The notes under the pieces: generated by a model
Seen by the model: the letters and a program-made list of their open reading frames with translations, nothing else
The model's database searches: none
What the model was told of the DNA's origin: nothing
Position numbers and translations under genes: made by a program
Origin: Oceanipulchritudo coccoides
GTDB taxonomy: Bacteria > Verrucomicrobiota > Verrucomicrobiia > Opitutales > Oceanipulchritudinaceae
Direction: 5' to 3'
DNA: 64,000 bases
NCBI RefSeq assembly: GCF_010500615.1
Contig: NZ_JAAGNX010000001.1
Coordinates: 124,001 to 188,000 of the forward strand
Part shown: positions 1 through 64,000 of the stretch, one piece after another
Layout: every line of letters starts with the position of its first letter
How positions within the stretch are numbered: the stretch's first letter is position 1

Positions 1-25
1 TTGGCATAGTGAGTGTTTCAGACAT
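1..25 (-). CDS. Possible start of the next suf-operon gene (partial)
   Basis: An ATG on the minus strand opens a frame reading M-S-E-T-L-T-M-P that runs off the left edge. It lies 33 bp beyond the sufB stop codon, where sufD would be expected in a suf operon. Only eight codons are visible, so identity as SufD is purely inferred from position. No strong Shine-Dalgarno sequence is seen before it. Confidence 0.35.
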
Positions 26-58
26 GATGTGTCGTTATAAATTGGTTACAAAATTCTA

Positions 59-1465
59 TTAACCGACCGAGCCTTCCATCTCGAGATCGATAAGGCGCTT
101 CAACTCGACGGAGTACTCCATCGGGAATTCCCGAATCAGGTCATTGACAAATCCGTTCACGGCCAGGCTCATGGCTTCGTCCTCGGGGATCCCCCGTTGC
201 ATCATGTAGAAGATCTGTTCGGCGCTGACCTTTGAAACGCTTGCCTCGTGCTGGACCGTGCTCTGGTTGCCCCGAACGGTGATGGCGGGGTAGGTGTCCG
301 TGCGCGAATTTGAGTTAATCAATAAGGCATCGCACTCCGTGTTGTTCTTACAGTTCTTCAAGTTGCGCGGAATGTTGACCACGCCCCGGTAGGTTGACCT
401 GCCCTCGCCAATTGAGATCGACTTGGAAATGATGTTTGAGGTCGTGTTGTCCGCGGCGTGAATCATCTTCGCACCCGTATCCTGGTGTTGGCCGTCGTGG
501 GCAAGGGCGATCGAAAGGACCTCCCCGCGCGCTCCTGGACCGCGCATGACCACACCCGGGTACTTCATCGTCAGGCGGCTGCCGATGTTACAGTCGATCC
601 ATTTGATTTCGGCATCGTCCATTGCCATGCCGCGCTTGGTGACAAGGTTGAAGACATTGGCAGACCAATTCTGCACCGTGATGTATTGGATTTTCGCACC
701 CTTGAGGGCAACCAATTCGACCACGGCTGAGTGCAGGGTGGAAGTCTCGAATTTGGGAGCGGTACAGCCCTCCATGTAAGTGACCTCGGCGCCTTCATCG
801 GCAATAATCAGTGTTCGCTCAAACTGTCCGAAGTTTTCCGCATTGATTCGAAAATACGCTTGAAGCGGTTGCTTCACCTTCACCCCCGGAGGGATATAGA
901 TAAATGATCCGCCGGAGAAGACTGCGCTGTTGAGCGCACTGAACTTGTTGTCGCCGATGGGAATGACCTTCCCGAACCACTTGCGGAATATTTCCGGGTG
1001 GTCCCTGAGCGCTTCGGTCGGCCCGGTGAAGATTACGCCCTGCTCGGAGAGGTCCTCCTTCATGTTGGAGTAGGAGGCTTCCGAATCAAACTGGGCCTCG
1101 ACGCCGGCAAGATAGGCACGCTCTTTTTCCGGAATGCCGAGGCGCTCGAAAGTCTTCTTGATATCGTCCGGAACCTCATCCCAGGTGCGGGACGGGCGTT
1201 GCCCTTTGGAAAGGTAGTAACGGATCTTGTCGTAATCGATTGAGTTCAGGTCATCGGATGCCCAATGGGTCGGCACCGGCTTGTCCTGAAAAATCTTCAA
1301 CGCCTTCATGCGGAATTCCTTCACCCAGTCTCCCTCCCCCTTGACTTTACAGATGTAATCAATGGTGGATTCATTCAGGCCGACTCCGGCATCAAATTCG
1401 TATGTTGTATCGTAGTGAAAATCCCCTACGTCTCTTTCGACGTTCAGGTCGGGTGTGGTACTCAT
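59..1465 (-). CDS. sufB: SufB, Fe-S cluster assembly scaffold subunit
   Basis: SufB forms the cytosolic SufBCD scaffold on which Fe-S clusters are built before transfer to target proteins. The 468-residue product has the usual SufB length and the conserved C-terminal beta-helix, including the motif NTECDALL around residue 378, whose Cys matches the catalytic Cys405 of E. coli SufB, and the following QHEASVSK segment. It starts 25 bp after the sufC stop, so sufC and sufB are almost certainly cotranscribed. Nothing looks truncated. Recognition rests on strong overall family resemblance. Confidence 0.97.
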
Positions 1466-1490
1466 GGTGTTATCTTTCCTTTAAATGGTG

Positions 1491-2249
1491 TTAAGCTGTG
1501 ACAGCATCAAAGTCCTTGACCCAGTCATACCCCTGCGATTCCAGCTTCTCGGCCAGCTCGGGCCCACCGCTTTCCACAATCCGCCCGTCGAACATGACGT
1601 GCACCTTGTCCGGCACGATGTAGTTGAGGAGGCGCTGGTAGTGTGTGATGAGAAGGACACCCAATTCCGGGCCGCGCATGGCGTTCACTCCTTCGGCGAC
1701 AATCTTCAGGGCATCGATGTCGAGACCGCTGTCTGTTTCATCGAGGACCGCATACTTTGGCTTCAGCATTGCCATTTGGAGAATTTCACAGCGTTTCTTT
1801 TCCCCGCCGGAAAATCCCTCGTTGACCGAGCGGCTGGTGAAGGCCCGGTCGATTTTCAGGAGATCCATTTCTTCGTATAATTCCTTGTAGAAGTCGGGTG
1901 CGCTGAGCTTTTGGCCATCTTCCAGCCGAGCTGAACGGGCCGCGCGAATAAAATTGGCGATGCTCACGCCCGGTATCTCACTGGGATACTGAAAAGCCAT
2001 GAAGAGGCCGGCGCGGGAAATTTCATCGGCTTCCATGCCGACAATTTGCTCACCGTTGAGGAAGACCTCGCCACTCGTGATTTCATAGTCTTCATGGCCG
2101 GCAAGTGCCTTGGCCAAGGTACTTTTGCCAGTCCCGTTGGGACCCATGATGGCGTGTATCTCGCCTTGCGGAACCGTGAGGGAAAAATCCTTCAGGATCT
2201 GCGTTTCGTTAATGCTGACATTAAGTTTTTTGATCTCGAGTGCGTTCAT
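1491..2249 (-). CDS. sufC: SufC, ATPase of the SufBCD complex
   Basis: SufC is the ABC-type ATPase that drives conformational change of the SufBCD scaffold; it is soluble and not a transporter. The 252-residue protein has Walker [10 protein letters not shown] near residue 36, the signature FSGGEKKR, and a Walker B/D-loop segment [10 protein letters not shown] typical of SufC. It lies between the Fur-family regulator (48 bp upstream) and sufB. The order regulator-sufC-sufB fits a self-contained, regulated Fe-S assembly operon. Confidence 0.97.
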
Positions 2250-2297
2250 ATCGTGTTCTGTAAGAATTGGTGTGTGTTATTAAAGTGTTCTGGCTCT

Positions 2298-2738
2298 TTA
2301 GTCCGAGGACTGGTTATTTGCTTTCCCGTGAAAGTAGAGCTCCATGCTGTCGGCTTCATATCCTTCTGGAAGGACCTTCTTCAGGCGGTCCATCAGGTCG
2401 GTCGGAAGGTCAACATCATAGACGCGTCCGGTTTTGCGATCCTGGAAATGGGCATGCTCCGATAGGTTTGGGCAGAATCGAGTGGGTTCCCGCTCGTAAT
2501 TCACGGCACGGACCAGTCCACAACCAACAAGTGTCTCAAGGCAGTTGTAGACTGTGGCCAGCGAAATGGTAGTCATGCTCTTTTTGGCCCGGGCATATAC
2601 TTCGTCAGCAGTGGGATGGTCCCGTTTCGTCAGGAGGATCTTGAAGACATGCTCGCGCTGCCTTGTTGAGCGCAGACCATGATCGGTGAGCGCTTTGTCC
2701 AAGGCTTCCTGGGCTTCGGTTGGAAGGTTTTTCAGCAT
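2298..2738 (-). CDS. Fur-family regulator of the suf operon, Irr-like
   Basis: This 146-residue protein has the Fur winged-helix domain ([13 protein letters not shown], then [18 protein letters not shown]) and a C-terminal dimerisation domain containing [11 protein letters not shown]. Known Fur and Zur proteins carry C-terminal CxxC pairs for structural zinc; these are absent here, and the HAH motif sits where Irr proteins have HHH. It precedes sufC and sufB and has a 15-bp inverted repeat just upstream of its start, so an autoregulated iron, heme or oxidative-stress switch for Fe-S assembly is likely. The exact ligand cannot be read from sequence. Confidence 0.9.
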
Positions 2739-2754
2739 GAGGGGATAAACTTAA

Positions 2755-2769
2755 TTAGAATAATTCCAA
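2755..2769. promoter_or_regulatory. Fur/PerR/Irr-type inverted repeat upstream of the Fur-family gene
   Basis: The + strand reads TTAGAATAATTCCAA, a 7-1-7 inverted repeat with one mismatched position. It resembles the PerR/Fur 7-1-7 consensus and also the Irr box TTTAGAAnnnTTCTAAA. It ends 16 bp before the start codon of the Fur-family gene and lies in the divergent region shared with the WYL regulator. Autoregulation is an inference. Confidence 0.6.
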
Positions 2770-2877
2770 TTTTCAACAAGCGAGGACAAAAATTCTGGAA
2801 AAAAGGAAAAACGGACACGGGAGAGCGTGCGAGGAAGCTGGACAACAGGCGCCAAAGGCCTCAGACATGGGTGACCG

Positions 2878-4011
2878 ATGACGAAGAAGGAACAGAGCAG
2901 CCGGCCGCCCCTGAGGCGGATGATGGAAATCCATAAGAAGTTGTTGGATAACAAGTTGCCCAATTGCACAAGCCTTGCCAAGGACTTGGAGGTCTCAACC
3001 AAGACGATCCAGCGGGATCTCGAATACATGCGTGACCAGCTGGGCATGCCGATTGAATATGATCCCGGGGAGCACGGGTATTTTTACACCGAATCGGTGG
3101 TCAGTTTCCCGACACTCTCGGCGACGGAGGGGGAAGTGCTGGCCTTGTTTGTGGCTCAGAAAGCGCTCTCGCAATATCGCGGGACGCCTTTTGAGGAGCC
3201 TCTGGCGGCAGCCTTTGAAAAGCTGGCCTCAACGATGGAGCGAGAGATCACGGTCGATCCCGGGGAATTATCAAAAGCGCTCTCCTTTCACCATACGGGA
3301 GTTGCGCTGACGGACATGGAGGTTTTCAAGCAGGTGACGGAAGGTCTGCAGAAAGGGCGGGAGCTGACCATCTCTTACCGCAAACTGAACGCGAGCCGGC
3401 CTGAGCGCCGCCGGGTACAACCCTACCATCTGGCGAGCATCGACGGGCAGTGGTACTTGTTTGCGAACGACCTTGGACGGAAAGACATCCGGACTTTTGT
3501 CCTTGGGCGGATTGAGGGGGTGCTCGAAGTGGGAAAGCCCTTTGATAAGCCGGAGGACTTTTCCATTACAGACCGCCTGATGGGATCGTTTGGGGTCTAT
3601 TCGGGCGAGGGAGACCACGCGGTGAAAATTGAATTTGATGCCTTTGCGGCGCAACTGGTGAGGGAACGCCAATGGCATTCCAGCCAGACCTTGCGCGAGC
3701 GCGATGGCGGCTGTGTGGAGCTTGGCTTGCGCCTGGACTCGCTCGAGGAAATCGAACGTTGGATTCTGAGTTGGGGGAGCCATGCCCGGGTCATTGGGCC
3801 CCCGGCATTGCGAGCCCGCGTCAAAGAGGCCTTGAAGGGGATGCAGGAAGCCTATTCGGAAATGCCGCGTTGGATGGGAGAGTTGCATGAAGCCGCTCAG
3901 GCGCGCCAACCGGAGCGAATGCTGCAGCTGATCATGGCCATGGATCGTCCGCCGGAGCATCCGGCGCAAATGCAATTCCGCGCATTGCTGGGTCGTCCAG
4001 CTGGAAAGTGA
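2878..4011 (+). CDS. WYL-domain transcriptional regulator
   Basis: A 377-residue regulator with an N-terminal helix-turn-helix of the DeoR/HTH_11 type (SLAKDLEVSTKTIQRDLEYM, about residues 33-52) and a central WYL domain (YRKLNASRPERRRVQPYHLA and then QWYLFANDLGRKDIRTFVLG). WYL domains sense ligands, often nucleic acids, and are common in regulators of DNA-damage and defence genes. It is divergent from the suf regulator and followed by a small unknown gene. A later in-frame ATG about 40 bp downstream is also a possible start. Confidence 0.9.
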   Translation: MTKKEQSSRPPLRRMMEIHKKLLDNKLPNCTSLAKDLEVSTKTIQRDLEYMRDQLGMPIEYDPGEHGYFYTESVVSFPTLSATEGEVLALFVAQKALSQYRGTPFEEPLAAAFEKLASTMEREITVDPGELSKALSFHHTGVALTDMEVFKQVTEGLQKGRELTISYRKLNASRPERRRVQPYHLASIDGQWYLFANDLGRKDIRTFVLGRIEGVLEVGKPFDKPEDFSITDRLMGSFGVYSGEGDHAVKIEFDAFAAQLVRERQWHSSQTLRERDGGCVELGLRLDSLEEIERWILSWGSHARVIGPPALRARVKEALKGMQEAYSEMPRWMGELHEAAQARQPERMLQLIMAMDRPPEHPAQMQFRALLGRPAGK

Positions 4012-4082
4012 TCCGGATTTTGGTTATTCGTCCCGGTCTCGGACAACCTGTGTCTGAGGCTGAATGCTAGAGTGGCGTCCTT

Positions 4083-4430
4083 ATGTGGCTCGCAACTCAA
4101 CATGGATTCTACAGCATCGTACAAAAGGCCCCGCAGGAGTATCATATCCGCGCCCGTTTCCGCAATGACCTGGACAACCTGCTCCAGCTCTGCGGTCTCC
4201 GGCTGGAGGTGCATTGCTGGGAGCAGGCGGACTATCGCTATCGGATCATCGCTAACCGGAAAGAATTCCTCGCGGCCATGGCCAGCTTGGCCATTTTCCT
4301 CGATTACCCCAATTTCAAGTCACGGATTGCAGAAACGCCCGATCAACGGGAAAAGCTGTCAGCTTTCCATGAGATCTGGCACATTCTGGCCCAGCTCCAG
4401 AAGGACGAGAGCAAGGCCGCAAGGCGTTAA
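4083..4430 (+). CDS. Small conserved protein of unknown function
   Basis: A 115-residue soluble protein beginning MWLATQHGFYSIVQKAP and containing EYHIRARFRNDLDNLLQLC. It has no signal peptide or membrane segment. The style recalls a small conserved family found in several phyla, but I cannot assign a domain or function. It follows the WYL regulator by 71 bp on the same strand and converges with the next gene. Confidence 0.7.
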   Translation: MWLATQHGFYSIVQKAPQEYHIRARFRNDLDNLLQLCGLRLEVHCWEQADYRYRIIANRKEFLAAMASLAIFLDYPNFKSRIAETPDQREKLSAFHEIWHILAQLQKDESKAARR

Positions 4431-4469
4431 TGGCCGCTCGGGAACGAGCTGGTGGGACAATTTCCTCGG

Positions 4470-5237
4470 TCAGGCTTCCGGGCTGGCGTATTTGGCCACG
4501 GATTCAAAGAGCTGCCGGGCAAATACCCCGACCGTGAGGATGACCGATTGCAGGTCGGTATCGGAAAATATGATCCGCTCCTCTTCGCTGAAGGATTTCG
4601 TGTAGGTCCGAATATTCGCAGGCTGGAGATTGTGCGGGCTCTTGAGGGAAGGCGCGGCATGGACAAGTTCCAGCTCAAGCTGCTGGTTGGCCCCGAGCTG
4701 TGCCTTCCTGACAACACCGCCTTGCGTGACGAGGGCCTGTAGGCAGAAGGCGAGAGAGATAATGGAATCCTCCAGTTCGCACATGACCTTGTAGGTCGTC
4801 TCGATGCGATCGAATTTATCCTCAAGACGCACCTTGATGAATTCCTGTTGGGCCTGTTGTGCAGCCTTTTGCTGTTCCTGGGTCAGCTCATTTCCACCGG
4901 ATTCCCGCTTTTCCTTGATCAGGGCGAGGAACAGGTGGGTGTTGTTGAGGCAGGTCACGGTGAGATTCAGCGCATCATTGATCACTTGGCGCAGGAGAAG
5001 ATCACGCGCGTGCGCCTGCATTTGCTCAAAGTTCTGATGCAGCTGGGGGACCGGCATGACGCCCGCCCGAGAAATGAGTTCGTTGTAGGTGTTTTCGCTG
5101 CCAAGCCCGCGTGTAGCGAGATTGAAGGCCAGCATGTCGAAGTGCCGCTGGACCCCGGCCATGAACTGATTGGCCATTTGTTGCAGGTTCAATTCACGAG
5201 GTTGTCCCGGATTGGGTGGTGTTGGTTGATCGGACAT
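4470..5237 (-). CDS. Unrecognised helical protein
   Basis: The 255-residue product has a proline-rich N-terminus (SDQPTPPNPGQPRE) followed by mostly helical, charged and glutamine-rich sequence, including QEQQKAAQQAQQEF near the middle. No signal peptide, membrane segment or catalytic motif is visible. It is transcribed towards the small unknown gene and starts 151 bp from the divergent lipoprotein gene. The even codon use and regular frame support a real gene, but its role is unknown. Confidence 0.75.
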   Translation of the reverse strand: MSDQPTPPNPGQPRELNLQQMANQFMAGVQRHFDMLAFNLATRGLGSENTYNELISRAGVMPVPQLHQNFEQMQAHARDLLLRQVINDALNLTVTCLNNTHLFLALIKEKRESGGNELTQEQQKAAQQAQQEFIKVRLEDKFDRIETTYKVMCELEDSIISLAFCLQALVTQGGVVRKAQLGANQQLELELVHAAPSLKSPHNLQPANIRTYTKSFSEEERIIFSDTDLQSVILTVGVFARQLFESVAKYASPEA

Positions 5238-5388
5238 CTTTCTCTATTAGGAGACTTTTGAAGCTCAGCGCCAGAGTGGATTCACTTTATGGCGCCTTTG
5301 TTGGGTTTTGTCTGCCATAGAAGGCTTGTCAAGCCGCCCCCGCCGAGATTAGGATGATTGTTCGCAGTAACATCTAACAAGGAACATT

Positions 5389-5913
5389 ATGAAAAAACCA
5401 TTCTTATATCTCATTGCATTTTCGATAGCATTTACCGGCTGCGGCAAAAAGGAAGATCCAGCCATGGAGGCCGCCGCTTCTGAAGCGCCCGCAGAAGAAA
5501 CAGTGGAAAAGGCCATGACTGAGACCGCCAACTCTTTGATGGCCAGTGGAACTGAAGCAGTTGAAAAGGCCGTTGAAGTTGCCGCGGCGAAGGTTGCCGA
5601 GGTCGACTTTACCAATCTTAGCTGGGACGACGTTTCGACTGTTTCCTTCGAGGACAAGATGAAGCTGGCCAGCTGGGCAACGGGACAAGCGGATTCATGG
5701 AAAGGCAAGCTGACGGAAGCCGCAGCAGGACAGGGTTTGAACATGCTCAGCAAAATGGGTGACAGCGGCTGGCAAGGGGCCCTCGCAAAAGTCGTGGAAT
5801 CCATCAATGCGGTCCGTGAATCCTCCCCGGAAACTTACGAACTGGCTCGCGGAGCCCTGGTTAGTGCGTGGATGACCTTTGAGGAGCAGGCCAGCTCTTT
5901 CCTGGGAAAATAA
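5389..5913 (+). CDS. Small lipoprotein of unknown function
   Basis: The 174-residue protein starts MKKPFLYLIAFSIAFTGC, a signal peptide ending in a lipobox with Cys at residue 18, so it should be lipid-anchored. The mature part is acidic and alanine-rich at first, then helical with conserved tryptophans (SAWMTF, DSGWQGAL). No known domain is recognised. A clear ribosome-binding sequence (AAGGAAC) lies before the ATG. Confidence 0.8.
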   Translation: MKKPFLYLIAFSIAFTGCGKKEDPAMEAAASEAPAEETVEKAMTETANSLMASGTEAVEKAVEVAAAKVAEVDFTNLSWDDVSTVSFEDKMKLASWATGQADSWKGKLTEAAAGQGLNMLSKMGDSGWQGALAKVVESINAVRESSPETYELARGALVSAWMTFEEQASSFLGK

Positions 5914-5933
5914 TTCCGCAGTAACGCTTTAGT

Positions 5934-6575
5934 CTATTTGAAGAGCCCGAGGAACAATTTCCAGAAATCCTCGGTTCCGATGCTTTTCACCTCCGCATCA
6001 AGCGCAATTTGCATCTCCTCGTAGGTGCGGATCTCCGGGCTTGCCTGGAGAACGGCAACACGGGAGCTGTCGACGCGTTCAAGCGAGAGGGCACCGCTCC
6101 CGTTTACCTGAATTGACCAGATACCGGGCTGGAGGGTCCGGTAGATGGCTTTGCCGTAGCTCAATTCCGGGGATTCCCAGTCAACCGTCTTCCAGATCGG
6201 GTCAATCACAAGGGCTCTCCCTGGGGGAGTAGAGGCATCGAAGACCCGGCGAATCCAGATACGCCCGTTACCGACAACATAATCCACATAGAGTTCCTCC
6301 TTCGGACTGAAGGGGGTGGGCACCCGCCTGATGGAGCCGTCCACAGTGCGGACAAGGACCGCGACGGCGTCAGCAGTCACCTCGAGTTCCGTTATGGCGG
6401 ATTGCCGGACGGCGGCATTATATTGTTCAGCGAGGGCCGAGTACTGGCTGGCAAGGAAATCCAGCTTTTCGCGGTAAATCCGGCTGGTGATTTCCTCGCG
6501 CATCCAGAAGTACCCGCCGAGGACAATGGCCACGGTGAGAAGGGTTGGAACGATGGCACGGGTGAAACGAAGCAT
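5934..6575 (-). CDS. Membrane-anchored protein of unknown function
   Basis: A 213-residue protein with one N-terminal membrane segment (about residues 7-24), then a short coiled-coil-like stretch (LASQYSALAEQYNAAV) and a beta-rich domain that would lie in the periplasm. The topology suggests a bitopic inner-membrane protein. It converges with the lipoprotein gene, with only 20 bp between stops. Function is not recognised. Confidence 0.75.
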   Translation of the reverse strand: MLRFTRAIVPTLLTVAIVLGGYFWMREEITSRIYREKLDFLASQYSALAEQYNAAVRQSAITELEVTADAVAVLVRTVDGSIRRVPTPFSPKEELYVDYVVGNGRIWIRRVFDASTPPGRALVIDPIWKTVDWESPELSYGKAIYRTLQPGIWSIQVNGSGALSLERVDSSRVAVLQASPEIRTYEEMQIALDAEVKSIGTEDFWKLFLGLFK

Positions 6576-6752
6576 GCGATTACCCTACGAAAATCGCGAG
6601 CTGAAGCGATGCAAAAGTGGAGGAGTGGGGGAGAGTCCCCAGGCAGGTTTATCCGTTAATAATTCTTCCATGATTTCCGCAGAGCAGAGTTGCTTGGTTT
6701 GGAAGCGGGCCTGTGGCCCGTATCGAGATTCTATAACGCCCCTTGATAAACT

Positions 6753-7151
6753 TTATTTAAGCAGGTGTTCCAGCTCCTTTGGGAGCATGGGACGGCCCTT
6801 GTCATTCATGGCGGCCGTGAGGACCTTTGCCTGAACGATCAGCTTCTCATCATCGAGGCGGACAATTTCCTGGATGAAGGCAAAGCGGATCCGTGAAACG
6901 CGTTCCAGCTGGAGACTGACCCGGAAGCGGTCACCGCTCTTGAGGGGATATTTGTAGTCGATCTCAATCCGCGTCACGATCAGGAAGATACCGCGGGCGG
7001 TCACTTCGGCAAAATCGACCCCTTGTTCCTGCAGGAACTTGTGGCGGGCGTGTTCCAGATAGTGCTGGTAATTGGCATTATTGACAATCCCCTGGAGGTC
7101 GCACTCGTAATCGCGGACCTCCATATCACAGCTGTATTGGGCCTCTTCCAT
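6753..7151 (-). CDS. Acyl-CoA thioesterase, YbgC/FadM hotdog family
   Basis: The 132-residue length and the motif VRDYECDLQGIVNNANYQHY with EHAR match single-domain hotdog thioesterases of the YbgC/FadM/4-hydroxybenzoyl-CoA type, where the Asp in the first motif is catalytic. These enzymes hydrolyse acyl-CoA thioesters in the cytosol. It is divergent from the aldolase gene with 97 bp between starts. The natural substrate cannot be inferred. About 177 bp downstream, to the next gene, show no clear feature. Confidence 0.88.
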   Translation of the reverse strand: MEEAQYSCDMEVRDYECDLQGIVNNANYQHYLEHARHKFLQEQGVDFAEVTARGIFLIVTRIEIDYKYPLKSGDRFRVSLQLERVSRIRFAFIQEIVRLDDEKLIVQAKVLTAAMNDKGRPMLPKELEHLLK

Positions 7152-7248
7152 TATGTCACCGTGACACTATTTCCTGCTTGCGGCAAGCGAACCGGCTTCC
7201 ATCGTTGGATTTTCCAACCAGCCTCTATAACCCCAAATATATCAATTC

Positions 7249-8235
7249 GTGAGTGAAAAAGCTCCCTGGATAACCTACCGGCCTGAACTTCGGGTTCTGG
7301 ATTGCACAATCCGTGACGGTGGACTGATTAACGATTCCAACTTCACCGATGATCAGGTGAAAGCGGTTTACACGGCCTGTGTCGAGGCGGGTATCGATTA
7401 CATGGAGATCGGTTACAAGAACTCGCCCAAGGTTTTTCCAAAGGAAAAGTATGGTCCCTGGCGGCATTGTGACGAGAAGGACCTGCGCCGGGTCGTGGGC
7501 GACCACACTGCGAAGAAGACGGGTCTCAAGCTTTGTGCGATGGCGGACGCCGGTGGCAAAAGCGACTGGAACAAGCAGATTCTTCCCTGCAAGGACAGCG
7601 TTTTGGACATGATCCGCGTGGCGTGTTACGTGCACCAGATCTCCGAGGCTCGCGAGATGATCGAGCATTGCCATTCCCTCGGCTACGAAACCACGCTCAA
7701 CATCATGGCCGTTTCCGTGGCTTCCGAGGCGGAGATCAGCAAAGCCCTTGAAATTGGCGCGCAAACTTCCGCCGGGGTGGTCGTTGTCGTGGACAGCTTT
7801 GGCAATCTCTATCGCGAGCAGGTGGATTACCTCGTGAAGAAGTACATGAAAGCGGTTGAGGGGGCAAAAATGGAGGTTGGCATGCATGCGCATAATAATC
7901 TCCAGTTGGCTTTCGCGAACACGATTGAAGCGATCATTCTTGGCTGTAACCGGGTCGATGCCACGATGATGGGGCTCGGCCGCGGGGCTGGCAATTGTCC
8001 AATGGAGCTGTTGCTGGGGTTCCTCCGCAATCCCAAGTTCAAGCTGCGACCGGTCCTCGAGTGCATCCAGAATACCATTCTTCCCATCCGCAAGGAATTC
8101 GACTGGGGACCTTCCATTCCCTACAATATCACCGGGCAGATGAATCGCCACCCGCGCAGCGCCATGGCCTGCCGCGCTGGAGATGCGCCCGATGATTACC
8201 TGGCCTTTTATGACCAGACAATTGCGGATGTATAA
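7249..8235 (+). CDS. HMGL-like (DRE-TIM) aldolase-domain protein
   Basis: The 328-residue protein has the DRE-TIM metallolyase hallmarks: LDCTIRDGG (about residues 18-26) and the metal-binding HAHNNLQLAF near residue 212, followed by GLGRGAGNCPMELLL. Relatives include 4-hydroxy-2-oxovalerate aldolases and isopropylmalate synthases; the short length and lack of a regulatory domain favour an aldolase. The start is GTG. The exact reaction is unknown, and the neighbours give no pathway. Confidence 0.85.
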   Translation: MSEKAPWITYRPELRVLDCTIRDGGLINDSNFTDDQVKAVYTACVEAGIDYMEIGYKNSPKVFPKEKYGPWRHCDEKDLRRVVGDHTAKKTGLKLCAMADAGGKSDWNKQILPCKDSVLDMIRVACYVHQISEAREMIEHCHSLGYETTLNIMAVSVASEAEISKALEIGAQTSAGVVVVVDSFGNLYREQVDYLVKKYMKAVEGAKMEVGMHAHNNLQLAFANTIEAIILGCNRVDATMMGLGRGAGNCPMELLLGFLRNPKFKLRPVLECIQNTILPIRKEFDWGPSIPYNITGQMNRHPRSAMACRAGDAPDDYLAFYDQTIADV

Positions 8236-8256
8236 CCTTTGCCAGATTGCCTGAAT

Positions 8257-8272
8257 TGGCCCGGTTTTTGCT
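8257..8272 (+). promoter_or_regulatory. Candidate sigma-54 (-24/-12) promoter of amt
   Basis: The sequence TGGCCCGGTTTTTGCT matches the sigma-54 consensus TGGCAC-N5-TTGCT in all but one position, with the required GG-N10-GC spacing. It ends 34 bp before the amt ATG, which would give a short leader. Nitrogen-limited, NtrC-type activation of ammonium transporters from sigma-54 promoters is well known, so location and motif agree. Confidence 0.6.
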
Positions 8273-8305
8273 TGCTTTTTAGCTTTCACTCAACCCCACA
8301 AATCA

Positions 8306-9622
8306 ATGATAAAGACACTCTGGAAATCGACTCCGTTTCTTTCTGTATTCACGCTTTTCCCGGCCCTTTTGCAGGCGCAGGAGCTGCCCGAGGTGGCAAC
8401 AATCAATACCGGCGACACCGCCTGGATGATTGTCGCCTGTGCGCTGGTCCTGTTCATGACACTGCCGGGCCTAGCCCTTTTCTACGGAGGCCTTGTTCGG
8501 GCGAAGAACGTGCTCAGCGTATTGATGCACTGCATGGCCATGGCGGGCCTGATGTCCATCTTGTGGATGGTTTTTGGCTACAGCCTGGCATTTTCAGAAG
8601 GTGCCGGCGGCTTGAACAAATTCATTGGCGGGCTGGATTTCACTTTTTTGCGCCACATGGACGTGAATACCGTCAACGGGTCGATTCCGGAGCCGGTCTT
8701 TATCATGTTCCAGATGACCTTCATCATCATTACCCCGGCGCTGATTGTGGGTGCTTTTGCTGAGCGAATGAAGTTCAGCGCGATGCTCCTTTTCCTCACC
8801 TTCTGGACTATTTTCTCCTATTTGCCGATCTGCCACATGGCCTGGGGCGGTGGCCTTTTTGCGGACTGGGGCGTTCTTGACTTTGCCGGCGGGACGGTTG
8901 TCCACATCAATGCCGGGATTGCCGGTCTTGTTTCCTGTATCATGCTGGGCAAGCGGACGGGCTATCCCAATGATCCGATCAAGCCGCACAACCTGCCACT
9001 GGCGGTAGTGGGTGGCAGCATGCTCTGGGTCGGATGGTTTGGATTTAATGGCGGGAGCCAACTGGCGGCCGACGGCGTGGCCGGGATGGCTGTCCTTGTA
9101 ACGCACCTCGCCACTGCGATGGCCGCCTTGACATGGATGTTCATTGAGTGGTTCCGTCACGGTAAGCCAAGTGTCCTTGGTGTGATCACGGGCGCAGTTG
9201 CCGGATTGGTGGCAATTACGCCAGCCTCGGGAACAGCCGGGCCTGCAGGAGCGCTCCTGATTGGTTTCTGTTCCAGCGCGGTCTGCTTCTATTTTGCAAC
9301 CCGGGTCAAGAAGAAGCTCGGTTATGATGACAGCCTGGATGTCTTTGGCGTCCATGGTGTTGGCGGGATCATCGGGGCCATCCTGACCGGCCTGTGTGCC
9401 GCGTCCTTCATGGGCGGAATTGGACTCGATGACGGTGTGAGCGTTGGTGCACAAGTCTGGTCACAGACCTTGAGTGTCCTTGTGACCATCGTCTGGAGTG
9501 GAGTTGTCTCTTTCGTGGTACTCAAAGTTGTCGACCTGACCGTTGGCTTACGGGTCAGTGAGGACATCGAAGTGGCAGGTCTCGACCTTCGTCTTCACGA
9601 CGAACAAGGCTACGAGATCTAG
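8306..9622 (+). CDS. amt: Ammonium transporter, Amt family
   Basis: The 438-residue protein has a signal-peptide-like N-terminus ending in LLQAQE, then about eleven hydrophobic segments with Amt hallmarks: GLALFYGGLVRAKN, GFNGGSQLAADG and VFGVHGVGGIIG near residue 350. Amt trimers conduct ammonium into the cell. No glnK (PII) gene lies next to it, which is unusual compared with common amtB-glnK pairs. A likely sigma-54 promoter precedes it. No strong Shine-Dalgarno sequence is visible before the ATG. Confidence 0.96.
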   Translation: MIKTLWKSTPFLSVFTLFPALLQAQELPEVATINTGDTAWMIVACALVLFMTLPGLALFYGGLVRAKNVLSVLMHCMAMAGLMSILWMVFGYSLAFSEGAGGLNKFIGGLDFTFLRHMDVNTVNGSIPEPVFIMFQMTFIIITPALIVGAFAERMKFSAMLLFLTFWTIFSYLPICHMAWGGGLFADWGVLDFAGGTVVHINAGIAGLVSCIMLGKRTGYPNDPIKPHNLPLAVVGGSMLWVGWFGFNGGSQLAADGVAGMAVLVTHLATAMAALTWMFIEWFRHGKPSVLGVITGAVAGLVAITPASGTAGPAGALLIGFCSSAVCFYFATRVKKKLGYDDSLDVFGVHGVGGIIGAILTGLCAASFMGGIGLDDGVSVGAQVWSQTLSVLVTIVWSGVVSFVVLKVVDLTVGLRVSEDIEVAGLDLRLHDEQGYEI

Positions 9623-9666
9623 GTCGGCTCAGACGACCCCTTCCTGGTACGCGGAAACCGGTTCGG

Positions 9667-10725
9667 TCAATCGAGCCGGACTTCCCGTCCTGTAGCTGAA
9701 GATTCGGCGATAGCGTCGAGAATGCGCTGCACGACGAGGGCTTCCTCCGGCTTCACGCAGAGTGCCTCCTGACCGAGCAGGTGATTGACGAAATTGTGAA
9801 ATCGATCAGGCGAGTAGGGGAGCTGCGCCTCCGGGTTTTCAATTACCTCATATTGCCCGGGTTTATCCGCGTATTTGAAAAGCTTTGCCGGGAAGCATCG
9901 CGCGCCGGCTTCGGTGCCGTACAAGTGCACATCGTTGCGGTTATCCTCTTCGGCATGACAGGCCCATGAAACATCCAGTGTGACGGTTGCACCGTTCTTG
10001 AAACGGACAAGGGCACTGGCAAAATCGTCCACATTAAATTCGGGATGTTCCCGTTCTGAATGGCCCCAGTCGCCCTCACCAAGGCCTCGATTGCCGAATT
10101 TGGTGTAAGTGGATCCGGTCACGCTGACAGGTTCAAAGTTGCTGCTGGTAAAGAGGGCGAGGTCAAGAAGGTGGACACCGATATCGTAAAGGCTGCCTCC
10201 TCCGGAAAGCGCTTTGTTCCCAAACCATGTTCCCAGCTTGGGAATACCGGAACGCCTGAACCAGAATGCCTTTGCGTGGTAGATTTCTCCCAGGACCCCG
10301 TCTTGTACAAGCTGGTGGATCTTCAGGCTGTCCTTGTTAAAGCGCTGGTTCATGCCAAGCGTAAAGACCTTGCCGGTTTTTTCCGCCACCTCCACCACTT
10401 CCTTCGCCTCGCTGTAATTCAGGGCAAACGGCTTTTCAAGAATGACATGCTTGCCTGCTTCAAGAGCCTGCTTGGCAAGCGGTGCATGAAACTTATTGGG
10501 CACTGCAATATAGACCGCATCCACTTCCGGGTCCGCAAACAACTCACCAGCTGTTTCATGGGCCCGTGGGATGGAGAATTTGCGGCGCAGTTCTTCCACT
10601 CGCTCCTGATTCAGGTCCTGTACAGCGATAACCTTTGCCTTTGGATGGCTGTTAATCGCCTTGGCACTGAATTGGGCAATCTGACCGGCCCCAATAAGAC
10701 CGAATTGAATGGAGGAATTTCTCAT
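9667..10725 (-). CDS. Gfo/Idh/MocA-family oxidoreductase
   Basis: A 352-residue NAD(P)-dependent dehydrogenase with the Rossmann motif LIGAGQIAQFSAKAI near the N-terminus and the family motif EKPFALNYSEAKE around residue 96. These enzymes oxidise or reduce sugars, inositols and related compounds. It converges with amt, with 44 bp between them, and is divergent from corA. The substrate cannot be told from sequence; no sugar operon surrounds it. Confidence 0.92.
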   Translation of the reverse strand: MRNSSIQFGLIGAGQIAQFSAKAINSHPKAKVIAVQDLNQERVEELRRKFSIPRAHETAGELFADPEVDAVYIAVPNKFHAPLAKQALEAGKHVILEKPFALNYSEAKEVVEVAEKTGKVFTLGMNQRFNKDSLKIHQLVQDGVLGEIYHAKAFWFRRSGIPKLGTWFGNKALSGGGSLYDIGVHLLDLALFTSSNFEPVSVTGSTYTKFGNRGLGEGDWGHSEREHPEFNVDDFASALVRFKNGATVTLDVSWACHAEEDNRNDVHLYGTEAGARCFPAKLFKYADKPGQYEVIENPEAQLPYSPDRFHNFVNHLLGQEALCVKPEEALVVQRILDAIAESSATGREVRLD

Positions 10726-10872
10726 GAAAAAGATCTGTCGTGTTTGTACTAGAGTAACTGGATAAATAGACCTTTATTAATTGGGCCCGCCGAGCGCTCC
10801 AAGTCAAGCAAGCCCTTTCAGGTTCCCGGACATCCCCAAAATACCACGTTGCCTTCGACCTCAAAAGCCTAC

Positions 10873-12096
10873 ATGGGTTGTAGCGTGAAACGGCATGTGG
10901 AAGATTCAACAAAAACGGTCGGACAAGTAACGACAGGTGCAATAGCCAAGACCGCTGGCTTTTTCACCTCCCGGATAATCGGCTTGGGGAAGGATGTTTT
11001 TCATCCCTTTAAAAAATCGACGAACCCGCTTTCAACGCCCGTGCCGGAACCTGGGGCCGCACCGGGAATTGAACATTACCTTGCAAAAGGCGGGCCAGCG
11101 CAGGGCAAGTCGCGGATAACCTGCACCGACTATGGGCCGGACCATCACAGGGTCGTTCACTTTGAGACAGTCGATGAATTGCTCTCGACGCCCCGGACTC
11201 CCGAGGGAACAGTTCGATGGATTAATGTAGACGGGCTGAATCCGGTCGATGTTGATCAAATCTGCAAGCAGATGGGTGTTCATACCCTGTCTGCCGAGGA
11301 CGTTTTGAATACCAGCCAACGCCCGAAAATCGAGACCTTTGAGGACCATCTTCTTGTAGTGGCCCGACAAATACGCGTTCAGGATGACCGGCTGAGAAAT
11401 GAGCAAGTCAGTCTCTTCTGTTTCAGGGATGTCTTGATTTCCTTCCAGGAAGAGGAGGGGGATGTTTTCGATTCCGTGAGGAAACGAATTGAAAAGCCCG
11501 CCTCCCGGTTCCGCTCGAACCTGGCTGACTATCTGCTTTATGCCCTTGTCGACAGCATTGTGGACCACCTGTTTCCCCTTCTGGAAGGTTATGGGGCCGC
11601 CTTGGAGGATCTGGAGGAGGAGATCTCCCAGAGTCCGCGTCCATCATCCCAGCGTCGCCTCTTTTCCATGAAACGGGATCTTTCCCTTCTGCGCCGGGCC
11701 GTCTGGCCGATTCGTGAAGTTGTTGACGGACTTTATCGGGATGACTCCGGGCTGATTGCCGATCCCCTCAAGACCTTTCTTCGGGATGTCCAGGACCACG
11801 CCATGCAGGTGATCGATCTTCTTGAGGGTTATCGGGAAACGGCCTCCAGCCTGAATGACTTGTACCAATCATCCGTGGGCAACCGGATGAACGAGATCAT
11901 GAAAGTCCTGACCATCATGGCCAGTTTCTTCATCCCAATCACTTTCATTGCCGGTGTCTATGGAATGAATTTTGAGTACATTCCCGAATTGGGGTGGATG
12001 TACTCGTACTTTGTCTTCTGGGGAGTGTGCCTGACTGTAACAACCAGCCTGGCGGTTTATTTCTGGCGCAAGGGTTGGATTGGCAGGGACCGGTAA
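10873..12096 (+). CDS. corA: CorA-type magnesium/divalent cation transporter
   Basis: CorA pentamers carry Mg2+ (or Co2+, Ni2+) across the inner membrane. The protein has a long cytosolic N-terminal domain, two C-terminal membrane segments and the signature YGMNFEYIPELGW between them. From the ATG at 10873 it has 407 residues; a TTG 24 bp upstream would also be in frame but is less likely. The N-terminus is about 60 residues longer than in short CorA proteins and lacks known motifs. No magnesium riboswitch is visible in the short upstream region. Confidence 0.94.
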   Translation: MGCSVKRHVEDSTKTVGQVTTGAIAKTAGFFTSRIIGLGKDVFHPFKKSTNPLSTPVPEPGAAPGIEHYLAKGGPAQGKSRITCTDYGPDHHRVVHFETVDELLSTPRTPEGTVRWINVDGLNPVDVDQICKQMGVHTLSAEDVLNTSQRPKIETFEDHLLVVARQIRVQDDRLRNEQVSLFCFRDVLISFQEEEGDVFDSVRKRIEKPASRFRSNLADYLLYALVDSIVDHLFPLLEGYGAALEDLEEEISQSPRPSSQRRLFSMKRDLSLLRRAVWPIREVVDGLYRDDSGLIADPLKTFLRDVQDHAMQVIDLLEGYRETASSLNDLYQSSVGNRMNEIMKVLTIMASFFIPITFIAGVYGMNFEYIPELGWMYSYFVFWGVCLTVTTSLAVYFWRKGWIGRDR

Positions 12097-12112
12097 TTTA
12101 TCGGTTTCCCGA

Positions 12113-12994
12113 TCAGGCGCTGACAGCAGCTTCTTCGTTTGAACGGCTATATCGATCGGATTGTTCATCCGCATGGTAGCTTGAGCGGACCAAGGGACCT
12201 GATTCGATCACTCCGATACCGAGCTTCAGGCCAAATTCCTTCCAGTGGTCAAATTCATCGGGCGTGACCCAGCGGAACATTTTCCGGTGCTCCTTGGAAG
12301 GCTGGAGATATTGACCAATCGTCAGGATATCGACCCCGATATCGTGCAAATGACGCAGGGTTTCCTCAATTTCGTGCTCTTCCTCGCCAATGCCCAGCAT
12401 GATCCCGGACTTGGTCGTGAAGCCACGCGACTTGGCATGTGAAAGGACCTTGGAAGTGATTTCCCAGGAAGCGGTCTTGCGAACGGGCCGTTGAAGCCGC
12501 TTCACCGTTTCCATGTTGTGGTTCAGGATGTCCGGCTTGGCATCCAAAACAATGTCCAACTGGTCAAGCCGTCCCCTGAAATCGGGAATGAGGACCTCAA
12601 TGGCGGTCTCCGGATTGCGGTAGCGGATGGCCCGAATGGTCGCCGCCCAGACGGAAGCCCCACCGTCTTTCAAATCATCCCGTGCAACGGAGGTGACCAC
12701 GGCATGCTTCAGATTCATCTTCTGGATGCCCATGGCCACACGTGCCGGTTCAGCCAAGTCGAGCTCGGTGGGCCGTCCAGTGTTGATCGCGCAGAAGGTG
12801 CAGGCGCGCGTGCAGGTATTGCCGAGGATCATTACCGTTGCGGTCCGGCGGCTCCAGCATTCGCCCATGTTCGGGCACTGGGCGCTTTGGCAGACTGTAT
12901 GCAGCGTGTTGTCGTCAACGATCTCACGCGTTTTCCGGTATTCCGGGCTTGTCGGAAGCTTGGCTCGAAGCCAGTTGGGTTTGCGACCATCCAT
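12113..12994 (-). CDS. lipA: LipA, lipoyl synthase
   Basis: LipA is a radical-SAM enzyme that inserts two sulfur atoms into protein-bound octanoyl groups. The 293-residue protein has both Fe-S cluster motifs: CQSAQCPNMGEC for the auxiliary cluster and CTRACTFC for the radical-SAM cluster. The ATG at 12994 lies 2 nt after the lipB stop codon; a TTG upstream inside lipB is in frame but less likely. lipB and lipA therefore form a coupled pair covering both steps of lipoate synthesis. Confidence 0.97.
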   Translation of the reverse strand: MDGRKPNWLRAKLPTSPEYRKTREIVDDNTLHTVCQSAQCPNMGECWSRRTATVMILGNTCTRACTFCAINTGRPTELDLAEPARVAMGIQKMNLKHAVVTSVARDDLKDGGASVWAATIRAIRYRNPETAIEVLIPDFRGRLDQLDIVLDAKPDILNHNMETVKRLQRPVRKTASWEITSKVLSHAKSRGFTTKSGIMLGIGEEEHEIEETLRHLHDIGVDILTIGQYLQPSKEHRKMFRWVTPDEFDHWKEFGLKLGIGVIESGPLVRSSYHADEQSDRYSRSNEEAAVSA

Positions 12995-12996
12995 AT

Positions 12997-13632
12997 TCAG
13001 GTACGGTTTCCGAAAAGGTTCCAAAATTCAAGAATCAATCGAGATTTTACCTGTCCGATTAAAGGCGGGGCCTCGCATTCCTGCTCCAGCGAAGTCACGG
13101 ACCCATCGGTGATTCCACAGGGGACAATTCCCGCGTAATGGGCCAGATCAGGATTCACATTCAGGGCAAACCCATGGTAGGTAATCCAGCTTTTGACGGC
13201 CACTCCGATGGCTGCGATTTTCCGATCCTTGATCCAGATCCCCGTTTTGCCCTCCCGGCGGGTCGCGTTGATACCAAAGTGACCCACCGTCCGGATCAGG
13301 ACTTCCTCCAGCTCGCGCAAGTAGGCATGCAGGTCCTTCCGTTCGCGAAGGCTCATGATGGGATAGCCCACGATTTGGCCTGGTCCGTGGTAGGTGATGT
13401 CGCCTCCCCGGTTGGTTTTCACGACCTCAATTCCCTGGCTTTCCAGCATGGATTGCGTCCAGACCAGATGATCGCCTGCCCCCTGCCGCGCCCCGATGGT
13501 GAAGACCGGCTCATGCTCGGTCAGGACCAAGGTGTCCGCACAGCCTCCGGCTTTCCGGTTTTCAACAAGCTCCAGTTGCCGGTCCCACGCCTCGCGGTAG
13601 GCGGTACGGCCCCAATCCACGGTTTGTTGCAT
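12997..13632 (-). CDS. lipB: LipB, octanoyl-ACP:protein transferase
   Basis: LipB moves octanoate from acyl carrier protein to lipoyl domains, the step before LipA. Motifs are RGGDITYHGPGQIVGYP, the KIAAIGVAVK segment with the conserved Lys, and PCGITDGSVTSL with the catalytic Cys. The start is set at the ATG at 13632, giving 211 residues, the usual length. The frame stays open for a further 104 codons upstream, but that stretch is low-complexity, crosses the divergent promoter region and has no LipB homology. Confidence 0.95.
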   Translation of the reverse strand: MQQTVDWGRTAYREAWDRQLELVENRKAGGCADTLVLTEHEPVFTIGARQGAGDHLVWTQSMLESQGIEVVKTNRGGDITYHGPGQIVGYPIMSLRERKDLHAYLRELEEVLIRTVGHFGINATRREGKTGIWIKDRKIAAIGVAVKSWITYHGFALNVNPDLAHYAGIVPCGITDGSVTSLEQECEAPPLIGQVKSRLILEFWNLFGNRT

Positions 13633-13644
13633 GCCCACACTGTC

Positions 13645-13703
13645 TTGGGGAGAGGCGCTTTTGTCCACTTTTGTCGGGACTTTTTTGGGGAGAGGCACTT
13701 TTG
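13645..13703. repeat. Pair of 19-bp direct repeats in the lipB/oppA divergent region
   Basis: TTGGGGAGAGGCGCTTTTG at 13645-13663 recurs as TTGGGGAGAGGCACTTTTG at 13685-13703, 18 of 19 identical and exactly 40 bp apart. They lie directly upstream of lipB and on the other side upstream of the oppA-like gene. They could be tandem binding sites or part of a dispersed repeat. Confidence 0.6.
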
Positions 13704-13765
13704 GCGTTTCGGCCAGATTGACCTTCACAGTTGCAGTCAGGATGGAATTTAATTGCCTGTTCTTT

Positions 13766-15373
13766 ATGAAGTGTGTCGTGCGGGGCGTGATATTGTTGGG
13801 ATTATGTCTGTTGGCCGGGTGTTCCAAGGTGGGCACTGTGACGGAGGGGAATATTTTGCGAGTGGGTAACGGCGGTGAGCCGCGTGATTTGGATCCCCAC
13901 ACTGTGACAGGCTCTCCCGAGGTGAATATTATCCAGTGCCTCATGGAGGGACTGGTTGCCTACCACCCAACCAATGACGAGATTCCGCATCCCGGAGTGG
14001 CGGAGCGCTGGGAGGTTTCCGAAGACGGCCGAATCTGGCGCTTTTTCCTGAGGGAAGGCGCGCGCTGGAGCAATGGCGATCCCGTGCTGGCGGAGAACTT
14101 CGTCTACTCCTGGCGCCGGGTTTTGAATCCGGGACTGGGCAATGAATATGCCGACTGGATGTATATGATTGAGGGAGCGGAAGCCTACCACCGTGGTGAA
14201 ATAGAGGACATCTCAACCGTCGGGATCGCCGCTGAGTCGGAACGGGTTTTCCGGGTTACATTAAATGAGCCGGTGGCGGATTTTTTGAAGATGCTGCTCA
14301 ATCACACATTCCTGCCCGTGCACCCGCCAACGATCGAGGCCCACGGCGGAGCAGGGGTTCGTTCCAGTGGTTGGACTGCGCCGGAGAGTTTTGTGGGCAA
14401 TGGACCTTTTAAACTGGTTGAATGGAGTCCCGATTCAGTCATCCGGCTTGAGAGAAACCCCTATTACTGGGATGCCGAAACGGTCCGCCTGGACGGCGTG
14501 GAATACTATCCGATCAGTGATGTGAACACGGAACTCCGCGCGTTCGAGAGCGGGCAGCTCCATGTGACAAATGCTGTGCCGGTTAACATGCGTCAGGTGT
14601 ACAAGGAGAGATTCCCGGAGAAGATTCGCTTCGATCCCTTTGCCGGGGTTTATTTTTATCGCGTGAACACGACACGCCCGCCGATGAATGACGTCCGGGT
14701 CCGCAAGGCACTTTCCCTGACCATTAATCGGGAGCAGATCATCCGCCGCCTTTTGCAGGGAAATGAGCGGGTGGCAACGGCGATGGTTCCCTCGGGGCTG
14801 GGCGGCTATGAATCGCCGGTGCGGGATGTGTATGATCCCGACAGGGCACGGCAGTTGCTCGCCGAGGCGGGTTATCCGGGCGGGGAGGGCTTCCCTGAAA
14901 TTGAGTTGCTCTTCAATACGAGTGATAACCACCGGAAGATTGCTGAGGCTATCCAGAATATGTGGCGGAATGAGCTAGGTATCGATATTTCACTGACAAA
15001 CAAAGAGTGGAAGGTCTACCTGAATACGACAAAGGAAATGGATTACGACATTGCCCGGGCGGGCTGGATCGGGAACCTGTATCCGTATTCCTTCCTGCGC
15101 ACCCTGCTTTCCTACAGCCCGAACAATGATACCGGTTTTTCCAATCCTGAATATGACCGGATCCTATCCGCCTCCACACATGTGATGGACCGGGCTTCCC
15201 GCCTTGAGATGGTCCGGCAAGCCGAGGAGATCATGCTCGAGGCCGAGCCGATCATTCCGGTTTTTTGGTATACGAATGTGTTTCTCATTGATCCACGGGT
15301 ACGCAACTGGGTCTCGAAACTTGTCAATCAGCGCCCCATGAAGCTGGTCTATCTCGAGGATCAGGAGGATTGA
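13766..15373 (+). CDS. OppA-like peptide-binding lipoprotein (orphan)
   Basis: A 535-residue family-5 solute-binding lipoprotein; the signal peptide MKCVVRGVILLGLCLLAGC ends in a lipobox. The mature part follows oligopeptide-binding OppA proteins (GEPRDLDPHTVTGSP, VAERWEVSEDGRIWRFFLRE, WSNGDPV). It is clearly paralogous to the OppA at 28237 but has no permease genes beside it, so it probably feeds a shared Opp transporter. An ATG 24 bp upstream is also in frame. Its end overlaps recN by 13 bp, tail to tail. Confidence 0.92.
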   Translation: MKCVVRGVILLGLCLLAGCSKVGTVTEGNILRVGNGGEPRDLDPHTVTGSPEVNIIQCLMEGLVAYHPTNDEIPHPGVAERWEVSEDGRIWRFFLREGARWSNGDPVLAENFVYSWRRVLNPGLGNEYADWMYMIEGAEAYHRGEIEDISTVGIAAESERVFRVTLNEPVADFLKMLLNHTFLPVHPPTIEAHGGAGVRSSGWTAPESFVGNGPFKLVEWSPDSVIRLERNPYYWDAETVRLDGVEYYPISDVNTELRAFESGQLHVTNAVPVNMRQVYKERFPEKIRFDPFAGVYFYRVNTTRPPMNDVRVRKALSLTINREQIIRRLLQGNERVATAMVPSGLGGYESPVRDVYDPDRARQLLAEAGYPGGEGFPEIELLFNTSDNHRKIAEAIQNMWRNELGIDISLTNKEWKVYLNTTKEMDYDIARAGWIGNLYPYSFLRTLLSYSPNNDTGFSNPEYDRILSASTHVMDRASRLEMVRQAEEIMLEAEPIIPVFWYTNVFLIDPRVRNWVSKLVNQRPMKLVYLEDQED

Positions 15374-17028
15374 CCGAGCAAGGCTTCCGCGTGTTTTCTT
15401 GCGGACTTGGAGGTGCGATCACCCAGCATGCGCGCAAATTCATCCAAGCGGCGGGTCTTGTCGTCGTTGAGGCATCGGATGGAAACAGTAGTCGCCTTGT
15501 CGGACTGGTCCTTTTCCACAAGGTAGTGATTTTTCGCTACAGCAGCAACTTGTGGGAGGTGGGTGATACAGAAAACCTGGTGGTCCTGCCCAAGGTCGGC
15601 CAGTAATCCGGCCACTGAGGTTGCGACCTCTCCGCCGATATTCGAATCCACTTCATCAAAAACGAGAAGCGGGGTAGCGTCGACGGCCGCAAGGACCGAC
15701 TTCAGGGCGAGCATCACACGGGCCATTTCACCGCTTGAGGCAATCTTGTTGAGTGGAAGCTGATCGCTCCCGGGGTTCGGGGAAAAGGTCATTCGGCATT
15801 CACAGTCGCCGGATGGACCGAGCTTTTCACGGGCGACAATTTCAATGGAAAGTTTCGGGTTCTTGAATCCGAGTTCCTGCAGAAGGGACTGGCTCTGCTT
15901 GCCCAGTTTATGGGCAGCCTTGAGCCGGATCGAGCGCATGGCCGCCGCCAGCTTGGCCAGTTCGGACCGTTTCTCGTCCGCTTCCTGCTGAAGCTTTTCA
16001 ATTGTTTCCTCGATATTGCCCTGCAAGGAAAGCCGCTCCGCCATTTGTTCCCGTTTAGCGATAATGGTCTCAACCGAGGCGCCATAGCGCCGCCTGATAT
16101 TGAGCCATTTGTCCATGTCCGCCTCAATCTGCTTGATCTGGCGCGGGTCAAAGTCGGCATCATTGGCCAGTTCCGCCCATTCACCGGACAAATCGTTTGC
16201 TTCAATAACGAGTGATTCCACCCGGTCGGCCAATTGAGCGGCTGAGGGGTCGAGCTCAGCAAGCTTGCGGGCCAAGGGGAGAACAGACTGCAGTTGGCTG
16301 CAGATGCCCTTGGAACCAAGAAAGCGTCCGTCAATCTGTGAGCAGGCCTCCTTCAATTCCTGGGAACTCGAAATACGCCGGAAATCCTGTTCCAGCTGGC
16401 TGATGCGCTCATCCGTCAGCTTGAGCTCATCGATTTCCTTGATCTGCGAGTTAAGAAAGGCGGCCTCCTCGGGCGAAAGGCGCGTTTCCTTCCTCAGGTC
16501 CTCAATCCGTTCCAGCTGACCACGCCAGTCGCGGTATTCTTTCCGGTAGGCGGCCAAATCCTTTTTCAGGCCTGCAAAGAGGTCCAACAGGGCAAGTTGT
16601 TCCGTCTCATGAAACAGCTTCTGGGGCTCGCCCGGTCCATGGAAATCAATCCATTGCTTTCCAATTTCCTGAAGCTGGGTCTGGGTGGCCATAGCGCCGT
16701 TGATCTGGATGCGCGACGGCTTCGATTTGGAGACAATTCGACGGAGGAGAAACTGGCCTTCTTCGCAAAGCGGCAGCCCCATCTGTTCTAGAAGGGAGTC
16801 CAACTGGGCGGATTCCGTGAAATGAAAAGCCGCCTCGAGGGTGCAGGTATCGGTTCCCTGCCGGATCAGCGTCTTGTCAGCCCGTGCCCCGGATAAAAGG
16901 GAAAGGGCACCCAGCAGCACCGATTTGCCCGCCCCTGTTTCGCCAGTGACGGCGGTGTATCCCTTTTCGAACTCGAGGGACACTGCATCCATCAGGGCGA
17001 GGTTTTCAATTCGAAGGGTGTGCAACAT
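15361..17028 (-). CDS. recN: RecN, DNA repair protein
   Basis: RecN is an SMC-like ATPase that acts at double-strand breaks. The protein (555 residues from the ATG at 17028) has Walker A TGETGAGKS near residue 30, a long central coiled coil, and the C-terminal signature SSGEMARVMLALK followed by Walker B LLVFDEVDSNIGG. Length is normal. It is divergent from the aldo/keto reductase. I see no convincing LexA box upstream. Confidence 0.96.
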   Translation of the reverse strand: MLHTLRIENLALMDAVSLEFEKGYTAVTGETGAGKSVLLGALSLLSGARADKTLIRQGTDTCTLEAAFHFTESAQLDSLLEQMGLPLCEEGQFLLRRIVSKSKPSRIQINGAMATQTQLQEIGKQWIDFHGPGEPQKLFHETEQLALLDLFAGLKKDLAAYRKEYRDWRGQLERIEDLRKETRLSPEEAAFLNSQIKEIDELKLTDERISQLEQDFRRISSSQELKEACSQIDGRFLGSKGICSQLQSVLPLARKLAELDPSAAQLADRVESLVIEANDLSGEWAELANDADFDPRQIKQIEADMDKWLNIRRRYGASVETIIAKREQMAERLSLQGNIEETIEKLQQEADEKRSELAKLAAAMRSIRLKAAHKLGKQSQSLLQELGFKNPKLSIEIVAREKLGPSGDCECRMTFSPNPGSDQLPLNKIASSGEMARVMLALKSVLAAVDATPLLVFDEVDSNIGGEVATSVAGLLADLGQDHQVFCITHLPQVAAVAKNHYLVEKDQSDKATTVSIRCLNDDKTRRLDEFARMLGDRTSKSARKHAEALLGQSS

Positions 17029-17153
17029 GGATGTCAAAATCCTCTCGTAAAGACGCTGAGACGCAACGGATTTTTTTAGTCAAAAACAAGGGGTGAGAGA
17101 TTATTCCTGCACAAGGTTTGACCAATTCCGCGATCCTCGTAAATGCTAATGCC

Positions 17154-18389
17154 ATGGCATCTGACAATCGTTCCATGCAATATCGACGTTTTGGTCGGAC
17201 GGGTCTCTCCATGCCGGTTTTTTCCTGTGGTGGAATGCGCTATCAGGACGGCTGGGAGGATAAGCCGCTGTCCGAGATTGATCCCAAGACCCAGGTGAAC
17301 CTGGAGGCGACAATCAATCGTTCCCTTGAAGTGGGGATCAACCACATTGAAACTGCCCGTGGGTATGGGTGTTCAGAACGCCAGCTTGGGCAGTATTTTC
17401 CAAAGCTGGAGCGCGACAAGCTCATCATCCAGACGAAGGTCGGGCTGGATGCTGATTCGGATGTGTTCTATGCCAATGTCCTCGATTCACTCGATCGCCT
17501 TCAATTGGAATATGTCGACCTGTTGGGCCTTCACGGAATCAACAATGAGGAAAAGCTCGGTTGGGCGATCCGCCCCGGCGGTTGCTTTGAGGCGGCTCAG
17601 CGGCTCCGCAGGGAGGGCAAGTGCCGCTTTATCGGATTTTCGACTCACGGGTCTGTCGAGGTGATTAACAAGGCAATTGCCTACACGGAGCCAAAGAGCG
17701 GCGAAAGCCTCGATTACATCAATCTCCACTGGTACTACATTTACCAGGAGACGCGGTCCTGCATCGAGGCGGCCACTGCGCGGGACATGGGGATCTTCAT
17801 CATCAGCCCGAGTGACAAGGGCGGTCAGCTATACAAGGCGCCACCGCTGCTGCATGAGCTCTGTGAGCCGCTCCATCCGATGACTTTTAATGATCTTTTC
17901 TGCCTCATTAACAAAGAGATCCATACGCTCAGTATCGGGGCGGCCCGGCCCTCTGATTTTGAGGAGCATCTCGATGTTTTACCCCATTTGAACGCCGATG
18001 CGCCCGCTCTCCTCCGGCCGATCCTCAAGCGGCTGCAAACGCGCTACGAGGAGAAGGTCGAACCGGAATTACGTGATCCGTGGGCTCTCGGTCTGCCTCC
18101 AATCAAGGATATTCCCGGCCAGATCAATATTGGCCGGATTGTCCAGTTGCGGAATCTAGCCCGCGCCTATGACATGACCGACTATGGCAAGTTCCGTTAT
18201 AATCTGCTCGGAAATGCCGCTGACTGGTTCCCAGGGCAGAAAGCCAGCCCGGAGAATATCGATCCTGTCCGCTCCGAGCTTGAGGCACTCTGTTCAAGCC
18301 TTCCAACGGGCAAAAAACTCCTTTCCATCATTGAGGAAACGCACGAGCTGCTCTTCGAAAAGGAAGCCAAGCGGCTGAGCGAGTCGTGA
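17154..18389 (+). CDS. Aldo/keto reductase with long C-terminal domain
   Basis: A 411-residue aldo/keto reductase: barrel start YRRFGRTGLSMPVFSCGGMR, active-site region HIETARGYGCSE, Lys in IIQTKVGL and His in VDLLGLHGIN. The position that is Asp in most family members is Glu here. The C-terminal 130 residues resemble the extension of Fe-S-containing aldo/keto reductases (INIGRIVQLRNLARAYDMTDYGKFRYNLL), yet lack the usual cysteine cluster. Start at 17154 is the first ATG; another at 17175 is possible. The substrate is unknown. Confidence 0.88.
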   Translation: MASDNRSMQYRRFGRTGLSMPVFSCGGMRYQDGWEDKPLSEIDPKTQVNLEATINRSLEVGINHIETARGYGCSERQLGQYFPKLERDKLIIQTKVGLDADSDVFYANVLDSLDRLQLEYVDLLGLHGINNEEKLGWAIRPGGCFEAAQRLRREGKCRFIGFSTHGSVEVINKAIAYTEPKSGESLDYINLHWYYIYQETRSCIEAATARDMGIFIISPSDKGGQLYKAPPLLHELCEPLHPMTFNDLFCLINKEIHTLSIGAARPSDFEEHLDVLPHLNADAPALLRPILKRLQTRYEEKVEPELRDPWALGLPPIKDIPGQINIGRIVQLRNLARAYDMTDYGKFRYNLLGNAADWFPGQKASPENIDPVRSELEALCSSLPTGKKLLSIIEETHELLFEKEAKRLSES

Positions 18390-18445
18390 TTTTGAAGGGC
18401 TGCGATATGTCGTAGCTTTGGATGTCAGCAACGTGTTTCTGCACC

Positions 18446-18470
18446 TCAAGACTTTGAATCCAAGTCTTGA
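18446..18470. repeat. Perfect 9-bp inverted repeat between the reductase and tRNA-Val
   Basis: TCAAGACTT is followed after 7 nt by AAGTCTTGA, a perfect hairpin. No T-run follows, so it is not a classic intrinsic terminator. It lies 57 bp after the reductase stop and 60 bp before the tRNA. It may aid termination or be an operator. Confidence 0.5.
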
Positions 18471-18529
18471 CAGACACGCTGGCATCCTCAACTTCTCCTC
18501 CTTTGTGGCGATTATCGCCCTTGGATAAC

Positions 18530-18606
18530 GGGGGATTAGCTCAGTTGGTTAGAGCGCTTGCATGACACGCAAGAGGTCGCTGGTTCAACTCCAGTATCTC
18601 CCACCA
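18530..18606 (+). tRNA. tRNA-Val (anticodon GAC)
   Basis: The sequence folds as a full cloverleaf: acceptor GGGGGAT with ATCTCCC (one G-U pair), D arm GCTC/GAGC, anticodon stem CTTGC/GCAAG with loop ATGACAC giving anticodon GAC, T arm GCTGG/CCAGT with loop TTCAACT, discriminator A. The CCA end is encoded (18604-18606). Confidence 0.96.
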
Positions 18607-18647
18607 TCCTTCGCCCCTCGCTTCGCTCAGGGCTTCGGATGGCAAGC
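18607..18647 (+). repeat. tRNA-linked 3' repeat (copy after tRNA-Val)
   Basis: Directly after the tRNA CCA end lies a 41-bp segment (starts TCCTTCGCCCCTCGC, ends GGATGGCAAGC) that recurs after tRNA-Pro at 55490-55528. The two copies agree in about 34 of 39 comparable positions plus two small gaps. GCCC and GGGC segments can pair to form a hairpin. It may act as terminator or 3'-processing signal. Confidence 0.65.
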
Positions 18648-18705
18648 AACTGGATACGTTATTCCGTGTTGCAGAATGCATCTCCCCGATTCTATTCTGG
18701 GCGAT

Positions 18706-19236
18706 ATGAACGAAGTACTTCTCACCCTGATCGGCCCGGACAAGACCGGGATAGTGGCCACCCTGGCGAGGATTGCCACAGAGCATGGAGGAAACTGGCT
18801 GGACAGCCGGATGATGCGGCTTGGAGGATCCTTTTCAGGAATTCTCCGAATCAACTTGCCCGGTGACACCATGGAGGCCTTTTCCGCCGAAGCTACTGGG
18901 TTCCTTGAAGAAAACGGTTTCCAGTGTTCGGTTGAAGTGGCAGACAGCGAGGATGGCCCGGTTGAAGGGACACTTGCCAACTTGCAGCTTTCCGGCCAGG
19001 ACCATCCCGGGATTGTCTATCGGATCTTTGAGGCGTTCCGGAAGGCAGGCGTGAATGTCGAGGAATTGAGTACCGGTTTGCAGGCGGCACCCTGGTCAGG
19101 AACCCCGATTTTCGAGGCCAAGGCCCGATTGCGTCTGCCCAAATCGGTATCGCCGGAATCACTACAAGACGATCTGGAGGAGCTGGCCAGCGACCTGATG
19201 GTGGAGATTACGCAAAACTTCGGAAAAAAGGGTTGA
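18706..19236 (+). CDS. ACT-domain regulator, GcvR family
   Basis: A 176-residue protein with two ACT domains: MNEVLLTLIGPDKTGIVATL at the N-terminus and LQLSGQDHPGIVYRIFEAF in the second half. This is the architecture of GcvR, the glycine-cleavage-system repressor partner, and of related amino-acid sensors. An upstream in-frame ATG at 18676 is possible. No gcv genes are nearby, so the regulated pathway is not shown. Confidence 0.85.
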   Translation: MNEVLLTLIGPDKTGIVATLARIATEHGGNWLDSRMMRLGGSFSGILRINLPGDTMEAFSAEATGFLEENGFQCSVEVADSEDGPVEGTLANLQLSGQDHPGIVYRIFEAFRKAGVNVEELSTGLQAAPWSGTPIFEAKARLRLPKSVSPESLQDDLEELASDLMVEITQNFGKKG

Positions 19237-19268
19237 AATCCGGATGGGGATGCGGGAACGTGAAGGTT

Positions 19269-19366
19269 GGGCCGGGTCCTATGCAACGTCGGGTTGGTGA
19301 ATTCCGCCAGGGCCGGAAGGCAGCAACGGTAGCCTGCACCCGGGTGTGCCGTAGGGTGCCTGGCCC
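19269..19366 (+). ncRNA. ffs: 4.5S RNA of the signal recognition particle
   Basis: A ~98-nt segment contains the universally conserved SRP domain IV core CAGGGCCGGAAGGCAGCA and forms one long hairpin: GGGCC at the 5' end pairs with GGCCC at the 3' end, and CCTATG... with ...GTAGGG inside. A T-rich run (CTTTTTT) follows directly and probably terminates transcription. Small SRP RNA next to dnaX is a known arrangement, for example in Bacillus. Confidence 0.95.
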
Positions 19367-19410
19367 TCTTTTTTAACTTTTTTCAATTATCACCCCGGAA
19401 ACAGAGTAGA

Positions 19411-20544
19411 ATGGCGGAATACCAAGTGATCGCCCGCAGATGGCGGCCCCAGCGATTTGAAGATATCGTGGGGCAGGATCACATTGTCCGGACGCTTCGC
19501 AATGCCATTGAGAATGAGCGCATTGCCCACGCCTACCTGTTTGTCGGCCCACGCGGGACCGGCAAGACCTCCACGGCGCGGGTCTTCGCAAAGGCCTTGA
19601 ATGCAGAAGGCGGGCCCAAGAGCAATCCCTCCGACGAGACGGAGATCAGCCAGGCCATCATGAATGGCAGCTGCATGGACGTGATCGAGATTGACGGGGC
19701 CTCCAACAATTCCGTTGACCAGATCCGTGCCCTGCGTGAGGAGTGCCAGTACGCTCCAGCCCAGTGCACTTTCAAAATCTATATAATCGATGAGGTGCAC
19801 ATGTTGTCGACCTCCGCCTTTAATGCGCTTCTGAAGACGCTTGAGGAGCCACCGGCACATGTGAAATTCATCTTCGCGACCACGGAAGCGCAAAAGGTCC
19901 TGGCGACAATTGTTTCGCGCTGTCAGCGCTTTGAATTTCGTCCGATTTCCGAGGAGGTTCTCGTTGAGCGGCTGACCCAAATTGCCAAGTCCGAGAAGGT
20001 GAAAGTGGATGAGAAAGCGCTCTGGTCGATTGCCCGGCTGGCCAGCGGTGGCATGCGCGATGCCCAGTCCATTCTCGACCAGATGATTTCCTTCTGCGGG
20101 ACAGAGATTTCCGAGCAGGATGTGCTCGATGTCTACGGGTTGGTCGGATCATCCCGGATCGAGCAGCTGGGCGAAGCCATGGGCAAGGCGGATTTCCCGA
20201 CTATCGTCCAGCTCGTTGAGACTTTCAGTGCCGAAGGCCGCGACCTATATCGGGTTCTTCTTGATCTGGAAACCCTTGTCCGTGAATCGCTTATGGAAGC
20301 AATTCAGGGTGGCGGTAAATCCTCGAAGCTGGGAGCGAGCCTCTCCTCGGAGTCGCTCCTGCGCATGCTCGACGCGCTTCAACAGAGTGAAACTGGCCTG
20401 CAAAAAGGCCTTTCCGAAAAGGTGAACTTTGAGGTGGCGCTCCTTCGCGCAGTCGAGGCCAGCCAGGTGCGGGCCATCGATAATCTCGTCCGTGAGCTCA
20501 AGGGCCTTCAGGATTCCGGTGAGAGCGTAAAAAAAAACGCCTGA
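19411..20544 (+). CDS. dnaX: DnaX, DNA polymerase III clamp-loader subunit (gamma form)
   Basis: The clamp-loader ATPase that loads the sliding clamp. The 377-residue zero-frame product has Walker [11 protein letters not shown] near residue 46, Walker [20 protein letters not shown] and the sensor SRC motif ([10 protein letters not shown]). The cysteine-rich zinc module normally after Walker A is missing here. The frame ends in V-K-K-N-A right after a run of nine A. A -1 shift there continues into an open frame ending at 20876, giving a tau-like product of about 488 residues. This strongly suggests gamma and tau are both made. Confidence 0.95.
20529..20537 (+). promoter_or_regulatory. A9 slippery run, dnaX recoding site
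   Basis: Nine consecutive A lie in zero-frame codons GTA AAA AAA AAC. Both A-AAA-AAA and A-AAA-AAC are classic -1 slippery heptamers, and an A9 run is also the site of transcriptional slippage in Thermus thermophilus dnaX. Downstream, TGCCGG-ATGAG-CCGGTA can form a small hairpin. Two codons after the slip site the zero frame stops at TGA. Confidence 0.75.
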
Positions 20545-20876
20545 TTCCTGAGAACAAGCGGGGCTTGACGCCCATTTTCCTGCCGGATGAGCCGGTATCC
20601 GTGGCCGCAGTAGAGAGCGCGGATGTCCCCGATGAAGCCCAAGCGCTTCCCGATGAGCTCGAAACACCCGCGCTGGACGACGTTGAGGACCCTGCTGATT
20701 TCGAAGAGGAAGCAAATGAATCCGAGCTTCCCGGCGAGGAGATCTTTGATGTGCGGGAACCGCTCCTTGATCTGGAAAGTGCAATCGAAAAAGTTCCTGC
20801 CTCCTTGCGCAAGGAAATGGAAGATCTTCTTCGGGCGGAGTTCCGTGAAGTGATCCACTGGCAAGAGCCGAAGTAG
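20538..20876 (+). CDS. dnaX: Tau-specific C-terminal part of DnaX (-1 frame)
   Basis: In the -1 frame the sequence stays open for 112 codons after the A-run: a short basic stretch, then a long acidic region ([16 protein letters not shown]) and a helical end ([20 protein letters not shown]). Tau C-terminal parts of other bacteria bind DnaB helicase and the polymerase alpha subunit; this one is much shorter than in E. coli. It has no convincing start or ribosome-binding site of its own, so it is best read as part of dnaX. Confidence 0.75.
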
Positions 20877-21132
20877 GGCCTCGTTCCGGCGCCCCGTCAG
20901 GGCGCCATGTCGTTTCCGCGCACAAAACCCAGGCATCGGTCCCCGCGTTGCGGGTCCCTCAACCTGGGCTAGATCCGCCAGCCCTTCGGGCCGCGGGGGG
21001 AAACAGGGAAATAGTTTGCTGGCTCGAGCAATGGCCCAACGGGCCGGAATATGTAGCCGATGCTGACGGACCCGCAACGCGGGAACGGATGCCTGGGGCT
21101 AAAAACGGGCGCCCCGTCAGGGCACGGAAATA
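20877..21132. repeat. REP-like cluster with a 30-bp inverted repeat
   Basis: The gap after dnaX holds two arms, 20928-20957 and 21068-21097, that are inverted copies differing at 2 of 30 positions (core CCCGCGTTGCGGGTCC). Outside each arm is a GC-rich palindrome, GGCGCCCCGTCAGGGCGCC at 20888-20906 and nearly the same at 21108-21123. A shorter palindromic block (CAGCCCTTCGGGCC) sits between. This looks like a REP/MITE-type unit without a transposase; it may also terminate dnaX and the convergent gene. Confidence 0.75.
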
Positions 21133-22656
21133 TTACAAGTCCGACTCGATTACGAACCCGGAGTTGTCACCATCAAAGACATAGAACCAGCGTGAGGTAC
21201 CATCGCCGTTGCCTGTGTCTTCAATATACTCGACCCACTTTCCGAGGGAGAATACGTACATTTTCGGGTAGAGCCCGCTAAAGGTGTAGAGATACGATTC
21301 CAAATTGTAATCGTAGTACATGGTGCCATTCAGGAGCTGGCTATTCGGGTTATCCGGATTGCTGCGGTACTGGTAGAGTTCCACATACTGGTGCCCGTGG
21401 TTTTCATGGACAATCCATGGGAAAGTTTCAGCGTAGAAGGATCCATACCACGGGCTTGCAAGAATACCACCTTGTTGGATGGTGGCAGTCGGGAATTCGC
21501 TGAGCGCGGCAAGATTGAAGGAGATCAGGCTAACCTCAAAACTGGCACTTTCGCCGGACCCGTTGGTTGCGGTGACCTCGACTTGAGCTTCCCCGCTGTC
21601 GAGTCGCTTCACGACCAATTCTGATCCGTTGATCTGAATATCAAAGCTGGCGCGGTTGGCGGCCTCCTCATCAGTCACCTCCCCATCGTCATCGACAAAT
21701 GCCCAGCTGTATGTGAGGCCCGAAGGATCACCGTCCGAGACGGAGATGGAGGTAAAGCGAACATAGCTGGCTTTCTCATTCCATGCGGGCGTGTACATCG
21801 GAAGGGCCGCAAAGGGCAGGCCACCGAAGATGTTTGGTTGTCCGTTCGACTTGACCGATGAGAGGTCATACGTGTCCGTATTGGCGAAATCATCGAGGAT
21901 CGGCTGGCTGGTCTCTGGCTCGATCAATTCCCCAAACACGGTGTAAGCGCTGCCGAACGCATTCGAATTGTTTTCCAGGTTAATAAAAAACTGGGAAGTG
22001 GCGGAATTCAGGGCGGAGGTACGCGCCATGGCAATGGTTCCCTTGGTGTTGTCCCGTGTTTCCTCAAAGGTGATTGCTGGACGAGTGTCTACCCATTCGA
22101 GAAGGTAATCATCGGTATCGTATAACCGAAATCCTCCAGATTGGATTATTGGCAACGGGTTGAAAGTTTCCAAGCCATTCACACCGATGCGACGCCCGGT
22201 GGATTCGTTGCGGTGAACAATGGTGTTCGAGAGAGCCCCGTCGTCGGCATAGGTTTTGAAATTGGCCACCGTAAGTGGAGCCTCGTCACCAAGCAGCTGG
22301 AATTGCACCTGATGCTCAGTCCATTCAAAATCATTTGCGCTGACGCTGTAAGGATCGTCGTAGGAACCTCCGGAGGCCAGCTTGTAGGACATCAGTTCGA
22401 CTGAATTTGAGTCGACAGAAAAGATTTTCAACCCCTCCGAGACCGGCTTGCGGATATTCAGGGTGGCTACCGGACCCGGCGCTGGGTAGGTCTGGAAGAA
22501 GTCCTGAAGGTCGAGCTGCAGCGTGTCTTGATCCTGAGTGAGGTTCTCAAACGGATACAGGCGCGTGTTCAGCAGGACGGTTTGTCCAAAGGCCGACGTG
22601 GCAGTGAGAATGAGGAGAATAGTTAAAAGCGGGCGCATAATGGTTTTCGGAGACAT
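21133..22656 (-). CDS. Secreted cyclophilin-type peptidyl-prolyl isomerase
   Basis: A 507-residue exported protein (signal peptide ending near SAFGQ) with a divergent cyclophilin domain: PLTVANFKTYADDG, TKGTIAMARTSALNSATSQF and FINLENN. Cyclophilins speed proline isomerisation in folding proteins. After it come an Ig-like section (about residues 270-350) and a C-terminal region rich in aromatic residues (PWIVHENHGHQYVELYQY, YPKMYVFSLGKWVEYI) of a type common in verrucomicrobial surface proteins. A second ATG six codons in is also plausible. It follows the M32 peptidase gene by 8 bp. Confidence 0.88.
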   Translation of the reverse strand: MSPKTIMRPLLTILLILTATSAFGQTVLLNTRLYPFENLTQDQDTLQLDLQDFFQTYPAPGPVATLNIRKPVSEGLKIFSVDSNSVELMSYKLASGGSYDDPYSVSANDFEWTEHQVQFQLLGDEAPLTVANFKTYADDGALSNTIVHRNESTGRRIGVNGLETFNPLPIIQSGGFRLYDTDDYLLEWVDTRPAITFEETRDNTKGTIAMARTSALNSATSQFFINLENNSNAFGSAYTVFGELIEPETSQPILDDFANTDTYDLSSVKSNGQPNIFGGLPFAALPMYTPAWNEKASYVRFTSISVSDGDPSGLTYSWAFVDDDGEVTDEEAANRASFDIQINGSELVVKRLDSGEAQVEVTATNGSGESASFEVSLISFNLAALSEFPTATIQQGGILASPWYGSFYAETFPWIVHENHGHQYVELYQYRSNPDNPNSQLLNGTMYYDYNLESYLYTFSGLYPKMYVFSLGKWVEYIEDTGNGDGTSRWFYVFDGDNSGFVIESDL

Positions 22657-22664
22657 TTGAAAGA

Positions 22665-24164
22665 TTAGGAAGCTGTGTAAAGTGGCAAATAGCGTTCCTT
22701 AAGATACCGGACAAGGAACTCGTGGGAAAGTTCCTTTCCAGTCAACTCGTTGATAAATTCAAGGGTAAACTTGCGCCGGCCTTTCGAGTGGATGTTCCGG
22801 CGCAGCCAATCGAGAAGGGGCTGAAACTCACCTTTTTCGAAGTGGCTCTCCAAATCCGGGATTTGCCCGAGAATGTGGTACCAGAGCTGGGCGGCGAGGA
22901 GGTTTCCAAGGCAGTAGGACGGGAAATAGCCAAAGAGGCCGTCTGACCAGTGAATATCCTGCAGGCAGCCCTCGCGGTTGCTTTCCGGAGTGAACCCGAG
23001 GATCCTTTGTGAGGCATCGGCCCATGCTTCCGGCAGGGATTTCGTGTCGATTGACCCATCGAAAAGCCCCTTTTCAAGCTCAAAACGGAGCATGATATGT
23101 AAATTGTAGGTCACCTCATCCGCATCAACCCGGATCGGAGTCAGGCCAACTTTGTTGATCGCCCGGTAGAATTGTTCCGACCCGATCTTTTCCAATTGGC
23201 TGGGGAAGGCCTCCCGGTAACGCGGCTCCCAGTATTTCCAGAATTCGCGGCTACGCCCGACCTGGTTTTCCCACATCCGCGATTGGGATTCATGGAAGGC
23301 CATGCCAACCGAGTCACCAAGGGCGGTCCCGGCAAATTCATCCAACAGGCCCTGTTCATAGAGAGCGTGCCCGGTTTCATGGATCGAGCTGGTGATGGAA
23401 TCGAGTGGATTGTTCTCATCGAAGCGCGTTGTCATGCGCGTGTCCTGTGGATGGCCCCCGCAGAACGGGTGCACGGCAGTATCAATGCGGCCCCGCTTGA
23501 ATTCGAAGCCGAGGGTGCCGACGACCTCACGCAGGAAGGCCTCCTGTGCGGGAATGGGAAACCCTTTGAAAATGGAGCTGTCCGGCTGATCCGGGCAGGC
23601 GAGAATTGTTTCCACAATCGATTTCAGTTCAGGCAGGAGCTTGGCGAAAACCGGTTCAATGATGGCGCTGGTCATGCCCGGATCGAACTGGTCTACCCAG
23701 TAGTCGTAGATGTTCGGTGCCTCGAGAAAGCCCGCTTCCTCTTTGGCAAACTCCAGTTGTTCCTGAAGATACGGCTGAAAGTGTGCGTAATCGTCCTTCT
23801 CCCTTGCTTCGATCCAGGCCTTGAATGAAGCGGTGCGGGCTTCCGCCTTGCGGGCGGCAAATTCTGCAGGGATGCGCGTCAGGCGGTCAAAATCCTTGCG
23901 GGCGTCCCGGATGACGGCCTTTTGCGCCTCATCGAGATTTGTGGCGTCACTCTCGAGGGTATTCAGTAACTCACCGATCCGTGGGCTTGATGCTTCGCGA
24001 TGAAAAATCTCGGTAAAAAGCCCCTGTTGTTCGCCGCGCAGGCCGGAACCTTCGGGTGGCATATTGACCGATTCATCCCACGAGAGGAGCCCGCCAATCG
24101 ATCCGAGCCGATCAAGGCGTTTCAAGGTGGTGAGGAGTTCCTGATAAGCTGCTGAAGTTTTCAT
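22665..24164 (-). CDS. Carboxypeptidase Taq, M32 metallopeptidase family
   Basis: The 499-residue protein has the zinc-binding motif SSIHETGHALYEQGL (HExxH) and other M32 landmarks such as LLSWDESVNMPPEG near the N-terminus and the IRVDADEVTYNLHI segment. M32 enzymes release C-terminal residues from peptides in the cytosol and are all-helical. The ATG at 24164 is preferred to a TTG 15 bp upstream. It lies between the receptor-channel gene and the cyclophilin, all on one strand, and may recycle imported peptides. Confidence 0.95.
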   Translation of the reverse strand: MKTSAAYQELLTTLKRLDRLGSIGGLLSWDESVNMPPEGSGLRGEQQGLFTEIFHREASSPRIGELLNTLESDATNLDEAQKAVIRDARKDFDRLTRIPAEFAARKAEARTASFKAWIEAREKDDYAHFQPYLQEQLEFAKEEAGFLEAPNIYDYWVDQFDPGMTSAIIEPVFAKLLPELKSIVETILACPDQPDSSIFKGFPIPAQEAFLREVVGTLGFEFKRGRIDTAVHPFCGGHPQDTRMTTRFDENNPLDSITSSIHETGHALYEQGLLDEFAGTALGDSVGMAFHESQSRMWENQVGRSREFWKYWEPRYREAFPSQLEKIGSEQFYRAINKVGLTPIRVDADEVTYNLHIMLRFELEKGLFDGSIDTKSLPEAWADASQRILGFTPESNREGCLQDIHWSDGLFGYFPSYCLGNLLAAQLWYHILGQIPDLESHFEKGEFQPLLDWLRRNIHSKGRRKFTLEFINELTGKELSHEFLVRYLKERYLPLYTAS

Positions 24165-24227
24165 AAAAGTATGCCTCAATTGGTGAGCGCATGAATTGCC
24201 AGAGGCAATCCAAAAGCCCGACGTTCC

Positions 24228-25280
24228 CTACTGCAGATACCTTGCCTTGAGCGCATGCCAGCGCGGCTGTTGCAGCAGCATGAGCAGTTCCCGATTGATG
24301 GCCTCCCGGAGGGGACTGTTTTCAGGCAGGACAAACCCATAGTCTTCCTGATTATTGAGCAGGTCGATCAGGTAAAAACCGCGTCCCATCTGTTTGGTCA
24401 GGAATTGCAGGGTGGGCTTGTCATACACCGCGGCTTCAATTTGAGACGATTCGAAAATTTCCGCAAATTCCCTGAAATTATCGACGTAAACAGGGCGCAA
24501 CTGGTTGGCTCCAAGCAGGATGTCCGCGGTTGAACCCTCCACGGTGGCTACTCTTTCCGAGCGGAGGTCTTCAATGCCTTCAATCGGCTGGGCGGTGTCC
24601 GGAAGGGCAAGGGAGGAAACAATGGAAGCTGTGAAAGTGGACAGGATAATCACGGAGATGAACATCCAGAGCAGGGCGATCAGGCGACCGCCAAGAGATA
24701 CCGGTGACTTATCCCCGTAGCCGACTGTTGTCATCGTGACCGCGGCCCACCAGAACGCGTCCCCGAGGCCCTCGACCGGTTTGTCACTGAATTGCTCCGG
24801 GTTGGCTTTTCGTTCAAAGAAGTAGAGGGTCGCTCCTGCCAAGAGAAGGACAAGGGCAAGGCTTCCCAAGGCGGCCATAAACGGAAGGGATATAAAACTT
24901 CGGGCGACCCGGATCCAACGGTTTTCATTTTTCTGTTGGGCGAGAATGGCCAGGTTGGAGCTGAGGAATGGATGTGCAAAATCGAAGCGTTCCTCCCTGC
25001 CAGCGGTGATGCTGATGCTGGAGGCGATTATGTCGATTGAGCCGGATTCCAATGAATCAAGGAGGGAGGTTACGGAATTAAATTCCACCCACTCATATTC
25101 CCAGCCGAGATCGGCGGCGAGTTGGTCCCAGAGCTCAACCGAAATGCCTTCCCATGTTCCCGAGCTTGTTTTGACGGAGAAGGGAGGGACATCACGCACG
25201 CCAACTTTCAGGGTGCGATCGAGTTCGGCGAGGCCCACCAAGGGCGTAAGCATTAGAAGGATCAGCAAAAACCTGGACAT
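24228..25280 (-). CDS. GluR0-like ligand-gated potassium channel
   Basis: A 350-residue ionotropic glutamate receptor homologue of the prokaryotic GluR0 type. After a signal peptide comes ligand-binding half S1 (LKVGVRDVPPFSV... to about residue 118), membrane helix M1 (129-154), a pore loop with the potassium filter TVGYGD at 185-190, helix M2 (198-222), then ligand-binding half S2 (IEGIEDLRSERVATVEGS to the end). It lacks an M3-M4 extension. S1/S2 resemble amino-acid-binding proteins. It lies 37 bp after the NSS small-subunit gene, so amino-acid sensing next to uptake is likely. Confidence 0.93.
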   Translation of the reverse strand: MSRFLLILLMLTPLVGLAELDRTLKVGVRDVPPFSVKTSSGTWEGISVELWDQLAADLGWEYEWVEFNSVTSLLDSLESGSIDIIASSISITAGREERFDFAHPFLSSNLAILAQQKNENRWIRVARSFISLPFMAALGSLALVLLLAGATLYFFERKANPEQFSDKPVEGLGDAFWWAAVTMTTVGYGDKSPVSLGGRLIALLWMFISVIILSTFTASIVSSLALPDTAQPIEGIEDLRSERVATVEGSTADILLGANQLRPVYVDNFREFAEIFESSQIEAAVYDKPTLQFLTKQMGRGFYLIDLLNNQEDYGFVLPENSPLREAINRELLMLLQQPRWHALKARYLQ

Positions 25281-25317
25281 GAATCAAAGGGAGTCGATCA
25301 AGTGCTGTTCTGGCGAC

Positions 25318-25482
25318 TCAAGAGTTTCCGCGGTCCGCCTTTTCATCCGGGGTCTCTATTTCAAACCCGTGAATGTGTTCGGTCTCGCCGGGCGTGGTCA
25401 GGACTTTCCAGATGCACCAGCAAAAGAGGGTTGAAACGGTTCCTACGGAAAGGGCCATTATAATCCATCCACCTGTATTCAT
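25318..25482 (-). CDS. Small one-helix subunit of the NSS transporter (MetS-like)
   Basis: A 54-residue protein with one membrane helix: NTGGWIIMALSVGTVSTLF then CWCIWKVL, followed by a charged tail. Its ATG overlaps the TGA of the NSS transporter gene (ATGA), a sign of translational coupling. Corynebacterium glutamicum MetP needs a comparable 60-residue partner, MetS; that comparison is by size, topology and position. The clean overlap and membrane profile support a real gene. Confidence 0.8.
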   Translation of the reverse strand: MNTGGWIIMALSVGTVSTLFCWCIWKVLTTPGETEHIHGFEIETPDEKADRGNS

Positions 25483-27242
25483 GCTTCTTCCTCCTGTTTA
25501 GTGGTTGTTTTGATCGCATGGGAAATCTTCTGGAAATAGGCGCTTGAGTTGACGATCAGGAAAACAAAGCCGAAGAGCATCAGGATAACTGCGACGGAGA
25601 GCCATGCGACCTGGTTGGGGATTTCCCCGAACAGGTCAGTCACATAGGCCGACGGTCGGGCTTCACCGGTGATCAGGTTGTAGCCGAAGAGATTCTCAGA
25701 GACCCAGAAAAAGAAAATAGTCAGGAGAAAGACCGGAGTCACATATTTCATGATCGGGCCAAATATGCGGGGGATCATGATGCTGGCGCCCTTTGAGGCC
25801 TCATTGAATCCCTTGGGAATGCCGAAGACCCAGGCGAAGACGATGATTTGCAGAGTTGCCAGAATGAAGATCAGGAAGGTGCCGATCCAGAAGTCCATCG
25901 TATCAAGGGCCTTCAGGTCGCCTGAGAAATAGACCACGAAGAGGGTGCCGAGGCCCGTGATGAAGCCGAGGATTGCAACCGATTGGCGCCGGTTGATATC
26001 CAGCGCATTTTCCAGGAAGGCAATGCCCGGCTGAAGCATGGACAGGGAGCTGGTCACTGCGGCAAGGAAAAGCAGGAAGAAAAACAGGAATCCGAAAAAG
26101 CTCCCCGCCGGCATAACACTGAAAACATTCGGCAGGACATTGAATCCCAAGGCAAAGGTGCTGCCGACTGCTCCGGCCGCCCCAAGAAAGGCCACCGATG
26201 CCGGGATGGTGATTAATCCCCCAAGGGCAACTTCACAGAATTCGTTGGCGCTGGTTGCCGCCAGCCCGCTCAAGACGACATCGTCCTTTTCGCTTAGATA
26301 ACTGGCGTAGGTCATGATGATCCCGAAACCAACCGAGAGGGAAAAGAAAATCTGTCCGGCGGCAGCAAGCCAGATTTGTGGATTCTTCAGCTGTTCCAAA
26401 ATGCCGATGTGGCGAATTTCAACACCTGGTTCAATGGCTGCCCGTTCCTCCGCCTCAGCGATGAAGCGCTTTCCGAAAACGGGGGTCTCGGTACTCACCA
26501 GCTCTCCGGATTCACCGTCGACGCTTGTCTCGACGACCATCACCTTGGTCGGGTTCCACATGAAGCCGAGGCCCGCATTGATCGAATTCTGCGGGGTTGC
26601 TGGATCGGGAGTCCCGAGAGTCAGGACCCGCACGAGAATTATGACGGCGAGAACAATCAATGCCGGCATCGCGTATTTGCAGAAAAACTCGATCCCCTTG
26701 GAAAGGCCGCGATATATGAGGTAGAAATTCAGCGCAAAACAGAGGAGCAGGAAGATACCGACCTGCGAAATACCCTTGAACCCGAGCCCGCTGCCGTCCG
26801 CAGCGGCCCCCGTGAAGGCGACAAAGAAATCGCTGACCTGCGAGGCATCGCTGAAGTTCATCCGCCCGGCCATGAAGTTGACCGCATAACCAAGGCACCA
26901 TGCCTCGATCAAGACGTAGTACATGTAGATGATAATTGGGATGATGATCCCGATGATTCCGAGGTATTTGCCTGCCGGATGCTTGGTGACGGCGTTCAGG
27001 ATGCCCACGGTGGTATGGAATCCCCGCTGTCCACCGTAGCGCCCCATCGACCACTCAGCCCAGCAAATGGGAAGCCCGATGAGGAGAAAGGAGATAAAGT
27101 AGGCCACCATGAAGGCCCCTCCGCCGTATTGTGCCACTTGTCCCGGAAAGCGGAGAAAATTTCCCAGTCCAACCGCGCTACCCGACACCGCAAGGATGAC
27201 GCCCAGTCGCGAATTCCATGATTCCTTAACTGCTGTACCCAT
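25479..27242 (-). CDS. Sodium-dependent amino-acid symporter, NSS family
   Basis: A 587-residue, ~12-helix inner-membrane transporter of the neurotransmitter:sodium symporter family. The first helix has the family signature WNSRLGVILAVSGSAVGLGN with FLRFPG, which forms the sodium and substrate site, and helix 6 region QIFFSLSVGFGIIMTYASYL is typical. NSS proteins import amino acids with Na+. It has a large extracellular-type loop around residues 215-280. It is coupled to a MetS-like small subunit and followed by a receptor channel. The substrate is unknown. Confidence 0.95.
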   Translation of the reverse strand: MGTAVKESWNSRLGVILAVSGSAVGLGNFLRFPGQVAQYGGGAFMVAYFISFLLIGLPICWAEWSMGRYGGQRGFHTTVGILNAVTKHPAGKYLGIIGIIIPIIIYMYYVLIEAWCLGYAVNFMAGRMNFSDASQVSDFFVAFTGAAADGSGLGFKGISQVGIFLLLCFALNFYLIYRGLSKGIEFFCKYAMPALIVLAVIILVRVLTLGTPDPATPQNSINAGLGFMWNPTKVMVVETSVDGESGELVSTETPVFGKRFIAEAEERAAIEPGVEIRHIGILEQLKNPQIWLAAAGQIFFSLSVGFGIIMTYASYLSEKDDVVLSGLAATSANEFCEVALGGLITIPASVAFLGAAGAVGSTFALGFNVLPNVFSVMPAGSFFGFLFFFLLFLAAVTSSLSMLQPGIAFLENALDINRRQSVAILGFITGLGTLFVVYFSGDLKALDTMDFWIGTFLIFILATLQIIVFAWVFGIPKGFNEASKGASIMIPRIFGPIMKYVTPVFLLTIFFFWVSENLFGYNLITGEARPSAYVTDLFGEIPNQVAWLSVAVILMLFGFVFLIVNSSAYFQKISHAIKTTTKQEEEA

Positions 27243-27299
27243 GTTGGGGCCAGAGATTGCAAAAGGTAAATCCCCATTGCGAGAAGAAATAATTCCCGC

Positions 27300-28133
27300 T
27301 CAAATCCCGACCGTCTGTCTTTGGCCGCCGCGGAAGTAATGGAGCTCTTTCAAGCCCAGTTCCCGGTATTCCTCGATAACTTCCTCAAAGTGCATGCCAA
27401 CGCGGGCTGGAGTGTGGGAGTCAGACCCGATGGTAAACGGGATTTTCCGATCGAGCGCCCATTGCATGATGAGCGGGTCCGGGTGCACGACAAAATCTCC
27501 CTTGATGAGACCGCTGGTGTTGATTTCCAGGCAGACATCGCTTTGCGCCACGACATCGAGAAAGGCTTGGATCTCAGGCTCATAAGCGACCGGATCGAAC
27601 TGCCCTTCCAGCGTTGAATATACACGGATCACGTCGGGGTGGGAGAGGCTGTGATAGCGCCCGCTGGCAGCGCCTTGGCCGAGGCATTTAAAGTATTCTC
27701 GAATCTTCTCCGCGTCGGATGTGCAGTTGTTGGCCGCCAGCCAATCGCGGAAGGCCGGGAGCATGTGATGAAGCGAGCCAAGGACAAAATCGAATGGTTC
27801 CGACTGGATGAGAGCCTCCATTTCCACCATGGCCTCTTCATCCGGGTGAATCTCGGCCTCAATTCCGTAAAGGACTTCAACCCCTTTCGATTCACCGTGC
27901 ACGCGCGCTTCTTCAACCATTTTCCTGTAGCGCGGCATGTCATTCAGGCGCATCCGGATACCCTCCTGGGCAAAGCGGTCCTCCCGCATCGGGATGTGAC
28001 AGGTAAATGTAATCAGGGAGATTCCGTTTTCGGAAGCGGCATCCACATATTCGATCGTATCGCCCTCTGCGTGTCCGCAGAGAGGCGTGTGCATGTGGCA
28101 ATCGAAGCGCTTGTGGTTTGGTAGGTCAGGCAT
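27300..28133 (-). CDS. PHP-family histidinol-phosphatase
   Basis: A 277-residue PHP-domain phosphoesterase with the metal-binding motif FDCHMHTPLCGHAEGD at the N-terminus, LGSLHHML in the middle and FTIGSDSHTPARVG near the C-terminus. This matches HisK/HisJ-type histidinol-phosphatases, the penultimate histidine step, although PHP enzymes also have other substrates. Start is set at the ATG at 28133; an extended frame upstream adds 43 residues without homology. No other his genes are near. Confidence 0.87.
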   Translation of the reverse strand: MPDLPNHKRFDCHMHTPLCGHAEGDTIEYVDAASENGISLITFTCHIPMREDRFAQEGIRMRLNDMPRYRKMVEEARVHGESKGVEVLYGIEAEIHPDEEAMVEMEALIQSEPFDFVLGSLHHMLPAFRDWLAANNCTSDAEKIREYFKCLGQGAASGRYHSLSHPDVIRVYSTLEGQFDPVAYEPEIQAFLDVVAQSDVCLEINTSGLIKGDFVVHPDPLIMQWALDRKIPFTIGSDSHTPARVGMHFEEVIEEYRELGLKELHYFRGGQRQTVGI

Positions 28134-28236
28134 TAAAATTCTTTCTTGGCGAGCTGGTTGATGGGGGCAATGTCGCGAGTCCCGTGAGAAACTCAATCGG
28201 ATTTGCAATTTCTTTGGAAATACTGACCTTGGGGCG

Positions 28237-29877
28237 ATGCAGTCATCCTTTGCTTTAATCATTAACCGGCTGGGTCAACTGGCCTGTATTGGTCTCGGAG
28301 GGGTTTTCCTTGCTGGATGCGGTGCGGGCATCCCGAATGCCGATGAGGGCGTCGAACAAGGCATTCTGCTCTTTGGGAATGGAGCGGAGCCCAAGACCCT
28401 CGATCCCCAGCGTGCCACCGGAGTGACCGAAAATAAGATAATCTCGGTCCTTCTGGAGGGCTTGATTGCCTACCATCCGACCGATGACAACCTGCCTGAG
28501 CCGGGTGTGGCGGAACGATGGGAAGCCAACGAGGACGCCAGCACGTGGACCTTTTTTCTCCGTGAAGACGCCTTGTGGAGCAACGGCGACCCTGTCACAG
28601 CCCAGGATTTTGTCTTTTCCTATGAGCGCATGCTCAATCCGGACTTTCCCGGGGAGTATTCCCAGATGCTCTATGTCCTGAAGAACGGGGAAGCCTACAA
28701 AAATGGCGAAGTGTCGGATTTCAACGAGGTGGGCGTTGTCGCCGTGGATGATAAAACCCTCCGGATCGAGCTGGTTGGTCCCACGCCTTATTTCCTCAGC
28801 ATGCTCAAGCACTACAGTTGGTTCCCTGTCCACCCGGCAACAATTGAGGCCCATGGCGGTCCCTTCGACATGAGCGGGACATGGACCCTTCCGGGCAACT
28901 ATGTCGGGAACGGGGCTTTTGTTCTGGATACCTGGTTGCCCAACCAATACCTCCGGGTCGTCAAGAGCCCGACTTACTGGGATCGCGAGCGCATGCAGCT
29001 GAACGAGGTCTATTTCTTCCCGGTCGAGGACGATAACACGGAAAAGCGTATGTTTGATTCCGGGTTGCTGCATGTCACCGGCACGGTCCCGACCAACGAC
29101 ATACCGATCCTACGCAAGACCAAGCCGGATCTGATCCACATTGACGATTACCTTGGGACATATTTTTACCGGCTCAATGTTGAGCGTGAGCCGCTGGATA
29201 ATCCGCTTGTGCGGAAGGCGCTGAACTACGCCATCGACCGGCAGGCCATTGTCGACAAGGTCTCACTTGGTGATCAAAAGCCTTCAAAAGCCTATGTGCC
29301 CGCTGGATTCAAGGGGTTCTCGGCACCGGATGTCCTTTCCTACGATCCCGAGCGTGCACGCGGCTACCTTGCCGAGGCGGGCTACCCGGGCGGGGAGGGC
29401 TTCCCGGATTTGTATTTACTTTTCAATACATCAGAGGGCCACCGCAAGATCGCCGAGGCGGTTGTTGCCATGTGGAACAAGAACCTCGGCATCAACATGC
29501 AACTGGAGAACAAGGAGTGGAAGGTCTACCTGGATGCGCAGAGTCATCTGGATTATGACATTTCCCGTTCCGGATGGATCGGGGATTACATGGATCCGAT
29601 CACTTTTCTGGAAATGTTCACCACAGGCAATGGCAACAACGATACAGGGTGGGGTAATGACCGCTATGACTCCTTGATCAATGCGGCCTTCCGTTCCAAG
29701 ACAGAGGAGGAGCACTTCACCAGCCTTATGGAAGCGGAAGCCATCCTGCTCGAGGAACTCCCGATTGTCCCCCTTTATTCCTACACCCGGATTTACCTGA
29801 TGGATCCGCGGCTCAAAGGCTGGTCCCCGAAACTACTGGACAACCGTCCCTTCAAATACCTTTATCTCAGCGAGTAG
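28237..29877 (+). CDS. oppA: OppA, oligopeptide-binding lipoprotein
   Basis: A 546-residue periplasmic peptide-binding lipoprotein: signal peptide ending in the lipobox FLAGC at about residue 29, then family-5 features (GAEPKTLDPQRATGVTE, VAERWEANEDASTWTFFLRE, LWSNGDPVTAQDFVFSYERM). It delivers oligopeptides to OppBCDF encoded directly downstream (6 bp to oppB). It is a close paralogue of the orphan lipoprotein at 13766. Confidence 0.95.
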   Translation: MQSSFALIINRLGQLACIGLGGVFLAGCGAGIPNADEGVEQGILLFGNGAEPKTLDPQRATGVTENKIISVLLEGLIAYHPTDDNLPEPGVAERWEANEDASTWTFFLREDALWSNGDPVTAQDFVFSYERMLNPDFPGEYSQMLYVLKNGEAYKNGEVSDFNEVGVVAVDDKTLRIELVGPTPYFLSMLKHYSWFPVHPATIEAHGGPFDMSGTWTLPGNYVGNGAFVLDTWLPNQYLRVVKSPTYWDRERMQLNEVYFFPVEDDNTEKRMFDSGLLHVTGTVPTNDIPILRKTKPDLIHIDDYLGTYFYRLNVEREPLDNPLVRKALNYAIDRQAIVDKVSLGDQKPSKAYVPAGFKGFSAPDVLSYDPERARGYLAEAGYPGGEGFPDLYLLFNTSEGHRKIAEAVVAMWNKNLGINMQLENKEWKVYLDAQSHLDYDISRSGWIGDYMDPITFLEMFTTGNGNNDTGWGNDRYDSLINAAFRSKTEEEHFTSLMEAEAILLEELPIVPLYSYTRIYLMDPRLKGWSPKLLDNRPFKYLYLSE

Positions 29878-29883
29878 GGATTC

Positions 29884-30804
29884 ATGTTCAAGTTCATCGC
29901 CAAACGCCTCGTACAAGCTGTCGTCGTCCTTTTTGTGATCATCACCGTCACCTTTTTCATGGTGCGGTTTGCTCCCGGCGATCCTTTCAGCGCGGAGCGG
30001 AAGATGCCTGAACATATCAAGCAGCGCCTGATGGCCCACTACGGACTTGATCAGCCTGTAATGGTGCAATACGCGAATTATCTTGGCCAGCTGGTCAAGG
30101 GCGACCTCGGTCCTTCCTTTACGGAAACCCGCTCAGTCAACCAGATCCTTGCCGCAAGTTTTCCTGTGAGTTTTGAACTGGGTGCATGGGCCTTGCTCAT
30201 TTCCCTGGGAATTGGTTTGCCGATTGGAATTGTCGCAGCCGTTTATCGAAACACCCTCGCTGATTATGTGCCGATGTCGCTCGCGATGATTGGTATATGT
30301 CTGCCCACCTTTGTCCTTGGACCGATTCTGGCCCTTGTCTTCGGGGTCTGGCTGGGCTGGTTCAACGTCTCGGGCTGGTTTGTCCCGGCAGACCGCGTGC
30401 TGCCGGCCCTGACAATCGGGTTGGTCTATGCGGCCGTCATCGCCCGTATCACCCGTGGCGGCATGCTTGAAGTGCTTTCCCAGGATTTCATCCGGACGGC
30501 GGTGGCCAAGGGCGTTCCCTTCTGGCGGGTAATTGTTTTTCACACGCTCAAAGGCGGGCTCTTGCCGGTTGTCACCTTTTTGGGGCCTGCACTTGCCGGA
30601 ATTATTTCGGGAAGCTTTGTCGTCGAGACCATCTTCCAAATCCCGGGTATGGGCCGCGAGTTTGTCAGCTCCGCTTTTGACCGCGACTACACGCTCGTGC
30701 TGGGAACTGTCATTCTTTACGCGGTTCTCATAACCGCTGCCAATCTCCTCGTGGATATTGTGCAAGTCATCCTTAATCCCCGTCTGCGGTTTGAAGATTC
30801 CTGA
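29884..30804 (+). CDS. oppB: OppB, oligopeptide permease
   Basis: A 306-residue inner-membrane permease of the binding-protein-dependent transport family, with six hydrophobic segments and the cytoplasmic EAA-like loop IRTAVAKGVPFWRVIVFHTL near residue 204. The first helix (LVQAVVVLFVIITVTFFMVR) and FAPGDPF are typical of OppB/DppB. Its stop overlaps the oppC start (ATGA). Confidence 0.96.
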   Translation: MFKFIAKRLVQAVVVLFVIITVTFFMVRFAPGDPFSAERKMPEHIKQRLMAHYGLDQPVMVQYANYLGQLVKGDLGPSFTETRSVNQILAASFPVSFELGAWALLISLGIGLPIGIVAAVYRNTLADYVPMSLAMIGICLPTFVLGPILALVFGVWLGWFNVSGWFVPADRVLPALTIGLVYAAVIARITRGGMLEVLSQDFIRTAVAKGVPFWRVIVFHTLKGGLLPVVTFLGPALAGIISGSFVVETIFQIPGMGREFVSSAFDRDYTLVLGTVILYAVLITAANLLVDIVQVILNPRLRFEDS

Positions 30805-31727
30805 TGTCGATGAATACAAATCTCAGTCCCTCGGAAAAACGCCTTCCGGAAGTCGCGGTCGATCTGGATGCCCTTGAGTCGGGAACGTCCCTCTGGCAGG
30901 ATGCCTGGCATCGCCTTCGCAAAAACCATCTCGCGCTCGCCTCTTTCTGGGTGCTCGTGTTCATGGTCGCCTTTTGTTTTATCGGGCCGTTCCTTTCGCC
31001 TCATGACTACCGGAGCAATGATCTCGACAAGACCTTGGTCGGACCGGGTCTGGCGCACCTTTTCGGGACGGACGATCTCGGGCGTGACCAACTGACGCGT
31101 GTCATGGTGGGCGGGCGTGTCTCGCTCGGGGTGGGAATCATCGCCACCACGGTCTCGCTTCTGATCGGGGTGACCTATGGCGCTACAGCCGCCTACATCG
31201 GTGGGAAAGTGGATGCCGGCATGATGCGGATTGTCGATGTCCTTTACGCACTTCCGTTCACGATTTTCGTCATTCTCCTGATGACCATTTTTGAGCGAAG
31301 TATTGTGCTTCTGTTTGTGGTCATTGGCGCGGTCGAATGGTTGACCATGGCGCGAATTGTGCGTGGACAAGTCCTCAGCCTGAAAAAGCAGGAGTTTGTC
31401 GAGGCGGCCGTTTCCCTTGGCTATTCGACGCGCAGGATCATTCTGCGGCACATCATTCCCAATGTTCTCGGGGTGGTTGTCGTGTATGCCACATTGACGG
31501 TCCCGGCAGTCATGCTGCTGGAGAGCTTCCTGAGCTTTCTTGGACTTGGTGTGCAACCGCCCATGCCTTCTTGGGGAAGCCTGATCAAGCTTGGGGCCGA
31601 CAACATCCAGTTGTATCCGTACCTGCTGATTATCCCCGCCTTCTTCTTCTCCCTGACTCTCTTTTCCCTGAATTTTCTTGGAGACGGGCTGCGTGACGCG
31701 CTCGATCCCAAATCAAGCAAAGACTGA
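30804..31727 (+). CDS. oppC: OppC, oligopeptide permease
   Basis: A 307-residue permease partner of OppB. It has an N-terminal cytosolic extension, six membrane segments, the OppC/DppC motif HLFGTDDLGRDQLTRVMVGG near residue 88 and the EAA-like loop EAAVSLGYSTRRIILRHIIP. A second ATG two codons in is equally possible. oppD follows after 8 bp. Confidence 0.96.
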   Translation: MSMNTNLSPSEKRLPEVAVDLDALESGTSLWQDAWHRLRKNHLALASFWVLVFMVAFCFIGPFLSPHDYRSNDLDKTLVGPGLAHLFGTDDLGRDQLTRVMVGGRVSLGVGIIATTVSLLIGVTYGATAAYIGGKVDAGMMRIVDVLYALPFTIFVILLMTIFERSIVLLFVVIGAVEWLTMARIVRGQVLSLKKQEFVEAAVSLGYSTRRIILRHIIPNVLGVVVVYATLTVPAVMLLESFLSFLGLGVQPPMPSWGSLIKLGADNIQLYPYLLIIPAFFFSLTLFSLNFLGDGLRDALDPKSSKD

Positions 31728-31735
31728 TTCCTGAA

Positions 31736-32737
31736 ATGCCGATACTCGACGTCAAGGACCTCAAGACTTACTTCCACACGCGCAACGGAACCGTGCGGGC
31801 CGTTGATGGTGTCTCCTTTTCCGTAAACCGTGGGGAGACTCTCGGGATTGTGGGTGAATCGGGTTCCGGTAAATCGGTCAGTTGTTATTCCTTGATGGGG
31901 CTGGTGCCTCAACCGCCCGGTCGTATTGAGGGTGGGCAGGCCATTTTCGACGGCAAGACCGATTTGCTCGCTTGCCGCAACAAGGATTTGCAGGCCATTC
32001 GCGGCAAGCGGGTCTCCATGATTTTTCAGGATCCGATGACTTCCCTCAATCCGTACCTGCGTGTCTCGACGCAGCTCATTGAGGCCCTTCGGCTCCACGA
32101 GGACATCAACAAGAAAGAGGCCCTGGCCCGGTCTATTCAGGCACTTGAAGAAGTCGGCATCACGGAGGCCTCAACCCGGATCCATTTCTATCCACACGAA
32201 TTTTCAGGAGGCATGCGTCAACGCGTGATGATTGCGATGGCGATGATCACACATCCCGACATTCTCATTGCTGACGAGCCAACAACCGCTCTGGACGTGA
32301 CTGTGCAAGCGCAGATTCTCGAGCTGATCCGTGAGCGGCAGAAGGCCAACAACAGTGCGGTCATCTTGATCACGCACGACCTCGGGGTTGTCGCGGGAAT
32401 GTGCGACCGCGTCAATGTCATGTACGCCGGAAAAATTGTCGAGTCGGGGACAGCGGATGATGTATTTCACAATGCCCAGCATCCCTACACGGTTGCTCTG
32501 CAACGGAGCATTCCCTCGCTTGGCAGCAAGGGGAAGCCGCTCTACACGATTCCGGGTCTGCCCCCGGACTTGTCGAGGCCGATTCCCGGTGATGCGTTTG
32601 CCCTGCGCGAGGGTATCAGCAGCGGGGGCAAGTGGGATAACACGCCACCGCCTTTGAGACAGGTTTCGGAAACCCATTGGGTGCGCGAGTCCGATGTCAT
32701 CCTTCCACCGCTTGAGGAGGTGCTCGATGGCCGCTGA
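31736..32737 (+). CDS. oppD: OppD, oligopeptide transporter ATPase
   Basis: A 333-residue ABC ATPase with Walker [10 protein letters not shown] near residue 40, signature FSGGMRQRV and Walker [13 protein letters not shown]. The C-terminal oligopeptide/dipeptide extension ([14 protein letters not shown], then a proline-rich tail) is present, although I do not see the cysteine cluster found in some OppD proteins. It overlaps oppF by 11 bp. Confidence 0.96.
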
Positions 32738-33698
32738 TTTCCTGACACTTGAGGGCGTCAAGACCTGGTTTCCCATTACCAAGGGCATGATCCGCAAAAG
32801 GACTATCGGTCATGTGCGGGCTGTTGATGGTATTAGTTTATCACTACAAAAAGGTGAGATTCTCGGCCTTGTCGGTGAATCCGGTTGCGGCAAGACAACC
32901 CTGTCGCGGACCATCATGCAGTTGCAGCAGGCGACCGGCGGTCGCATCACGCTTGAGGGGAAAGAGCTGACTAGTCTTTCCGCGGACGAAGTGCGCCAGG
33001 AACGTCTGAACTTCCAGATGATCTTCCAGGATCCCTATGCATCGCTCAATCCGCGGATGACGGTATACGACACACTTTCGGAAGCCATCCGCACGCGCCA
33101 TGACTACAAGGGCCGCGAGTTGGTCAATGCGGTTGGCTCGCTCATGAAGACCGTCGGCCTTAATCCGGCCCAGATGAAGAAATACCCGCACGAGTTTTCC
33201 GGTGGCCAGCGTCAGCGAATTGCCATCGCCCGTGCCCTTGCCCCGGAACCAAAACTCATCATCGCTGATGAGCCGGTGTCCGCGCTTGATGTGTCCATCC
33301 AGTCCCAGATTCTCAACCTGTTGAAGAACCTGACCGCCGAGATGGGACTCACGATGATCTTTATCTCACATGATCTCTCCGTGGTGAAATATATTTCCGA
33401 CCGGATTGCCGTCATGTATTTGGGTCGTCTGGTTGAGTTGGGTGAAGCGATGGAGATCATGGACAACGCTTATCATCCGTACACGAAGGCCTTGATCAGT
33501 GCCATTCCGGTTCCCGATCCCGAGGTGGAACGGTCCCGCAAACGAATTGTCCTTGAAGGTGATCCGCCGTCACCACTTTTCATGACAGGCGCCGGTGAAC
33601 GTGACCGCGCTGAGATGACGGAGGTCTCGCCCGGGCACTTTGCCTCGGATCCTGCACCGTTCCTTCAAGAACGGAAGATGGACGAAGCAATTGGCTGA
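32727..33698 (+). CDS. oppF: OppF, oligopeptide transporter ATPase
   Basis: The second ABC ATPase of the transporter, 323 residues from the ATG at 32727, which has GAGGAGG about 8 bp upstream inside oppD. Walker A GESGCGKTT, signature FSGGQRQRI, Walker B LIIADEPVSALDVS and the C-terminal HPYTKALISAIPVPDP are all present. The gene closes the oppABCDF operon. Confidence 0.96.
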   Translation: MAADFLTLEGVKTWFPITKGMIRKRTIGHVRAVDGISLSLQKGEILGLVGESGCGKTTLSRTIMQLQQATGGRITLEGKELTSLSADEVRQERLNFQMIFQDPYASLNPRMTVYDTLSEAIRTRHDYKGRELVNAVGSLMKTVGLNPAQMKKYPHEFSGGQRQRIAIARALAPEPKLIIADEPVSALDVSIQSQILNLLKNLTAEMGLTMIFISHDLSVVKYISDRIAVMYLGRLVELGEAMEIMDNAYHPYTKALISAIPVPDPEVERSRKRIVLEGDPPSPLFMTGAGERDRAEMTEVSPGHFASDPAPFLQERKMDEAIG

Positions 33699-33755
33699 AC
33701 CGTAGCGGGCGAATTTTTGCCGCGATACCACGAAGCCGCAGGATAAACCTGTCCC

Positions 33756-34067
33756 CTACATTTCCTTGCTGAGTTCCAGGAGATACTCGAAGGAAAAGAG
33801 CCCTGTCTGGTGGCCGTCGCTGAAGATGAAGCGGACGGCATAGCGCCCGACCAGTTCGAAGTCGGTCACCGTGACGCCAGGGAATTCCGTCCGGGGATCG
33901 GCCCCGTGAATATTGCCGAAGATATCCGGCTCGCCGATATTGTCGGCGCTGGGGGAGAGGGCGCGCAGGCGCTCCATGGGAAAGTAATCTTCCTGTCCGT
34001 CTGGCCACTTGATGGCAACGGTATCACCGATGAGTGAAATTGCTTCGGGTGGAGGGATGGCTGCCAT
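33756..34067 (-). CDS. DUF971 (gamma-butyrobetaine hydroxylase-like N-terminal) protein
   Basis: A 103-residue protein made of one DUF971 domain: IKWPDGQEDYFPMERLRAL at the start and GRYAVRFIFSDGHQTGLFSF near the C-terminus, where DGHxTG is the family signature. Such domains are fused to carnitine-synthesis hydroxylases in eukaryotes, and in bacteria are often near Fe-S or apbC genes; the biochemical role is not settled. The stop is 58 bp from the convergent oppF stop. Confidence 0.85.
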   Translation of the reverse strand: MAAIPPPEAISLIGDTVAIKWPDGQEDYFPMERLRALSPSADNIGEPDIFGNIHGADPRTEFPGVTVTDFELVGRYAVRFIFSDGHQTGLFSFEYLLELSKEM

Positions 34068-34102
34068 GTGGTCAAAGGACCTGCTGAAGGAAGATTTGTC
34101 AA

Positions 34103-34795
34103 TCAGCGCGTACGCAATGTCTGGTAAAGAATCTGTGCTGCCTCGAGATGATCCAGTTTTCCAGTGTTTAGAATGAGATGATAGGCCATCGGATCGTTGA
34201 CGGCCTCATCAAAGTGCGATTTCACAAAGGCCGCCCGCGCGGCATCGTCCAGCTTGATTGTTTTCAAGGCCTCCTCGTAGGAAATATCCATCCGCAAACT
34301 CGCCCGGCTGGCGCGTTTTTCGAGCGGACAGATAACCCGAACATGGACGACGTGCCTCAAGTGCCTCGTGATGATGTGGGCGCCTCTTCCGATAACGATG
34401 ACATTCCCGATATTGGCGAGTTTGAGGATGCTGTCACAGGTATGATGAAATAATTCCCACTGGGATGGATGCAGCCCAAGGATTTCATTGATCAGTCCGG
34501 TGAAGTTGTGGTCCCTGTCCTCCGGCATGTATTTGGCCATTGCCTTGGGAAGGTGGTGATCCTCGAGAACCTTGTGTACAAGATCACGGTCAAACAGGGC
34601 CCAGCTGTGCTCACCCAGGCGCTTGTCCTTTTGCAGGAGACGGATCAATTCCTCCGCAATCTCATGGCACCCGCTGTAAGCTTCACGGGATATCGTCAGG
34701 GCAAGCGGGGCGCGCGGACTCTCCGGTTGGGGTTGGACAAAGTTGCTGTCGATGAAGGCACGACAGCGCTCATAGGAATGGCTCTGTAGGCTCAT
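34103..34795 (-). CDS. Cytidylate kinase-like protein
   Basis: A 230-residue protein of the cytidylate-kinase-like group (Cytidylate_kin2): LALTISREAYSGCHEIAEEL takes the place of the P-loop, followed by WALFDRDLVHKVLEDH and VIVIGRGAHIITRHL. The classical GxxxxGKS P-loop is not intact, as is common in this group, so nucleotide kinase activity is uncertain. It overlaps no neighbour and lies 35 bp upstream of the DUF971 gene on the same strand. Confidence 0.82.
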   Translation of the reverse strand: MSLQSHSYERCRAFIDSNFVQPQPESPRAPLALTISREAYSGCHEIAEELIRLLQKDKRLGEHSWALFDRDLVHKVLEDHHLPKAMAKYMPEDRDHNFTGLINEILGLHPSQWELFHHTCDSILKLANIGNVIVIGRGAHIITRHLRHVVHVRVICPLEKRASRASLRMDISYEEALKTIKLDDAARAAFVKSHFDEAVNDPMAYHLILNTGKLDHLEAAQILYQTLRTR

Positions 34796-34843
34796 GTGTG
34801 GAGTTTAGCAGAATGGCGGCTAGCCTCAAGGAAAATGGGTGGC

Positions 34844-36784
34844 TTACTCCGGATCCTTCTGCAGTTGCTCCAGCTCCGCGCCTGTCTTTTCCCACTGATC
34901 CATTTTGCGGGTCAGGTCAGCCTTCCATGTATCGTATTCCTTCACCCCTGTTGCCGTCGCTTCCCCTTGTTCAAAGTAGGATTTCTCGGCCATTTCAACC
35001 TCCCGCTGGGCAATCTTCTCCTCAAGGTCCAGGATCTCGGCTTCCAACCGGTCAAATGACTTTTTCAACGGGGCCAGCGCTTGTTGTTGCTGGGCGAGGC
35101 GCCGTCGTCGTTCCTTGGGGTTCTCGGCGGATTTTTGCGACTGATAAGTTACCTGTCCCTTGTTCTCGCGGGATCGTTCCTGATCCATTTTCCACATGTA
35201 GTCCTCAAGATTGCCGGGAAAGGTGCGCACGCTACCCGGTTGGATCTCAAGGATCTTGTTGACCACGGGATTGAGAAAATGTCGATCGTGGGAAACAACA
35301 AACGTCGTCCCGGGAAAAGTCTGAAGGGCCTCCTGCAGGACTGCCTTACTGGCCATATCGAGGTGATTGGTGGGTTCGTCCAAAATGAGGAAATTGGCGG
35401 GGCAGAGGAGCAGGCGGGCGAGGGCAAGGCGGTTCTTCTCGCCTCCAGAGAGGACGCTGACCGGCTTGTCCATGTCATCACCGGAAAAGAGGAAGGCCCC
35501 GAGAATTGATCGGATATGCGTATTGTTTGCCCGTACCGGCGGACCTGCGGCGACTTCAAAGACGGATTGTTTCTTGTCGAGTTCCTCGCTCTGGTCCTGG
35601 GCGAAGTAGCCGACATCGACTTGGTGGCCCAGCTCAATTTTGCCCGCATCGGCTGGCTCGCGCCCGGCAAGGATCCGTGCCAGGGTGGACTTGCCAGCCC
35701 CGTTGAGACCGACCACGCCGACGCGGTCGCCCTTTTCAATTTCAAGGGAAAAGTCCTTGAAGACACGGGTTGGGCCATAGGCTTTGTGGATACCCTCGGC
35801 AGTAACAACGGTGTGGCCGCTCTTCCGGGAAAGGGGAAACTCAAAATGAATTGTCCGGTCTGCGGATTCCGTCTCAATACGGTCGATTTTGTCGAGTTGT
35901 TTGATCCGGCTCTGTACTTGGGAAGCCTTCGAGGCCTTGTAGCGGAAGCGCTCGATGAAGCGCTCTGTCTGGGCAATCTTGCGCTCCTGGCTTTTACGGG
36001 TGGTCTCGAGCTGTTCCTGACGTTCCGCGCGTTGTTGGAGGAAGGAGGTATAATTGCCCGTGTAGGGAACCAGATCCGCCATCTCGATGGAAAGGGTGGA
36101 TTTGCAGAGCTGGTCAAGCAGGGCCCGGTCGTGCGAAATAAGGAGGAGGGCACCCGGATAGGATTTCAGGAATGATTCAAGCCAGCGCAGTGAATCAAGA
36201 TCCAGATGATTGGTCGGTTCGTCCATCATGAGGAGATCCGGTTCCTCGAGGAGTAGCCGGGCCAGGGCAATCCGCATTTGCCAACCACCGGAGAACTCGC
36301 CACAGGAGCGGGTCAGGTCGGCCTTGTTGAAGCCGAGCCCAAAAAGGATTTTCTCCGCCTTTGAGCGTAGCTTGTGGGCTTCAAGATCCTGTAACTGGTT
36401 TGTGTAATGCCCGAGGCGATCGAGACATTCCGCGTATTCCTCGGAATCGTGCGAAAGTTGCTGGAGCTCGTCCTCGACGGTCTTGAGGTGTTGCTGAAGA
36501 GTCTGGATGTCATTGGCGGCCGCTTCCACTTCCTCGATCACGCAGCGGTCCTGCAGGACAATGCCCTCCTGCGGAAGGTAACCAAAGACGATATCCGACC
36601 GCATTTCGATCTCCACCGAATCCGCTTCATGCAACTTGTTAAGGATCTTCAGAAGCGTGGACTTGCCGCTGCCGTTGGGGCCCACCAAGCCGGTACGCGC
36701 CTTGGGTTGGACACTGAAGGAGGCATCCCGGAAGAGGGTCTTCGGGCCGTAGGCAAGACTGAGGTTTCGGACGGTCAGCAACAT
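34844..36784 (-). CDS. ABC-F family ATPase (Uup/YheS-like)
   Basis: A 646-residue soluble protein with two ABC domains and no membrane helices. Walker A motifs are GPNGSGKST (about residue 36) and GLNGAGKST (second domain); signatures are FSGGWQMRIALARLLL and LSGGEKNRLALARLLL. A linker rich in Arg/Gln/Glu joins them, and a C-terminal coiled coil (about residues 545-640) is present. ABC-F proteins bind the ribosome and relieve stalling; the coiled-coil end favours the Uup type. It starts 48 bp upstream of the kinase-like gene. Confidence 0.94.
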   Translation of the reverse strand: MLLTVRNLSLAYGPKTLFRDASFSVQPKARTGLVGPNGSGKSTLLKILNKLHEADSVEIEMRSDIVFGYLPQEGIVLQDRCVIEEVEAAANDIQTLQQHLKTVEDELQQLSHDSEEYAECLDRLGHYTNQLQDLEAHKLRSKAEKILFGLGFNKADLTRSCGEFSGGWQMRIALARLLLEEPDLLMMDEPTNHLDLDSLRWLESFLKSYPGALLLISHDRALLDQLCKSTLSIEMADLVPYTGNYTSFLQQRAERQEQLETTRKSQERKIAQTERFIERFRYKASKASQVQSRIKQLDKIDRIETESADRTIHFEFPLSRKSGHTVVTAEGIHKAYGPTRVFKDFSLEIEKGDRVGVVGLNGAGKSTLARILAGREPADAGKIELGHQVDVGYFAQDQSEELDKKQSVFEVAAGPPVRANNTHIRSILGAFLFSGDDMDKPVSVLSGGEKNRLALARLLLCPANFLILDEPTNHLDMASKAVLQEALQTFPGTTFVVSHDRHFLNPVVNKILEIQPGSVRTFPGNLEDYMWKMDQERSRENKGQVTYQSQKSAENPKERRRRLAQQQQALAPLKKSFDRLEAEILDLEEKIAQREVEMAEKSYFEQGEATATGVKEYDTWKADLTRKMDQWEKTGAELEQLQKDPE

Positions 36785-36835
36785 GATGCAGACCGGAGAG
36801 TGTGGAACTTATCGCAACTCAGGCAATGGCTTTCG

Positions 36836-37378
36836 CTAATTTGAGAGCAGTGCCTTCCGAAAGGATGCCTTCACGGCATCTTCCCCCAGCCAGATAGAAA
36901 AATAGGCCTTGGCAAAATCAGCACCCTCGACCGTGACCAGCGGTTCTCCATTCAGCTTGAGGGTGGTCCCGTTCCCGGGAGTGTACACCAGAGCGTAGCG
37001 ATCGCCTTTTTCCACATCCTGATAGGCCTCATTCAGCCGTGCAAGGCGATCCCGGATGTTCTGCCACGTTGTGTCATCCAGATTCCGCTTGAGGATGGAA
37101 TCACCGCTCTCCCTAAACTGGTCGGCGGTGATGCGAACGTTGTATTGCAGCTCAAGGCATTTCGCCACATCGTCCAGAGCACTCGCTTCAAGATTTCCCG
37201 AATCCTGATAAAAAGCGCCCTCGTAGACTTTAAAAAACATCCATCGGAAAGAGCCTTGGCCGACTTTTTGCAGCTCAACTGAGGCCTCGGAAATGTTTTG
37301 CGGGAACTGGAAAGTCTTTGCTTCCGCCACAAAGGGGAGCATGGCGAGGAGAAGCAGGGAGATCTGGCGTCTTTTCAT
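36836..37378 (-). CDS. Secreted chalcone isomerase-like protein
   Basis: A 180-residue exported protein: signal peptide MKRRQISLLLLAMLPFVAEA, then a chalcone-isomerase-like domain (WMFFKVYEGAFYQDSG, LNGEPLVTVEGADFAKAYFS, IWLGEDAVKASFRKALL). Bacterial members are periplasmic and not known to act on flavonoids; some bind fatty acids. The start at 37378 is chosen because it creates the signal peptide; a 23-codon upstream extension has no support. It is divergent from the SDR-led lipid operon. Confidence 0.84.
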   Translation of the reverse strand: MKRRQISLLLLAMLPFVAEAKTFQFPQNISEASVELQKVGQGSFRWMFFKVYEGAFYQDSGNLEASALDDVAKCLELQYNVRITADQFRESGDSILKRNLDDTTWQNIRDRLARLNEAYQDVEKGDRYALVYTPGNGTTLKLNGEPLVTVEGADFAKAYFSIWLGEDAVKASFRKALLSN

Positions 37379-37382
37379 TAGG

Positions 37383-37394
37383 GGCAATATTGCC
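37383..37394. promoter_or_regulatory. 12-bp perfect palindrome in a divergent promoter region
   Basis: GGCAATATTGCC is a perfect palindrome 4 bp upstream of the chalcone-isomerase-like gene and 62 bp upstream of the SDR operon. It could be an operator controlling both directions. No regulator is assigned. Confidence 0.35.
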
Positions 37395-37456
37395 ACTTTG
37401 GCGGCTTTTTCAACTAAAGTACCAAGTCTTACTGGCATATTTTCCAAGGTTGAGTA

Positions 37457-38227
37457 ATGTACATAATGACTTCACCATCAGAAACTAAGCGCGTTTTCAT
37501 TGGCGGAATATCCGGCGGAATCGGTTCAGCCGTGGCAAATGTCCTTTCATCCGAAAATTGGACCGTTGGCGGCTTTGGCAGGCCTTCGGACAAGTGGTCG
37601 GAATTTACGGAAAATCATCCGCATCTCAAACTGTATTCGGCGGATGCCACGGATTCGGAGGCCGTTGAGCAGGCTTTCAAAGAGTTCTCCGGGGAAGTCG
37701 GTGGCGTTGACGCCTACATCCACGCGATCGGGAGTGTCTCCCTGAAACCCTTGCATATGCTTTCGACGAGCGACTGGGAAGCTGTCCTGTCCACAAACCT
37801 GCACAGCGCCTTCTACGCTTCCAAGGCGGCCGTCAATATAATGCGGAAACAAAAGCACGGCGTGATTGTATTGTTCAGCTCGGTAGCGGCGCAGGCGGGC
37901 TTGTCCAACCACGAGGCGATTGCCGCTGCCAAGGGTGGTGTTGAGGGCCTTGTCCGCTCAATCAGTGCAACCTATTCCTCCAACGGAATCCGCGCCAATG
38001 CCATTGCTCCCGGACTGGTCGAGACACCAGCGACGAGTGCGCTGACATCCAACGAACAGGCCCGACGTATTTCCGAGCGCATGCATCCGGTGGGCCGGAT
38101 CGGCAATGCCGATGAAGTGGCTTCGCTTGCCGCGTGGCTGGTTTCCGACAAGGGTTCATGGATGACCGGCCAGGTCATTGCGCTGGATGGCGGCATGGGG
38201 ACAATCGTTCCCAAGCCAAGGGCTTGA
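37457..38227 (+). CDS. SDR-family protein lacking the catalytic tyrosine
   Basis: A 256-residue short-chain dehydrogenase/reductase with the Rossmann motif GGISGGIGSAV at the N-terminus, the Ser-containing strand VIVLFSSVAAQAG and C-terminal NAIAPGLVETPAT. The active-site motif is HEAIAAAKGG, where the usual YxxxK has Ile instead of Tyr, with Lys kept. A related SDR group with the same change exists, so it may bind NAD(P) but use an altered mechanism. It leads a tight operon; the MFS gene starts 1 bp after its stop. Confidence 0.88.
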   Translation: MYIMTSPSETKRVFIGGISGGIGSAVANVLSSENWTVGGFGRPSDKWSEFTENHPHLKLYSADATDSEAVEQAFKEFSGEVGGVDAYIHAIGSVSLKPLHMLSTSDWEAVLSTNLHSAFYASKAAVNIMRKQKHGVIVLFSSVAAQAGLSNHEAIAAAKGGVEGLVRSISATYSSNGIRANAIAPGLVETPATSALTSNEQARRISERMHPVGRIGNADEVASLAAWLVSDKGSWMTGQVIALDGGMGTIVPKPRA

Positions 38228-38228
38228 T

Positions 38229-39617
38229 ATGGCCCTGAACAAGCGGATGAAGGCGGGCTATGGGGCCGCCGAGTTCGGGCTGGCTGGCGGCGAGCTTCTG
38301 CTGCAGCTGTATCTGCTCGAGTACTACATCCGTGGGGTGGGGCTCTCCCCAATGCTCGCTGGGATCGCTCTCGCAGTGGCAATTTTCTGGGATGCCGTGA
38401 CGGATCCGCTGATGGGCGGCCTTGTTGACCGTACTTCCACCCGTCTGGGCCGGTTTGTTCCCTACCTTTTTCTTGGAGGGCTGATTTTTGGCGGCGGGCT
38501 TGCGCTGCTCTTCAACCCGCCCGGCGCCGACAGCCAGTTCATATTATTTTTGTATCTATTAATCAGCTACATGATTGTGAATACGGGGCTTACAATCATC
38601 GGGGTGCCGCACATCGCCATGGGGGGCGTGCTCTCACCAAACACTCACGAGCGAACAGAGCTCTATGGGTGGCGCCTGATCTTCGGGACCTTCGGGCTCT
38701 TTGCCGGGATATTGTCACCGCTGATTGCGGCGAAGGCCCTGCAGGTTGACGTGGCCACGGTTGCGGGTCTGGAGGAGAGCAGGGGATTGGGCAGTATTTA
38801 CATGGGCGCGGCAGTTGTCCTCACGGCCCTCATCACGATTGTGGCAACCTGGCGCCGCTCGGTCAATTTGCCCGCGCCAACAGACTCTTTTCACTGGAAG
38901 GACTTCCTTGCCAACCTGGGCCGGATCCTGCGAAACCCGGTTTTTCTCCCGTTCTTCCTGGCATTTATCCTTGTGGCCATGGGGCGCTCGATGAACTCGA
39001 CGCTGGCGCTTCCTTATTACAAGGACAGCCTGAACCTGTCCGAGTCGGCGATCCAGGGACCCATACTGAGTGTTTTCACGCTGGTCATTGTGCTCTCCGT
39101 TCCGGCATGGGTCTGGTTGGGGCGCCGTTACGGGAAGAAACAACCCGCCTTCATTGGCATGTTTGTCCTTGGTGTCATGTCGATGGTCGCCTATCCGCTT
39201 TTCCCGGAGGGTTCAGTTGTTGGTCCAGTCATAGCCGCCGTGATTGGAGGTTTTGCCGTTGGCGCAATCATCCTTGTGGAATCGCTGGTGACGGATATTG
39301 CCGACGAGGATTTTGTCCGCAACGGGGAGGACCGGGAGGGAATCTATTTTGGGTTCTGGCGCATGGGACAGAAAGTGGCCCGCTCAATCACACTCGGCTT
39401 GACCGGTCTCATGCTCTCCGTAATCGGGTATGAGGAATCCCTTGCCGCACAATCGGAAGATACCGATCGCGCCCTTGCCTGGCTTTTTGGATTGGGCGTG
39501 GGGAGCTTGTTTCTCGCGGCCAGTTTCGTTTTTCTCAAGACGCCGATCGATCGGGAAAGACAAGAGTGGATTCAAACAGAAAAATCACGTATATTAGCTG
39601 AGCGAGGTAAATCATGA
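38229..39617 (+). CDS. MFS transporter, GPH/MFS_2 (MelB-like) type
   Basis: A 462-residue inner-membrane protein with about twelve helices. The N-terminal half has FWDAVTDPLMGGLVDRT and TSTRLGRFVPYLFLGG, the hallmark of glycoside-pentoside-hexuronide and MFSD2-type carriers. MFSD2 relatives move lysolipids, which fits the lipid-modifying genes beside it, but sugar transport is also possible. Its end overlaps the DUF1295 gene by 4 bp. Confidence 0.9.
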   Translation: MALNKRMKAGYGAAEFGLAGGELLLQLYLLEYYIRGVGLSPMLAGIALAVAIFWDAVTDPLMGGLVDRTSTRLGRFVPYLFLGGLIFGGGLALLFNPPGADSQFILFLYLLISYMIVNTGLTIIGVPHIAMGGVLSPNTHERTELYGWRLIFGTFGLFAGILSPLIAAKALQVDVATVAGLEESRGLGSIYMGAAVVLTALITIVATWRRSVNLPAPTDSFHWKDFLANLGRILRNPVFLPFFLAFILVAMGRSMNSTLALPYYKDSLNLSESAIQGPILSVFTLVIVLSVPAWVWLGRRYGKKQPAFIGMFVLGVMSMVAYPLFPEGSVVGPVIAAVIGGFAVGAIILVESLVTDIADEDFVRNGEDREGIYFGFWRMGQKVARSITLGLTGLMLSVIGYEESLAAQSEDTDRALAWLFGLGVGSLFLAASFVFLKTPIDRERQEWIQTEKSRILAERGKS

Positions 39618-40414
39618 GTATTGCGATGATTGTTTTAACGGGCTGGATTCTGGTGGCCTGCTGTTTTTATCTGTTGTGGAGCCGATCGGTCCGGGAGGCC
39701 AACGCGGGCTGGGTTGATGTTGGCTGGAGCCTGACGCTCGTCCTTCTAGTAGGATGGTATGCCGCCTGGGTGGATGGTGTGTTGTGGCGGAAGGGTCTAT
39801 ACTTGCTGATTGCGGGCTTCTGGGGAATTCGTCTCGGGCTGCATATTCTGCGCAGACTTCTTCGCGATGATCACGAGGATCCGCGCTACGCTTACCTGCG
39901 CAAGCACTGGGGTGAAATCGCTGACCGGAACTTCTTTTTATTCTTTCAGGCGCAGGGAATTGCCAATCTTCTCCTTACCGCGCCAATTCTTCTCTTGATG
40001 CATTTGCCGCGTGCGGATTTGTCGGTTTTTGATTTTCTTGGGACTGCACTGATATTGTTTTCTGTCTTTGGCGAATCAGTGGCTGACCGGCAGCTGGCTG
40101 CATGGAGAGCAAACCCGAAAAACAAGGGCAAAACCTGTCGCACTGGCCTCTGGGGTTTGTCACGACATCCCAACTACTTTTTTGAATGGCTGCACTGGGC
40201 CGGATATCCAGTCCTGGGGTTGGCTCTTCTCGGAACAAGCATTGGGACATGGTGGCCCCTGACGTTGCTAGGTCCGGCAGTCATGTTCTTACTGCTTGTA
40301 CAGTTCACGGGAATCCCTTACACAGAAAAACAAGCGATTAAAAGCAGGGGAGATGATTACCGGAAATATCAGAAGGAGGTATCTGCCTTCTTCCCCTGGT
40401 TCCCCAAATCTTAG
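39614..40414 (+). CDS. DUF1295 / steroid 5-alpha-reductase-like membrane protein
   Basis: A 266-residue polytopic membrane protein with the DUF1295 features FWGIRLGLHILRR, DPRYAYLRKHWGE and GLWGLSRHPNYFFEW near residue 177, which in related reductases and methyltransferases binds the cofactor. The family is thought to reduce or modify lipid chains. ATGA overlap with the MFS gene and 14 bp to the CFA gene place it in the operon. In many bacteria DUF1295 and CFA-type genes occur together. Confidence 0.9.
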   Translation: MSIAMIVLTGWILVACCFYLLWSRSVREANAGWVDVGWSLTLVLLVGWYAAWVDGVLWRKGLYLLIAGFWGIRLGLHILRRLLRDDHEDPRYAYLRKHWGEIADRNFFLFFQAQGIANLLLTAPILLLMHLPRADLSVFDFLGTALILFSVFGESVADRQLAAWRANPKNKGKTCRTGLWGLSRHPNYFFEWLHWAGYPVLGLALLGTSIGTWWPLTLLGPAVMFLLLVQFTGIPYTEKQAIKSRGDDYRKYQKEVSAFFPWFPKS

Positions 40415-40428
40415 TATAGGTCAATTGA

Positions 40429-41457
40429 ATGAGTGTTATCACTTTAGCTGAAAAACGGCTCTTGCCGGATTTTGTCATCCGTTACGGGATTCGTCGTCTG
40501 TTGGCGGCTCGCCTTGCCAATGAAGAACGTATTGGAAAGAACGAGAGCATCGACGCCTTTGTCGGTGAATTAAAGCGGAGCCCGATTGCGACGGAGACGG
40601 ACAAGGCGAACGAGCAGCATTATGAGTTGCCGCCGCCTTACTTTGAGAAGGTGCTGGGTCCGCGCCTGAAATACAGCTGTGGCTGGTGGTCAGATACCGC
40701 TCAAACCCTTGCGGAAAGCGAGGAGGCAATGCTTCGTTTGACCTGTAGCCGGGCGGAGCTTGAATCCGGCCAGCACATACTCGAGCTGGGATGCGGTTGG
40801 GGAAGCCTGACTTTGTGGATGGCGGAACACTATCCTGAAAGCTCAATCACGGCGGTTTCCAATTCACGCCCGCAACGGGAGTTTATTCTGAGTCGCGCCA
40901 AGGAACGTGGACTGAACAACGTGGCCGTTGTCACCTCGGACATGAATACGTTCAAGGCGGATCGACAGTATGACCGAATTGTCTCCATCGAGATGTTCGA
41001 GCACATGAAGAACTATCATCGTCTGCTTGAGAACATCAGTGACTGGCTCCTGCCCGAGGGGAAGCTCTTCGTGCACATCTTCACGCATCGACATTACGCG
41101 TACCATTTCGAGGACAGCGGGCGACCGGATGACTGGATGGCGAACACCTTTTTCACCGGCGGGACAATGCCCAGCGATGACCTGCTCCTCCGGTTTCAGG
41201 ACTACTTGAGAATTGAACGCCATTGGCGGGTGAACGGGAAGCATTACAGCAAGACCCTCGAGGCTTGGCTGAAGCTGCAGGACCAGCGGGAAAAGGAGAT
41301 TCGGCCAATTTTCGAGGAGACCTACGGCTCTCCCGAGGCGGCCTCGATTTGGATTCAGCGCTGGCGCATCTTCTACATGGCCTGCAGCGAGCTGTTTGGT
41401 TACAAGGACGGGAAGGAATGGATGGTCTCCCACTATCTTTTCCGAAAACCTGATTGA
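40429..41457 (+). CDS. Cyclopropane-fatty-acid synthase family methyltransferase
   Basis: A 342-residue SAM-dependent methyltransferase of the CFA synthase type. The SAM site is [20 protein letters not shown] (about residues 117-136), followed by [14 protein letters not shown] and [13 protein letters not shown]. It is slightly shorter than E. coli Cfa (382). CFA-like enzymes also make 10-methyl or other branched chains, so the product is not certain; the DUF1295 partner suggests a methyl-branched or reduced lipid rather than a plain cyclopropane. Confidence 0.92.
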
Positions 41458-41541
41458 TTTCGGAAAGGAAATTCCCACAGTCCTGACCTTCCATTGGCCA
41501 ACCCGGTCATTGGAATTGTTCATTCCCGAAATCAAAACTGC

Positions 41542-44106
41542 ATGAAATTAGATAAACTGTGGCCTGTCTGGGCCATGGGGCTGTTAGCAGCAACCAGCCT
41601 TCAAGGGGATAGTGTGGAAAGCCAGGAAGTAATTGAGCTTGAAGCATTTATCGTCGAGGAGACCGCCCGGACACAACTCGAAACCCTCTCTCCGCTCTCG
41701 ATGCGGATGGACTCGCTCTTCGGCGGGGACCGCACGGTCCTCGAGGTTCCGAGGTCCGTGACCGTCTTGTCGCCGGAATTGATGGACCTCCTGAAAATTG
41801 ACTCGTATTCCGCCCTCGACAAGTTCGGCGCCGGGACCCAGCGGGCCAACTACTTCGGGCTCGCCGGTTCTGCCTTTGTCCGGGGTGCGCGCGCCGGTAC
41901 TTATTTCAACGGCATGCTGCGGGCCTACCAGCGCAATGAAATGCCGATGGGTTTTGGAGCTCTCGAAGGGCTTGAAGTCATCAAGGGCCCAGTCCCGGCG
42001 GGCTTCAGTCCCACACTGGTGGGCGGTGCCGTCAACCAGCGGCCGAAGGGTCCCTATTTCGACAAGGCCCGCGGCTCGGTTGAGGTCGGCGTTGGCTCAT
42101 GGGATGAGTATTCCCTGAAGCTGGATTACGGGGCACCCATGACACTCTTTGGCAAGCCCGCTGCTTATCGTTTGTCCTACACCGGCCACCGCTCGGATCG
42201 ATTCTACAAGAATGTGCCGCACGACTACGATTCCTTCTACGGGTCGGTCAAAATGAAGCTGTCGGAGAGGAACCGCCTGACCTTCGGGGGTGAAGTCTAC
42301 GACTTTCGCAGCAGTGAAATTCCTGGAATCAATCGACCGACAAAGGAGCTGATAAAAAACCGCCAATATGTGATTGGTGAGCCCGCTGACCTGACCTCCT
42401 CCCAGTGGGGCGGGACGGTTGTGCGCCCGCTTTTGCAGTTTCCGTTTTCCCTTGCCGTCAATCCCCAGCTCTTCGCCCTCGCTGTGCCAGGTGATGTGGC
42501 CCGGGCGCAGATTGATCCGGCTCTTCTCGTGAACATGCTTAATTTGAACGAGCAATCGGTCATCGATGCACTTTACACGAGTCGCCCGGTTTCTGAAGTG
42601 CCACCGTTTGCCACGTTTGCCATCGGGCCGGTGAACGACTTTCTCGCACAAGTCGACAAGTCCACGCAGGATGCATACGTCTATACGCCCGAGTATTTTG
42701 CTGCCGGGGGAACAGCGCTCACAACGACCCTTCCCTCGGATCGCGTCCTTGCTGATCCCAACGACAAGGCGGACTCCCGCGACTACATTTTCTTTGCCGA
42801 TCTGGAGACGCGGCTCGACGGGGATAGCCGCCTGATGACGCGGTTCTTCTTTGAAAATCTCGCCACACGGAAGGCCTCGACCTACGGCTTTGCTTTCAAC
42901 TCGGACCAGGTCATCCTGAATGGCCGGACGGAGTGGCAGCGGTCATTTGATGATCCGTCTCATTACTTCAATCTGGGACTGGATGTCCGCTTCACGCGGG
43001 CTGATGTCCTTCAGGATTTCGATGCGGAACCCTTTGCCCGGCGTGACCTGTCACTGGACACGATCAGTGGGAACTCGATTGTCTACGCCGGCGCGCAACG
43101 CGGCCCGGATGGATTGAACAACTGGTCTTCCTTCGGCACGGCCAGCATCTCCTCGGATCTGTTCCAGACCGCTCTTTTTGCCGGTGGAGTCTGGAGGATG
43201 CTGGACAAGATCGATTGGCACTACGGGGCACGGATTGAAAATGCGGCATGGGAAATCTCTCTACCGTCAGAGGTTGAACAGGTGCCCGATGCTGACCGTC
43301 CAGCTTTTGCCGATGACGGTGACACGACCCTTTGGAGCATTCACTTGAACCCGCAATGGGAAGTTGTGCCCGGTGTGGTTGTCTTTGGCGCTGTTCAATT
43401 TGGCAAGGCCCTCGCGCCGGGCGATGGTGGCACCGTCTCCGGTGAGGACAGCTTCACCGATGTGGAACTTTACGAAGCGGGGATCAAGGCCAGCCTGCTT
43501 GAAGGCCAGTTGTTTACCACGTTGAGCCTGTACCATTGGGATCAGGCGACTTTCTCCACCCGCGATGCCTCCGCACGCCCACTGCGGGCCAAGGGCGCGG
43601 AATGGGAAATGACCTGGTCACCAATTGACTCATTGACTATCCTTGGTGCGGTCACTGCCCAGCGCGTGTATTTAAGAACAAATACACTCGGCTTTGGCGC
43701 GATCCCTCAGGACGAGGCAGGATGGGCGCTGAACGGTGGTATCCTGAATGCGACTGGTGGGCGTCCGGCTCCCGATAATCCCGACATGATCTTTGCCGGT
43801 GTACCGGAAATTTCAGCACACGTGTATGCCGCGTTGGAATTACCCGGTGGATTCCAGATTTCTGGTGGGCCGATTTGGCGTGACGGGTATTATCACGACA
43901 TGCAGCGCGCCCTGAAGATCCCAGGTTACGTCCTCTGGTCGGCCCAACTGTCCTATGATGCAGGAGACTGGTGGGTACGCCTGAATGTGGAGAACCTTTT
44001 CGACAAGGATTACCTGATCGGGCAGGAACCGGTCTTCTCAGCCGGGACACTCATCCTCCAGGGACAGGAGCGCCAGGTCAACCTCAGTGCGGGAATGCGC
44101 TTCTAG
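41542..44106 (+). CDS. TonB-dependent outer-membrane receptor
   Basis: An 854-residue outer-membrane receptor with a signal peptide (MKLDKLWPVWAMGLLAA...), an N-terminal EVIELEAFIVEE segment of the kind typical of Opitutae receptors, a plug domain (EVPRSVTVLSPELMDLLKI, LEVIKGPVPAGF) and a beta-barrel ending in LSAGMRF. The plug form is close to siderophore-receptor types (FhuA/FecA-like). It lies 84 bp after the CFA gene, so it may be cotranscribed; a hydrophobic or metal ligand is possible. No cobalamin riboswitch fits in the short upstream gap. Confidence 0.92.
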   Translation: MKLDKLWPVWAMGLLAATSLQGDSVESQEVIELEAFIVEETARTQLETLSPLSMRMDSLFGGDRTVLEVPRSVTVLSPELMDLLKIDSYSALDKFGAGTQRANYFGLAGSAFVRGARAGTYFNGMLRAYQRNEMPMGFGALEGLEVIKGPVPAGFSPTLVGGAVNQRPKGPYFDKARGSVEVGVGSWDEYSLKLDYGAPMTLFGKPAAYRLSYTGHRSDRFYKNVPHDYDSFYGSVKMKLSERNRLTFGGEVYDFRSSEIPGINRPTKELIKNRQYVIGEPADLTSSQWGGTVVRPLLQFPFSLAVNPQLFALAVPGDVARAQIDPALLVNMLNLNEQSVIDALYTSRPVSEVPPFATFAIGPVNDFLAQVDKSTQDAYVYTPEYFAAGGTALTTTLPSDRVLADPNDKADSRDYIFFADLETRLDGDSRLMTRFFFENLATRKASTYGFAFNSDQVILNGRTEWQRSFDDPSHYFNLGLDVRFTRADVLQDFDAEPFARRDLSLDTISGNSIVYAGAQRGPDGLNNWSSFGTASISSDLFQTALFAGGVWRMLDKIDWHYGARIENAAWEISLPSEVEQVPDADRPAFADDGDTTLWSIHLNPQWEVVPGVVVFGAVQFGKALAPGDGGTVSGEDSFTDVELYEAGIKASLLEGQLFTTLSLYHWDQATFSTRDASARPLRAKGAEWEMTWSPIDSLTILGAVTAQRVYLRTNTLGFGAIPQDEAGWALNGGILNATGGRPAPDNPDMIFAGVPEISAHVYAALELPGGFQISGGPIWRDGYYHDMQRALKIPGYVLWSAQLSYDAGDWWVRLNVENLFDKDYLIGQEPVFSAGTLILQGQERQVNLSAGMRF

Positions 44107-44254
44107 GTGCCCAGACGCGTTCCTGCCTTTCTGCGGGAACGACAGGCCGGAGGCCTGTAACACCGTGGAGCAGGTGTCAGGTGTCACAGGCGTCCCCGCC
44201 TGTGGATAGCAACACAGGCCGGAGGCCTGTAACACGGAGAGGCCTGTAAGATAC
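44107..44254. repeat. Intergenic palindrome cluster, copy 1
   Basis: The gap between two convergent genes holds two copies of ACAGGCC-GGA-GGCCTGT (44142-44158 and 44214-44230), one CACAGGCG-TCCC-CGCCTGTG hairpin (44185-44204) and a partial GAGGCCTGTAA. The same two motif types recur at 54121-54262. They look like short dispersed palindromic repeats and may also end transcription from both sides. Confidence 0.8.
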
Positions 44255-45616
44255 TCAGCACTCGACCACATTCACGGCAAGTCCGCCGCGGGAGGTTTCC
44301 TTGTACTTGCGGCGCATGTCCTTTCCGGTGTCACGCATGGTCTTGATGACCGCATCGAGACTGACCGTGTGGCGTCCGTCGCCGCGCAGGGCAATACGGG
44401 CGGCGTTGATGGCCTTGACAGCTCCCATGGCGTTGCGCTCGATACAGGGAATCTGCACCAGCCCGCCGATTGGGTCGCAGGTAAGTCCAAGGTTGTGTTC
44501 CATGCCGATTTCAGCCGCGTTCTCCACCTGCCTTGGTGTACCGCCCATGAATTCAGCCAGTGCACCGGCCGCCATTGAGCAGGCGACCCCGACTTCCCCC
44601 TGGCAGCCCACATCGGCTCCGCTGATGGAGGCATTCTCCTTGAAGAGCACGCCGATCGCTCCGGCGGTCAAGAGGAAATTCCGATGCCATTTCTGATCCT
44701 TGTTTGAGAGGAAGCGGTCACAGTAGTGCATGACGGCGGGGATGATCCCGGCGGCCCCGTTGGTCGGTGCGGTGACCACCCGTCCGCCAGCGGCGTTTTC
44801 CTCGTTCACGGCAATCGCATAGAGATCCACCCAGTCAAGGATGGTCAGGCTGTCCTTCAATGCGGATTCCGGCCTGTCGCGAAGATTTCGATACATGGCT
44901 GGGGCGCGCCTGGGTACTTTCATCCCGCCGGGAAGCACGCCATCCTGATTCAGTCCTTGTTCGACGCAGGCCTGCATGGCCTGCCAAACCTTGTCGAGCC
45001 GGGCCTGGGTTTTCGTCTTCTCACGCCATGCCGATTCGTTTTGCAGGACAATTTTTGAGACGGCCTTGCCCTCAGTCTCCGCCCATCTGATGAGCTCCTC
45101 AGCCGTGCTGAAAGGAAAGGAGGTTTCCGGAGCATCCTGTGAAGCTTTCTTGGTTTCCGCTTCGGTTACAACAAACCCTCCGCCGACGGAGTAGAACACG
45201 GATTCAAGGAGGCTTTTGCCATCTGCCGAACGGGCCGTGAATTTCATCCCGTTGGGGTGATAGGGCAGGGAGGTTTTCCGGTTGAAAAGGAGGTCTGTTC
45301 CCGGGTCAAAGGCTATTGTCTGCTTTCCGCAAAGCGCCAGGGATTTATCTTTCACGGCTTTCTCAAATTCAGTCGGGAGGCTGACCGGATCAACCGTTTC
45401 CGGGGCGCTGCCCCGAAGACCGGCAACAATGGCAAAGTGCGTGCCGTGGCCTTTCCCAGTCATCGCAAGGGAACCGTATAGCTCGACCTGGATCTTCTCG
45501 GCTTTCAGGTCGCTCGCTTCTTCTGCGAATCGCCGAGCGGCACGCATCGGCCCGACGGTATGTGACGAGGACGGCCCGATACCGATGGTGTATAAATCCA
45601 GTGTGCTCAGTCGCAT
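44255..45616 (-). CDS. sdaA: L-serine dehydratase, single-chain
   Basis: L-serine ammonia-lyase converts serine to pyruvate and ammonia with a [4Fe-4S] cluster. The 453-residue protein contains both SDH beta ([20 protein letters not shown] near residue 11) and alpha parts ([40 protein letters not shown]) in one chain, as in E. coli SdaA. Several conserved cysteines for the cluster are visible. It is 18 bp downstream of the L,D-transpeptidase gene on the same strand. Confidence 0.96.
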
Positions 45617-45634
45617 GATTCTTCTTCCCTGTCC

Positions 45635-46174
45635 TTAAGTCTTGAATATAAAAACATGTGTCCCCACGGCAATCCTTTCATACAGCTTGGTCAGGGGTTC
45701 ATCCAGCATCAGGAGGCATCCGGCGGAGATGTTTTCGGGGAAGCGCTCAGGTTTGTTCGTCCCGTGGATGTAAATGTAGCGCTCGAATGAATCGACCCCA
45801 GGCCCGGCGTTGAGTCCGGGCTCCAATCCGCGCAAGCGGAGGATGCGGGTGGTCACGAGGCAAGGCTGGTCCGGCCCGGCATCCGGGCGGTCCTGCCAGC
45901 GCTCGCCAATCGGCTCGCGCCCGACCATGACCATTCCGGCTGGTTGGCCATCCCCGTGCTTGGCCGCGACTTCATGCAGTCCCCAAGGCGTTCCAAGGGA
46001 ATCCTGCTCGCAGGAAAGCAGCTTTTTGCTACGGGAAAAAGGGAGGCTCTCAACAAGTTGATCGGCCTGCCAGCGCTGGAGAATTTGCTCGCCAAGAACA
46101 GCGATGAGGACATCGTCCGTTCGTTTTAAGCCGTGTCTTTTCAGGCACTTTAAATAGACCTCAAATTCTTTCAC
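45635..46174 (-). CDS. L,D-transpeptidase (YkuD domain) protein
   Basis: A 179-residue protein with the YkuD motif YIYIHGTNKPERFPENISAG and CLLML, giving the catalytic His and the S-x-G-C active-site cysteine near residue 150. L,D-transpeptidases make 3-3 crosslinks in peptidoglycan or attach lipoproteins. No signal peptide is visible with this GTG start, which lies only 5 bp from the divergent asd ATG, so the promoter must lie inside asd or the start is further in. Confidence 0.82.
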   Translation of the reverse strand: MKEFEVYLKCLKRHGLKRTDDVLIAVLGEQILQRWQADQLVESLPFSRSKKLLSCEQDSLGTPWGLHEVAAKHGDGQPAGMVMVGREPIGERWQDRPDAGPDQPCLVTTRILRLRGLEPGLNAGPGVDSFERYIYIHGTNKPERFPENISAGCLLMLDEPLTKLYERIAVGTHVFIFKT

Positions 46175-46179
46175 GAAAA

Positions 46180-47187
46180 ATGGCAGTATCAGTTGGCATC
46201 GTCGGGGCGACCGGAGCGGTCGGCCAGGAACTTATCCGCCTGTTGCACGAGCGGAATTTCCCCTTTTCCTCTTTGAAGGTTCTGGCCTCCGGGCGTTCCG
46301 CAGGCAAGGAAATCCGCTATAAAGACGAGACCTTTATTATCGAGGAAGCGACCCCCGAGTCCTTCGACAGGATGGACATCGCTCTTTTCAGCGCCGGGGC
46401 GACCATTACCAAGACGCTTGCCCCCGAGGCGGCAAAGCGCGGCTGTGTGGTTGTCGACAACAGCTCCGCCTTCCGCATGGATCCGGACGTACCGCTGGTT
46501 GTGCCGGAGATCAATCCGGAGGCGGTCCGTGACCACAAAGGCATCATTGCCAATCCAAATTGCTCCACGGCAATTGCCCTGATGGGCCTCGCCCCGCTGC
46601 ATCAAGCCTTCGGGCTGAAGCGCTTTGTTGCCTGTACTTACCAGGCCGTCTCCGGCAGCGGAGTCGCTGGCATGCAGGAATTGGAGAATCAGATCAAGGC
46701 ATGGAGCGAGGGCAAGGATTGCCCGCCGGAAACTTATCCGCATCCGATCGCCTTTAATCTCTTTCCACACGTGGATGTCTTTTTCGATGATGGCTACACC
46801 AAGGAGGAGCACAAGATGCTCAACGAGAGCCGCAAGATCATGTCCATGCCGGACTTGCCAGCCACGACCACTTGCGTCCGCGTGCCTGTCATGCGGGCTC
46901 ACTCAATTGCTATCCATGCGGAGTTTGAACAACCGGTCAGTCTCGAGGCAGCCCGCGAGGCCATTGCCGCCTTTTCCGGTGCAGAGCTCTGTGATGACAC
47001 GGCCAACAATGTCTACCCGACGCCGCTTCAGTTCTCTGGAAAGAACAAGTGCGGAGTGGGGCGTATCCGTATCGATTCTGCCCTCGATAACGGCCTCGCC
47101 TTCTTCGTCGTCGGCGACCAGCTCCTCAAGGGCGCCGCCCTCAACGCGGTCCAGATCGCCGAGGAAGTGGTCCGGTTGCAGGCCTGA
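46180..47187 (+). CDS. asd: Aspartate-semialdehyde dehydrogenase
   Basis: Asd reduces aspartyl phosphate to aspartate semialdehyde, leading to lysine, diaminopimelate, threonine and methionine. The 335-residue protein has VGIVGATGAVGQELIRLLHE, the catalytic Cys in PNCSTAIALMGLAPLH (about residue 130), and CTYQAVSGSGVAGMQEL. Length is normal. It is head-to-head with the L,D-transpeptidase gene with 5 bp between start codons. Confidence 0.97.
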   Translation: MAVSVGIVGATGAVGQELIRLLHERNFPFSSLKVLASGRSAGKEIRYKDETFIIEEATPESFDRMDIALFSAGATITKTLAPEAAKRGCVVVDNSSAFRMDPDVPLVVPEINPEAVRDHKGIIANPNCSTAIALMGLAPLHQAFGLKRFVACTYQAVSGSGVAGMQELENQIKAWSEGKDCPPETYPHPIAFNLFPHVDVFFDDGYTKEEHKMLNESRKIMSMPDLPATTTCVRVPVMRAHSIAIHAEFEQPVSLEAAREAIAAFSGAELCDDTANNVYPTPLQFSGKNKCGVGRIRIDSALDNGLAFFVVGDQLLKGAALNAVQIAEEVVRLQA

Positions 47188-47443
47188 GTGGTTCGCTTCA
47201 GTTAAGCCCTCCTCTCTATCCGAATTGCCCCTGTAATAATAGAGGTAAGGCCTCGGCCCATTGGCCCTTTCTTGTTGATTTTCGGGGATTTACGAAAATT
47301 CAGGTCCGCCCTTTCGTAAAATTAGTCGCCCTAATAAGGTGAATCAGATGCAATTTTTTCGTTGAGCCACTGGGGGAAAGACCTGCATATCCATTGGCGC
47401 ACGCCGCCCAAAATGGGGCTGGCTCAAATTCTCAACTGAAATA
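47188..47443. promoter_or_regulatory. Intergenic region with a 9-bp inverted repeat
   Basis: This 256-bp gap has a GGCC-rich stretch near 47250 that could terminate asd transcription, and a perfect inverted repeat TTTACGAAA (47289-47297) and TTTCGTAAA (47312-47320) with a 14-nt loop. GTCCGCCCT and GTCGCCCT repeat nearby. It precedes a long secreted-protein pair; the repeat may be an operator or leader hairpin. No gene is seen here. Confidence 0.45.
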
Positions 47444-49405
47444 ATGCGCATGAAAAAGGGATTCCAAAACCTCACAAATGTCCACCTGAACCGCACCCTT
47501 GGGGCCATGACGGCCTTATTTATCCCGCTGGCGCTTCCGGCGCAGTCAATCGCCCCGCAGGACAGCTTCATCAACATTCCGGAAGTTACCTTGTTGCCGG
47601 AGGCGAGCGATGGGACATTCTTTAGTAATCCGGTCCTGCAGACCGTGTCGGGTGTGGATCTTATTTATTATGAATTCGTTGATGGCACGAACACCCGCAG
47701 GGGAATCCGGGCACGTGACCTGGATGGCAATCTGGTGTATGAGATGTTGTCTCCCGGATATTCCGCCTACGACATCTACAAATTCGATGTTGCCGCGGAC
47801 GGCACAATCTACGCGTTTGAGCGCCAGGGTGGGAGTAATTACTTTCTCTACGTCTACACGCCGGACGTTCCCCCTCCGAGCACGCCTCCAGCTAGCCCGA
47901 ATTACTCTCAATCGGGCGTATGGGGAATTGGTGGAGTGTCAGACTCGACACCGTTCAGCGCAGGAATAACAAATTACGGCCTCATCAAAGTGTCTCCGGT
48001 CACAGGCAAGGTATATGTGAAGGAGGGCACCTTGATAGGGTTCTATGACACAGACGGGGACATTTCCATATTTGATGCGGCAGGGAATCCCGATCCAGCG
48101 TCTCCGCTCAACATTAATGGCATCCTTGCCTCGACGCTTGAGGCAGACTTGCTCGATATTTTCCCGGTGCCCGGACATGATGGTACGGGTGAGCTGTGGA
48201 TCCGCGGCAGCGTTGGAGGGGTCGGTGGTACTGGAAGCTACAGCCAATGGTTCAAGATCTTTGATGAGGCCACTCTGACCTTCCAGCGCCTTTTCGACAT
48301 GGGATCAGGCACTTATGCACAGGTCCGGGAAGATTTCGTCCTTACTCAAAGCAATACGATGGTTCCGATCACAGCGGACAGCGTCAGCGAATACACGGGA
48401 TTCCTGCCAAGTTCATCTACAGTAAATCTTGAGCTTATCCTTGGCCGGGACAGCCTCAATCGAATTGTTTATGCGAGCAGCACAACCAGCGCAACCAATA
48501 TTAAAATTTACAACAGTCATGCCTTCCGGACCTTCGACCCGCGTGACCAGAACGCAGTCCCGAATGTGGTCGTGTCAAAGATCGAACAGCAGGCCGGCCT
48601 GACCTTTGTCGATGTGGATTTCCGGGTGGAGGATCCGGATGATGCCACTGTTGAGGCCCATGCGGTGGCCCTGCCTGACGGCACCCTGAGCATCCTCAAC
48701 GCCCTTCCGATGACTGACTTTCAGCCTGCCGTTACCAGCGACATTCTGGGTACAGCTGTTCCGACAAACACCCGCCGTTCCTTCACCTGGAATACAGCAA
48801 CCGATTGGAACGTTGATTTCGGCGACATCTCAGTTCTGGTCCTTGCGAAGGACAGCCGTCCGAATATCTTCGATGTCCATCTCGTGGAGATTCCTGCCGA
48901 TGGAGACCGCCCGGCGGTGACCATCAGCCGAAACCCGCTGCAGGAATATGACCTCACTATGGAGTGGTTGTGGCTGATTGCCTCCGGGGACAGCCGGATC
49001 TCCTTCGCGGGCGGGATCATTAGTGGAACGGCTGATGCTGACTTGTTTTTGGGCACAACAGGGGTTTACGACGGACAGCAGTTTACCGACGGTAGCGGTA
49101 AGTCAACTAATCTGGGACGTGACTTCCTTTTGGCACTAGATGGCCTTCGTGTGGCCACGCAGGCGGAGCTTCAGCGAGCGAAAGAGGGCGCAACAGAAGG
49201 CTTTATCGTTCAGCTTTCACCACCTAAAAGGCTCTACACGGCCAAGCGCTCGACGTCTTCCTCACTGCCGATTGTAATCAACGAGTACGGGATTGAAAGC
49301 TACCTCAGCAATTTGGGAGGCTCTGGCGGCGAGCAGTACAATTTTTCCCCGGGGGCCGTCCTGGGAACCGGTACAACCCTCTTTCACGTCGTTCCCCTTC
49401 CCTGA
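47444..49405 (+). CDS. Large secreted protein of unknown function
   Basis: A 653-residue exported protein with a signal peptide ending near LALPAQS. The N-terminal half looks like a beta-propeller (repeated strands such as VYEMLSPGYSAYDIYKFDVA, DGTIYAFERQG). The second half has a segment LTFVDVDFRVEDPDDATVEA and a C-terminal tail. No enzyme motif is seen. The next gene is also a propeller-bearing secreted protein, 43 bp downstream, so the two may be transcribed together. An alternative ATG lies at 47450. Confidence 0.8.
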   Translation: MRMKKGFQNLTNVHLNRTLGAMTALFIPLALPAQSIAPQDSFINIPEVTLLPEASDGTFFSNPVLQTVSGVDLIYYEFVDGTNTRRGIRARDLDGNLVYEMLSPGYSAYDIYKFDVAADGTIYAFERQGGSNYFLYVYTPDVPPPSTPPASPNYSQSGVWGIGGVSDSTPFSAGITNYGLIKVSPVTGKVYVKEGTLIGFYDTDGDISIFDAAGNPDPASPLNINGILASTLEADLLDIFPVPGHDGTGELWIRGSVGGVGGTGSYSQWFKIFDEATLTFQRLFDMGSGTYAQVREDFVLTQSNTMVPITADSVSEYTGFLPSSSTVNLELILGRDSLNRIVYASSTTSATNIKIYNSHAFRTFDPRDQNAVPNVVVSKIEQQAGLTFVDVDFRVEDPDDATVEAHAVALPDGTLSILNALPMTDFQPAVTSDILGTAVPTNTRRSFTWNTATDWNVDFGDISVLVLAKDSRPNIFDVHLVEIPADGDRPAVTISRNPLQEYDLTMEWLWLIASGDSRISFAGGIISGTADADLFLGTTGVYDGQQFTDGSGKSTNLGRDFLLALDGLRVATQAELQRAKEGATEGFIVQLSPPKRLYTAKRSTSSSLPIVINEYGIESYLSNLGGSGGEQYNFSPGAVLGTGTTLFHVVPLP

Positions 49406-49448
49406 TCAAAGTTCATTCACTTCAGTAGCTTAACATAAGCAGAGTGTA

Positions 49449-52400
49449 ATGAATAAACACTACAGGCAACTTTTTCAGGGTCTTTCCCTGGCGGTGGTTC
49501 TTTCGCTATCCGGGCATGCTGTGCTTGCCCAGCTGGAGGCGGACGACCTCCTGATCGTCGATGCAGGCAATGATCGCGTACTGCAGTTTGATGCTTCGGC
49601 AGGAGCAGTTTCGGAGGTGTTTAGCCAGGCGGTCCTCTCGGCCGTGAATGGCTCCACTTCACCGGGCCTTTCCGGTGAGGTGTTCTACGAAAGCCACCAA
49701 TCCTACCTCTATATTTCGGGAACCAGCGGGAACAACCGCCTCTACCAAGGCGATATCGGGACAGGTATTGTTTCCCTCGCTTCCCAGTCCCAACTCCTGG
49801 CCCTGCAGACGGTCCCTGAGGCTTCTGTCGACCTCACGGGCAAAGCAACCCCACTGGATAATGAAATCCTTGTCGCCGACCGCGGAGTGTCGGAGGGATC
49901 GATCTACCGGATCAACCTTATCAGCGGGAACAGGTTTCTCCAGTCCACGGAACAGGATTACCTGACCTTCTCCAGTGCGGTCGGCATTGGCATGACCGAG
50001 CTTGATTTCACTGCCCTTGTTTACAACTCCGGGGCCGGTGAGTATCGTCTTCTCAGCGGCGGCAACGGTCTGGACAACGCTGCCAACACCCGTTCCGTGC
50101 TATATAAAACAGACACAGACGGCCAACCGCTTGTGGAATTTGCTGTGAGCGCGATTGATGCGGACTGGCAGGCCATGGTTCTGACGGTTCCCGGCACCAC
50201 CTATGTGAAGCAGGATCTTGCCGGCTCAACATCGATCATGGCCATCGATGCCGCGGGGACCGTCTCCGTGGTTGTCGACCAGACAGGTCTCGACACAATT
50301 TTCGGCGGCCCGGTGACCTTGGCACCCTCTCTCACCTTGGATACAAGCGGCCGGCTTTACCTGATGGCGCTGGACGGGACCGTTTACCGGGTCGACCCGG
50401 CGAATCCCTTGGCTACAAGTACGCTGATTGTAGCGGCAGGGGACTACACGGCGGACACGGGGACAGCGGTGACCACCGCCCTCGGGTTGGCTCACGTCCC
50501 GGCAGCTCCCGTCTCCTACACGGTGACAGAGGCCTCTGATCCGTCGGGCTACGTGACCCCTTCATCCGTTTCTGTCATTGAAAACCGCCCCTACACCGTT
50601 TCCAACCCAAACATTGTCCAAGGCAACTTCCGTCTTGGGTTCTGGAGCCTGAATGGCGTCCGGCAGGCTTCCCCATCCGGACGCGGCCTCTTCCAGCCGA
50701 CTTTCAATGTAACCGAGGACACGGACGCGGTTGCCCAGTACTACGACGTCAACCTCGACGGTGACGGGGATCGCCTTAATGACTGGTGGGAATTCTGGAT
50801 GTTCGGCGACCGCTCACGCGGCCCGCAGGACGACGATGATGGGGACGGTTTCGACCACGAGACGGAGTTTACCAGTGGATACGACGCGACGGTCACGGAC
50901 ACGGCTGTAGCTGGCGGCAGGGCAGCCCGCCAATCAACGACCATCACCTTCAATACAAGCAGTAAGGTTCTGCTGACAACCCGCAGCGAGCCACTTGGCC
51001 TGATCCCGACGACAAAGGTGTATTACGATCTGGATACGCCTATCACGTCAGCACGGTATGAGTTTACCTCGAACTACAACGGCCACTTCTTTACCCATTG
51101 GAGCATTGACGGGGTTCGCATTGCCGATCCTGCGGGCTTGTCCGTCCGCGAGGTCAGCTTCCTTATGTCGGATGATATTGAGCTGGTCGCTCACTTTACA
51201 CCGACCACGGAGGATTTGGATGAGGACGGCATTCTCGATTACCTTGAACTTCGGATAGCCGACAATCTTGGCCTTGTTTCCTCGAGCAGCGATCTTGATC
51301 TTGATGGATTTACCCTGGCTGAGGAACAGGCGAGCGGTTACAGCACGAACACCGCTGATACCATTCGTGCGGGCGGAGTCGCTGCCCGGCAATCTACACT
51401 TGTCACGTTTGTCGTCGGGAAGTCCCTTTATACGGAGGACAGTCTCCCGCTGGGAATTATTCCTTCGGTTTCCGAATACGTGGACCTTGGAACGGAGCGG
51501 ACAACCGCCTACTATAGTACCAGCCTCGTAAGTGGCCTCGAGTTTGCCTACTGGTCCGTCAACGGAACGCAGGTACGCGATCCCTCGGGGGTTGCTGAAC
51601 GGCAGGTGACCAATACTATTAACGCAAATACTGACGTTCGGGCGCATTTCTTTTCACCAACCTTGGACAGTGACGGTGACGGGATTATCGATGTCGATGA
51701 GTGGCGTTTCTTCGGAAATCTTTCAAACGACCGGAATGATGACCCTGATGCGGATTCCTTTAGCATCGGCAAGGAGCTGGACAGTGGCTATTCCCTGACG
51801 GTGGATGATGCGATTCGTGCCGGCGGTGTGGCGGCAAGGCAGTCGGGCAACATCACCTTTGAACTCAATAGCAACAAGTTCCTCCTGACGACTCGAAGCG
51901 AGCCGCTTGGGATTGTGCCCGAGACACAGGTTTATTACGATTCGGGTACCGAGATCACCTCGACACGTTACCTGTATGCCTCGAATTACAATAGCCATCG
52001 CTTCACCCATTGGACCGTCAACGGCACCCGTATCGAAGACCCGAATGGAGTTTCCCGCGAACAAGTGATCTTCAATTTGGATTCGGACACCGAACTGGTG
52101 GCCCATTTCACTCTGGCAACGGATGACGAGGACAATGGTGGCACCGGGGACGGCATCTTGGATTACTTTGAGCTTCGGCTTGCCAATGACCTGACAACCA
52201 TCTCGCCTTCAAGTGACCTTGACCTAGATGGCTTCACGGTCGCCGAGGAACAGGCTGCTGGCTACAGTGAAGTTGGTAAGGACACTATCCGTGCGGGCGG
52301 TGTTGCTGCACGCATGTCGATCCTGAAGTCGGTCAACCTGCTGAGCGCGCCTTCGGGCATCAGCCTGGACAACAACCTTGTCTTCGAGGGCCGACCGTAT

Positions 52401-54119
52401 GGCACGGTCGTGGGGTCGTTCGTGACGACCGCGAATAATCCGAGCGACACCTTCACCTACGCCTTTGTGGCTGGCACAGGCTCGGACGACAATGGCCGCT
52501 TCACGATTGATGGCGACCTGCTCGTGACCAACGATGTCTTTGATTTTGCAACCGACCCGATCCTGAACATCCGTGTCGAAGTGACGGACAGCCGTGCCAA
52601 CACTTACGAGGAGGAGCTGCTGGTCTTTGTCCAGGAGGACCTCATCAATACCTACGAGGAATTTGTTGCGGACACCTTCACGCCTGCTGAACAGATTGAC
52701 TTGCTCGTCAGTGGTCCGGGCGCAGACATTGAAGGAGACGACCTGATCAACTTCCAGGAGTATGTGCACGGTCGTGATCCCTTCACGGGGGATGCGGATC
52801 CGCTTGAGCTTGCATTTGTCAGCTTCGGAACACCCGCGACGGCCCGTACTGCTGAATTCACCTTCCCCTGGCGCGACGGGATGTCGGATGCTACGTATTT
52901 CCTTGAGCGATCCTTTAATCCTTCCGAGTCCGTGCCCGGCTGGACACAGGTGCCCTTCAATATTGTCAACGAAGTCACAAACGGAGGAATCACGCAGACA
53001 ACCATTCAGGTAGTCCAGCAAGCTCCACATCCGGACAAGGAATTCTTCAGGCTTAATACTGAATCCCTCGCCACCCAGCCGGCCGTGGTGGATATTGATG
53101 TGGGGGCCTTCCACACACTTTTCCTGAAAGCCGATGGCACGGCATGGGCGGTCGGCCGAAACTTAAATGGCCAACTCGGAGACGGGACGGTTGCTCCCAG
53201 CTCCACACCAATTCAGGTCATGAGCGGTGTGGTCGAGATCGCCGCCGGTTCCTCCTTCAGCCTTTTCCTTAAGGATGACGGAACGGTTTGGGCATGTGGT
53301 TCAAATCTGTATGGGCAATTTGGGGATGGAACAGTTGATCCGGATGTCCTGACGCCGGTCCAGGTCCAGACCAACGTCATCGCTATTGATGCGGGTGCTG
53401 ACCACAGCCTGTTCTTGAAGGACGACTTCACAGCGTGGGCCGCTGGCAGGGATAATTCGGGCCAACAAGGAGATGGAACGATAGCCACTCCAGATTTCAA
53501 TTCAACGGCCGCCCAGGTCCTGACAAATGTCCGCGACATTTCCGCGCACAGTAATACCAGCTTCTTCATCAAGGACGACGACACGCTATGGGCTTCGGGA
53601 AGGAACGGAAATGGGCAGTTTGGCACGGGCGTCGCTGGCGACACTGCCACCATTACGCAGATCCAGACCAACGTTGCGATGGCGACAGGAGGCGATAATC
53701 ACAGTGTTTTCCTCTTCAATGACGGGACGGCCCAGACAGCCGGTAGTAATACTTTCGGCCAGCTGGGTGGATCGCTGAATGCACAGGAAGTGAACCCCTT
53801 CACTGTCATGACTGGCGTTGAATGGGTGGACGCTGGCTCCAATACCACCTTCCTCATTACCAGCGATGGTTGGGTCTGGGCCGCCGGACGCAACAACCAG
53901 GGCCAGTTGGGTGATGGGACAAATGTTGATAAACTGGTCCCGGTCCTGATTCTGGGGAACGGAAATATCGTTGCCGGTGGTCTTAACCATACGATGCTCC
54001 TCGAGGATAACGCTACCGTCTGGGGAACCGGGCTCGGCGATTCAGGCCAGCTTGGGGATGGGACCAGTTCTAATACTTCATTCCTTATTGAAGTGACCAA
54101 CCTCTCAATTACGCCGTAA
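49449..54119 (+). CDS. 1556-residue secreted RCC1-repeat protein
   Basis: A giant exported protein. Regions in order: signal peptide (end near AVLAQ); propeller-like section (about 30-340) with LLIVDAGNDRVLQFDA; four repeat units of about 150 residues from about 355 to 947, three of them opening with (R)AGGVAARQS-type segments and each with a calcium-loop-like DxDxDGxxD stretch; a cadherin-like domain (about 962-1060); then about seven RCC1 units (FLKADGTAWAVGRNLNGQLG and on) from about 1210 to 1556, forming a seven-bladed propeller. Likely a cell-surface or secreted binding protein. Confidence 0.88.
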   Translation: MNKHYRQLFQGLSLAVVLSLSGHAVLAQLEADDLLIVDAGNDRVLQFDASAGAVSEVFSQAVLSAVNGSTSPGLSGEVFYESHQSYLYISGTSGNNRLYQGDIGTGIVSLASQSQLLALQTVPEASVDLTGKATPLDNEILVADRGVSEGSIYRINLISGNRFLQSTEQDYLTFSSAVGIGMTELDFTALVYNSGAGEYRLLSGGNGLDNAANTRSVLYKTDTDGQPLVEFAVSAIDADWQAMVLTVPGTTYVKQDLAGSTSIMAIDAAGTVSVVVDQTGLDTIFGGPVTLAPSLTLDTSGRLYLMALDGTVYRVDPANPLATSTLIVAAGDYTADTGTAVTTALGLAHVPAAPVSYTVTEASDPSGYVTPSSVSVIENRPYTVSNPNIVQGNFRLGFWSLNGVRQASPSGRGLFQPTFNVTEDTDAVAQYYDVNLDGDGDRLNDWWEFWMFGDRSRGPQDDDDGDGFDHETEFTSGYDATVTDTAVAGGRAARQSTTITFNTSSKVLLTTRSEPLGLIPTTKVYYDLDTPITSARYEFTSNYNGHFFTHWSIDGVRIADPAGLSVREVSFLMSDDIELVAHFTPTTEDLDEDGILDYLELRIADNLGLVSSSSDLDLDGFTLAEEQASGYSTNTADTIRAGGVAARQSTLVTFVVGKSLYTEDSLPLGIIPSVSEYVDLGTERTTAYYSTSLVSGLEFAYWSVNGTQVRDPSGVAERQVTNTINANTDVRAHFFSPTLDSDGDGIIDVDEWRFFGNLSNDRNDDPDADSFSIGKELDSGYSLTVDDAIRAGGVAARQSGNITFELNSNKFLLTTRSEPLGIVPETQVYYDSGTEITSTRYLYASNYNSHRFTHWTVNGTRIEDPNGVSREQVIFNLDSDTELVAHFTLATDDEDNGGTGDGILDYFELRLANDLTTISPSSDLDLDGFTVAEEQAAGYSEVGKDTIRAGGVAARMSILKSVNLLSAPSGISLDNNLVFEGRPYGTVVGSFVTTANNPSDTFTYAFVAGTGSDDNGRFTIDGDLLVTNDVFDFATDPILNIRVEVTDSRANTYEEELLVFVQEDLINTYEEFVADTFTPAEQIDLLVSGPGADIEGDDLINFQEYVHGRDPFTGDADPLELAFVSFGTPATARTAEFTFPWRDGMSDATYFLERSFNPSESVPGWTQVPFNIVNEVTNGGITQTTIQVVQQAPHPDKEFFRLNTESLATQPAVVDIDVGAFHTLFLKADGTAWAVGRNLNGQLGDGTVAPSSTPIQVMSGVVEIAAGSSFSLFLKDDGTVWACGSNLYGQFGDGTVDPDVLTPVQVQTNVIAIDAGADHSLFLKDDFTAWAAGRDNSGQQGDGTIATPDFNSTAAQVLTNVRDISAHSNTSFFIKDDDTLWASGRNGNGQFGTGVAGDTATITQIQTNVAMATGGDNHSVFLFNDGTAQTAGSNTFGQLGGSLNAQEVNPFTVMTGVEWVDAGSNTTFLITSDGWVWAAGRNNQGQLGDGTNVDKLVPVLILGNGNIVAGGLNHTMLLEDNATVWGTGLGDSGQLGDGTSSNTSFLIEVTNLSITP

Positions 54120-54120
54120 G

Positions 54121-54262
54121 CAAACAAGTGTGCCACAGGCGTTCCTGCCTGTTTGCGATGAACCACAGGCCGGAGGCCTGTTACACGGATAGGATGAAAC
54201 ACAGGCCAGAGGCCTGTTACACGGACAGGGATGTGTCACAGGCGTCCTCGCCTGTGATACGT
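54121..54262. repeat. Intergenic palindrome cluster, copy 2
   Basis: Between two convergent genes lie ACAGGCC-GGA-GGCCTGT (54165-54181), a variant with AGA loop (54201-54217), a CACAGGCG-TCCT-CGCCTGTG hairpin (54237-54256) and a partial one near 54134. The arrangement repeats that of 44107-44254. Confidence 0.8.
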
Positions 54263-54265
54263 TGC

Positions 54266-55405
54266 TTACACCACCTCGTCACCGAGGCAGGTCTCAACCA
54301 GGCGGGCGGTCTGGAGCCACGGGTGGTCGGTGGGGACAATGCGCTTTTTGCCGGCGATTTCTTCAAGGGGAATGGGAACGCAGGTGTTGCCCTTGACGGC
54401 GACCAGCGCATTGAAGTGGTTTTCCTTGAGCAGCTCGCCGGCCTTCGTCCCGAGGCGCGTGCAGAGGAGCCGGTCGAACGGGGTGGGGGATCCGCCACGC
54501 TGGACATGCCCGAGCGATGTAACGCGGGCCTCGACGCCGGTCATGGCCTGAAGCTCGCGGGCAATCTTGTTGGCCACGGGTTCCTCAACCAGATGGACGC
54601 CCTGTGCCTTGGCCCGACGGCGCAATTCCTCCTCCTCGGGGGTCTGTAGCTTCTTTGCCGCTTTCTTTCCCGTCTTCCCGTTGGCAGCCTCCTTTATCGA
54701 CTTAACGCCTTCGGCTACGGCCATGATGGAAAAGCGCTTCCCGGTACGGCGGCGATTAAGAATGCTTTCGGCAACTGCCTCCAGGTTATAAGGAATCTCG
54801 GGAATGAGAATGACATCCGCCCCGCCGGCAATTCCTGCACCGAGGGCCAGCCATCCTGCATCATGCCCCATGATCTCACAGACAATGATCCGGTGGTGGC
54901 TGGTCGCGGTTGAGTGAAGCCGGTCGATGGCCTCGGTGGCGATCGACATGGCAGAATCAAATCCAAAGGTGATGTCGGTCCCGGCGACGTCGTTATCAAT
55001 GGTCTTTGGGAGCGTCAGGACATTCATGCCCGCCTTCTGTAGCCGGAAAGCATTCTTCTGGGTGCCGTTGCCACCGAGGCAGACCAGGCAGTCCAGCCGC
55101 TGTTTTTTATAGTTCGCCACGGCCACGTCGGTCATGTCCATGACCTTGTCGCCCATGCGTATCTTGTGTGGCTTGTCGCGGCTACTCCCGAGGAAGGTAC
55201 CGCCCTGCGTCAGGATGCCGCTCACATTGATACTTTCAATGCGCTCCATGCGGTTTTCCACGAGCCCGCGGAAACCGTCCCGCACACCCATGACTTTCCA
55301 GCCGTAGTGCATGGCGGCCTTGCTGACCCCGCGAATGACTGCATTGAGCCCCGGGCAATCCCCGCCGGCTGTCAAAATCCCTATTGTTCCCCGTGACTTT
55401 GCCAT
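54266..55405 (-). CDS. pfkA: 6-phosphofructokinase
   Basis: A 379-residue phosphofructokinase: TIGILTAGGDCPGLNAVIRG at the start, GGNGTQ where other enzymes have GGDGS/GGDGT, PKTIDNDVAGTDITFGFDSA for the catalytic loop, and IMGHDAGWLALGAGIAGGAD. The retained Gly in GGNGT points to ATP use, whereas the Lys in PKTIDND is shared with PPi-dependent and group III enzymes; the donor therefore needs testing. The middle of the protein has a Lys-rich insertion (NGKTGKKAAKKLQTPEEEEL). Confidence 0.93.
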   Translation of the reverse strand: MAKSRGTIGILTAGGDCPGLNAVIRGVSKAAMHYGWKVMGVRDGFRGLVENRMERIESINVSGILTQGGTFLGSSRDKPHKIRMGDKVMDMTDVAVANYKKQRLDCLVCLGGNGTQKNAFRLQKAGMNVLTLPKTIDNDVAGTDITFGFDSAMSIATEAIDRLHSTATSHHRIIVCEIMGHDAGWLALGAGIAGGADVILIPEIPYNLEAVAESILNRRRTGKRFSIMAVAEGVKSIKEAANGKTGKKAAKKLQTPEEEELRRRAKAQGVHLVEEPVANKIARELQAMTGVEARVTSLGHVQRGGSPTPFDRLLCTRLGTKAGELLKENHFNALVAVKGNTCVPIPLEEIAGKKRIVPTDHPWLQTARLVETCLGDEVV

Positions 55406-55489
55406 GATGGGTGAGCTTATGCGGCTTGCCGGCGGCTTGACAAGCCTCCTGATGGCCTGCTGTGAGAAGCTCTAGCCTCTCTTCACTTG

Positions 55490-55528
55490 GCTTGCCAGCC
55501 GAAGCCCGAACGAAGTGAGGGCGAAGAA
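55490..55528 (-). repeat. tRNA-linked 3' repeat (copy after tRNA-Pro)
   Basis: On the minus strand this 39-bp segment directly follows the tRNA-Pro CCA and starts TTCTTCGCCCTCACTTCG, ending GGCTGGCAAGC. It matches the segment after tRNA-Val at 18607-18647. GCCC and GGGC can pair across an 11-nt loop. Confidence 0.65.
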
Positions 55529-55605
55529 TGGTCGGGGCGGCCGGATTCGAACCGACGACTTCTGCGTCCCAAACGCAGCGCTCTACCAGACTGAGCTACG
55601 CCCCG
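55529..55605 (-). tRNA. tRNA-Pro (anticodon TGG)
   Basis: On the minus strand the sequence folds as a cloverleaf: acceptor CGGGGCG with CGCCCCG, D arm GCTC/GAGC, anticodon stem CTGCG/CGCAG with loop TTTGGGA giving anticodon TGG, T arm GTCGG/CCGGC with loop TTCGAAT, discriminator A and an encoded CCA. Confidence 0.96.
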
Positions 55606-55697
55606 CAATACATGGGAAACTGTGGATTCCGTGGATTTCGGCGGGAATGTCAAATACGGATTTGCAGCGGAGCAATTGTGCGCTAGTTTATTGTGTC

Positions 55698-57719
55698 GTG
55701 AAAGCGCCCAGCTCATTGATTTGTCTTCTGGTGGTGGTCTACCCTCCAGCCGGGATTGAGATGAATGGGCCTGGAAGTGTTTCAGCGCAGTATCCCGGCT
55801 CAATCCCCGTCTTGTCCGTTTGTGGACAGGGCCAGGTTACCGGAAAAAACTTCATCAATCAGCGAATAACACCTCTAGAGGATGGCTGGGTCGTGGAATC
55901 ACTGGAGGAAACAGGGGATGCGGCCATGCTATACCTGCACGTCCGGGAGGAATACAGCGGCTCGATCAGCCCGGATAATCTGGTGAACCGCGATGCCTGG
56001 TGCGCTGACCGGCTTGTTATCTCGACATCGTCCACGGGGATGCCGATCGGGCCGGAAATCGAGAAACAGCTGCTGGCCCTCGGGTTGACCCTCCAGCGGT
56101 CAGTTCCATTTTCTCCCGTACGTGTGTATTCACTTCCCGTAATGAGCCTTGATGCGGTGGGGCAGTGGAAGGGAAAATTAAACACCCTTTTTAGGGAAAG
56201 TGGAATCACGGTCAGCCGGGATCATATTCTGTATCCGGTTTCCACTACGCCGGATGATCCACGTTTCCCTGAGCAGTGGGCGCTTGAGCAGATTCGCGCC
56301 CCGGATGGATGGGACCTGACGACTGGTTCGGACGAGGTTATTGTCGCCGTCCTTGACACGGGTCTTCATGACTCGCACGAGGATTTCTTTGACGGAATCG
56401 CCTCCAATTTGTGGAGCAATCCAGAGGATCCAATTGACGGGATCGACAACGACGACAACGGCTTTGTGGACGACGCGTACGGCTGGGATTTCGTCAATGA
56501 GACCGGCACTTCGATGGAAGACACACATGGCCATGGCACGATGGTCTCAGGACTTCTTGGAGCGCGTGGGAACAATGGCATTGGGGTTTCCGGGGTAGCA
56601 TGGAACATGAAGATCCTTCCGATGCGCGCTGGCGCGGTTTCCCTGCCGAATTCCGTGCTCGCACAGGCCATGGACTATGTCACCGATTTGCGCCTGCGAG
56701 GCTATCCTATTGTCGCGACCAGTAATTCCTATGGTTACTATCCGTATGAGAAGCCTTCCCCGGAGGAGTGGTCAGCAACGGAAGTGCTCGGACAGGCGAT
56801 TGAGCGCGCCCGGCAAGCGGGCATCATGGTCATCACTGCTTCCGGCAACGGTGGGCAGAACAACGACAGCCAATATGTGCGGCACTTTTTCCCCTCGGAT
56901 GCGATCCAGCACAATGTCATTTCGGTCAATGCGCTTGAGCAATCGGGTGCCCTCTGGAGGGGCTCGAATTACGGGATTGAATCGGTCGACATAGCGGCTC
57001 CGGGCCTTGGCGTGCTGACGACCTACAACGATGGCGGTTACCGCCTCTACAGCGGGACATCAATGGCAGCTCCCCATGTCAGTGGGGCGGCAGCCCTGCT
57101 CGCTTCGCTGAAGCCGGATCTCAACACTTCCTGGATGCGCGCCCTGATTCTCGGGACGGCGGCGCCGCATCCCTCGCTTGATGGGAAGCTAACAACTGGT
57201 GGCAGCCTGGATGTCGCCGCACTGCTCAATCTGGCCTCGCTGGCCTTGGATGAGGCATGGAAGCAACTGTACTGGACGGAAGAAGAATTGGCTGCGATGA
57301 CCTTTTCATGGGACGACAACGCCGACTCCGATGCTTGGTCGAACCTCGAGGAACTGGTCTTTGGTGGCAATCCCCGCATGGCCGATTCCCGGTCAGCGTT
57401 TTCCGTTGAGGAGGCGACTTTCCAGCGAGGAATGAGCCATGTAAAGGGCTTCCGCGTCAACCTGCGCTATTTCTGGAGTCCTCTGGCAGATGGGCTCGTT
57501 TCTCTCGATTTTGAATCCAATCCGGGCGTGCGCGGACCCTGGAGGCCGGCCATCCCCGTGAGCCACAAGTTTATCGAAGACGACCCGGCCACCGGCCTGC
57601 GTACTTATGAGGCAGAGTTTCTCTTCCCGCACAGCCCTGCGTTCATGCGGCTCCGCCTTGAACCCGGGCCGCAGAAGCATCCACTGGGATGGGGGCGGGC
57701 GCATGGCGGAGTTGAGTAA
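55698..57719 (+). CDS. Secreted subtilisin-like serine protease (S8)
   Basis: A 673-residue exported protease. From the GTG at 55698 a signal peptide (APSSLICLLVVVYPPAG) is formed. The catalytic triad is complete: Asp in VIVAVLDTGLHD near residue 217, His in DTHGHGTMVSGLLG near 276, oxyanion Asn in ITASGNGGQ and Ser in SGTSMAAPHVSGAAALL near 452. An N-terminal pro-region of about 190 residues precedes the catalytic domain, and a C-terminal part (about 530-673) is of unknown fold. Upstream frame extension through the tRNA is rejected. Confidence 0.9.
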   Translation: MKAPSSLICLLVVVYPPAGIEMNGPGSVSAQYPGSIPVLSVCGQGQVTGKNFINQRITPLEDGWVVESLEETGDAAMLYLHVREEYSGSISPDNLVNRDAWCADRLVISTSSTGMPIGPEIEKQLLALGLTLQRSVPFSPVRVYSLPVMSLDAVGQWKGKLNTLFRESGITVSRDHILYPVSTTPDDPRFPEQWALEQIRAPDGWDLTTGSDEVIVAVLDTGLHDSHEDFFDGIASNLWSNPEDPIDGIDNDDNGFVDDAYGWDFVNETGTSMEDTHGHGTMVSGLLGARGNNGIGVSGVAWNMKILPMRAGAVSLPNSVLAQAMDYVTDLRLRGYPIVATSNSYGYYPYEKPSPEEWSATEVLGQAIERARQAGIMVITASGNGGQNNDSQYVRHFFPSDAIQHNVISVNALEQSGALWRGSNYGIESVDIAAPGLGVLTTYNDGGYRLYSGTSMAAPHVSGAAALLASLKPDLNTSWMRALILGTAAPHPSLDGKLTTGGSLDVAALLNLASLALDEAWKQLYWTEEELAAMTFSWDDNADSDAWSNLEELVFGGNPRMADSRSAFSVEEATFQRGMSHVKGFRVNLRYFWSPLADGLVSLDFESNPGVRGPWRPAIPVSHKFIEDDPATGLRTYEAEFLFPHSPAFMRLRLEPGPQKHPLGWGRAHGGVE

Positions 57720-57720
57720 T

Positions 57721-60700
57721 TCACTCCGCCGCCGGCGACTGATGCGTCCGGATGACCCGGTAGAACTTGCGTGGCTCAAGCGCTGGCGGGACAGGGAGCA
57801 AATTTGATTCAATGGTCTCGCCGGCCCAGATCCAATCACTGGAGTCGGTAAAAATGCCGGATTCCAGGTTGCTGGATTCTTGGAGCTTGTAGAAGGCGCC
57901 ACGGATAGTCGTCCAGTCGAGCTGGATACTGTTTGGATCAACGAAGCTTAGTTGGGTCTCCATGGGTTGGCCGGTAATGCTGCCATCGAAGTATTGGGTG
58001 GCGAGTTCCCATGCCTGGATCCCGGCGATTGAGCCCATGATGCGCCCGGGTCCATCGTCGGCGGGAACATGGATACCACCATAAAGCCGTGAGAGGCCGG
58101 CCTGGTCGGCGGCATCAAAATAGGTGGCCCACTGGAGAACCACGTCCATTGTTGGTCCCGGTTCAAACTCAAGAAACTCATTCTCGTGGGCAGTGAAGGT
58201 CTCCATACCGCCGGGAAAGAATTCACTTCCGGTCATGCGGGCGAGGACTTCCGCGGCGGCCCGGCTGAAGGTGCTGTGACCGGAGACATAGCCCGGGAAG
58301 GCGGGGGTGACAAAGGTGTCGCGCTGGTAGGGAAGCCAGTCTGCGGGTAGCATCCAGTCAACCACCCCGAGGGTTTCATTTTCGCCCGCCGACCAGCTCT
58401 TGATGGCAACCTTGCCAACGTGGGCGGCGAGGTGATCGTGCCGTTGTCCGGATGCGGATGATTCTTCCGTGATCACTTCAACAAGGCCGGGAACCAATGG
58501 CAGACCCATCGGGTCGTAGGCCGGACCCTGTGGCTCCGAGGACTGCCCCAGCTGGCCCATGTAGCGGATACTGCTGATCGGGCGGACATAGTCATACACG
58601 CGCTTGCATCCCCATGCGGCGATGGCGGCATCGTGCAAGGCCCCATTCATGGCAAAGTAGACTTTCACATCCCACTCAAGGGGATCGAGCTCGGGGCCGG
58701 TGCCTTCAAACTGTCGGATGAATTCCGGATGATCGTAAAGTTCGTTGGCGAGAGTGTTCCAATGGCCGGGTGGTGTTTCGGAATCGGGTCCGTCGGCCCA
58801 GAATTCCGCAAGGACCCGGCCGAAGTCAGCGTGATTGACCATATTTGGCGCATACGGTTCTCCCGTGTAGGGATTTAATGGATACCCGGTGCCATCATTC
58901 AGTCCCAGTGTATTGTTGCCGATAGCCCCCGGGGAAATGTCGATCATCTCATTGGTATCCGGACCGAGCAGGCTGCTGCGGTAGATGACTTCAAGGTTGC
59001 CGTCCTTGAACTCGGAATCGGTGGCAGTTCCCAACTGGGGCGGCGGTCCCGGGTCGAGGTGCAGGATTTGATCGGGCTGGAAGGAAGTGAAGGCAAAAGG
59101 CCGGACAGCTCCCCAATTGGGACCGAGGAAGGATTGGACGAGGTCGGTTGTTTGCTGGTTCTGGGTGAAGGCCTCCTCAAAGAGAAGGGGCTGCCAGCGG
59201 TTTGGAAAGTCCATCGTTGTACCCGACTCGGCGACGGGGAGGGGATCATTGACGGCGGTGTATGCCTCTCCAAGGAAACCCGATACGTCATCCCATCCAT
59301 CGGAGGAAGTGTAGGCGATCACCGAGGCGGCTACCCGGTTGCCAAGAGCGGCAGGTGTGCTGCCGGCAGTCCCCGTGTTGAGGGGATCGTAGCCCAGTTC
59401 AAGCATCTGGTTGTTGAGGGAGATCAATGTCGTACTGGCGTTGACCGAGTCTTTGTAGCGATCCACCAATACACGATAGGCGGCATGACTGATGGCCTCG
59501 TTCCGTGCCGTATCGATATCTTCGGCAGTGGCACTTTCGTTGTGCAGGAGCCCGGTGGCTTTGCTATCGTAGGCGGCCCAGGTGTCCCACATGGCGACTG
59601 AGGAAGCAAAAAGGTTGCGCGCATGTTTGGTCGGATCCGGGAAATCGATCCGGATGGCGGCAAGGTTTTGTTCATTCCATTTGCGGGCGACGCTTCTCTC
59701 GTCCACTTCTGTTGAGGCCACGACAAGTAAAAGTGATTCAGACCATTCAAGCCCATCAGCTTGATCCCCGGTAAAGATGCTGACCTTCAGCAAGTATTCG
59801 CCGGGCTCCGCCAGGGCAAGCGTGGCAGGGTTGGTATATTCCACGCCATTGATTGTCCACATGGCGGTTGCGCCCTCCGGCAATGCCTCGGCTGGAAAGG
59901 CCGCGGTGAATTCCTCGCCGGGCAGGATTTCCCGCTTTGACAGGGTGGCCTGCGGACTTTTCAAGACAATGTTTTGCCCAGCATCGACATTTCGGATCTC
60001 AGTCTCGTCACCGGTTGTCCAGCGCGCGCGGATTTGGTCGACTGTTGTGCTTGTGCCCAGCCCGAAGTGGGCAATACGGCCCGGTCCGTGGCCATTGAAT
60101 CCGCTGGAGGCATGCAGCTCGCGCATCTGCTCGGTCTCTCCAGTTTGTATGTAGACGCGTGCACCGATGCCGTCCGTGTGGTGGGGGGCGTTCGTCCCCT
60201 CAAGGCGTATGTTGATGAAATTATTCGTATTGACCGTATCATTACGCAGGAGCACGGGCGGAGCAGGCTCATGGCTTAAGTTGGCTTCGCCACCGACGGG
60301 TATCGAGTTGTTGGCAATGAAGATATCCATGTCACCATCGTTGTCATAATCGAAGGCAATGGCGCAGCGGCCCTGTCCGGTATCTGCGGCATCCCCGGAG
60401 AGCTCCGCAATCTCCTCGAAGACATTGTCGCCCGTGTTTTCGAACAGCCGGGAGGGTGTCGTGCCAAGCTGGTTGAAGGTTCCCGGGGGATTATTCAGTC
60501 CCCAGCCGTTGACATGGAAAATGTCGAGGTCGCCATCGTTGTCGAAGTCGGCCATTTCGGCGCCCCAACCCCATCCGCCGTCACGAACCCCCGATTCCTC
60601 GGTGATATCGGTGAATCCACCTGTACCATTGTTCAGGAGAAGACGGTTCCCGGTGGTCAGCCAGACCTCTTGGGCGCTGTCGAACAAGCGGATGGAGGTC

Positions 60701-61542
60701 ATGAATACATCGAGGTCGCCGTCATTGTCGATGTCGCCGACCGCCGATCCCATGCCGTTCTCGATATCGCTGGTGCCCGCCTGAAGAAAGATTCCATTGC
60801 CAAAATTGCGAAACCAGCGGGTGCTTCCGAAGTCGGCTACGAGGAGGAGATCCTGCAAGCGGTCATTATCAATATCAAGAAAGCGGGGAATATAGTCCCA
60901 GTCATTCCGGAGAGTGATGTAAGGCTCCAGTTGGCCATCGCCGACATTTCGGTAAATCTGGAGGAAGTCCTCAGGAATAGGGGTGCGCGAAAATCTCCAT
61001 GAGCCAAGGGACAGCTCAAGCAGGCCGTCATTGTCGATATCGCCCCAGCTGGGACTGGTCACAGTGGCGAGTGGCTGATCGATTTGCTGTTGGTCCACAG
61101 TAAAGGAGCCCGTGCCGTCATTGATCAGCAATGAGTGGGGCGGCTCCGCACCGGAAATAAAGATGTCAATATCGCCATCAGCGTCGTAATCCGCCGCGCA
61201 GGCCCCCATGTAAGGACCGGTTAAGCCAGCCCCGCGCGCGGAGGCCTCGTCCGAGAAAGTGCCGTCCTTCTGGTTGATATACAACAGGTTGGGGGAATCT
61301 CCACCCTGGAGGACATAGAGATCAATCCAGCCATCCCCGTTGAAATCCTCGGCGACCGCCCCGCCGGATATCTGCGCGTAATCCTCAAGAGCGATGCTTT
61401 CAATCGGTTCGTAGGCGTGCGTGTGCAGGATATTTGCCTCGGTCGTGACATCCGTGAACTGCATGGCAGAGAATGCCACGCTGGTCGAGGCGAGTAGGAA
61501 AATACCTGAAATAGGGTGGCAGCGAAACATGGACACTTTCAT
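57721..61542 (-). CDS. FG-GAP/UnbV fused to a vanadium-dependent haloperoxidase
   Basis: A 1273-residue exported protein. The N-terminal ~440 residues have seven or so FG-GAP-like units with calcium-loop motifs (DFNGDGWID, DYDADGDID, DIDNDGDLD); an ASPIC/UnbV segment (residues ~455-540) and an Ig-like part follow. Residues ~640-1190 form a PAP2/vanadium haloperoxidase domain with all key motifs: KRVYDYVRPISS, PGYVSGHST and SRLYGGIHVPADD. The C-terminal end is a beta-sandwich of verrucomicrobial style. It probably halogenates or oxidises substrates outside the cell. Start is the ATG at 61542. Confidence 0.9.
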   Translation of the reverse strand: MKVSMFRCHPISGIFLLASTSVAFSAMQFTDVTTEANILHTHAYEPIESIALEDYAQISGGAVAEDFNGDGWIDLYVLQGGDSPNLLYINQKDGTFSDEASARGAGLTGPYMGACAADYDADGDIDIFISGAEPPHSLLINDGTGSFTVDQQQIDQPLATVTSPSWGDIDNDGLLELSLGSWRFSRTPIPEDFLQIYRNVGDGQLEPYITLRNDWDYIPRFLDIDNDRLQDLLLVADFGSTRWFRNFGNGIFLQAGTSDIENGMGSAVGDIDNDGDLDVFMTSIRLFDSAQEVWLTTGNRLLLNNGTGGFTDITEESGVRDGGWGWGAEMADFDNDGDLDIFHVNGWGLNNPPGTFNQLGTTPSRLFENTGDNVFEEIAELSGDAADTGQGRCAIAFDYDNDGDMDIFIANNSIPVGGEANLSHEPAPPVLLRNDTVNTNNFINIRLEGTNAPHHTDGIGARVYIQTGETEQMRELHASSGFNGHGPGRIAHFGLGTSTTVDQIRARWTTGDETEIRNVDAGQNIVLKSPQATLSKREILPGEEFTAAFPAEALPEGATAMWTINGVEYTNPATLALAEPGEYLLKVSIFTGDQADGLEWSESLLLVVASTEVDERSVARKWNEQNLAAIRIDFPDPTKHARNLFASSVAMWDTWAAYDSKATGLLHNESATAEDIDTARNEAISHAAYRVLVDRYKDSVNASTTLISLNNQMLELGYDPLNTGTAGSTPAALGNRVAASVIAYTSSDGWDDVSGFLGEAYTAVNDPLPVAESGTTMDFPNRWQPLLFEEAFTQNQQTTDLVQSFLGPNWGAVRPFAFTSFQPDQILHLDPGPPPQLGTATDSEFKDGNLEVIYRSSLLGPDTNEMIDISPGAIGNNTLGLNDGTGYPLNPYTGEPYAPNMVNHADFGRVLAEFWADGPDSETPPGHWNTLANELYDHPEFIRQFEGTGPELDPLEWDVKVYFAMNGALHDAAIAAWGCKRVYDYVRPISSIRYMGQLGQSSEPQGPAYDPMGLPLVPGLVEVITEESSASGQRHDHLAAHVGKVAIKSWSAGENETLGVVDWMLPADWLPYQRDTFVTPAFPGYVSGHSTFSRAAAEVLARMTGSEFFPGGMETFTAHENEFLEFEPGPTMDVVLQWATYFDAADQAGLSRLYGGIHVPADDGPGRIMGSIAGIQAWELATQYFDGSITGQPMETQLSFVDPNSIQLDWTTIRGAFYKLQESSNLESGIFTDSSDWIWAGETIESNLLPVPPALEPRKFYRVIRTHQSPAAE

Positions 61543-61674
61543 CAAGATGCACGTTAATTTGCTCCATTATTTTCCATCTGCAAACGGAAATTAGGGAATC
61601 CGGATGTGTGGACCGCGCACAGGAAGGCGCTTATGACCGCCCCAAGGCCGGACTCCAACTTATATTTTTTAAAG

Positions 61675-61720
61675 TGGAGCCAGCTGTCAGACTCGAACTG
61701 ACGACCTGCTGATTACAAAT
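61675..61720 (-). pseudogene. tRNA-Thr 3' half at an integration junction (att site)
   Basis: On the minus strand the sequence reads GATTTGTAATCAGCAGG..., ending in TGGCTCCA. It matches the second half of tRNA-Thr(TGT): anticodon loop TTTGTAA, T arm GTCAG/CTGAC with TTCGAGT, acceptor strand and an encoded CCA. The homology stops sharply at 61720 inside the anticodon stem, so the 5' half is missing. It is not a working tRNA. It marks the left junction of the integrated element. Confidence 0.88.
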
Positions 61721-61805
61721 CTAAATTTCACCTGTCGATAATTTTCCTGTTGTGTCTTCCCGTGACGCTTGAATACTCAGTAAGAAAGAGGATTGAAGCG
61801 TTGTC

Positions 61806-63248
61806 ATGGATGATCAAGTAAAGACAGGTGTGGACGAGTTAACCCGGTCAAATCCCGGTAAAGTTACCGGGTTAAAAGAGCCAGCGAAAAAGACAAGGTC
61901 GGCAGGCTCCCGCAAGCACCGGACGAAGGGAAAGGATCAAGCTGGATACTGGCTCGATAAAAACCGCCTCGTTCAGAGGGGGAAAAGCACAGAATATTAC
62001 GCCCGGATCTATTGGGATAACCGGGATAGATGGGTGAGCTTTGGATCAAGTAATAAGCGAATTGCCGCAGATAGGGCCGCAGCTTTTTACGGGAGACTGA
62101 AGTTTGAAGGATGGGAGGCCGCTTTCTCTCTCATTAGGCCAAAGAAGGCAGCATCTGTCACCGTGGGGGAATTCATTGAGGCCGCAGAAGAGGCCCTGAC
62201 CCATCCGGGCCGAGGTGGGAAGATCCCGAACCCTGACACAGTGAGGCAATACGCAATTGCTTTTCGTAAGGTTGCCGGAGACGTGGGAGGAGTTCGTAAG
62301 ACCGCAAAGCGATTCCATGGAAAGGGATCTGAGGTATACCGGAAACGAGTGAATGCTCTTCCTCTCTCGAAGATCACGAAAGAGGCCGTGGAGGGATGGA
62401 GATCGAAGCGGCTCAAGAAAGCCGGAACCGATCCGCTGAAGCTAAAGGCTGCAAGAGCAACCTGCAATTCCTACCTGAGATCCTGCCGAGCCTTATTCTC
62501 TTCAAATGTCCTTGAACGGTTGCAAAGGAAGGGAATCGAGCTGAATCAATCACCATTTGCAGAAATCACTCCGATCAAGGAGGGGGATCACCGTTACCGT
62601 TCTTCCATTTCGCGGGAGGTGCTGGTTCAACAGGCAATCCGGGAACTGAAAGTTGCCATGCCGGATCCGGAAGAAAGGACCCTCGAAGCTAAGGCGAAAC
62701 GGGACAAAAACGAGCAATTCAAGGTGTTCCTGCTGGCTCTATTTTGTGGCCTCCGGAGGGGAGAAATTGACTTCCTGACATGGGGACAGATTCACCTTGC
62801 TGAAGGATTCATCCGGATAGAGGAAACTCGCTTCCATAAGCCGAAGTCTGACACTTCCTGCCGGGATGTCCCCCTTGATCCGCAAACGGTGGACATGATC
62901 CGGAGTTACCTTCCTTTCGCAGCGGGAGCTTTCTTTTTAGAGGCTGAAGCCAAACCGGAGGGGAGCCGGACGGATAGGGGTTACAGGTGCAACCGTCACT
63001 TCAAGGCCCTGACTGCATGGCTCAGGAAAAAGGGCATGGATTCAAAGGCCCCAATCCATGACTTGCGGAGAGAATTCGGGAGCTTTGTCTGTGAGAACAC
63101 AGGCATTCATGCTGCCTCAGTTATTCTCGGACACTCCGGGGTTGCTGTAACGGAAAAGTATTACCTCGACGTATCACGGAAGACACCTCCAGGAATCGGG
63201 AAGCTCCTCGGAGGCACTAAAGTGCGGGCCTCTAAACAAGCAGGGTAG
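61806..63248 (+). CDS. Tyrosine recombinase / integrase
   Basis: A 480-residue site-specific recombinase. The catalytic residues are visible: Arg in FCGLRRGEIDFLTWG (about residue 318), the HDLRREFGS box with His-x-x-Arg (about 418), His in ILGHSGVAVTEK and the nucleophile Tyr in KYYLDVSRKT (about 449-450). A SAM-like core-binding domain lies at about 110-230, and the N-terminus is basic. Integrating at an anticodon loop fits one known subfamily of integrases. It is the first gene of the element and points into it. Confidence 0.93.
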   Translation: MDDQVKTGVDELTRSNPGKVTGLKEPAKKTRSAGSRKHRTKGKDQAGYWLDKNRLVQRGKSTEYYARIYWDNRDRWVSFGSSNKRIAADRAAAFYGRLKFEGWEAAFSLIRPKKAASVTVGEFIEAAEEALTHPGRGGKIPNPDTVRQYAIAFRKVAGDVGGVRKTAKRFHGKGSEVYRKRVNALPLSKITKEAVEGWRSKRLKKAGTDPLKLKAARATCNSYLRSCRALFSSNVLERLQRKGIELNQSPFAEITPIKEGDHRYRSSISREVLVQQAIRELKVAMPDPEERTLEAKAKRDKNEQFKVFLLALFCGLRRGEIDFLTWGQIHLAEGFIRIEETRFHKPKSDTSCRDVPLDPQTVDMIRSYLPFAAGAFFLEAEAKPEGSRTDRGYRCNRHFKALTAWLRKKGMDSKAPIHDLRREFGSFVCENTGIHAASVILGHSGVAVTEKYYLDVSRKTPPGIGKLLGGTKVRASKQAG

Positions 63249-63392
63249 GATTGTTTGTTTTTTTACAGCTTTCCGTGGTCAAAACCTTGCAAATTTATAT
63301 AAGCGTCTTTACCCACTTTTACAGACCTGTCCCAGCATGTCTTTAAACCAAACACACAAGCTCAGTTTTTATTAAGGAAGGGAAATATTCTT
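63249..63392. other. Short intergenic region of the element
   Basis: A 144-bp A+T-rich gap between the integrase and the next gene. It has T-rich stretches (GTTTGTTTTTTT) just after the integrase that may act as a terminator. A good ribosome-binding site (AAGGAAGGGAAA) is found 8-10 bp before the next start. Confidence 0.4.
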
Positions 63393-64000
63393 ATGCCCGA
63401 TGCAGAATGGCTCAAACCGATTGTTAGTGACTCGAATAAACTGAAACGAGAAGCTGCCCGAAGGAGAAAACCTCATCAGCAAGATTCAGTCGCCAAATCT
63501 GTACTTCAGGCATATCTGGATGAAGGTTGGGAAGAAGACATTCCGTTAAAAATAAAAGTGCGAATCAAGAAGCCTTGGACGCACGATGAGAAACTGGAGA
63601 ACTTCTCATGGTATTTAATGTATCTTCTTGGATATCCTGAAATTAGCTCAGGCAGAAATTTTCAGGTAAAAATTCAGAGGAAAGGCGCTGAACCATTCAA
63701 CAAGCAAATCGACGTTCTCGCGAAGGATGAGGAGACAGTGATTGTTACTGAGTGTAAGTCATCTGCACGGATAACGAAAAAGAGCCTTCAGAAAGATATC
63801 GAAGAATTTGCCAGTCTGCAAAAGCCGATTTCTAATGCGATTAAAAAGCACTACGGAAATGGCTTCAAGCCAAAGATTATTTGGTTGTTTATCACCCATA
63901 ATATTGCTTGGTCAAAGCCGGATAGAGAGAGGGCTGCAGGCTCCAACATCAACATCATAACTGAAAAGGAACTTAGGTACTACTTGCAGATTGCGGATCA
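63393..64000 (+). CDS. REase-fold protein resembling DGQHR/DndB-like defence proteins (partial)
   Basis: The frame stays open for 202 codons to the window edge. Residues about 70-150 have a restriction-endonuclease-like core: FSWYLMYLLGYPEISSGRNF, then QIDVLAKDEETVIVTECKSS, i.e. an Asp followed by E-x-K as in PD-(D/E)xK nucleases. The region KPKIIWLFITHNIAWSKPDR and ITEKELRYYLQIAD recalls, from memory, the N-terminus of proteins with a DGQHR domain (related to DndB of DNA phosphorothioation). The DGQHR part would lie beyond 64000. A clear ribosome-binding site sets the start. Confidence 0.7.
   Translation, partial: MPDAEWLKPIVSDSNKLKREAARRRKPHQQDSVAKSVLQAYLDEGWEEDIPLKIKVRIKKPWTHDEKLENFSWYLMYLLGYPEISSGRNFQVKIQRKGAEPFNKQIDVLAKDEETVIVTECKSSARITKKSLQKDIEEFASLQKPISNAIKKHYGNGFKPKIIWLFITHNIAWSKPDRERAAGSNINIITEKELRYYLQIAD

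Follow-up and report, generated by a model that had tools for sequence, protein, structure and literature searches.

Conserved A-run at the gamma/tau junction of dnaX in an order of Verrucomicrobiota precedes a tail found in three reading frames, consistent with recoding by RNA-polymerase slippage

Transcriptional slippage in the dnaX gene of Thermus thermophilus was reportedly described by Larsen et al. in 2000. Slippage in this gene is also treated in passages of two later papers (PMC1088944; PMC5009743). There, tau is encoded in the zero frame and gamma results from slipped mRNA. A second group of genes was assembled by Antonov et al. (2013), who listed 17 two-ORF dnaX genes; these represent 12 genera and share a -1 offset at the DNA level. 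Poly-A tracts were present in 12 of the 17 (nine A10 and one each of A9, A8, and A7), and transcriptional realignment was proposed for this set (excerpts of PMC3711429). Opitutus and Coraliomargarita are not named in the main text of that paper, where Verrucomicrobia appears a single time, in one row of a table (PMC3711429). Some of its nine A10 genes may be verrucomicrobial. The frameshift in E. coli dnaX involves an upstream Shine-Dalgarno (SD) sequence and a downstream stem-loop. At its shift site, A_AAA_AAG, gamma is produced by -1 programmed ribosomal frameshifting (passages of PMC5009743 and PMC3711429). Finally, the roles of default and edited product have been swapped repeatedly in P-gene editing of paramyxoviruses, with four P-to-V default switches inferred (PMC8204654, in excerpt). 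In the parts of the open-access literature that were covered, no paper on recoding or frame wandering of verrucomicrobial dnaX was found.

The window, that is, the whole 64-kb stretch of Oceanipulchritudo coccoides DNA that was analyzed, contains a dnaX gene with the following features.

19411..20544, plus strand: zero-frame dnaX ORF of 377 aa, predicted gamma with AAA+ ATPase, lid, and domain III (NCBIfam and Pfam)
20518..20523, plus strand: GGTGAG, weak SD-like hexamer of doubtful function, 8-9 nt 5' of the last heptamer within the run
20529..20537, plus strand: nine consecutive A, the putative slippage site of RNA polymerase between gamma and tau, its position kept in the order
20538..20876, plus strand: -1-frame tau tail of 112 codons plus stop codon (20874-20876), supported by the ORF and by coding selection
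20538..20759, plus strand: acidic variable linker of the tail, devoid of predicted regular structure (alignment, structure model)
20542..20544, plus strand: zero-frame TGA one codon past A9, the gamma end expected from unslipped mRNA (sequence)
20549..20551, plus strand: +1-frame TGA three codons past A9, which also closes the third frame (sequence)
20760..20873, plus strand: C-terminal part of the tail with its conserved 29-letter motif and two predicted helices (profiles, alignment, structure model)

The gene was assigned to dnaX by matches to NCBIfam PRK05563 (E = 5e-137) and TIGR02397 (E = 4e-126) and to the Pfam families DnaX lid and gamma domain III; the domain III match extends to residue 362. 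It is the sole dnaX found in the O. coccoides genome, the three other search matches having E values of 8e-8 or worse, and follows closely on an SRP RNA gene (19270-19368). The ORF starts at ATG 19411, and its zero frame reads GTA AAA AAA AAC GCC TGA at the run. The initial annotation of this DNA was confirmed in describing a dnaX gene with nine consecutive A followed by an open -1 frame of 112 codons, the run having exactly the length known from Thermus. The tau tail was described there as much shorter than usual; the gene is shorter than the dnaX genes of 40 controls from other orders of the class (514-700 aa). A large imperfect palindrome with 65-nt arms (80% complementary) is located at 20928-21097, just past dnaX; the genome contains similar copies at some seven further positions, as in a REP-like dispersed element.

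The run at 20529-20537 is the only A9 of the window, both strands counted. Shuffled windows are expected to contain 1.22 such runs, and the length of the run is therefore unremarkable per se. The 3.52-Mb genome as a whole has just 10 separate A9 or T9 runs, against about 67 extrapolated from the window shuffles. Another sense-strand A9 of this genome (locus L242, G000:C3:324112-324120) is located inside a 271-codon open frame which, judged by eye, we take to resemble a methyltransferase; stops in the two alternative frames follow after about 10-13 codons at most. The length of the -1 ORF of dnaX provides only moderate evidence because off-frame openings of at least 100 codons were observed in 18 of 752 tests (376 window dnaX codons in two off-frames), and ORF length was rejected as a proof on its own. 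The case for recoding rests, at the sequence level, on the conserved position of the run, on the C-terminal motif, and on an excess of substitutions at third codon positions in the tail.

The window gene resembles Thermus dnaX in several respects: a sense-strand run of at least nine A precedes the tail, stop codons are located close to the run in the other frames (one codon past the run in the zero frame and three in the +1 frame), one gene has two predicted products, and the genome harbors two tRNA-Lys species. Both tRNA-Lys (TTT) and tRNA-Lys (CTT) were found on scanning the surroundings of 30 of 41 tRNA matches, and a 2016 review connects the presence of two species with slippage rather than ribosomal shifting in Thermus (passage of PMC5009743). 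Unlike Thermus, where gamma is the slipped product, the window gene has its tail in the -1 frame and would need slippage for tau. In this respect it matches the two-ORF genes of Antonov et al. (2013), with a gamma stop right past poly-A and a tau tail in -1. The A-rich shift site and the two (predicted) products are shared with E. coli dnaX, whereas the AAG heptamer and the stem-loop are lacking. Both arrangements, tail in the zero frame and tail in -1, occur among the relatives of O. coccoides, together with +1 tails. As judged from these sequences, the window gene taken alone belongs to the two-ORF type described in 2013, and the new part is the three-frame behavior across the order; wandering of the dnaX frame is not reported in the excerpts of that study (PMC3711429). 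The paramyxovirus P gene likewise combines a polymerase slippage site with evolutionary exchange of product roles, although it involves a viral RNA polymerase, insertion of G, and an unrelated gene.

We compared 152 dnaX loci, comprising 148 genomes of the order (O. coccoides included) and four named loci of Opitutaceae and Opitutae. Labels denote dnaX loci (L), genomes (G), families (f), and genera (g). The 148 genomes were the best 148 of 207 matching in the order, the lowest-scoring genomes, mostly of about 1 Mb, being under-sampled. The closest named relatives found, Opitutaceae and Opitutae (class Opitutia), display 58-64% identity and are placed inside the tree of this order. Comparisons were made with 40 dnaX genes of the same class but of other orders and with 76 loci from other groups (L038-L113), the latter being best-scoring matches rather than a random sample. 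A FastTree tree was built on the N-terminal part of dnaX (144 rows, 139 labelled) from all loci but L147, L150, L151, and the five with no located run (L022, L145, L146, L148, and L223).

Runs of A8 to A13 were located at the gamma/tau junction (codons 365-394) in 144 of the 152 loci, and runs of at least A9 in 142. A10 was the most frequent length (111 loci), followed by A9 (27), A11 (3), A8 (2), and A13 (1); many of these genomes are drafts, and isolated differences in run length could be assembly errors. Upstream of the run, the same 144 loci contain no A9 in 151,182 coding bases, and their tails contain one in 57,010 bases. None of the 40 control genes is interrupted, and only one contains an A9, at codon 552 near its 3' end. 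The three other genomes examined in the window's genus carry A10 followed by a -1 tail; together with the run in 144 loci, this makes a one-off sequencing error in O. coccoides very unlikely. Eight loci lack a run of at least A8: L013 and L025 (A6), L150 (A7, a doubtful case), L022 and L223, in which the run is gone and dnaX is in a single frame, and L145, L146, and L148, from genomes of 0.9-1.3 Mb. In L145 and L146, dnaX has only 388-397 codons and no A-run, with a motif-like end following domain III after little linker. Three genomes of family f2 (G117, G147, and G192) have two dnaX matches each, all with E values below 1e-139 among the matches listed.

A9 or A10 was present in eight of the 76 best-scoring loci beyond the order, in seven of them at codons 377-426 and in one at codon 525. 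In every case the gene continues past the run in the zero frame, and the two remaining frames close within eight codons, as in Thermus. The seven (L040, L047, L051, L069, L079, L090, and L096) are uninterrupted genes of Ignavibacteriota, Bacteroidota, Planctomycetota, and another verrucomicrobial lineage, and their sites are Thermus-like.

The frame of the tail was called in 141 loci with a run of at least A8 and a readable tail, using a profile or, failing that, the longest opening. In L156 and L219, where the two disagree, the profile frame was taken; L188, L227, and L229 have no frame call, since the contig ends just past the run, and the A6 and A7 loci are outside the 141. The tail is in the -1 frame in 74 loci, in the zero frame in 34, and in the +1 frame in 33. 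At least 14 frame changes are needed on the dnaX tree. Strongly supported branches alone force eight changes for the zero class, eight for the +1 class, and three for the -1 class. Of the 14 lettered families with at least two readable loci, 10 keep a single frame throughout (for example 16/16 in f17, 9/9 in f2, and 21/21 in f14), and f8, f20, f21, and f22 are mixed. Changes were also detected within genera. In g53, three genomes have A9 and an in-frame tail and one has A10 and a +1 tail; the residues leading up to the run do not differ, and the tails begin similarly. In g39, A10 is associated with a +1 tail (five genomes) and A11 with a -1 tail (one genome), as predicted for a one-base insertion. 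A third pair, in g43 (L201, A10 and +1; L212, A11 and -1), was set aside as weaker than g53, other differences being present in the flanks.

It had been proposed that relatives sharing the A-run and a -1 tail at a fixed offset would support recoding, and that uninterrupted relatives would point to an error. The A-run is kept, as proposed, and the fixed offset fails. Uninterrupted relatives do exist (34/141) and retain the run; in sequence, these loci look like a mirror image, the arrangement of Thermus. The offset not being fixed across the order points to slippage rather than to ribosomal frameshifting.

In the tails of the order, a linker that is variable and frequently acidic leads into a conserved motif with the consensus ExAVxxxPxxxRxxLxxLFRAxFxxVR in 45 tails. 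The description of the window tail as acidic and helical stands for the acidity of the linker and, as to helices, for the C-terminal part. AlphaFold2 predicted helices at tail residues 79-84 and 88-98 (mean pLDDT 72, pTM 0.28) and no regular structure in the acidic stretch (residues 21-70, pLDDT 56-59). A fold search with this model was dropped since the model is confident only at its short helical C-terminus. The tail alone had no match in NCBIfam, a best E value of 0.23 in Pfam, and a single, not meaningful match (E = 0.67) in a PDB profile search. Homology to the C-termini of dnaX from other orders (ALEIFKGxIVEVR) was not significant (hhalign, 7%).

A profile built from 25 Opitutaceae-side -1 tails matched the +1 tails of family f8 (1.5e-4 to 1e-7) and, in loci with the run, the zero-frame tails of f5, f9, f10, and f16 (7.5e-6 to 6.5e-10); tails of several other families scored weakly or not at all. 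The hhalign values were 95% for -1 versus +1 tails and 97% for -1 versus zero-frame tails. Profiles built by leaving one family out picked the frame with the longest opening in 128 of the 141 loci and a different frame in 2, with no hit in 11; the 130 hits were distributed among the -1 (71), zero (30), and +1 (29) frames. These frame calls and the cross-frame matches therefore indicate, by profile comparison, that one homologous tail occupies three frames across the order. Substitutions are in excess at third codon positions of the assigned frame in most of 18 pairs, covering all three frame classes; the exceptions are the zero-frame pair L206/L211, with no excess, and L123/L128, with only a slight one.

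Signals for ribosomal frameshifting were sought around the run. The window has A_AAA_AAA and A_AAA_AAC in frame, and the run is followed by C, so that A_AAA_AAG is absent. The GGTGAG hexamer has a duplex energy of -7.6 (rank 18 of 143), and its bases differ in the genus mates. No hairpin was detected 3' of the run in the window (z of 0.07 in one analysis; +1.19, rank 134 of 143, in another), and none was consistent across genera, z being below -2 in 7 of 70 representatives versus 2 of 70 control segments. Upstream, such hairpins were found in 12 of 70 representatives versus 2 of 70 controls, and some A10 loci have a strong hairpin just 3' of the run (L214, z of -4.6). Both upstream and downstream hairpins are possible modulators of slippage. 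SD-like 5-mers were present in 6 of 70 genus-by-frame representatives, against a null of 6%. Pairing with the anti-SD sequence just 5' of the run was mildly raised relative to random in-gene positions (mean of -4.37 versus -2.71; energies at or below -7 in 19% versus 7%). The means by genus were -4.34 for -1 tails, -3.73 for zero-frame tails, and -3.69 for +1 tails, each beating its own shifted windows; raised pairing is not confined to -1 tails, because the other two classes display it as well.

One locus of the window's family, L013 (genome G010), is an exception. Its run is only A6, a GGGAG sequence is located 10 nt 5' of A_AAA_AAC, and a 7-nt spacer containing a zero-frame TGA leads to a strong 11-pair stem-loop. 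It alone of 143 loci combines a duplex energy at or below -7 with a hairpin z at or below -2; relaxing the duplex cut-off to -6 admits L168, and to -5 also L135. The L013 hairpin ranks second of 143, and none of 1,470 random positions equaled L013 on both measures. In this locus, polymerase slippage looks like it has been exchanged for ribosomal frameshifting at the same site, a post hoc observation from one draft genome that is 80% complete. No second genome of this genus was found among the relatives. L025, which lacks an A9 and has an in-frame A_AAA_AAG with a -1 stop two codons later, is a possible E. coli-like site whose SD and hairpin are weak.

Since slippage yields all three frames, the third frame is expected to be closed. 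The +1 frame has no role in a -1 ribosomal shift. Among the 74 loci with a -1 tail, it is closed by a stop within 10 codons in 70 (40 of 42 genera); the corresponding share is 31% at random N-terminal coding positions and 29-43% inside tails. In loci with a +1 tail, the -1 frame is closed in 31 of 33 and the zero frame in 32 of 33. Where the tail is in the zero frame, closure extends to the -1 frame in 30 of 34 loci but to the +1 frame in only 19 (10 of 18 genera), and these counts tell against a uniform closed-frame rule. Overall, both non-tail frames are closed within 10 codons in 117 of the 141 loci.

According to Antonov et al. (2013), the direction of ribosomal shifting is conserved among orthologues and transcriptional realignment sites mix directions (passage of PMC3711429). 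The dnaX loci of this order have -1, zero, and +1 tails in place of a single shift direction and thus classify as slippage sites by that published criterion. The choice between ribosomal shifting and Thermus-type slippage, left open by the initial annotation, is thereby tilted to the latter. The recoding proposed there, with gamma in the zero frame and tau in -1, is supported by the run and open tail in the order, and we consider it highly probable that RNA-polymerase slippage on A9 makes both gamma and tau from the window gene. The polymerase would slip at A9 and release mRNAs with more or fewer A. An unslipped mRNA would be translated in the standard way into gamma, whose 377 residues end at TGA 20542-20544. 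With one A gained or two lost, the -1 frame would come into phase and tau would result, consisting of the first ~375 residues of gamma and the 112-residue tail with its unstructured acidic linker and C-terminal helical motif. The mRNA in the third frame would end three codons past the run, giving a second gamma-like form. The slippage itself, the ratio of gamma to tau, and what the tail binds are what we infer beyond these features. The tail's frame at the DNA level could drift because slippage samples all three frames, and it would have done so repeatedly in the order. The (dT)14 vector, which uses a phage polymerase, is a precedent for such frame-insensitivity by analogy only, its tract being longer than the window run. 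Similar expression was obtained in E. coli from all three frames of that tract (excerpt of PMC5855593).

If the ribosome alone made tau, by a -1 shift at A_AAA_AAA or A_AAA_AAC that reverses the E. coli arrangement, the direction would be right in the window and in 74 of the 141 loci. The heptamers of the window are in frame, GGTGAG is located 8-9 nt upstream, and L013 carries the full cassette (GGGAG, A_AAA_AAC, and stem-loop) at its A6. However, a -1 slip cannot reach the +1 tails (33/141), which argues for polymerase slippage, and would be superfluous for tau where the tail is in the zero frame (34/141), yet the run is retained there. A ribosomal heptamer requires just 6-7 A, against the 9-10 observed, and a downstream hairpin is missing in the window and inconsistent across genera. 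We thus regard a purely ribosomal origin of tau as improbable. A-runs are slippery for both RNA polymerase and the ribosome, and the window gene could combine slippage, as the main mechanism, with a ribosomal contribution. The SD-like hexamer and the evidence from L013 that the family can use ribosomal-type signals are consistent with such a combination, but the window has no stem-loop and the hexamer is not conserved among the genus mates; we hold it to be unlikely, though clearly less so than ribosomal shifting alone, and it overlaps with slippage rather than excluding it.

Two further explanations were considered. Homopolymers are error-prone and 34 of 141 relatives are uninterrupted, as might be expected if dnaX were truly in one frame and misread, or if its 3' end had decayed and the tail were not expressed. 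The interruption is, however, common to all four genomes examined in the window's genus and occurs in single-contig genomes (such as G050, G123, G134, G142, G159, and G168 with -1 tails; G047 and G105 with +1 tails), and the tail is under coding selection with a conserved motif. Error or decay is therefore most improbable for the window and untenable for the order as a whole. Phase variation, in which the length of the run would vary within a population and toggle tau, would fit the differences in run length and frame between species. We give it hardly more credence than error or decay, as frame is constant in 10 of 14 lettered families and dnaX is an essential gene.

Beyond slippage in the window gene, we lean modestly towards a joint reading in which recoding is neutral to frame. 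Efficient slippage on A9-A10 would populate each mRNA frame, gamma and tau would be made whatever the frame of the tail, and this frame would drift by small indels (the 14 or more changes on the tree), selection keeping only the length of the run and nearby stops in the other frames. Under the same reading, L013 would have swapped slippage for an E. coli-like ribosomal cassette at the same site.

The few known examples of dnaX slippage would thereby become an order-wide natural experiment, in which a varying tail frame next to a conserved run allows transcriptional and ribosomal recoding to be told apart from the sequence alone. Ordinary gene calling is expected to lose the out-of-frame tau tail in 107 of the 141 loci. 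The comparisons within genera indicate that a one-base change can swap the roles of default and recoded product. Why bacteria keep gamma becomes testable, as the run persists whichever of the two products is the default.

Follow-up and report, generated by a model that had tools for sequence, protein, structure and literature searches.

The 64,000-nucleotide stretch of the Oceanipulchritudo coccoides genome analysed here (the window; G000:C1:124001-188000) ends abruptly within an open reading frame lying directly behind an integrase gene. This raises the question of what the interrupted gene encodes, and whether it is part of a defence system carried by a mobile element, as had been proposed in a sequence-only reading that saw in it a nuclease-like core and a kinship to DGQHR/DndB-type proteins. 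The interruption is that of the window and not of the contig, since C1 continues. The region examined was extended to C1:204000 (locus L004; L004 position + 60000 = window coordinate), and the DGQHR domain and neighbouring genes were sought beyond position 64000. The complete gene (gene 1) specifies a 775-aa protein bearing the DGQHR motif and a predicted HEPN end, and is followed by a gene for a Dam-type methyltransferase (gene 2).

The gene lies on a mobile island integrated at a tRNA-Thr gene

Beside the integrase gene lies attL, which reproduces the 3′ part of tRNA-Thr(tgt) exactly over 47 bp; the match does not extend past these 47 bp on either side. The intact tRNA gene is found 10.6 kb downstream of attL. 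The 47-bp repeats at attL and attR therefore delimit an island of ∼10.6 kb, from window position 61722 to about 72316, only the left 2.3 kb of which fall inside the window (Table 1). An integrase and its cargo are thus enclosed by identical direct repeats derived from the 3′ part of the tRNA, as is typical of tRNA-integrated mobile islands; together with the PF00589 match of the integrase, this bears out the earlier proposals of a tRNA-targeted integrase and a mobile island. Over two cargo stretches of the island the G+C content drops to about 40%, from 53–57%.

Table 1. Features of the island and predicted parts of the gene 1 protein
Feature	Position in L004, or residues	Window position	Strand	Remarks
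attL, 47 bp identical to the tRNA-Thr(tgt) 3′ part		61675..61721	-	Exact 47/47 identity
Tyrosine-recombinase integrase gene, 480 aa, beside attL	L004:1806-3248	61806..63248	+	PF00589 2.2e-11; phrog_1 integrase 2.4e-33
Gene 1, DGQHR protein, 775 aa	L004:3393-5720	63393-65720	+	First 202 codons at window 63393..64000
Gene 1, N-terminal part	residues about 3-63
Gene 1, PD-(D/E)xK domain	residues about 64-197			D107, E120, C121, K122
Gene 1, ParB/DGQHR fold	residues about 233-383	beyond window		DGQHR motif at 337-341
Gene 1, helical linker	between ParB/DGQHR fold and HEPN	beyond window
Gene 1, HEPN domain, Swt1-type, R-x4-H	residues about 613-768	beyond window		N728, R731, H736
Gene 2, Dam-type m6A methyltransferase	L004:5713-6528	65713-66528	+
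Excisionase-like HTH gene	L004:6927-7142		+
Fis-like HTH gene	L004:7362-7793		+
270-aa protein gene	L004:7796-8608		+
573-aa protein gene	L004:8728-10449	68728-70449	+	No family match
201-aa protein gene	L004:10501-11106		-	No family
TIGR04255 family protein gene	L004:11274-12092		-
Intact tRNA-Thr(tgt) with attR	L004:12270-12345	72270-72345		G000:C1:196270-196345; ARAGORN on L004

Some further features of the region deserve mention. The N-terminal part of the 573-aa island protein reads like an HUH Rep (LHVHSV), while its residues 287-537 match a separate ORF of 301 aa that contains a VECKRL motif (L111:5871-6776), which suggests a Rep-nuclease fusion, located at a sharp G+C step. The genes for the TIGR04255 family protein and then the 201-aa protein (L004:10501-12092, minus strand) are low in G+C and adjoin attR; the two may constitute a second cargo module. 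Just outside the island, window positions 57721-61545 (minus strand) specify a 1274-aa protein with FG-GAP repeats and an ASPIC/UnbV region, the C-terminal part of which is vanadium-chloroperoxidase-like (VCPO_2nd 2e-7).

Gene 1 specifies a DGQHR protein with two predicted nuclease domains

Sequence profiles recognised the middle of the gene 1 protein only, namely TIGR03187 (DGQHR; 149.8 bits against a cut-off of 58.85, 1.2e-43, residues 232-528) and PF14072 (DndB; 42.4 bits against a cut-off of 29.1, 6.2e-11, residues 231-388). With both profiles above their cut-offs, a predicted ParB fold, and DGQHR present in all 88 homologues described below, the protein belongs to the DGQHR/DndB superfamily, and the domain anticipated past the end of the window is indeed found there. 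The earlier label ‘DndB-type’ thus stands at superfamily level, but not at that of the individual families: DndB itself was rejected (equivalog TIGR03233, 20.9 bits versus a cut-off of 328; no dnd matches among the island genes), as was DpdB (equivalog NF041060, 76.4 bits versus a cut-off of 300; no TGT-like gene among those of the island). PADLOC 2.0 returned no full-length defence model for gene 1, its matches being confined to DpdB (residues 226-539) and to weak nuclease fragments, and a sequence search of the PDB rendered no match.

The remainder of the protein was examined in an AlphaFold2 model built with 66 homologues (two plasmid-collection rows were left out; mean pLDDT 88.5, pTM 0.71). 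Residues 64-197 of this model superimposed on AF1548 with a Z of 11.8 (2.2 Å over 111 residues); AF1548 is taken to have a PD-(D/E)xK fold, judging by the company of matches in which it appeared. Residues 3-220 matched the nuclease half of Card1, Can2, Cdn1 and VC1899 (Z about 9–10; about 9.7 for Card1, Can2 and Cdn1), and the model also matched Nt.BspD6I (Z 8.3). The core of this domain, IDVLAKDEETVIVTECK (residues 106-122), contains D107 and E120, conserved in 98% and 93%, respectively, of the 88 aligned homologues. The conservation of D107, E120, C121 and DGQHR (the latter two at 100%), combined with the fold matches of the model, indicates that the motif is not a chance occurrence, in agreement with the nuclease core noticed at the outset. 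D107, E120 and K122 being conserved on a PD-(D/E)xK fold, an endonuclease active site is predicted. The cysteine of the E-C-K motif (window 63753-63755) was invariant even in homologues in which E120 and K122 are lost.

Residues 233-383 of the model matched the NTP-binding domain of ParB, Noc, PadC and KorB (Z up to 7.7; 7.6–7.7 for ParB and Noc), so that a ParB-type NTP-binding fold is predicted inside a nuclease protein. The last third of gene 1, folded alone (pLDDT 90.6), gave no significant match with Foldseek alone, while VIA-align placed AbiF (Z 8.8) and Csm6′ (Z 8.2) at the top, with another Csm6 and LsoA lower, although Z values near 8 are weak on their own for helical bundles and call for caution. 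The HEPN_Swt1 profile PF18731 was matched by 14 of 52 homologous C-termini (best 1.2e-6), and within the predicted helical bundle the R-x4-H motif of the HEPN superfamily was present in 83/88 homologues (R731 and H736, 94%; N728, 92%). The C-terminus is called HEPN on the basis of these profile matches, the motif and the VIA-align results taken together.

Gene 2 encodes a Dam-type methyltransferase overlapping gene 1

Gene 2 begins about 1.7 kb past the end of the window, 8 nt before the end of gene 1, and its start ATG overlaps the gene 1 stop codon as ATGCCTGA. The sequence-only reading had seen neither dndCDE nor any other partner; the island does lack dnd genes, but an adenine methyltransferase partner overlaps gene 1. 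Gene 2 scored 234 bits against TIGR00571 (cut-off 114.85), its best PDB relative is DpnM (2e-54), and a methyltransferase with an intact catalytic motif thus lies beside the predicted nuclease, an arrangement characteristic of restriction-modification (RM) systems. EcoDam contacts GATC through K9, L122, R124 and P134 (PMC10073500), and in alignments gene 2 retains all four residues. Given this, the kinship to DpnM, and the fact that gene 2 is the sole D12 methyltransferase in the host genome, its target is likely to be GATC. Within the window, GATC occurs at 0.92 of its expected frequency and is thus not avoided, a result that speaks neither for nor against this assignment.

The pair is conserved across phyla

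Homologues were sought in one genome per species with an alignment, and in viral contigs, plasmids and the host phylum. The set analysed comprised 88 near-full-length homologues, 307 further relatives from the genome scan being left out; many loci come from metagenome assemblies, in which split frames may be errors. An m6A methyltransferase gene was present within 500 bp in 73/88 cases and fused in frame in one, i.e. adjacent or fused in 74 of the 86 homologues with uncut context. The remainder comprised 11 with radical-SAM and/or GHKL neighbours, 2 on cut contigs, and one with neither type of neighbour (L051, in whose genome two D12 enzymes are encoded elsewhere). The methyltransferase gene mostly lies downstream of the DGQHR gene (upstream in about ten), and 46 of 54 downstream Dam genes overlap it, most often by 4 nt. 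Distances among DGQHR proteins correlate with those among their methyltransferases (Mantel r 0.62; 0/2000 permutations as high). The partner can belong to three non-orthologous m6A families, Dam/D12 in most cases, MT-A70 (PF05063, DPPW) in five and a second D12 family in three, and these are scattered over the tree, with at least four label changes for MT-A70 and two for the second D12 family.

The pair is, as judged from the sequences, a conserved unit found in roughly twelve phyla, archaea among them, and the DGQHR protein tree mixes these phyla. The nearest relatives of the window protein, from a Thermodesulfobacteriota MAG and an unplaced MAG, are 79% identical to it, while relatives from its own phylum show 57–67% identity, so the pair moves horizontally. 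In the host phylum, any match was found in just 6 of 387 sampled genomes. Nine near-full-length homologues are on IMG/VR contigs, while the phage records searched contained no full-length gene 1 relative, only DGQHR-domain matches; gene 1 is therefore not an ordinary phage gene. Among 125 proteins flanking the pair, few PADLOC defence matches and many housekeeping genes were found, and this mixed neighbourhood gives no clear defence-island signal. The earlier suggestion that the gene might open an uncharacterised system with further genes agrees with the conserved methyltransferase-DGQHR pair, while its role in defence we infer.

The 11 homologues with a gene for a (B12-binding) radical-SAM enzyme and/or a GHKL/Hsp90-like ATPase (L011, L012, L085, L087-L089, L091, L093, L094, L096 and L103) form a sister group in which the nuclease lysine is usually lost (ECT). 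The lysine was retained in 63/73 methyltransferase-linked members versus 2/11 of these (Fisher p 1e-5, an optimistic value since the sequences are related). On two plasmids and in L093, the radical-SAM/GHKL-linked DGQHR gene is also accompanied by a second, short DGQHR protein. The different partners and the usual loss of the lysine mean that the DGQHR protein may have a non-restriction role; the clade possibly represents a radical-SAM DNA-modification system.

A restriction-modification-like module is the probable explanation

The pair is probably a two-gene, mobile, restriction-modification-like defence module under NTP control, possibly with RNase-mediated suicide. Gene 2 would methylate adenines in the host DNA, presumably at GATC, and so protect it. 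The ParB-like DGQHR domain of gene 1 would bind an NTP and serve as a switch or clamp reading the DNA; ParB-fold proteins are known to bind CTP, ATP or GTP, and a DndB-like protein bound ATP and GTP (PMC12704722). On meeting unmethylated DNA, such as that of an invading phage, this domain would license the N-terminal PD-(D/E)xK nuclease to cleave. The Swt1-type HEPN domain would be a second effector, most likely a fallback RNase halting growth should restriction fail. RM systems carrying, or coupled with, HEPN suicide domains have been described (PMC3506569).

The pattern of decay points to gene 1 as the restriction side of the pair. The nuclease motif was broken in six full-length Dam-linked proteins, all six partners of which had an intact DPPY; across all Dam partners, DPPY was found in 60/61 (DPPF in the other). 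Such one-sided decay, with the nuclease motif lost and DPPY kept, is what would be expected if the nuclease were toxic to cells lacking the methyltransferase. The filling of the adjacent slot by any m6A methyltransferase is likewise as expected if the mark alone matters. About ten methyltransferase-linked members lack a canonical E-C-K, so the nuclease appears to be dispensable in some.

This loss of E120 or K122 in some members is also compatible with gene 1 being a modification subunit or regulator that loads or limits the adjacent DNA-modifying enzyme, its PD-(D/E)xK and HEPN folds merely binding nucleic acid. The sole characterised DGQHR proteins do act on the modification side, DpdB as a ParB-like ATPase helping to insert a modified base and DndB as a regulator (PMC10853773, PMC12839542), and the partners of DGQHR proteins are nearly always methyltransferases or radical-SAM enzymes. 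Retention of D...ECK in 63/73 methyltransferase-linked members, and of R-x4-H in nearly all homologues, would however be unexpected of folds that merely bind. Moreover, Dam-family methyltransferases, such as EcoDam and DpnM, function alone as single proteins. We therefore regard a modification subunit as unlikely.

The HEPN motif bears on another alternative, that of methylation-guarded abortive infection, in which the DGQHR protein would respond to an infection signal, or to m6A that is lost or in excess, and would act chiefly by killing or stalling the cell via the predicted HEPN RNase, DNA cutting being secondary or absent. R-x4-H is more conserved than the E-C-K triad, it is retained in six proteins with a broken nuclease motif (L024, L032, L038, L045, L067 and L079), and the RM systems with HEPN suicide domains mentioned above provide precedents. 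However, L015, L102 and L105 are without R-x4-H while retaining both D...ECK and the methyltransferase. Neither of the two effectors is thus present in all members, and mainly abortive action seems improbable. A selfish pair stabilising the island by post-segregational killing, rather than defending against phages, would fit its location on an integrase island, its sporadic distribution in the host phylum and its spread by transfer, as seen in the 79% identity to a protein of another phylum. We consider this very improbable as the whole explanation; neither is it exclusive with defence, since R-M pairs commonly both stabilise their element and defend the host.

Starting from the restriction-modification-like reading, a bolder version can be offered tentatively, as a possibility that we hold to be rather doubtful: the pair would represent a new restriction-modification class in which a ParB-type NTP clamp or sliding reader, and not a helicase or translocase, checks adenine methylation and fires the PD-(D/E)xK DNase and the HEPN RNase of one polypeptide, while in the sister clade the same reader chassis would partner a B12 radical-SAM enzyme by which DNA is marked.

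Relation to known systems

The restriction-modification-like module resembles Type II RM systems of the DpnII/MboI kind, directed at GATC, in that a Dam-type m6A gene (here with DpnM as its best PDB relative) adjoins or overlaps a gene for a PD-(D/E)xK-domain protein. It differs from them in that the restriction-side protein is 775 aa long, contains both a HEPN domain and a ParB-like NTPase fold, and has no counterpart among the PADLOC restriction-enzyme models. Type II enzymes work without NTP and have no NTP domain; the NTP-binding fold predicted in gene 1 argues against placing it among them. The GmrSD, SspE and BrxU proteins, which act in defence, unite a nuclease with a ParB/Srx-like NTPase fold bearing a DGQxR motif in a single polypeptide (PMC4619093), and in this they resemble gene 1. 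In them, however, a DUF262 NTPase is joined to an HNH nuclease, whereas in gene 1 a PD-(D/E)xK domain precedes the NTPase and a HEPN domain follows it. Membership of this group was rejected, since no Pfam match to DUF262 or DUF1524 (HNH) was found at E<=1. Gene 1 is also paired with its own methyltransferase, and so should act on unmodified rather than modified DNA.

With DndB (phosphorothioation) and DpdB (7-deazaguanine), gene 1 shares the TIGR03187 DGQHR domain and a tie to DNA modification, but these are stand-alone regulators or ATPases without a nuclease or HEPN domain. The closest structural matches of its nuclease part, the CRISPR ancillary nucleases Card1, Can2 and Cdn1, have their own CARF sensor answering to cyclic oligoadenylate, in the place of which gene 1 has the ParB-like domain. 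PD-lambda-5 is a compact system combining RM with abortive infection, formed by a Dam-like methyltransferase and a suspected effector (Vassallo 2022; PMC9519451). Gene 2 matched PADLOC PD-Lambda-5_B (2.6e-9), a similarity that is generic only, and gene 1 matches no PD-lambda-5 model.

No description of a DGQHR-methyltransferase pair was found in the parts of the open-access literature covered, subscription papers being outside the scope of the search; the module is apparently widespread and undescribed, its novelty being provisional. DGQHR proteins are widely annotated, DndB and DpdB being those with a characterised role. In the present family the domain shares one chain with two predicted nucleases and is tied to an adenine methyltransferase that can be exchanged. 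The pair makes it possible to ask directly if modification-sensitive restriction is driven by ParB-like NTP switches; were this so, restriction would gain a type that is under NTP control, combines a DNase with an RNase and is absent from the PADLOC 2.0 models.

Two individual loci are worth recording. In Methylocystis sp. H62, a 929-aa ORF (L090:7965-10754) joins DGQHR residues 1-561 to a Dam methyltransferase, without the HEPN end or the methyltransferase's first motif; it represents a natural fusion or, alternatively, the remnant of a deletion. In a Verrucomicrobia genome, the genes directly upstream of the pair (L014:3664-7851) encode a calcineurin-like phosphoesterase, an ATPase-like protein and a protein with a weak match to CARF_Card1 (PF23400 8e-4), and are perhaps another defence operon.
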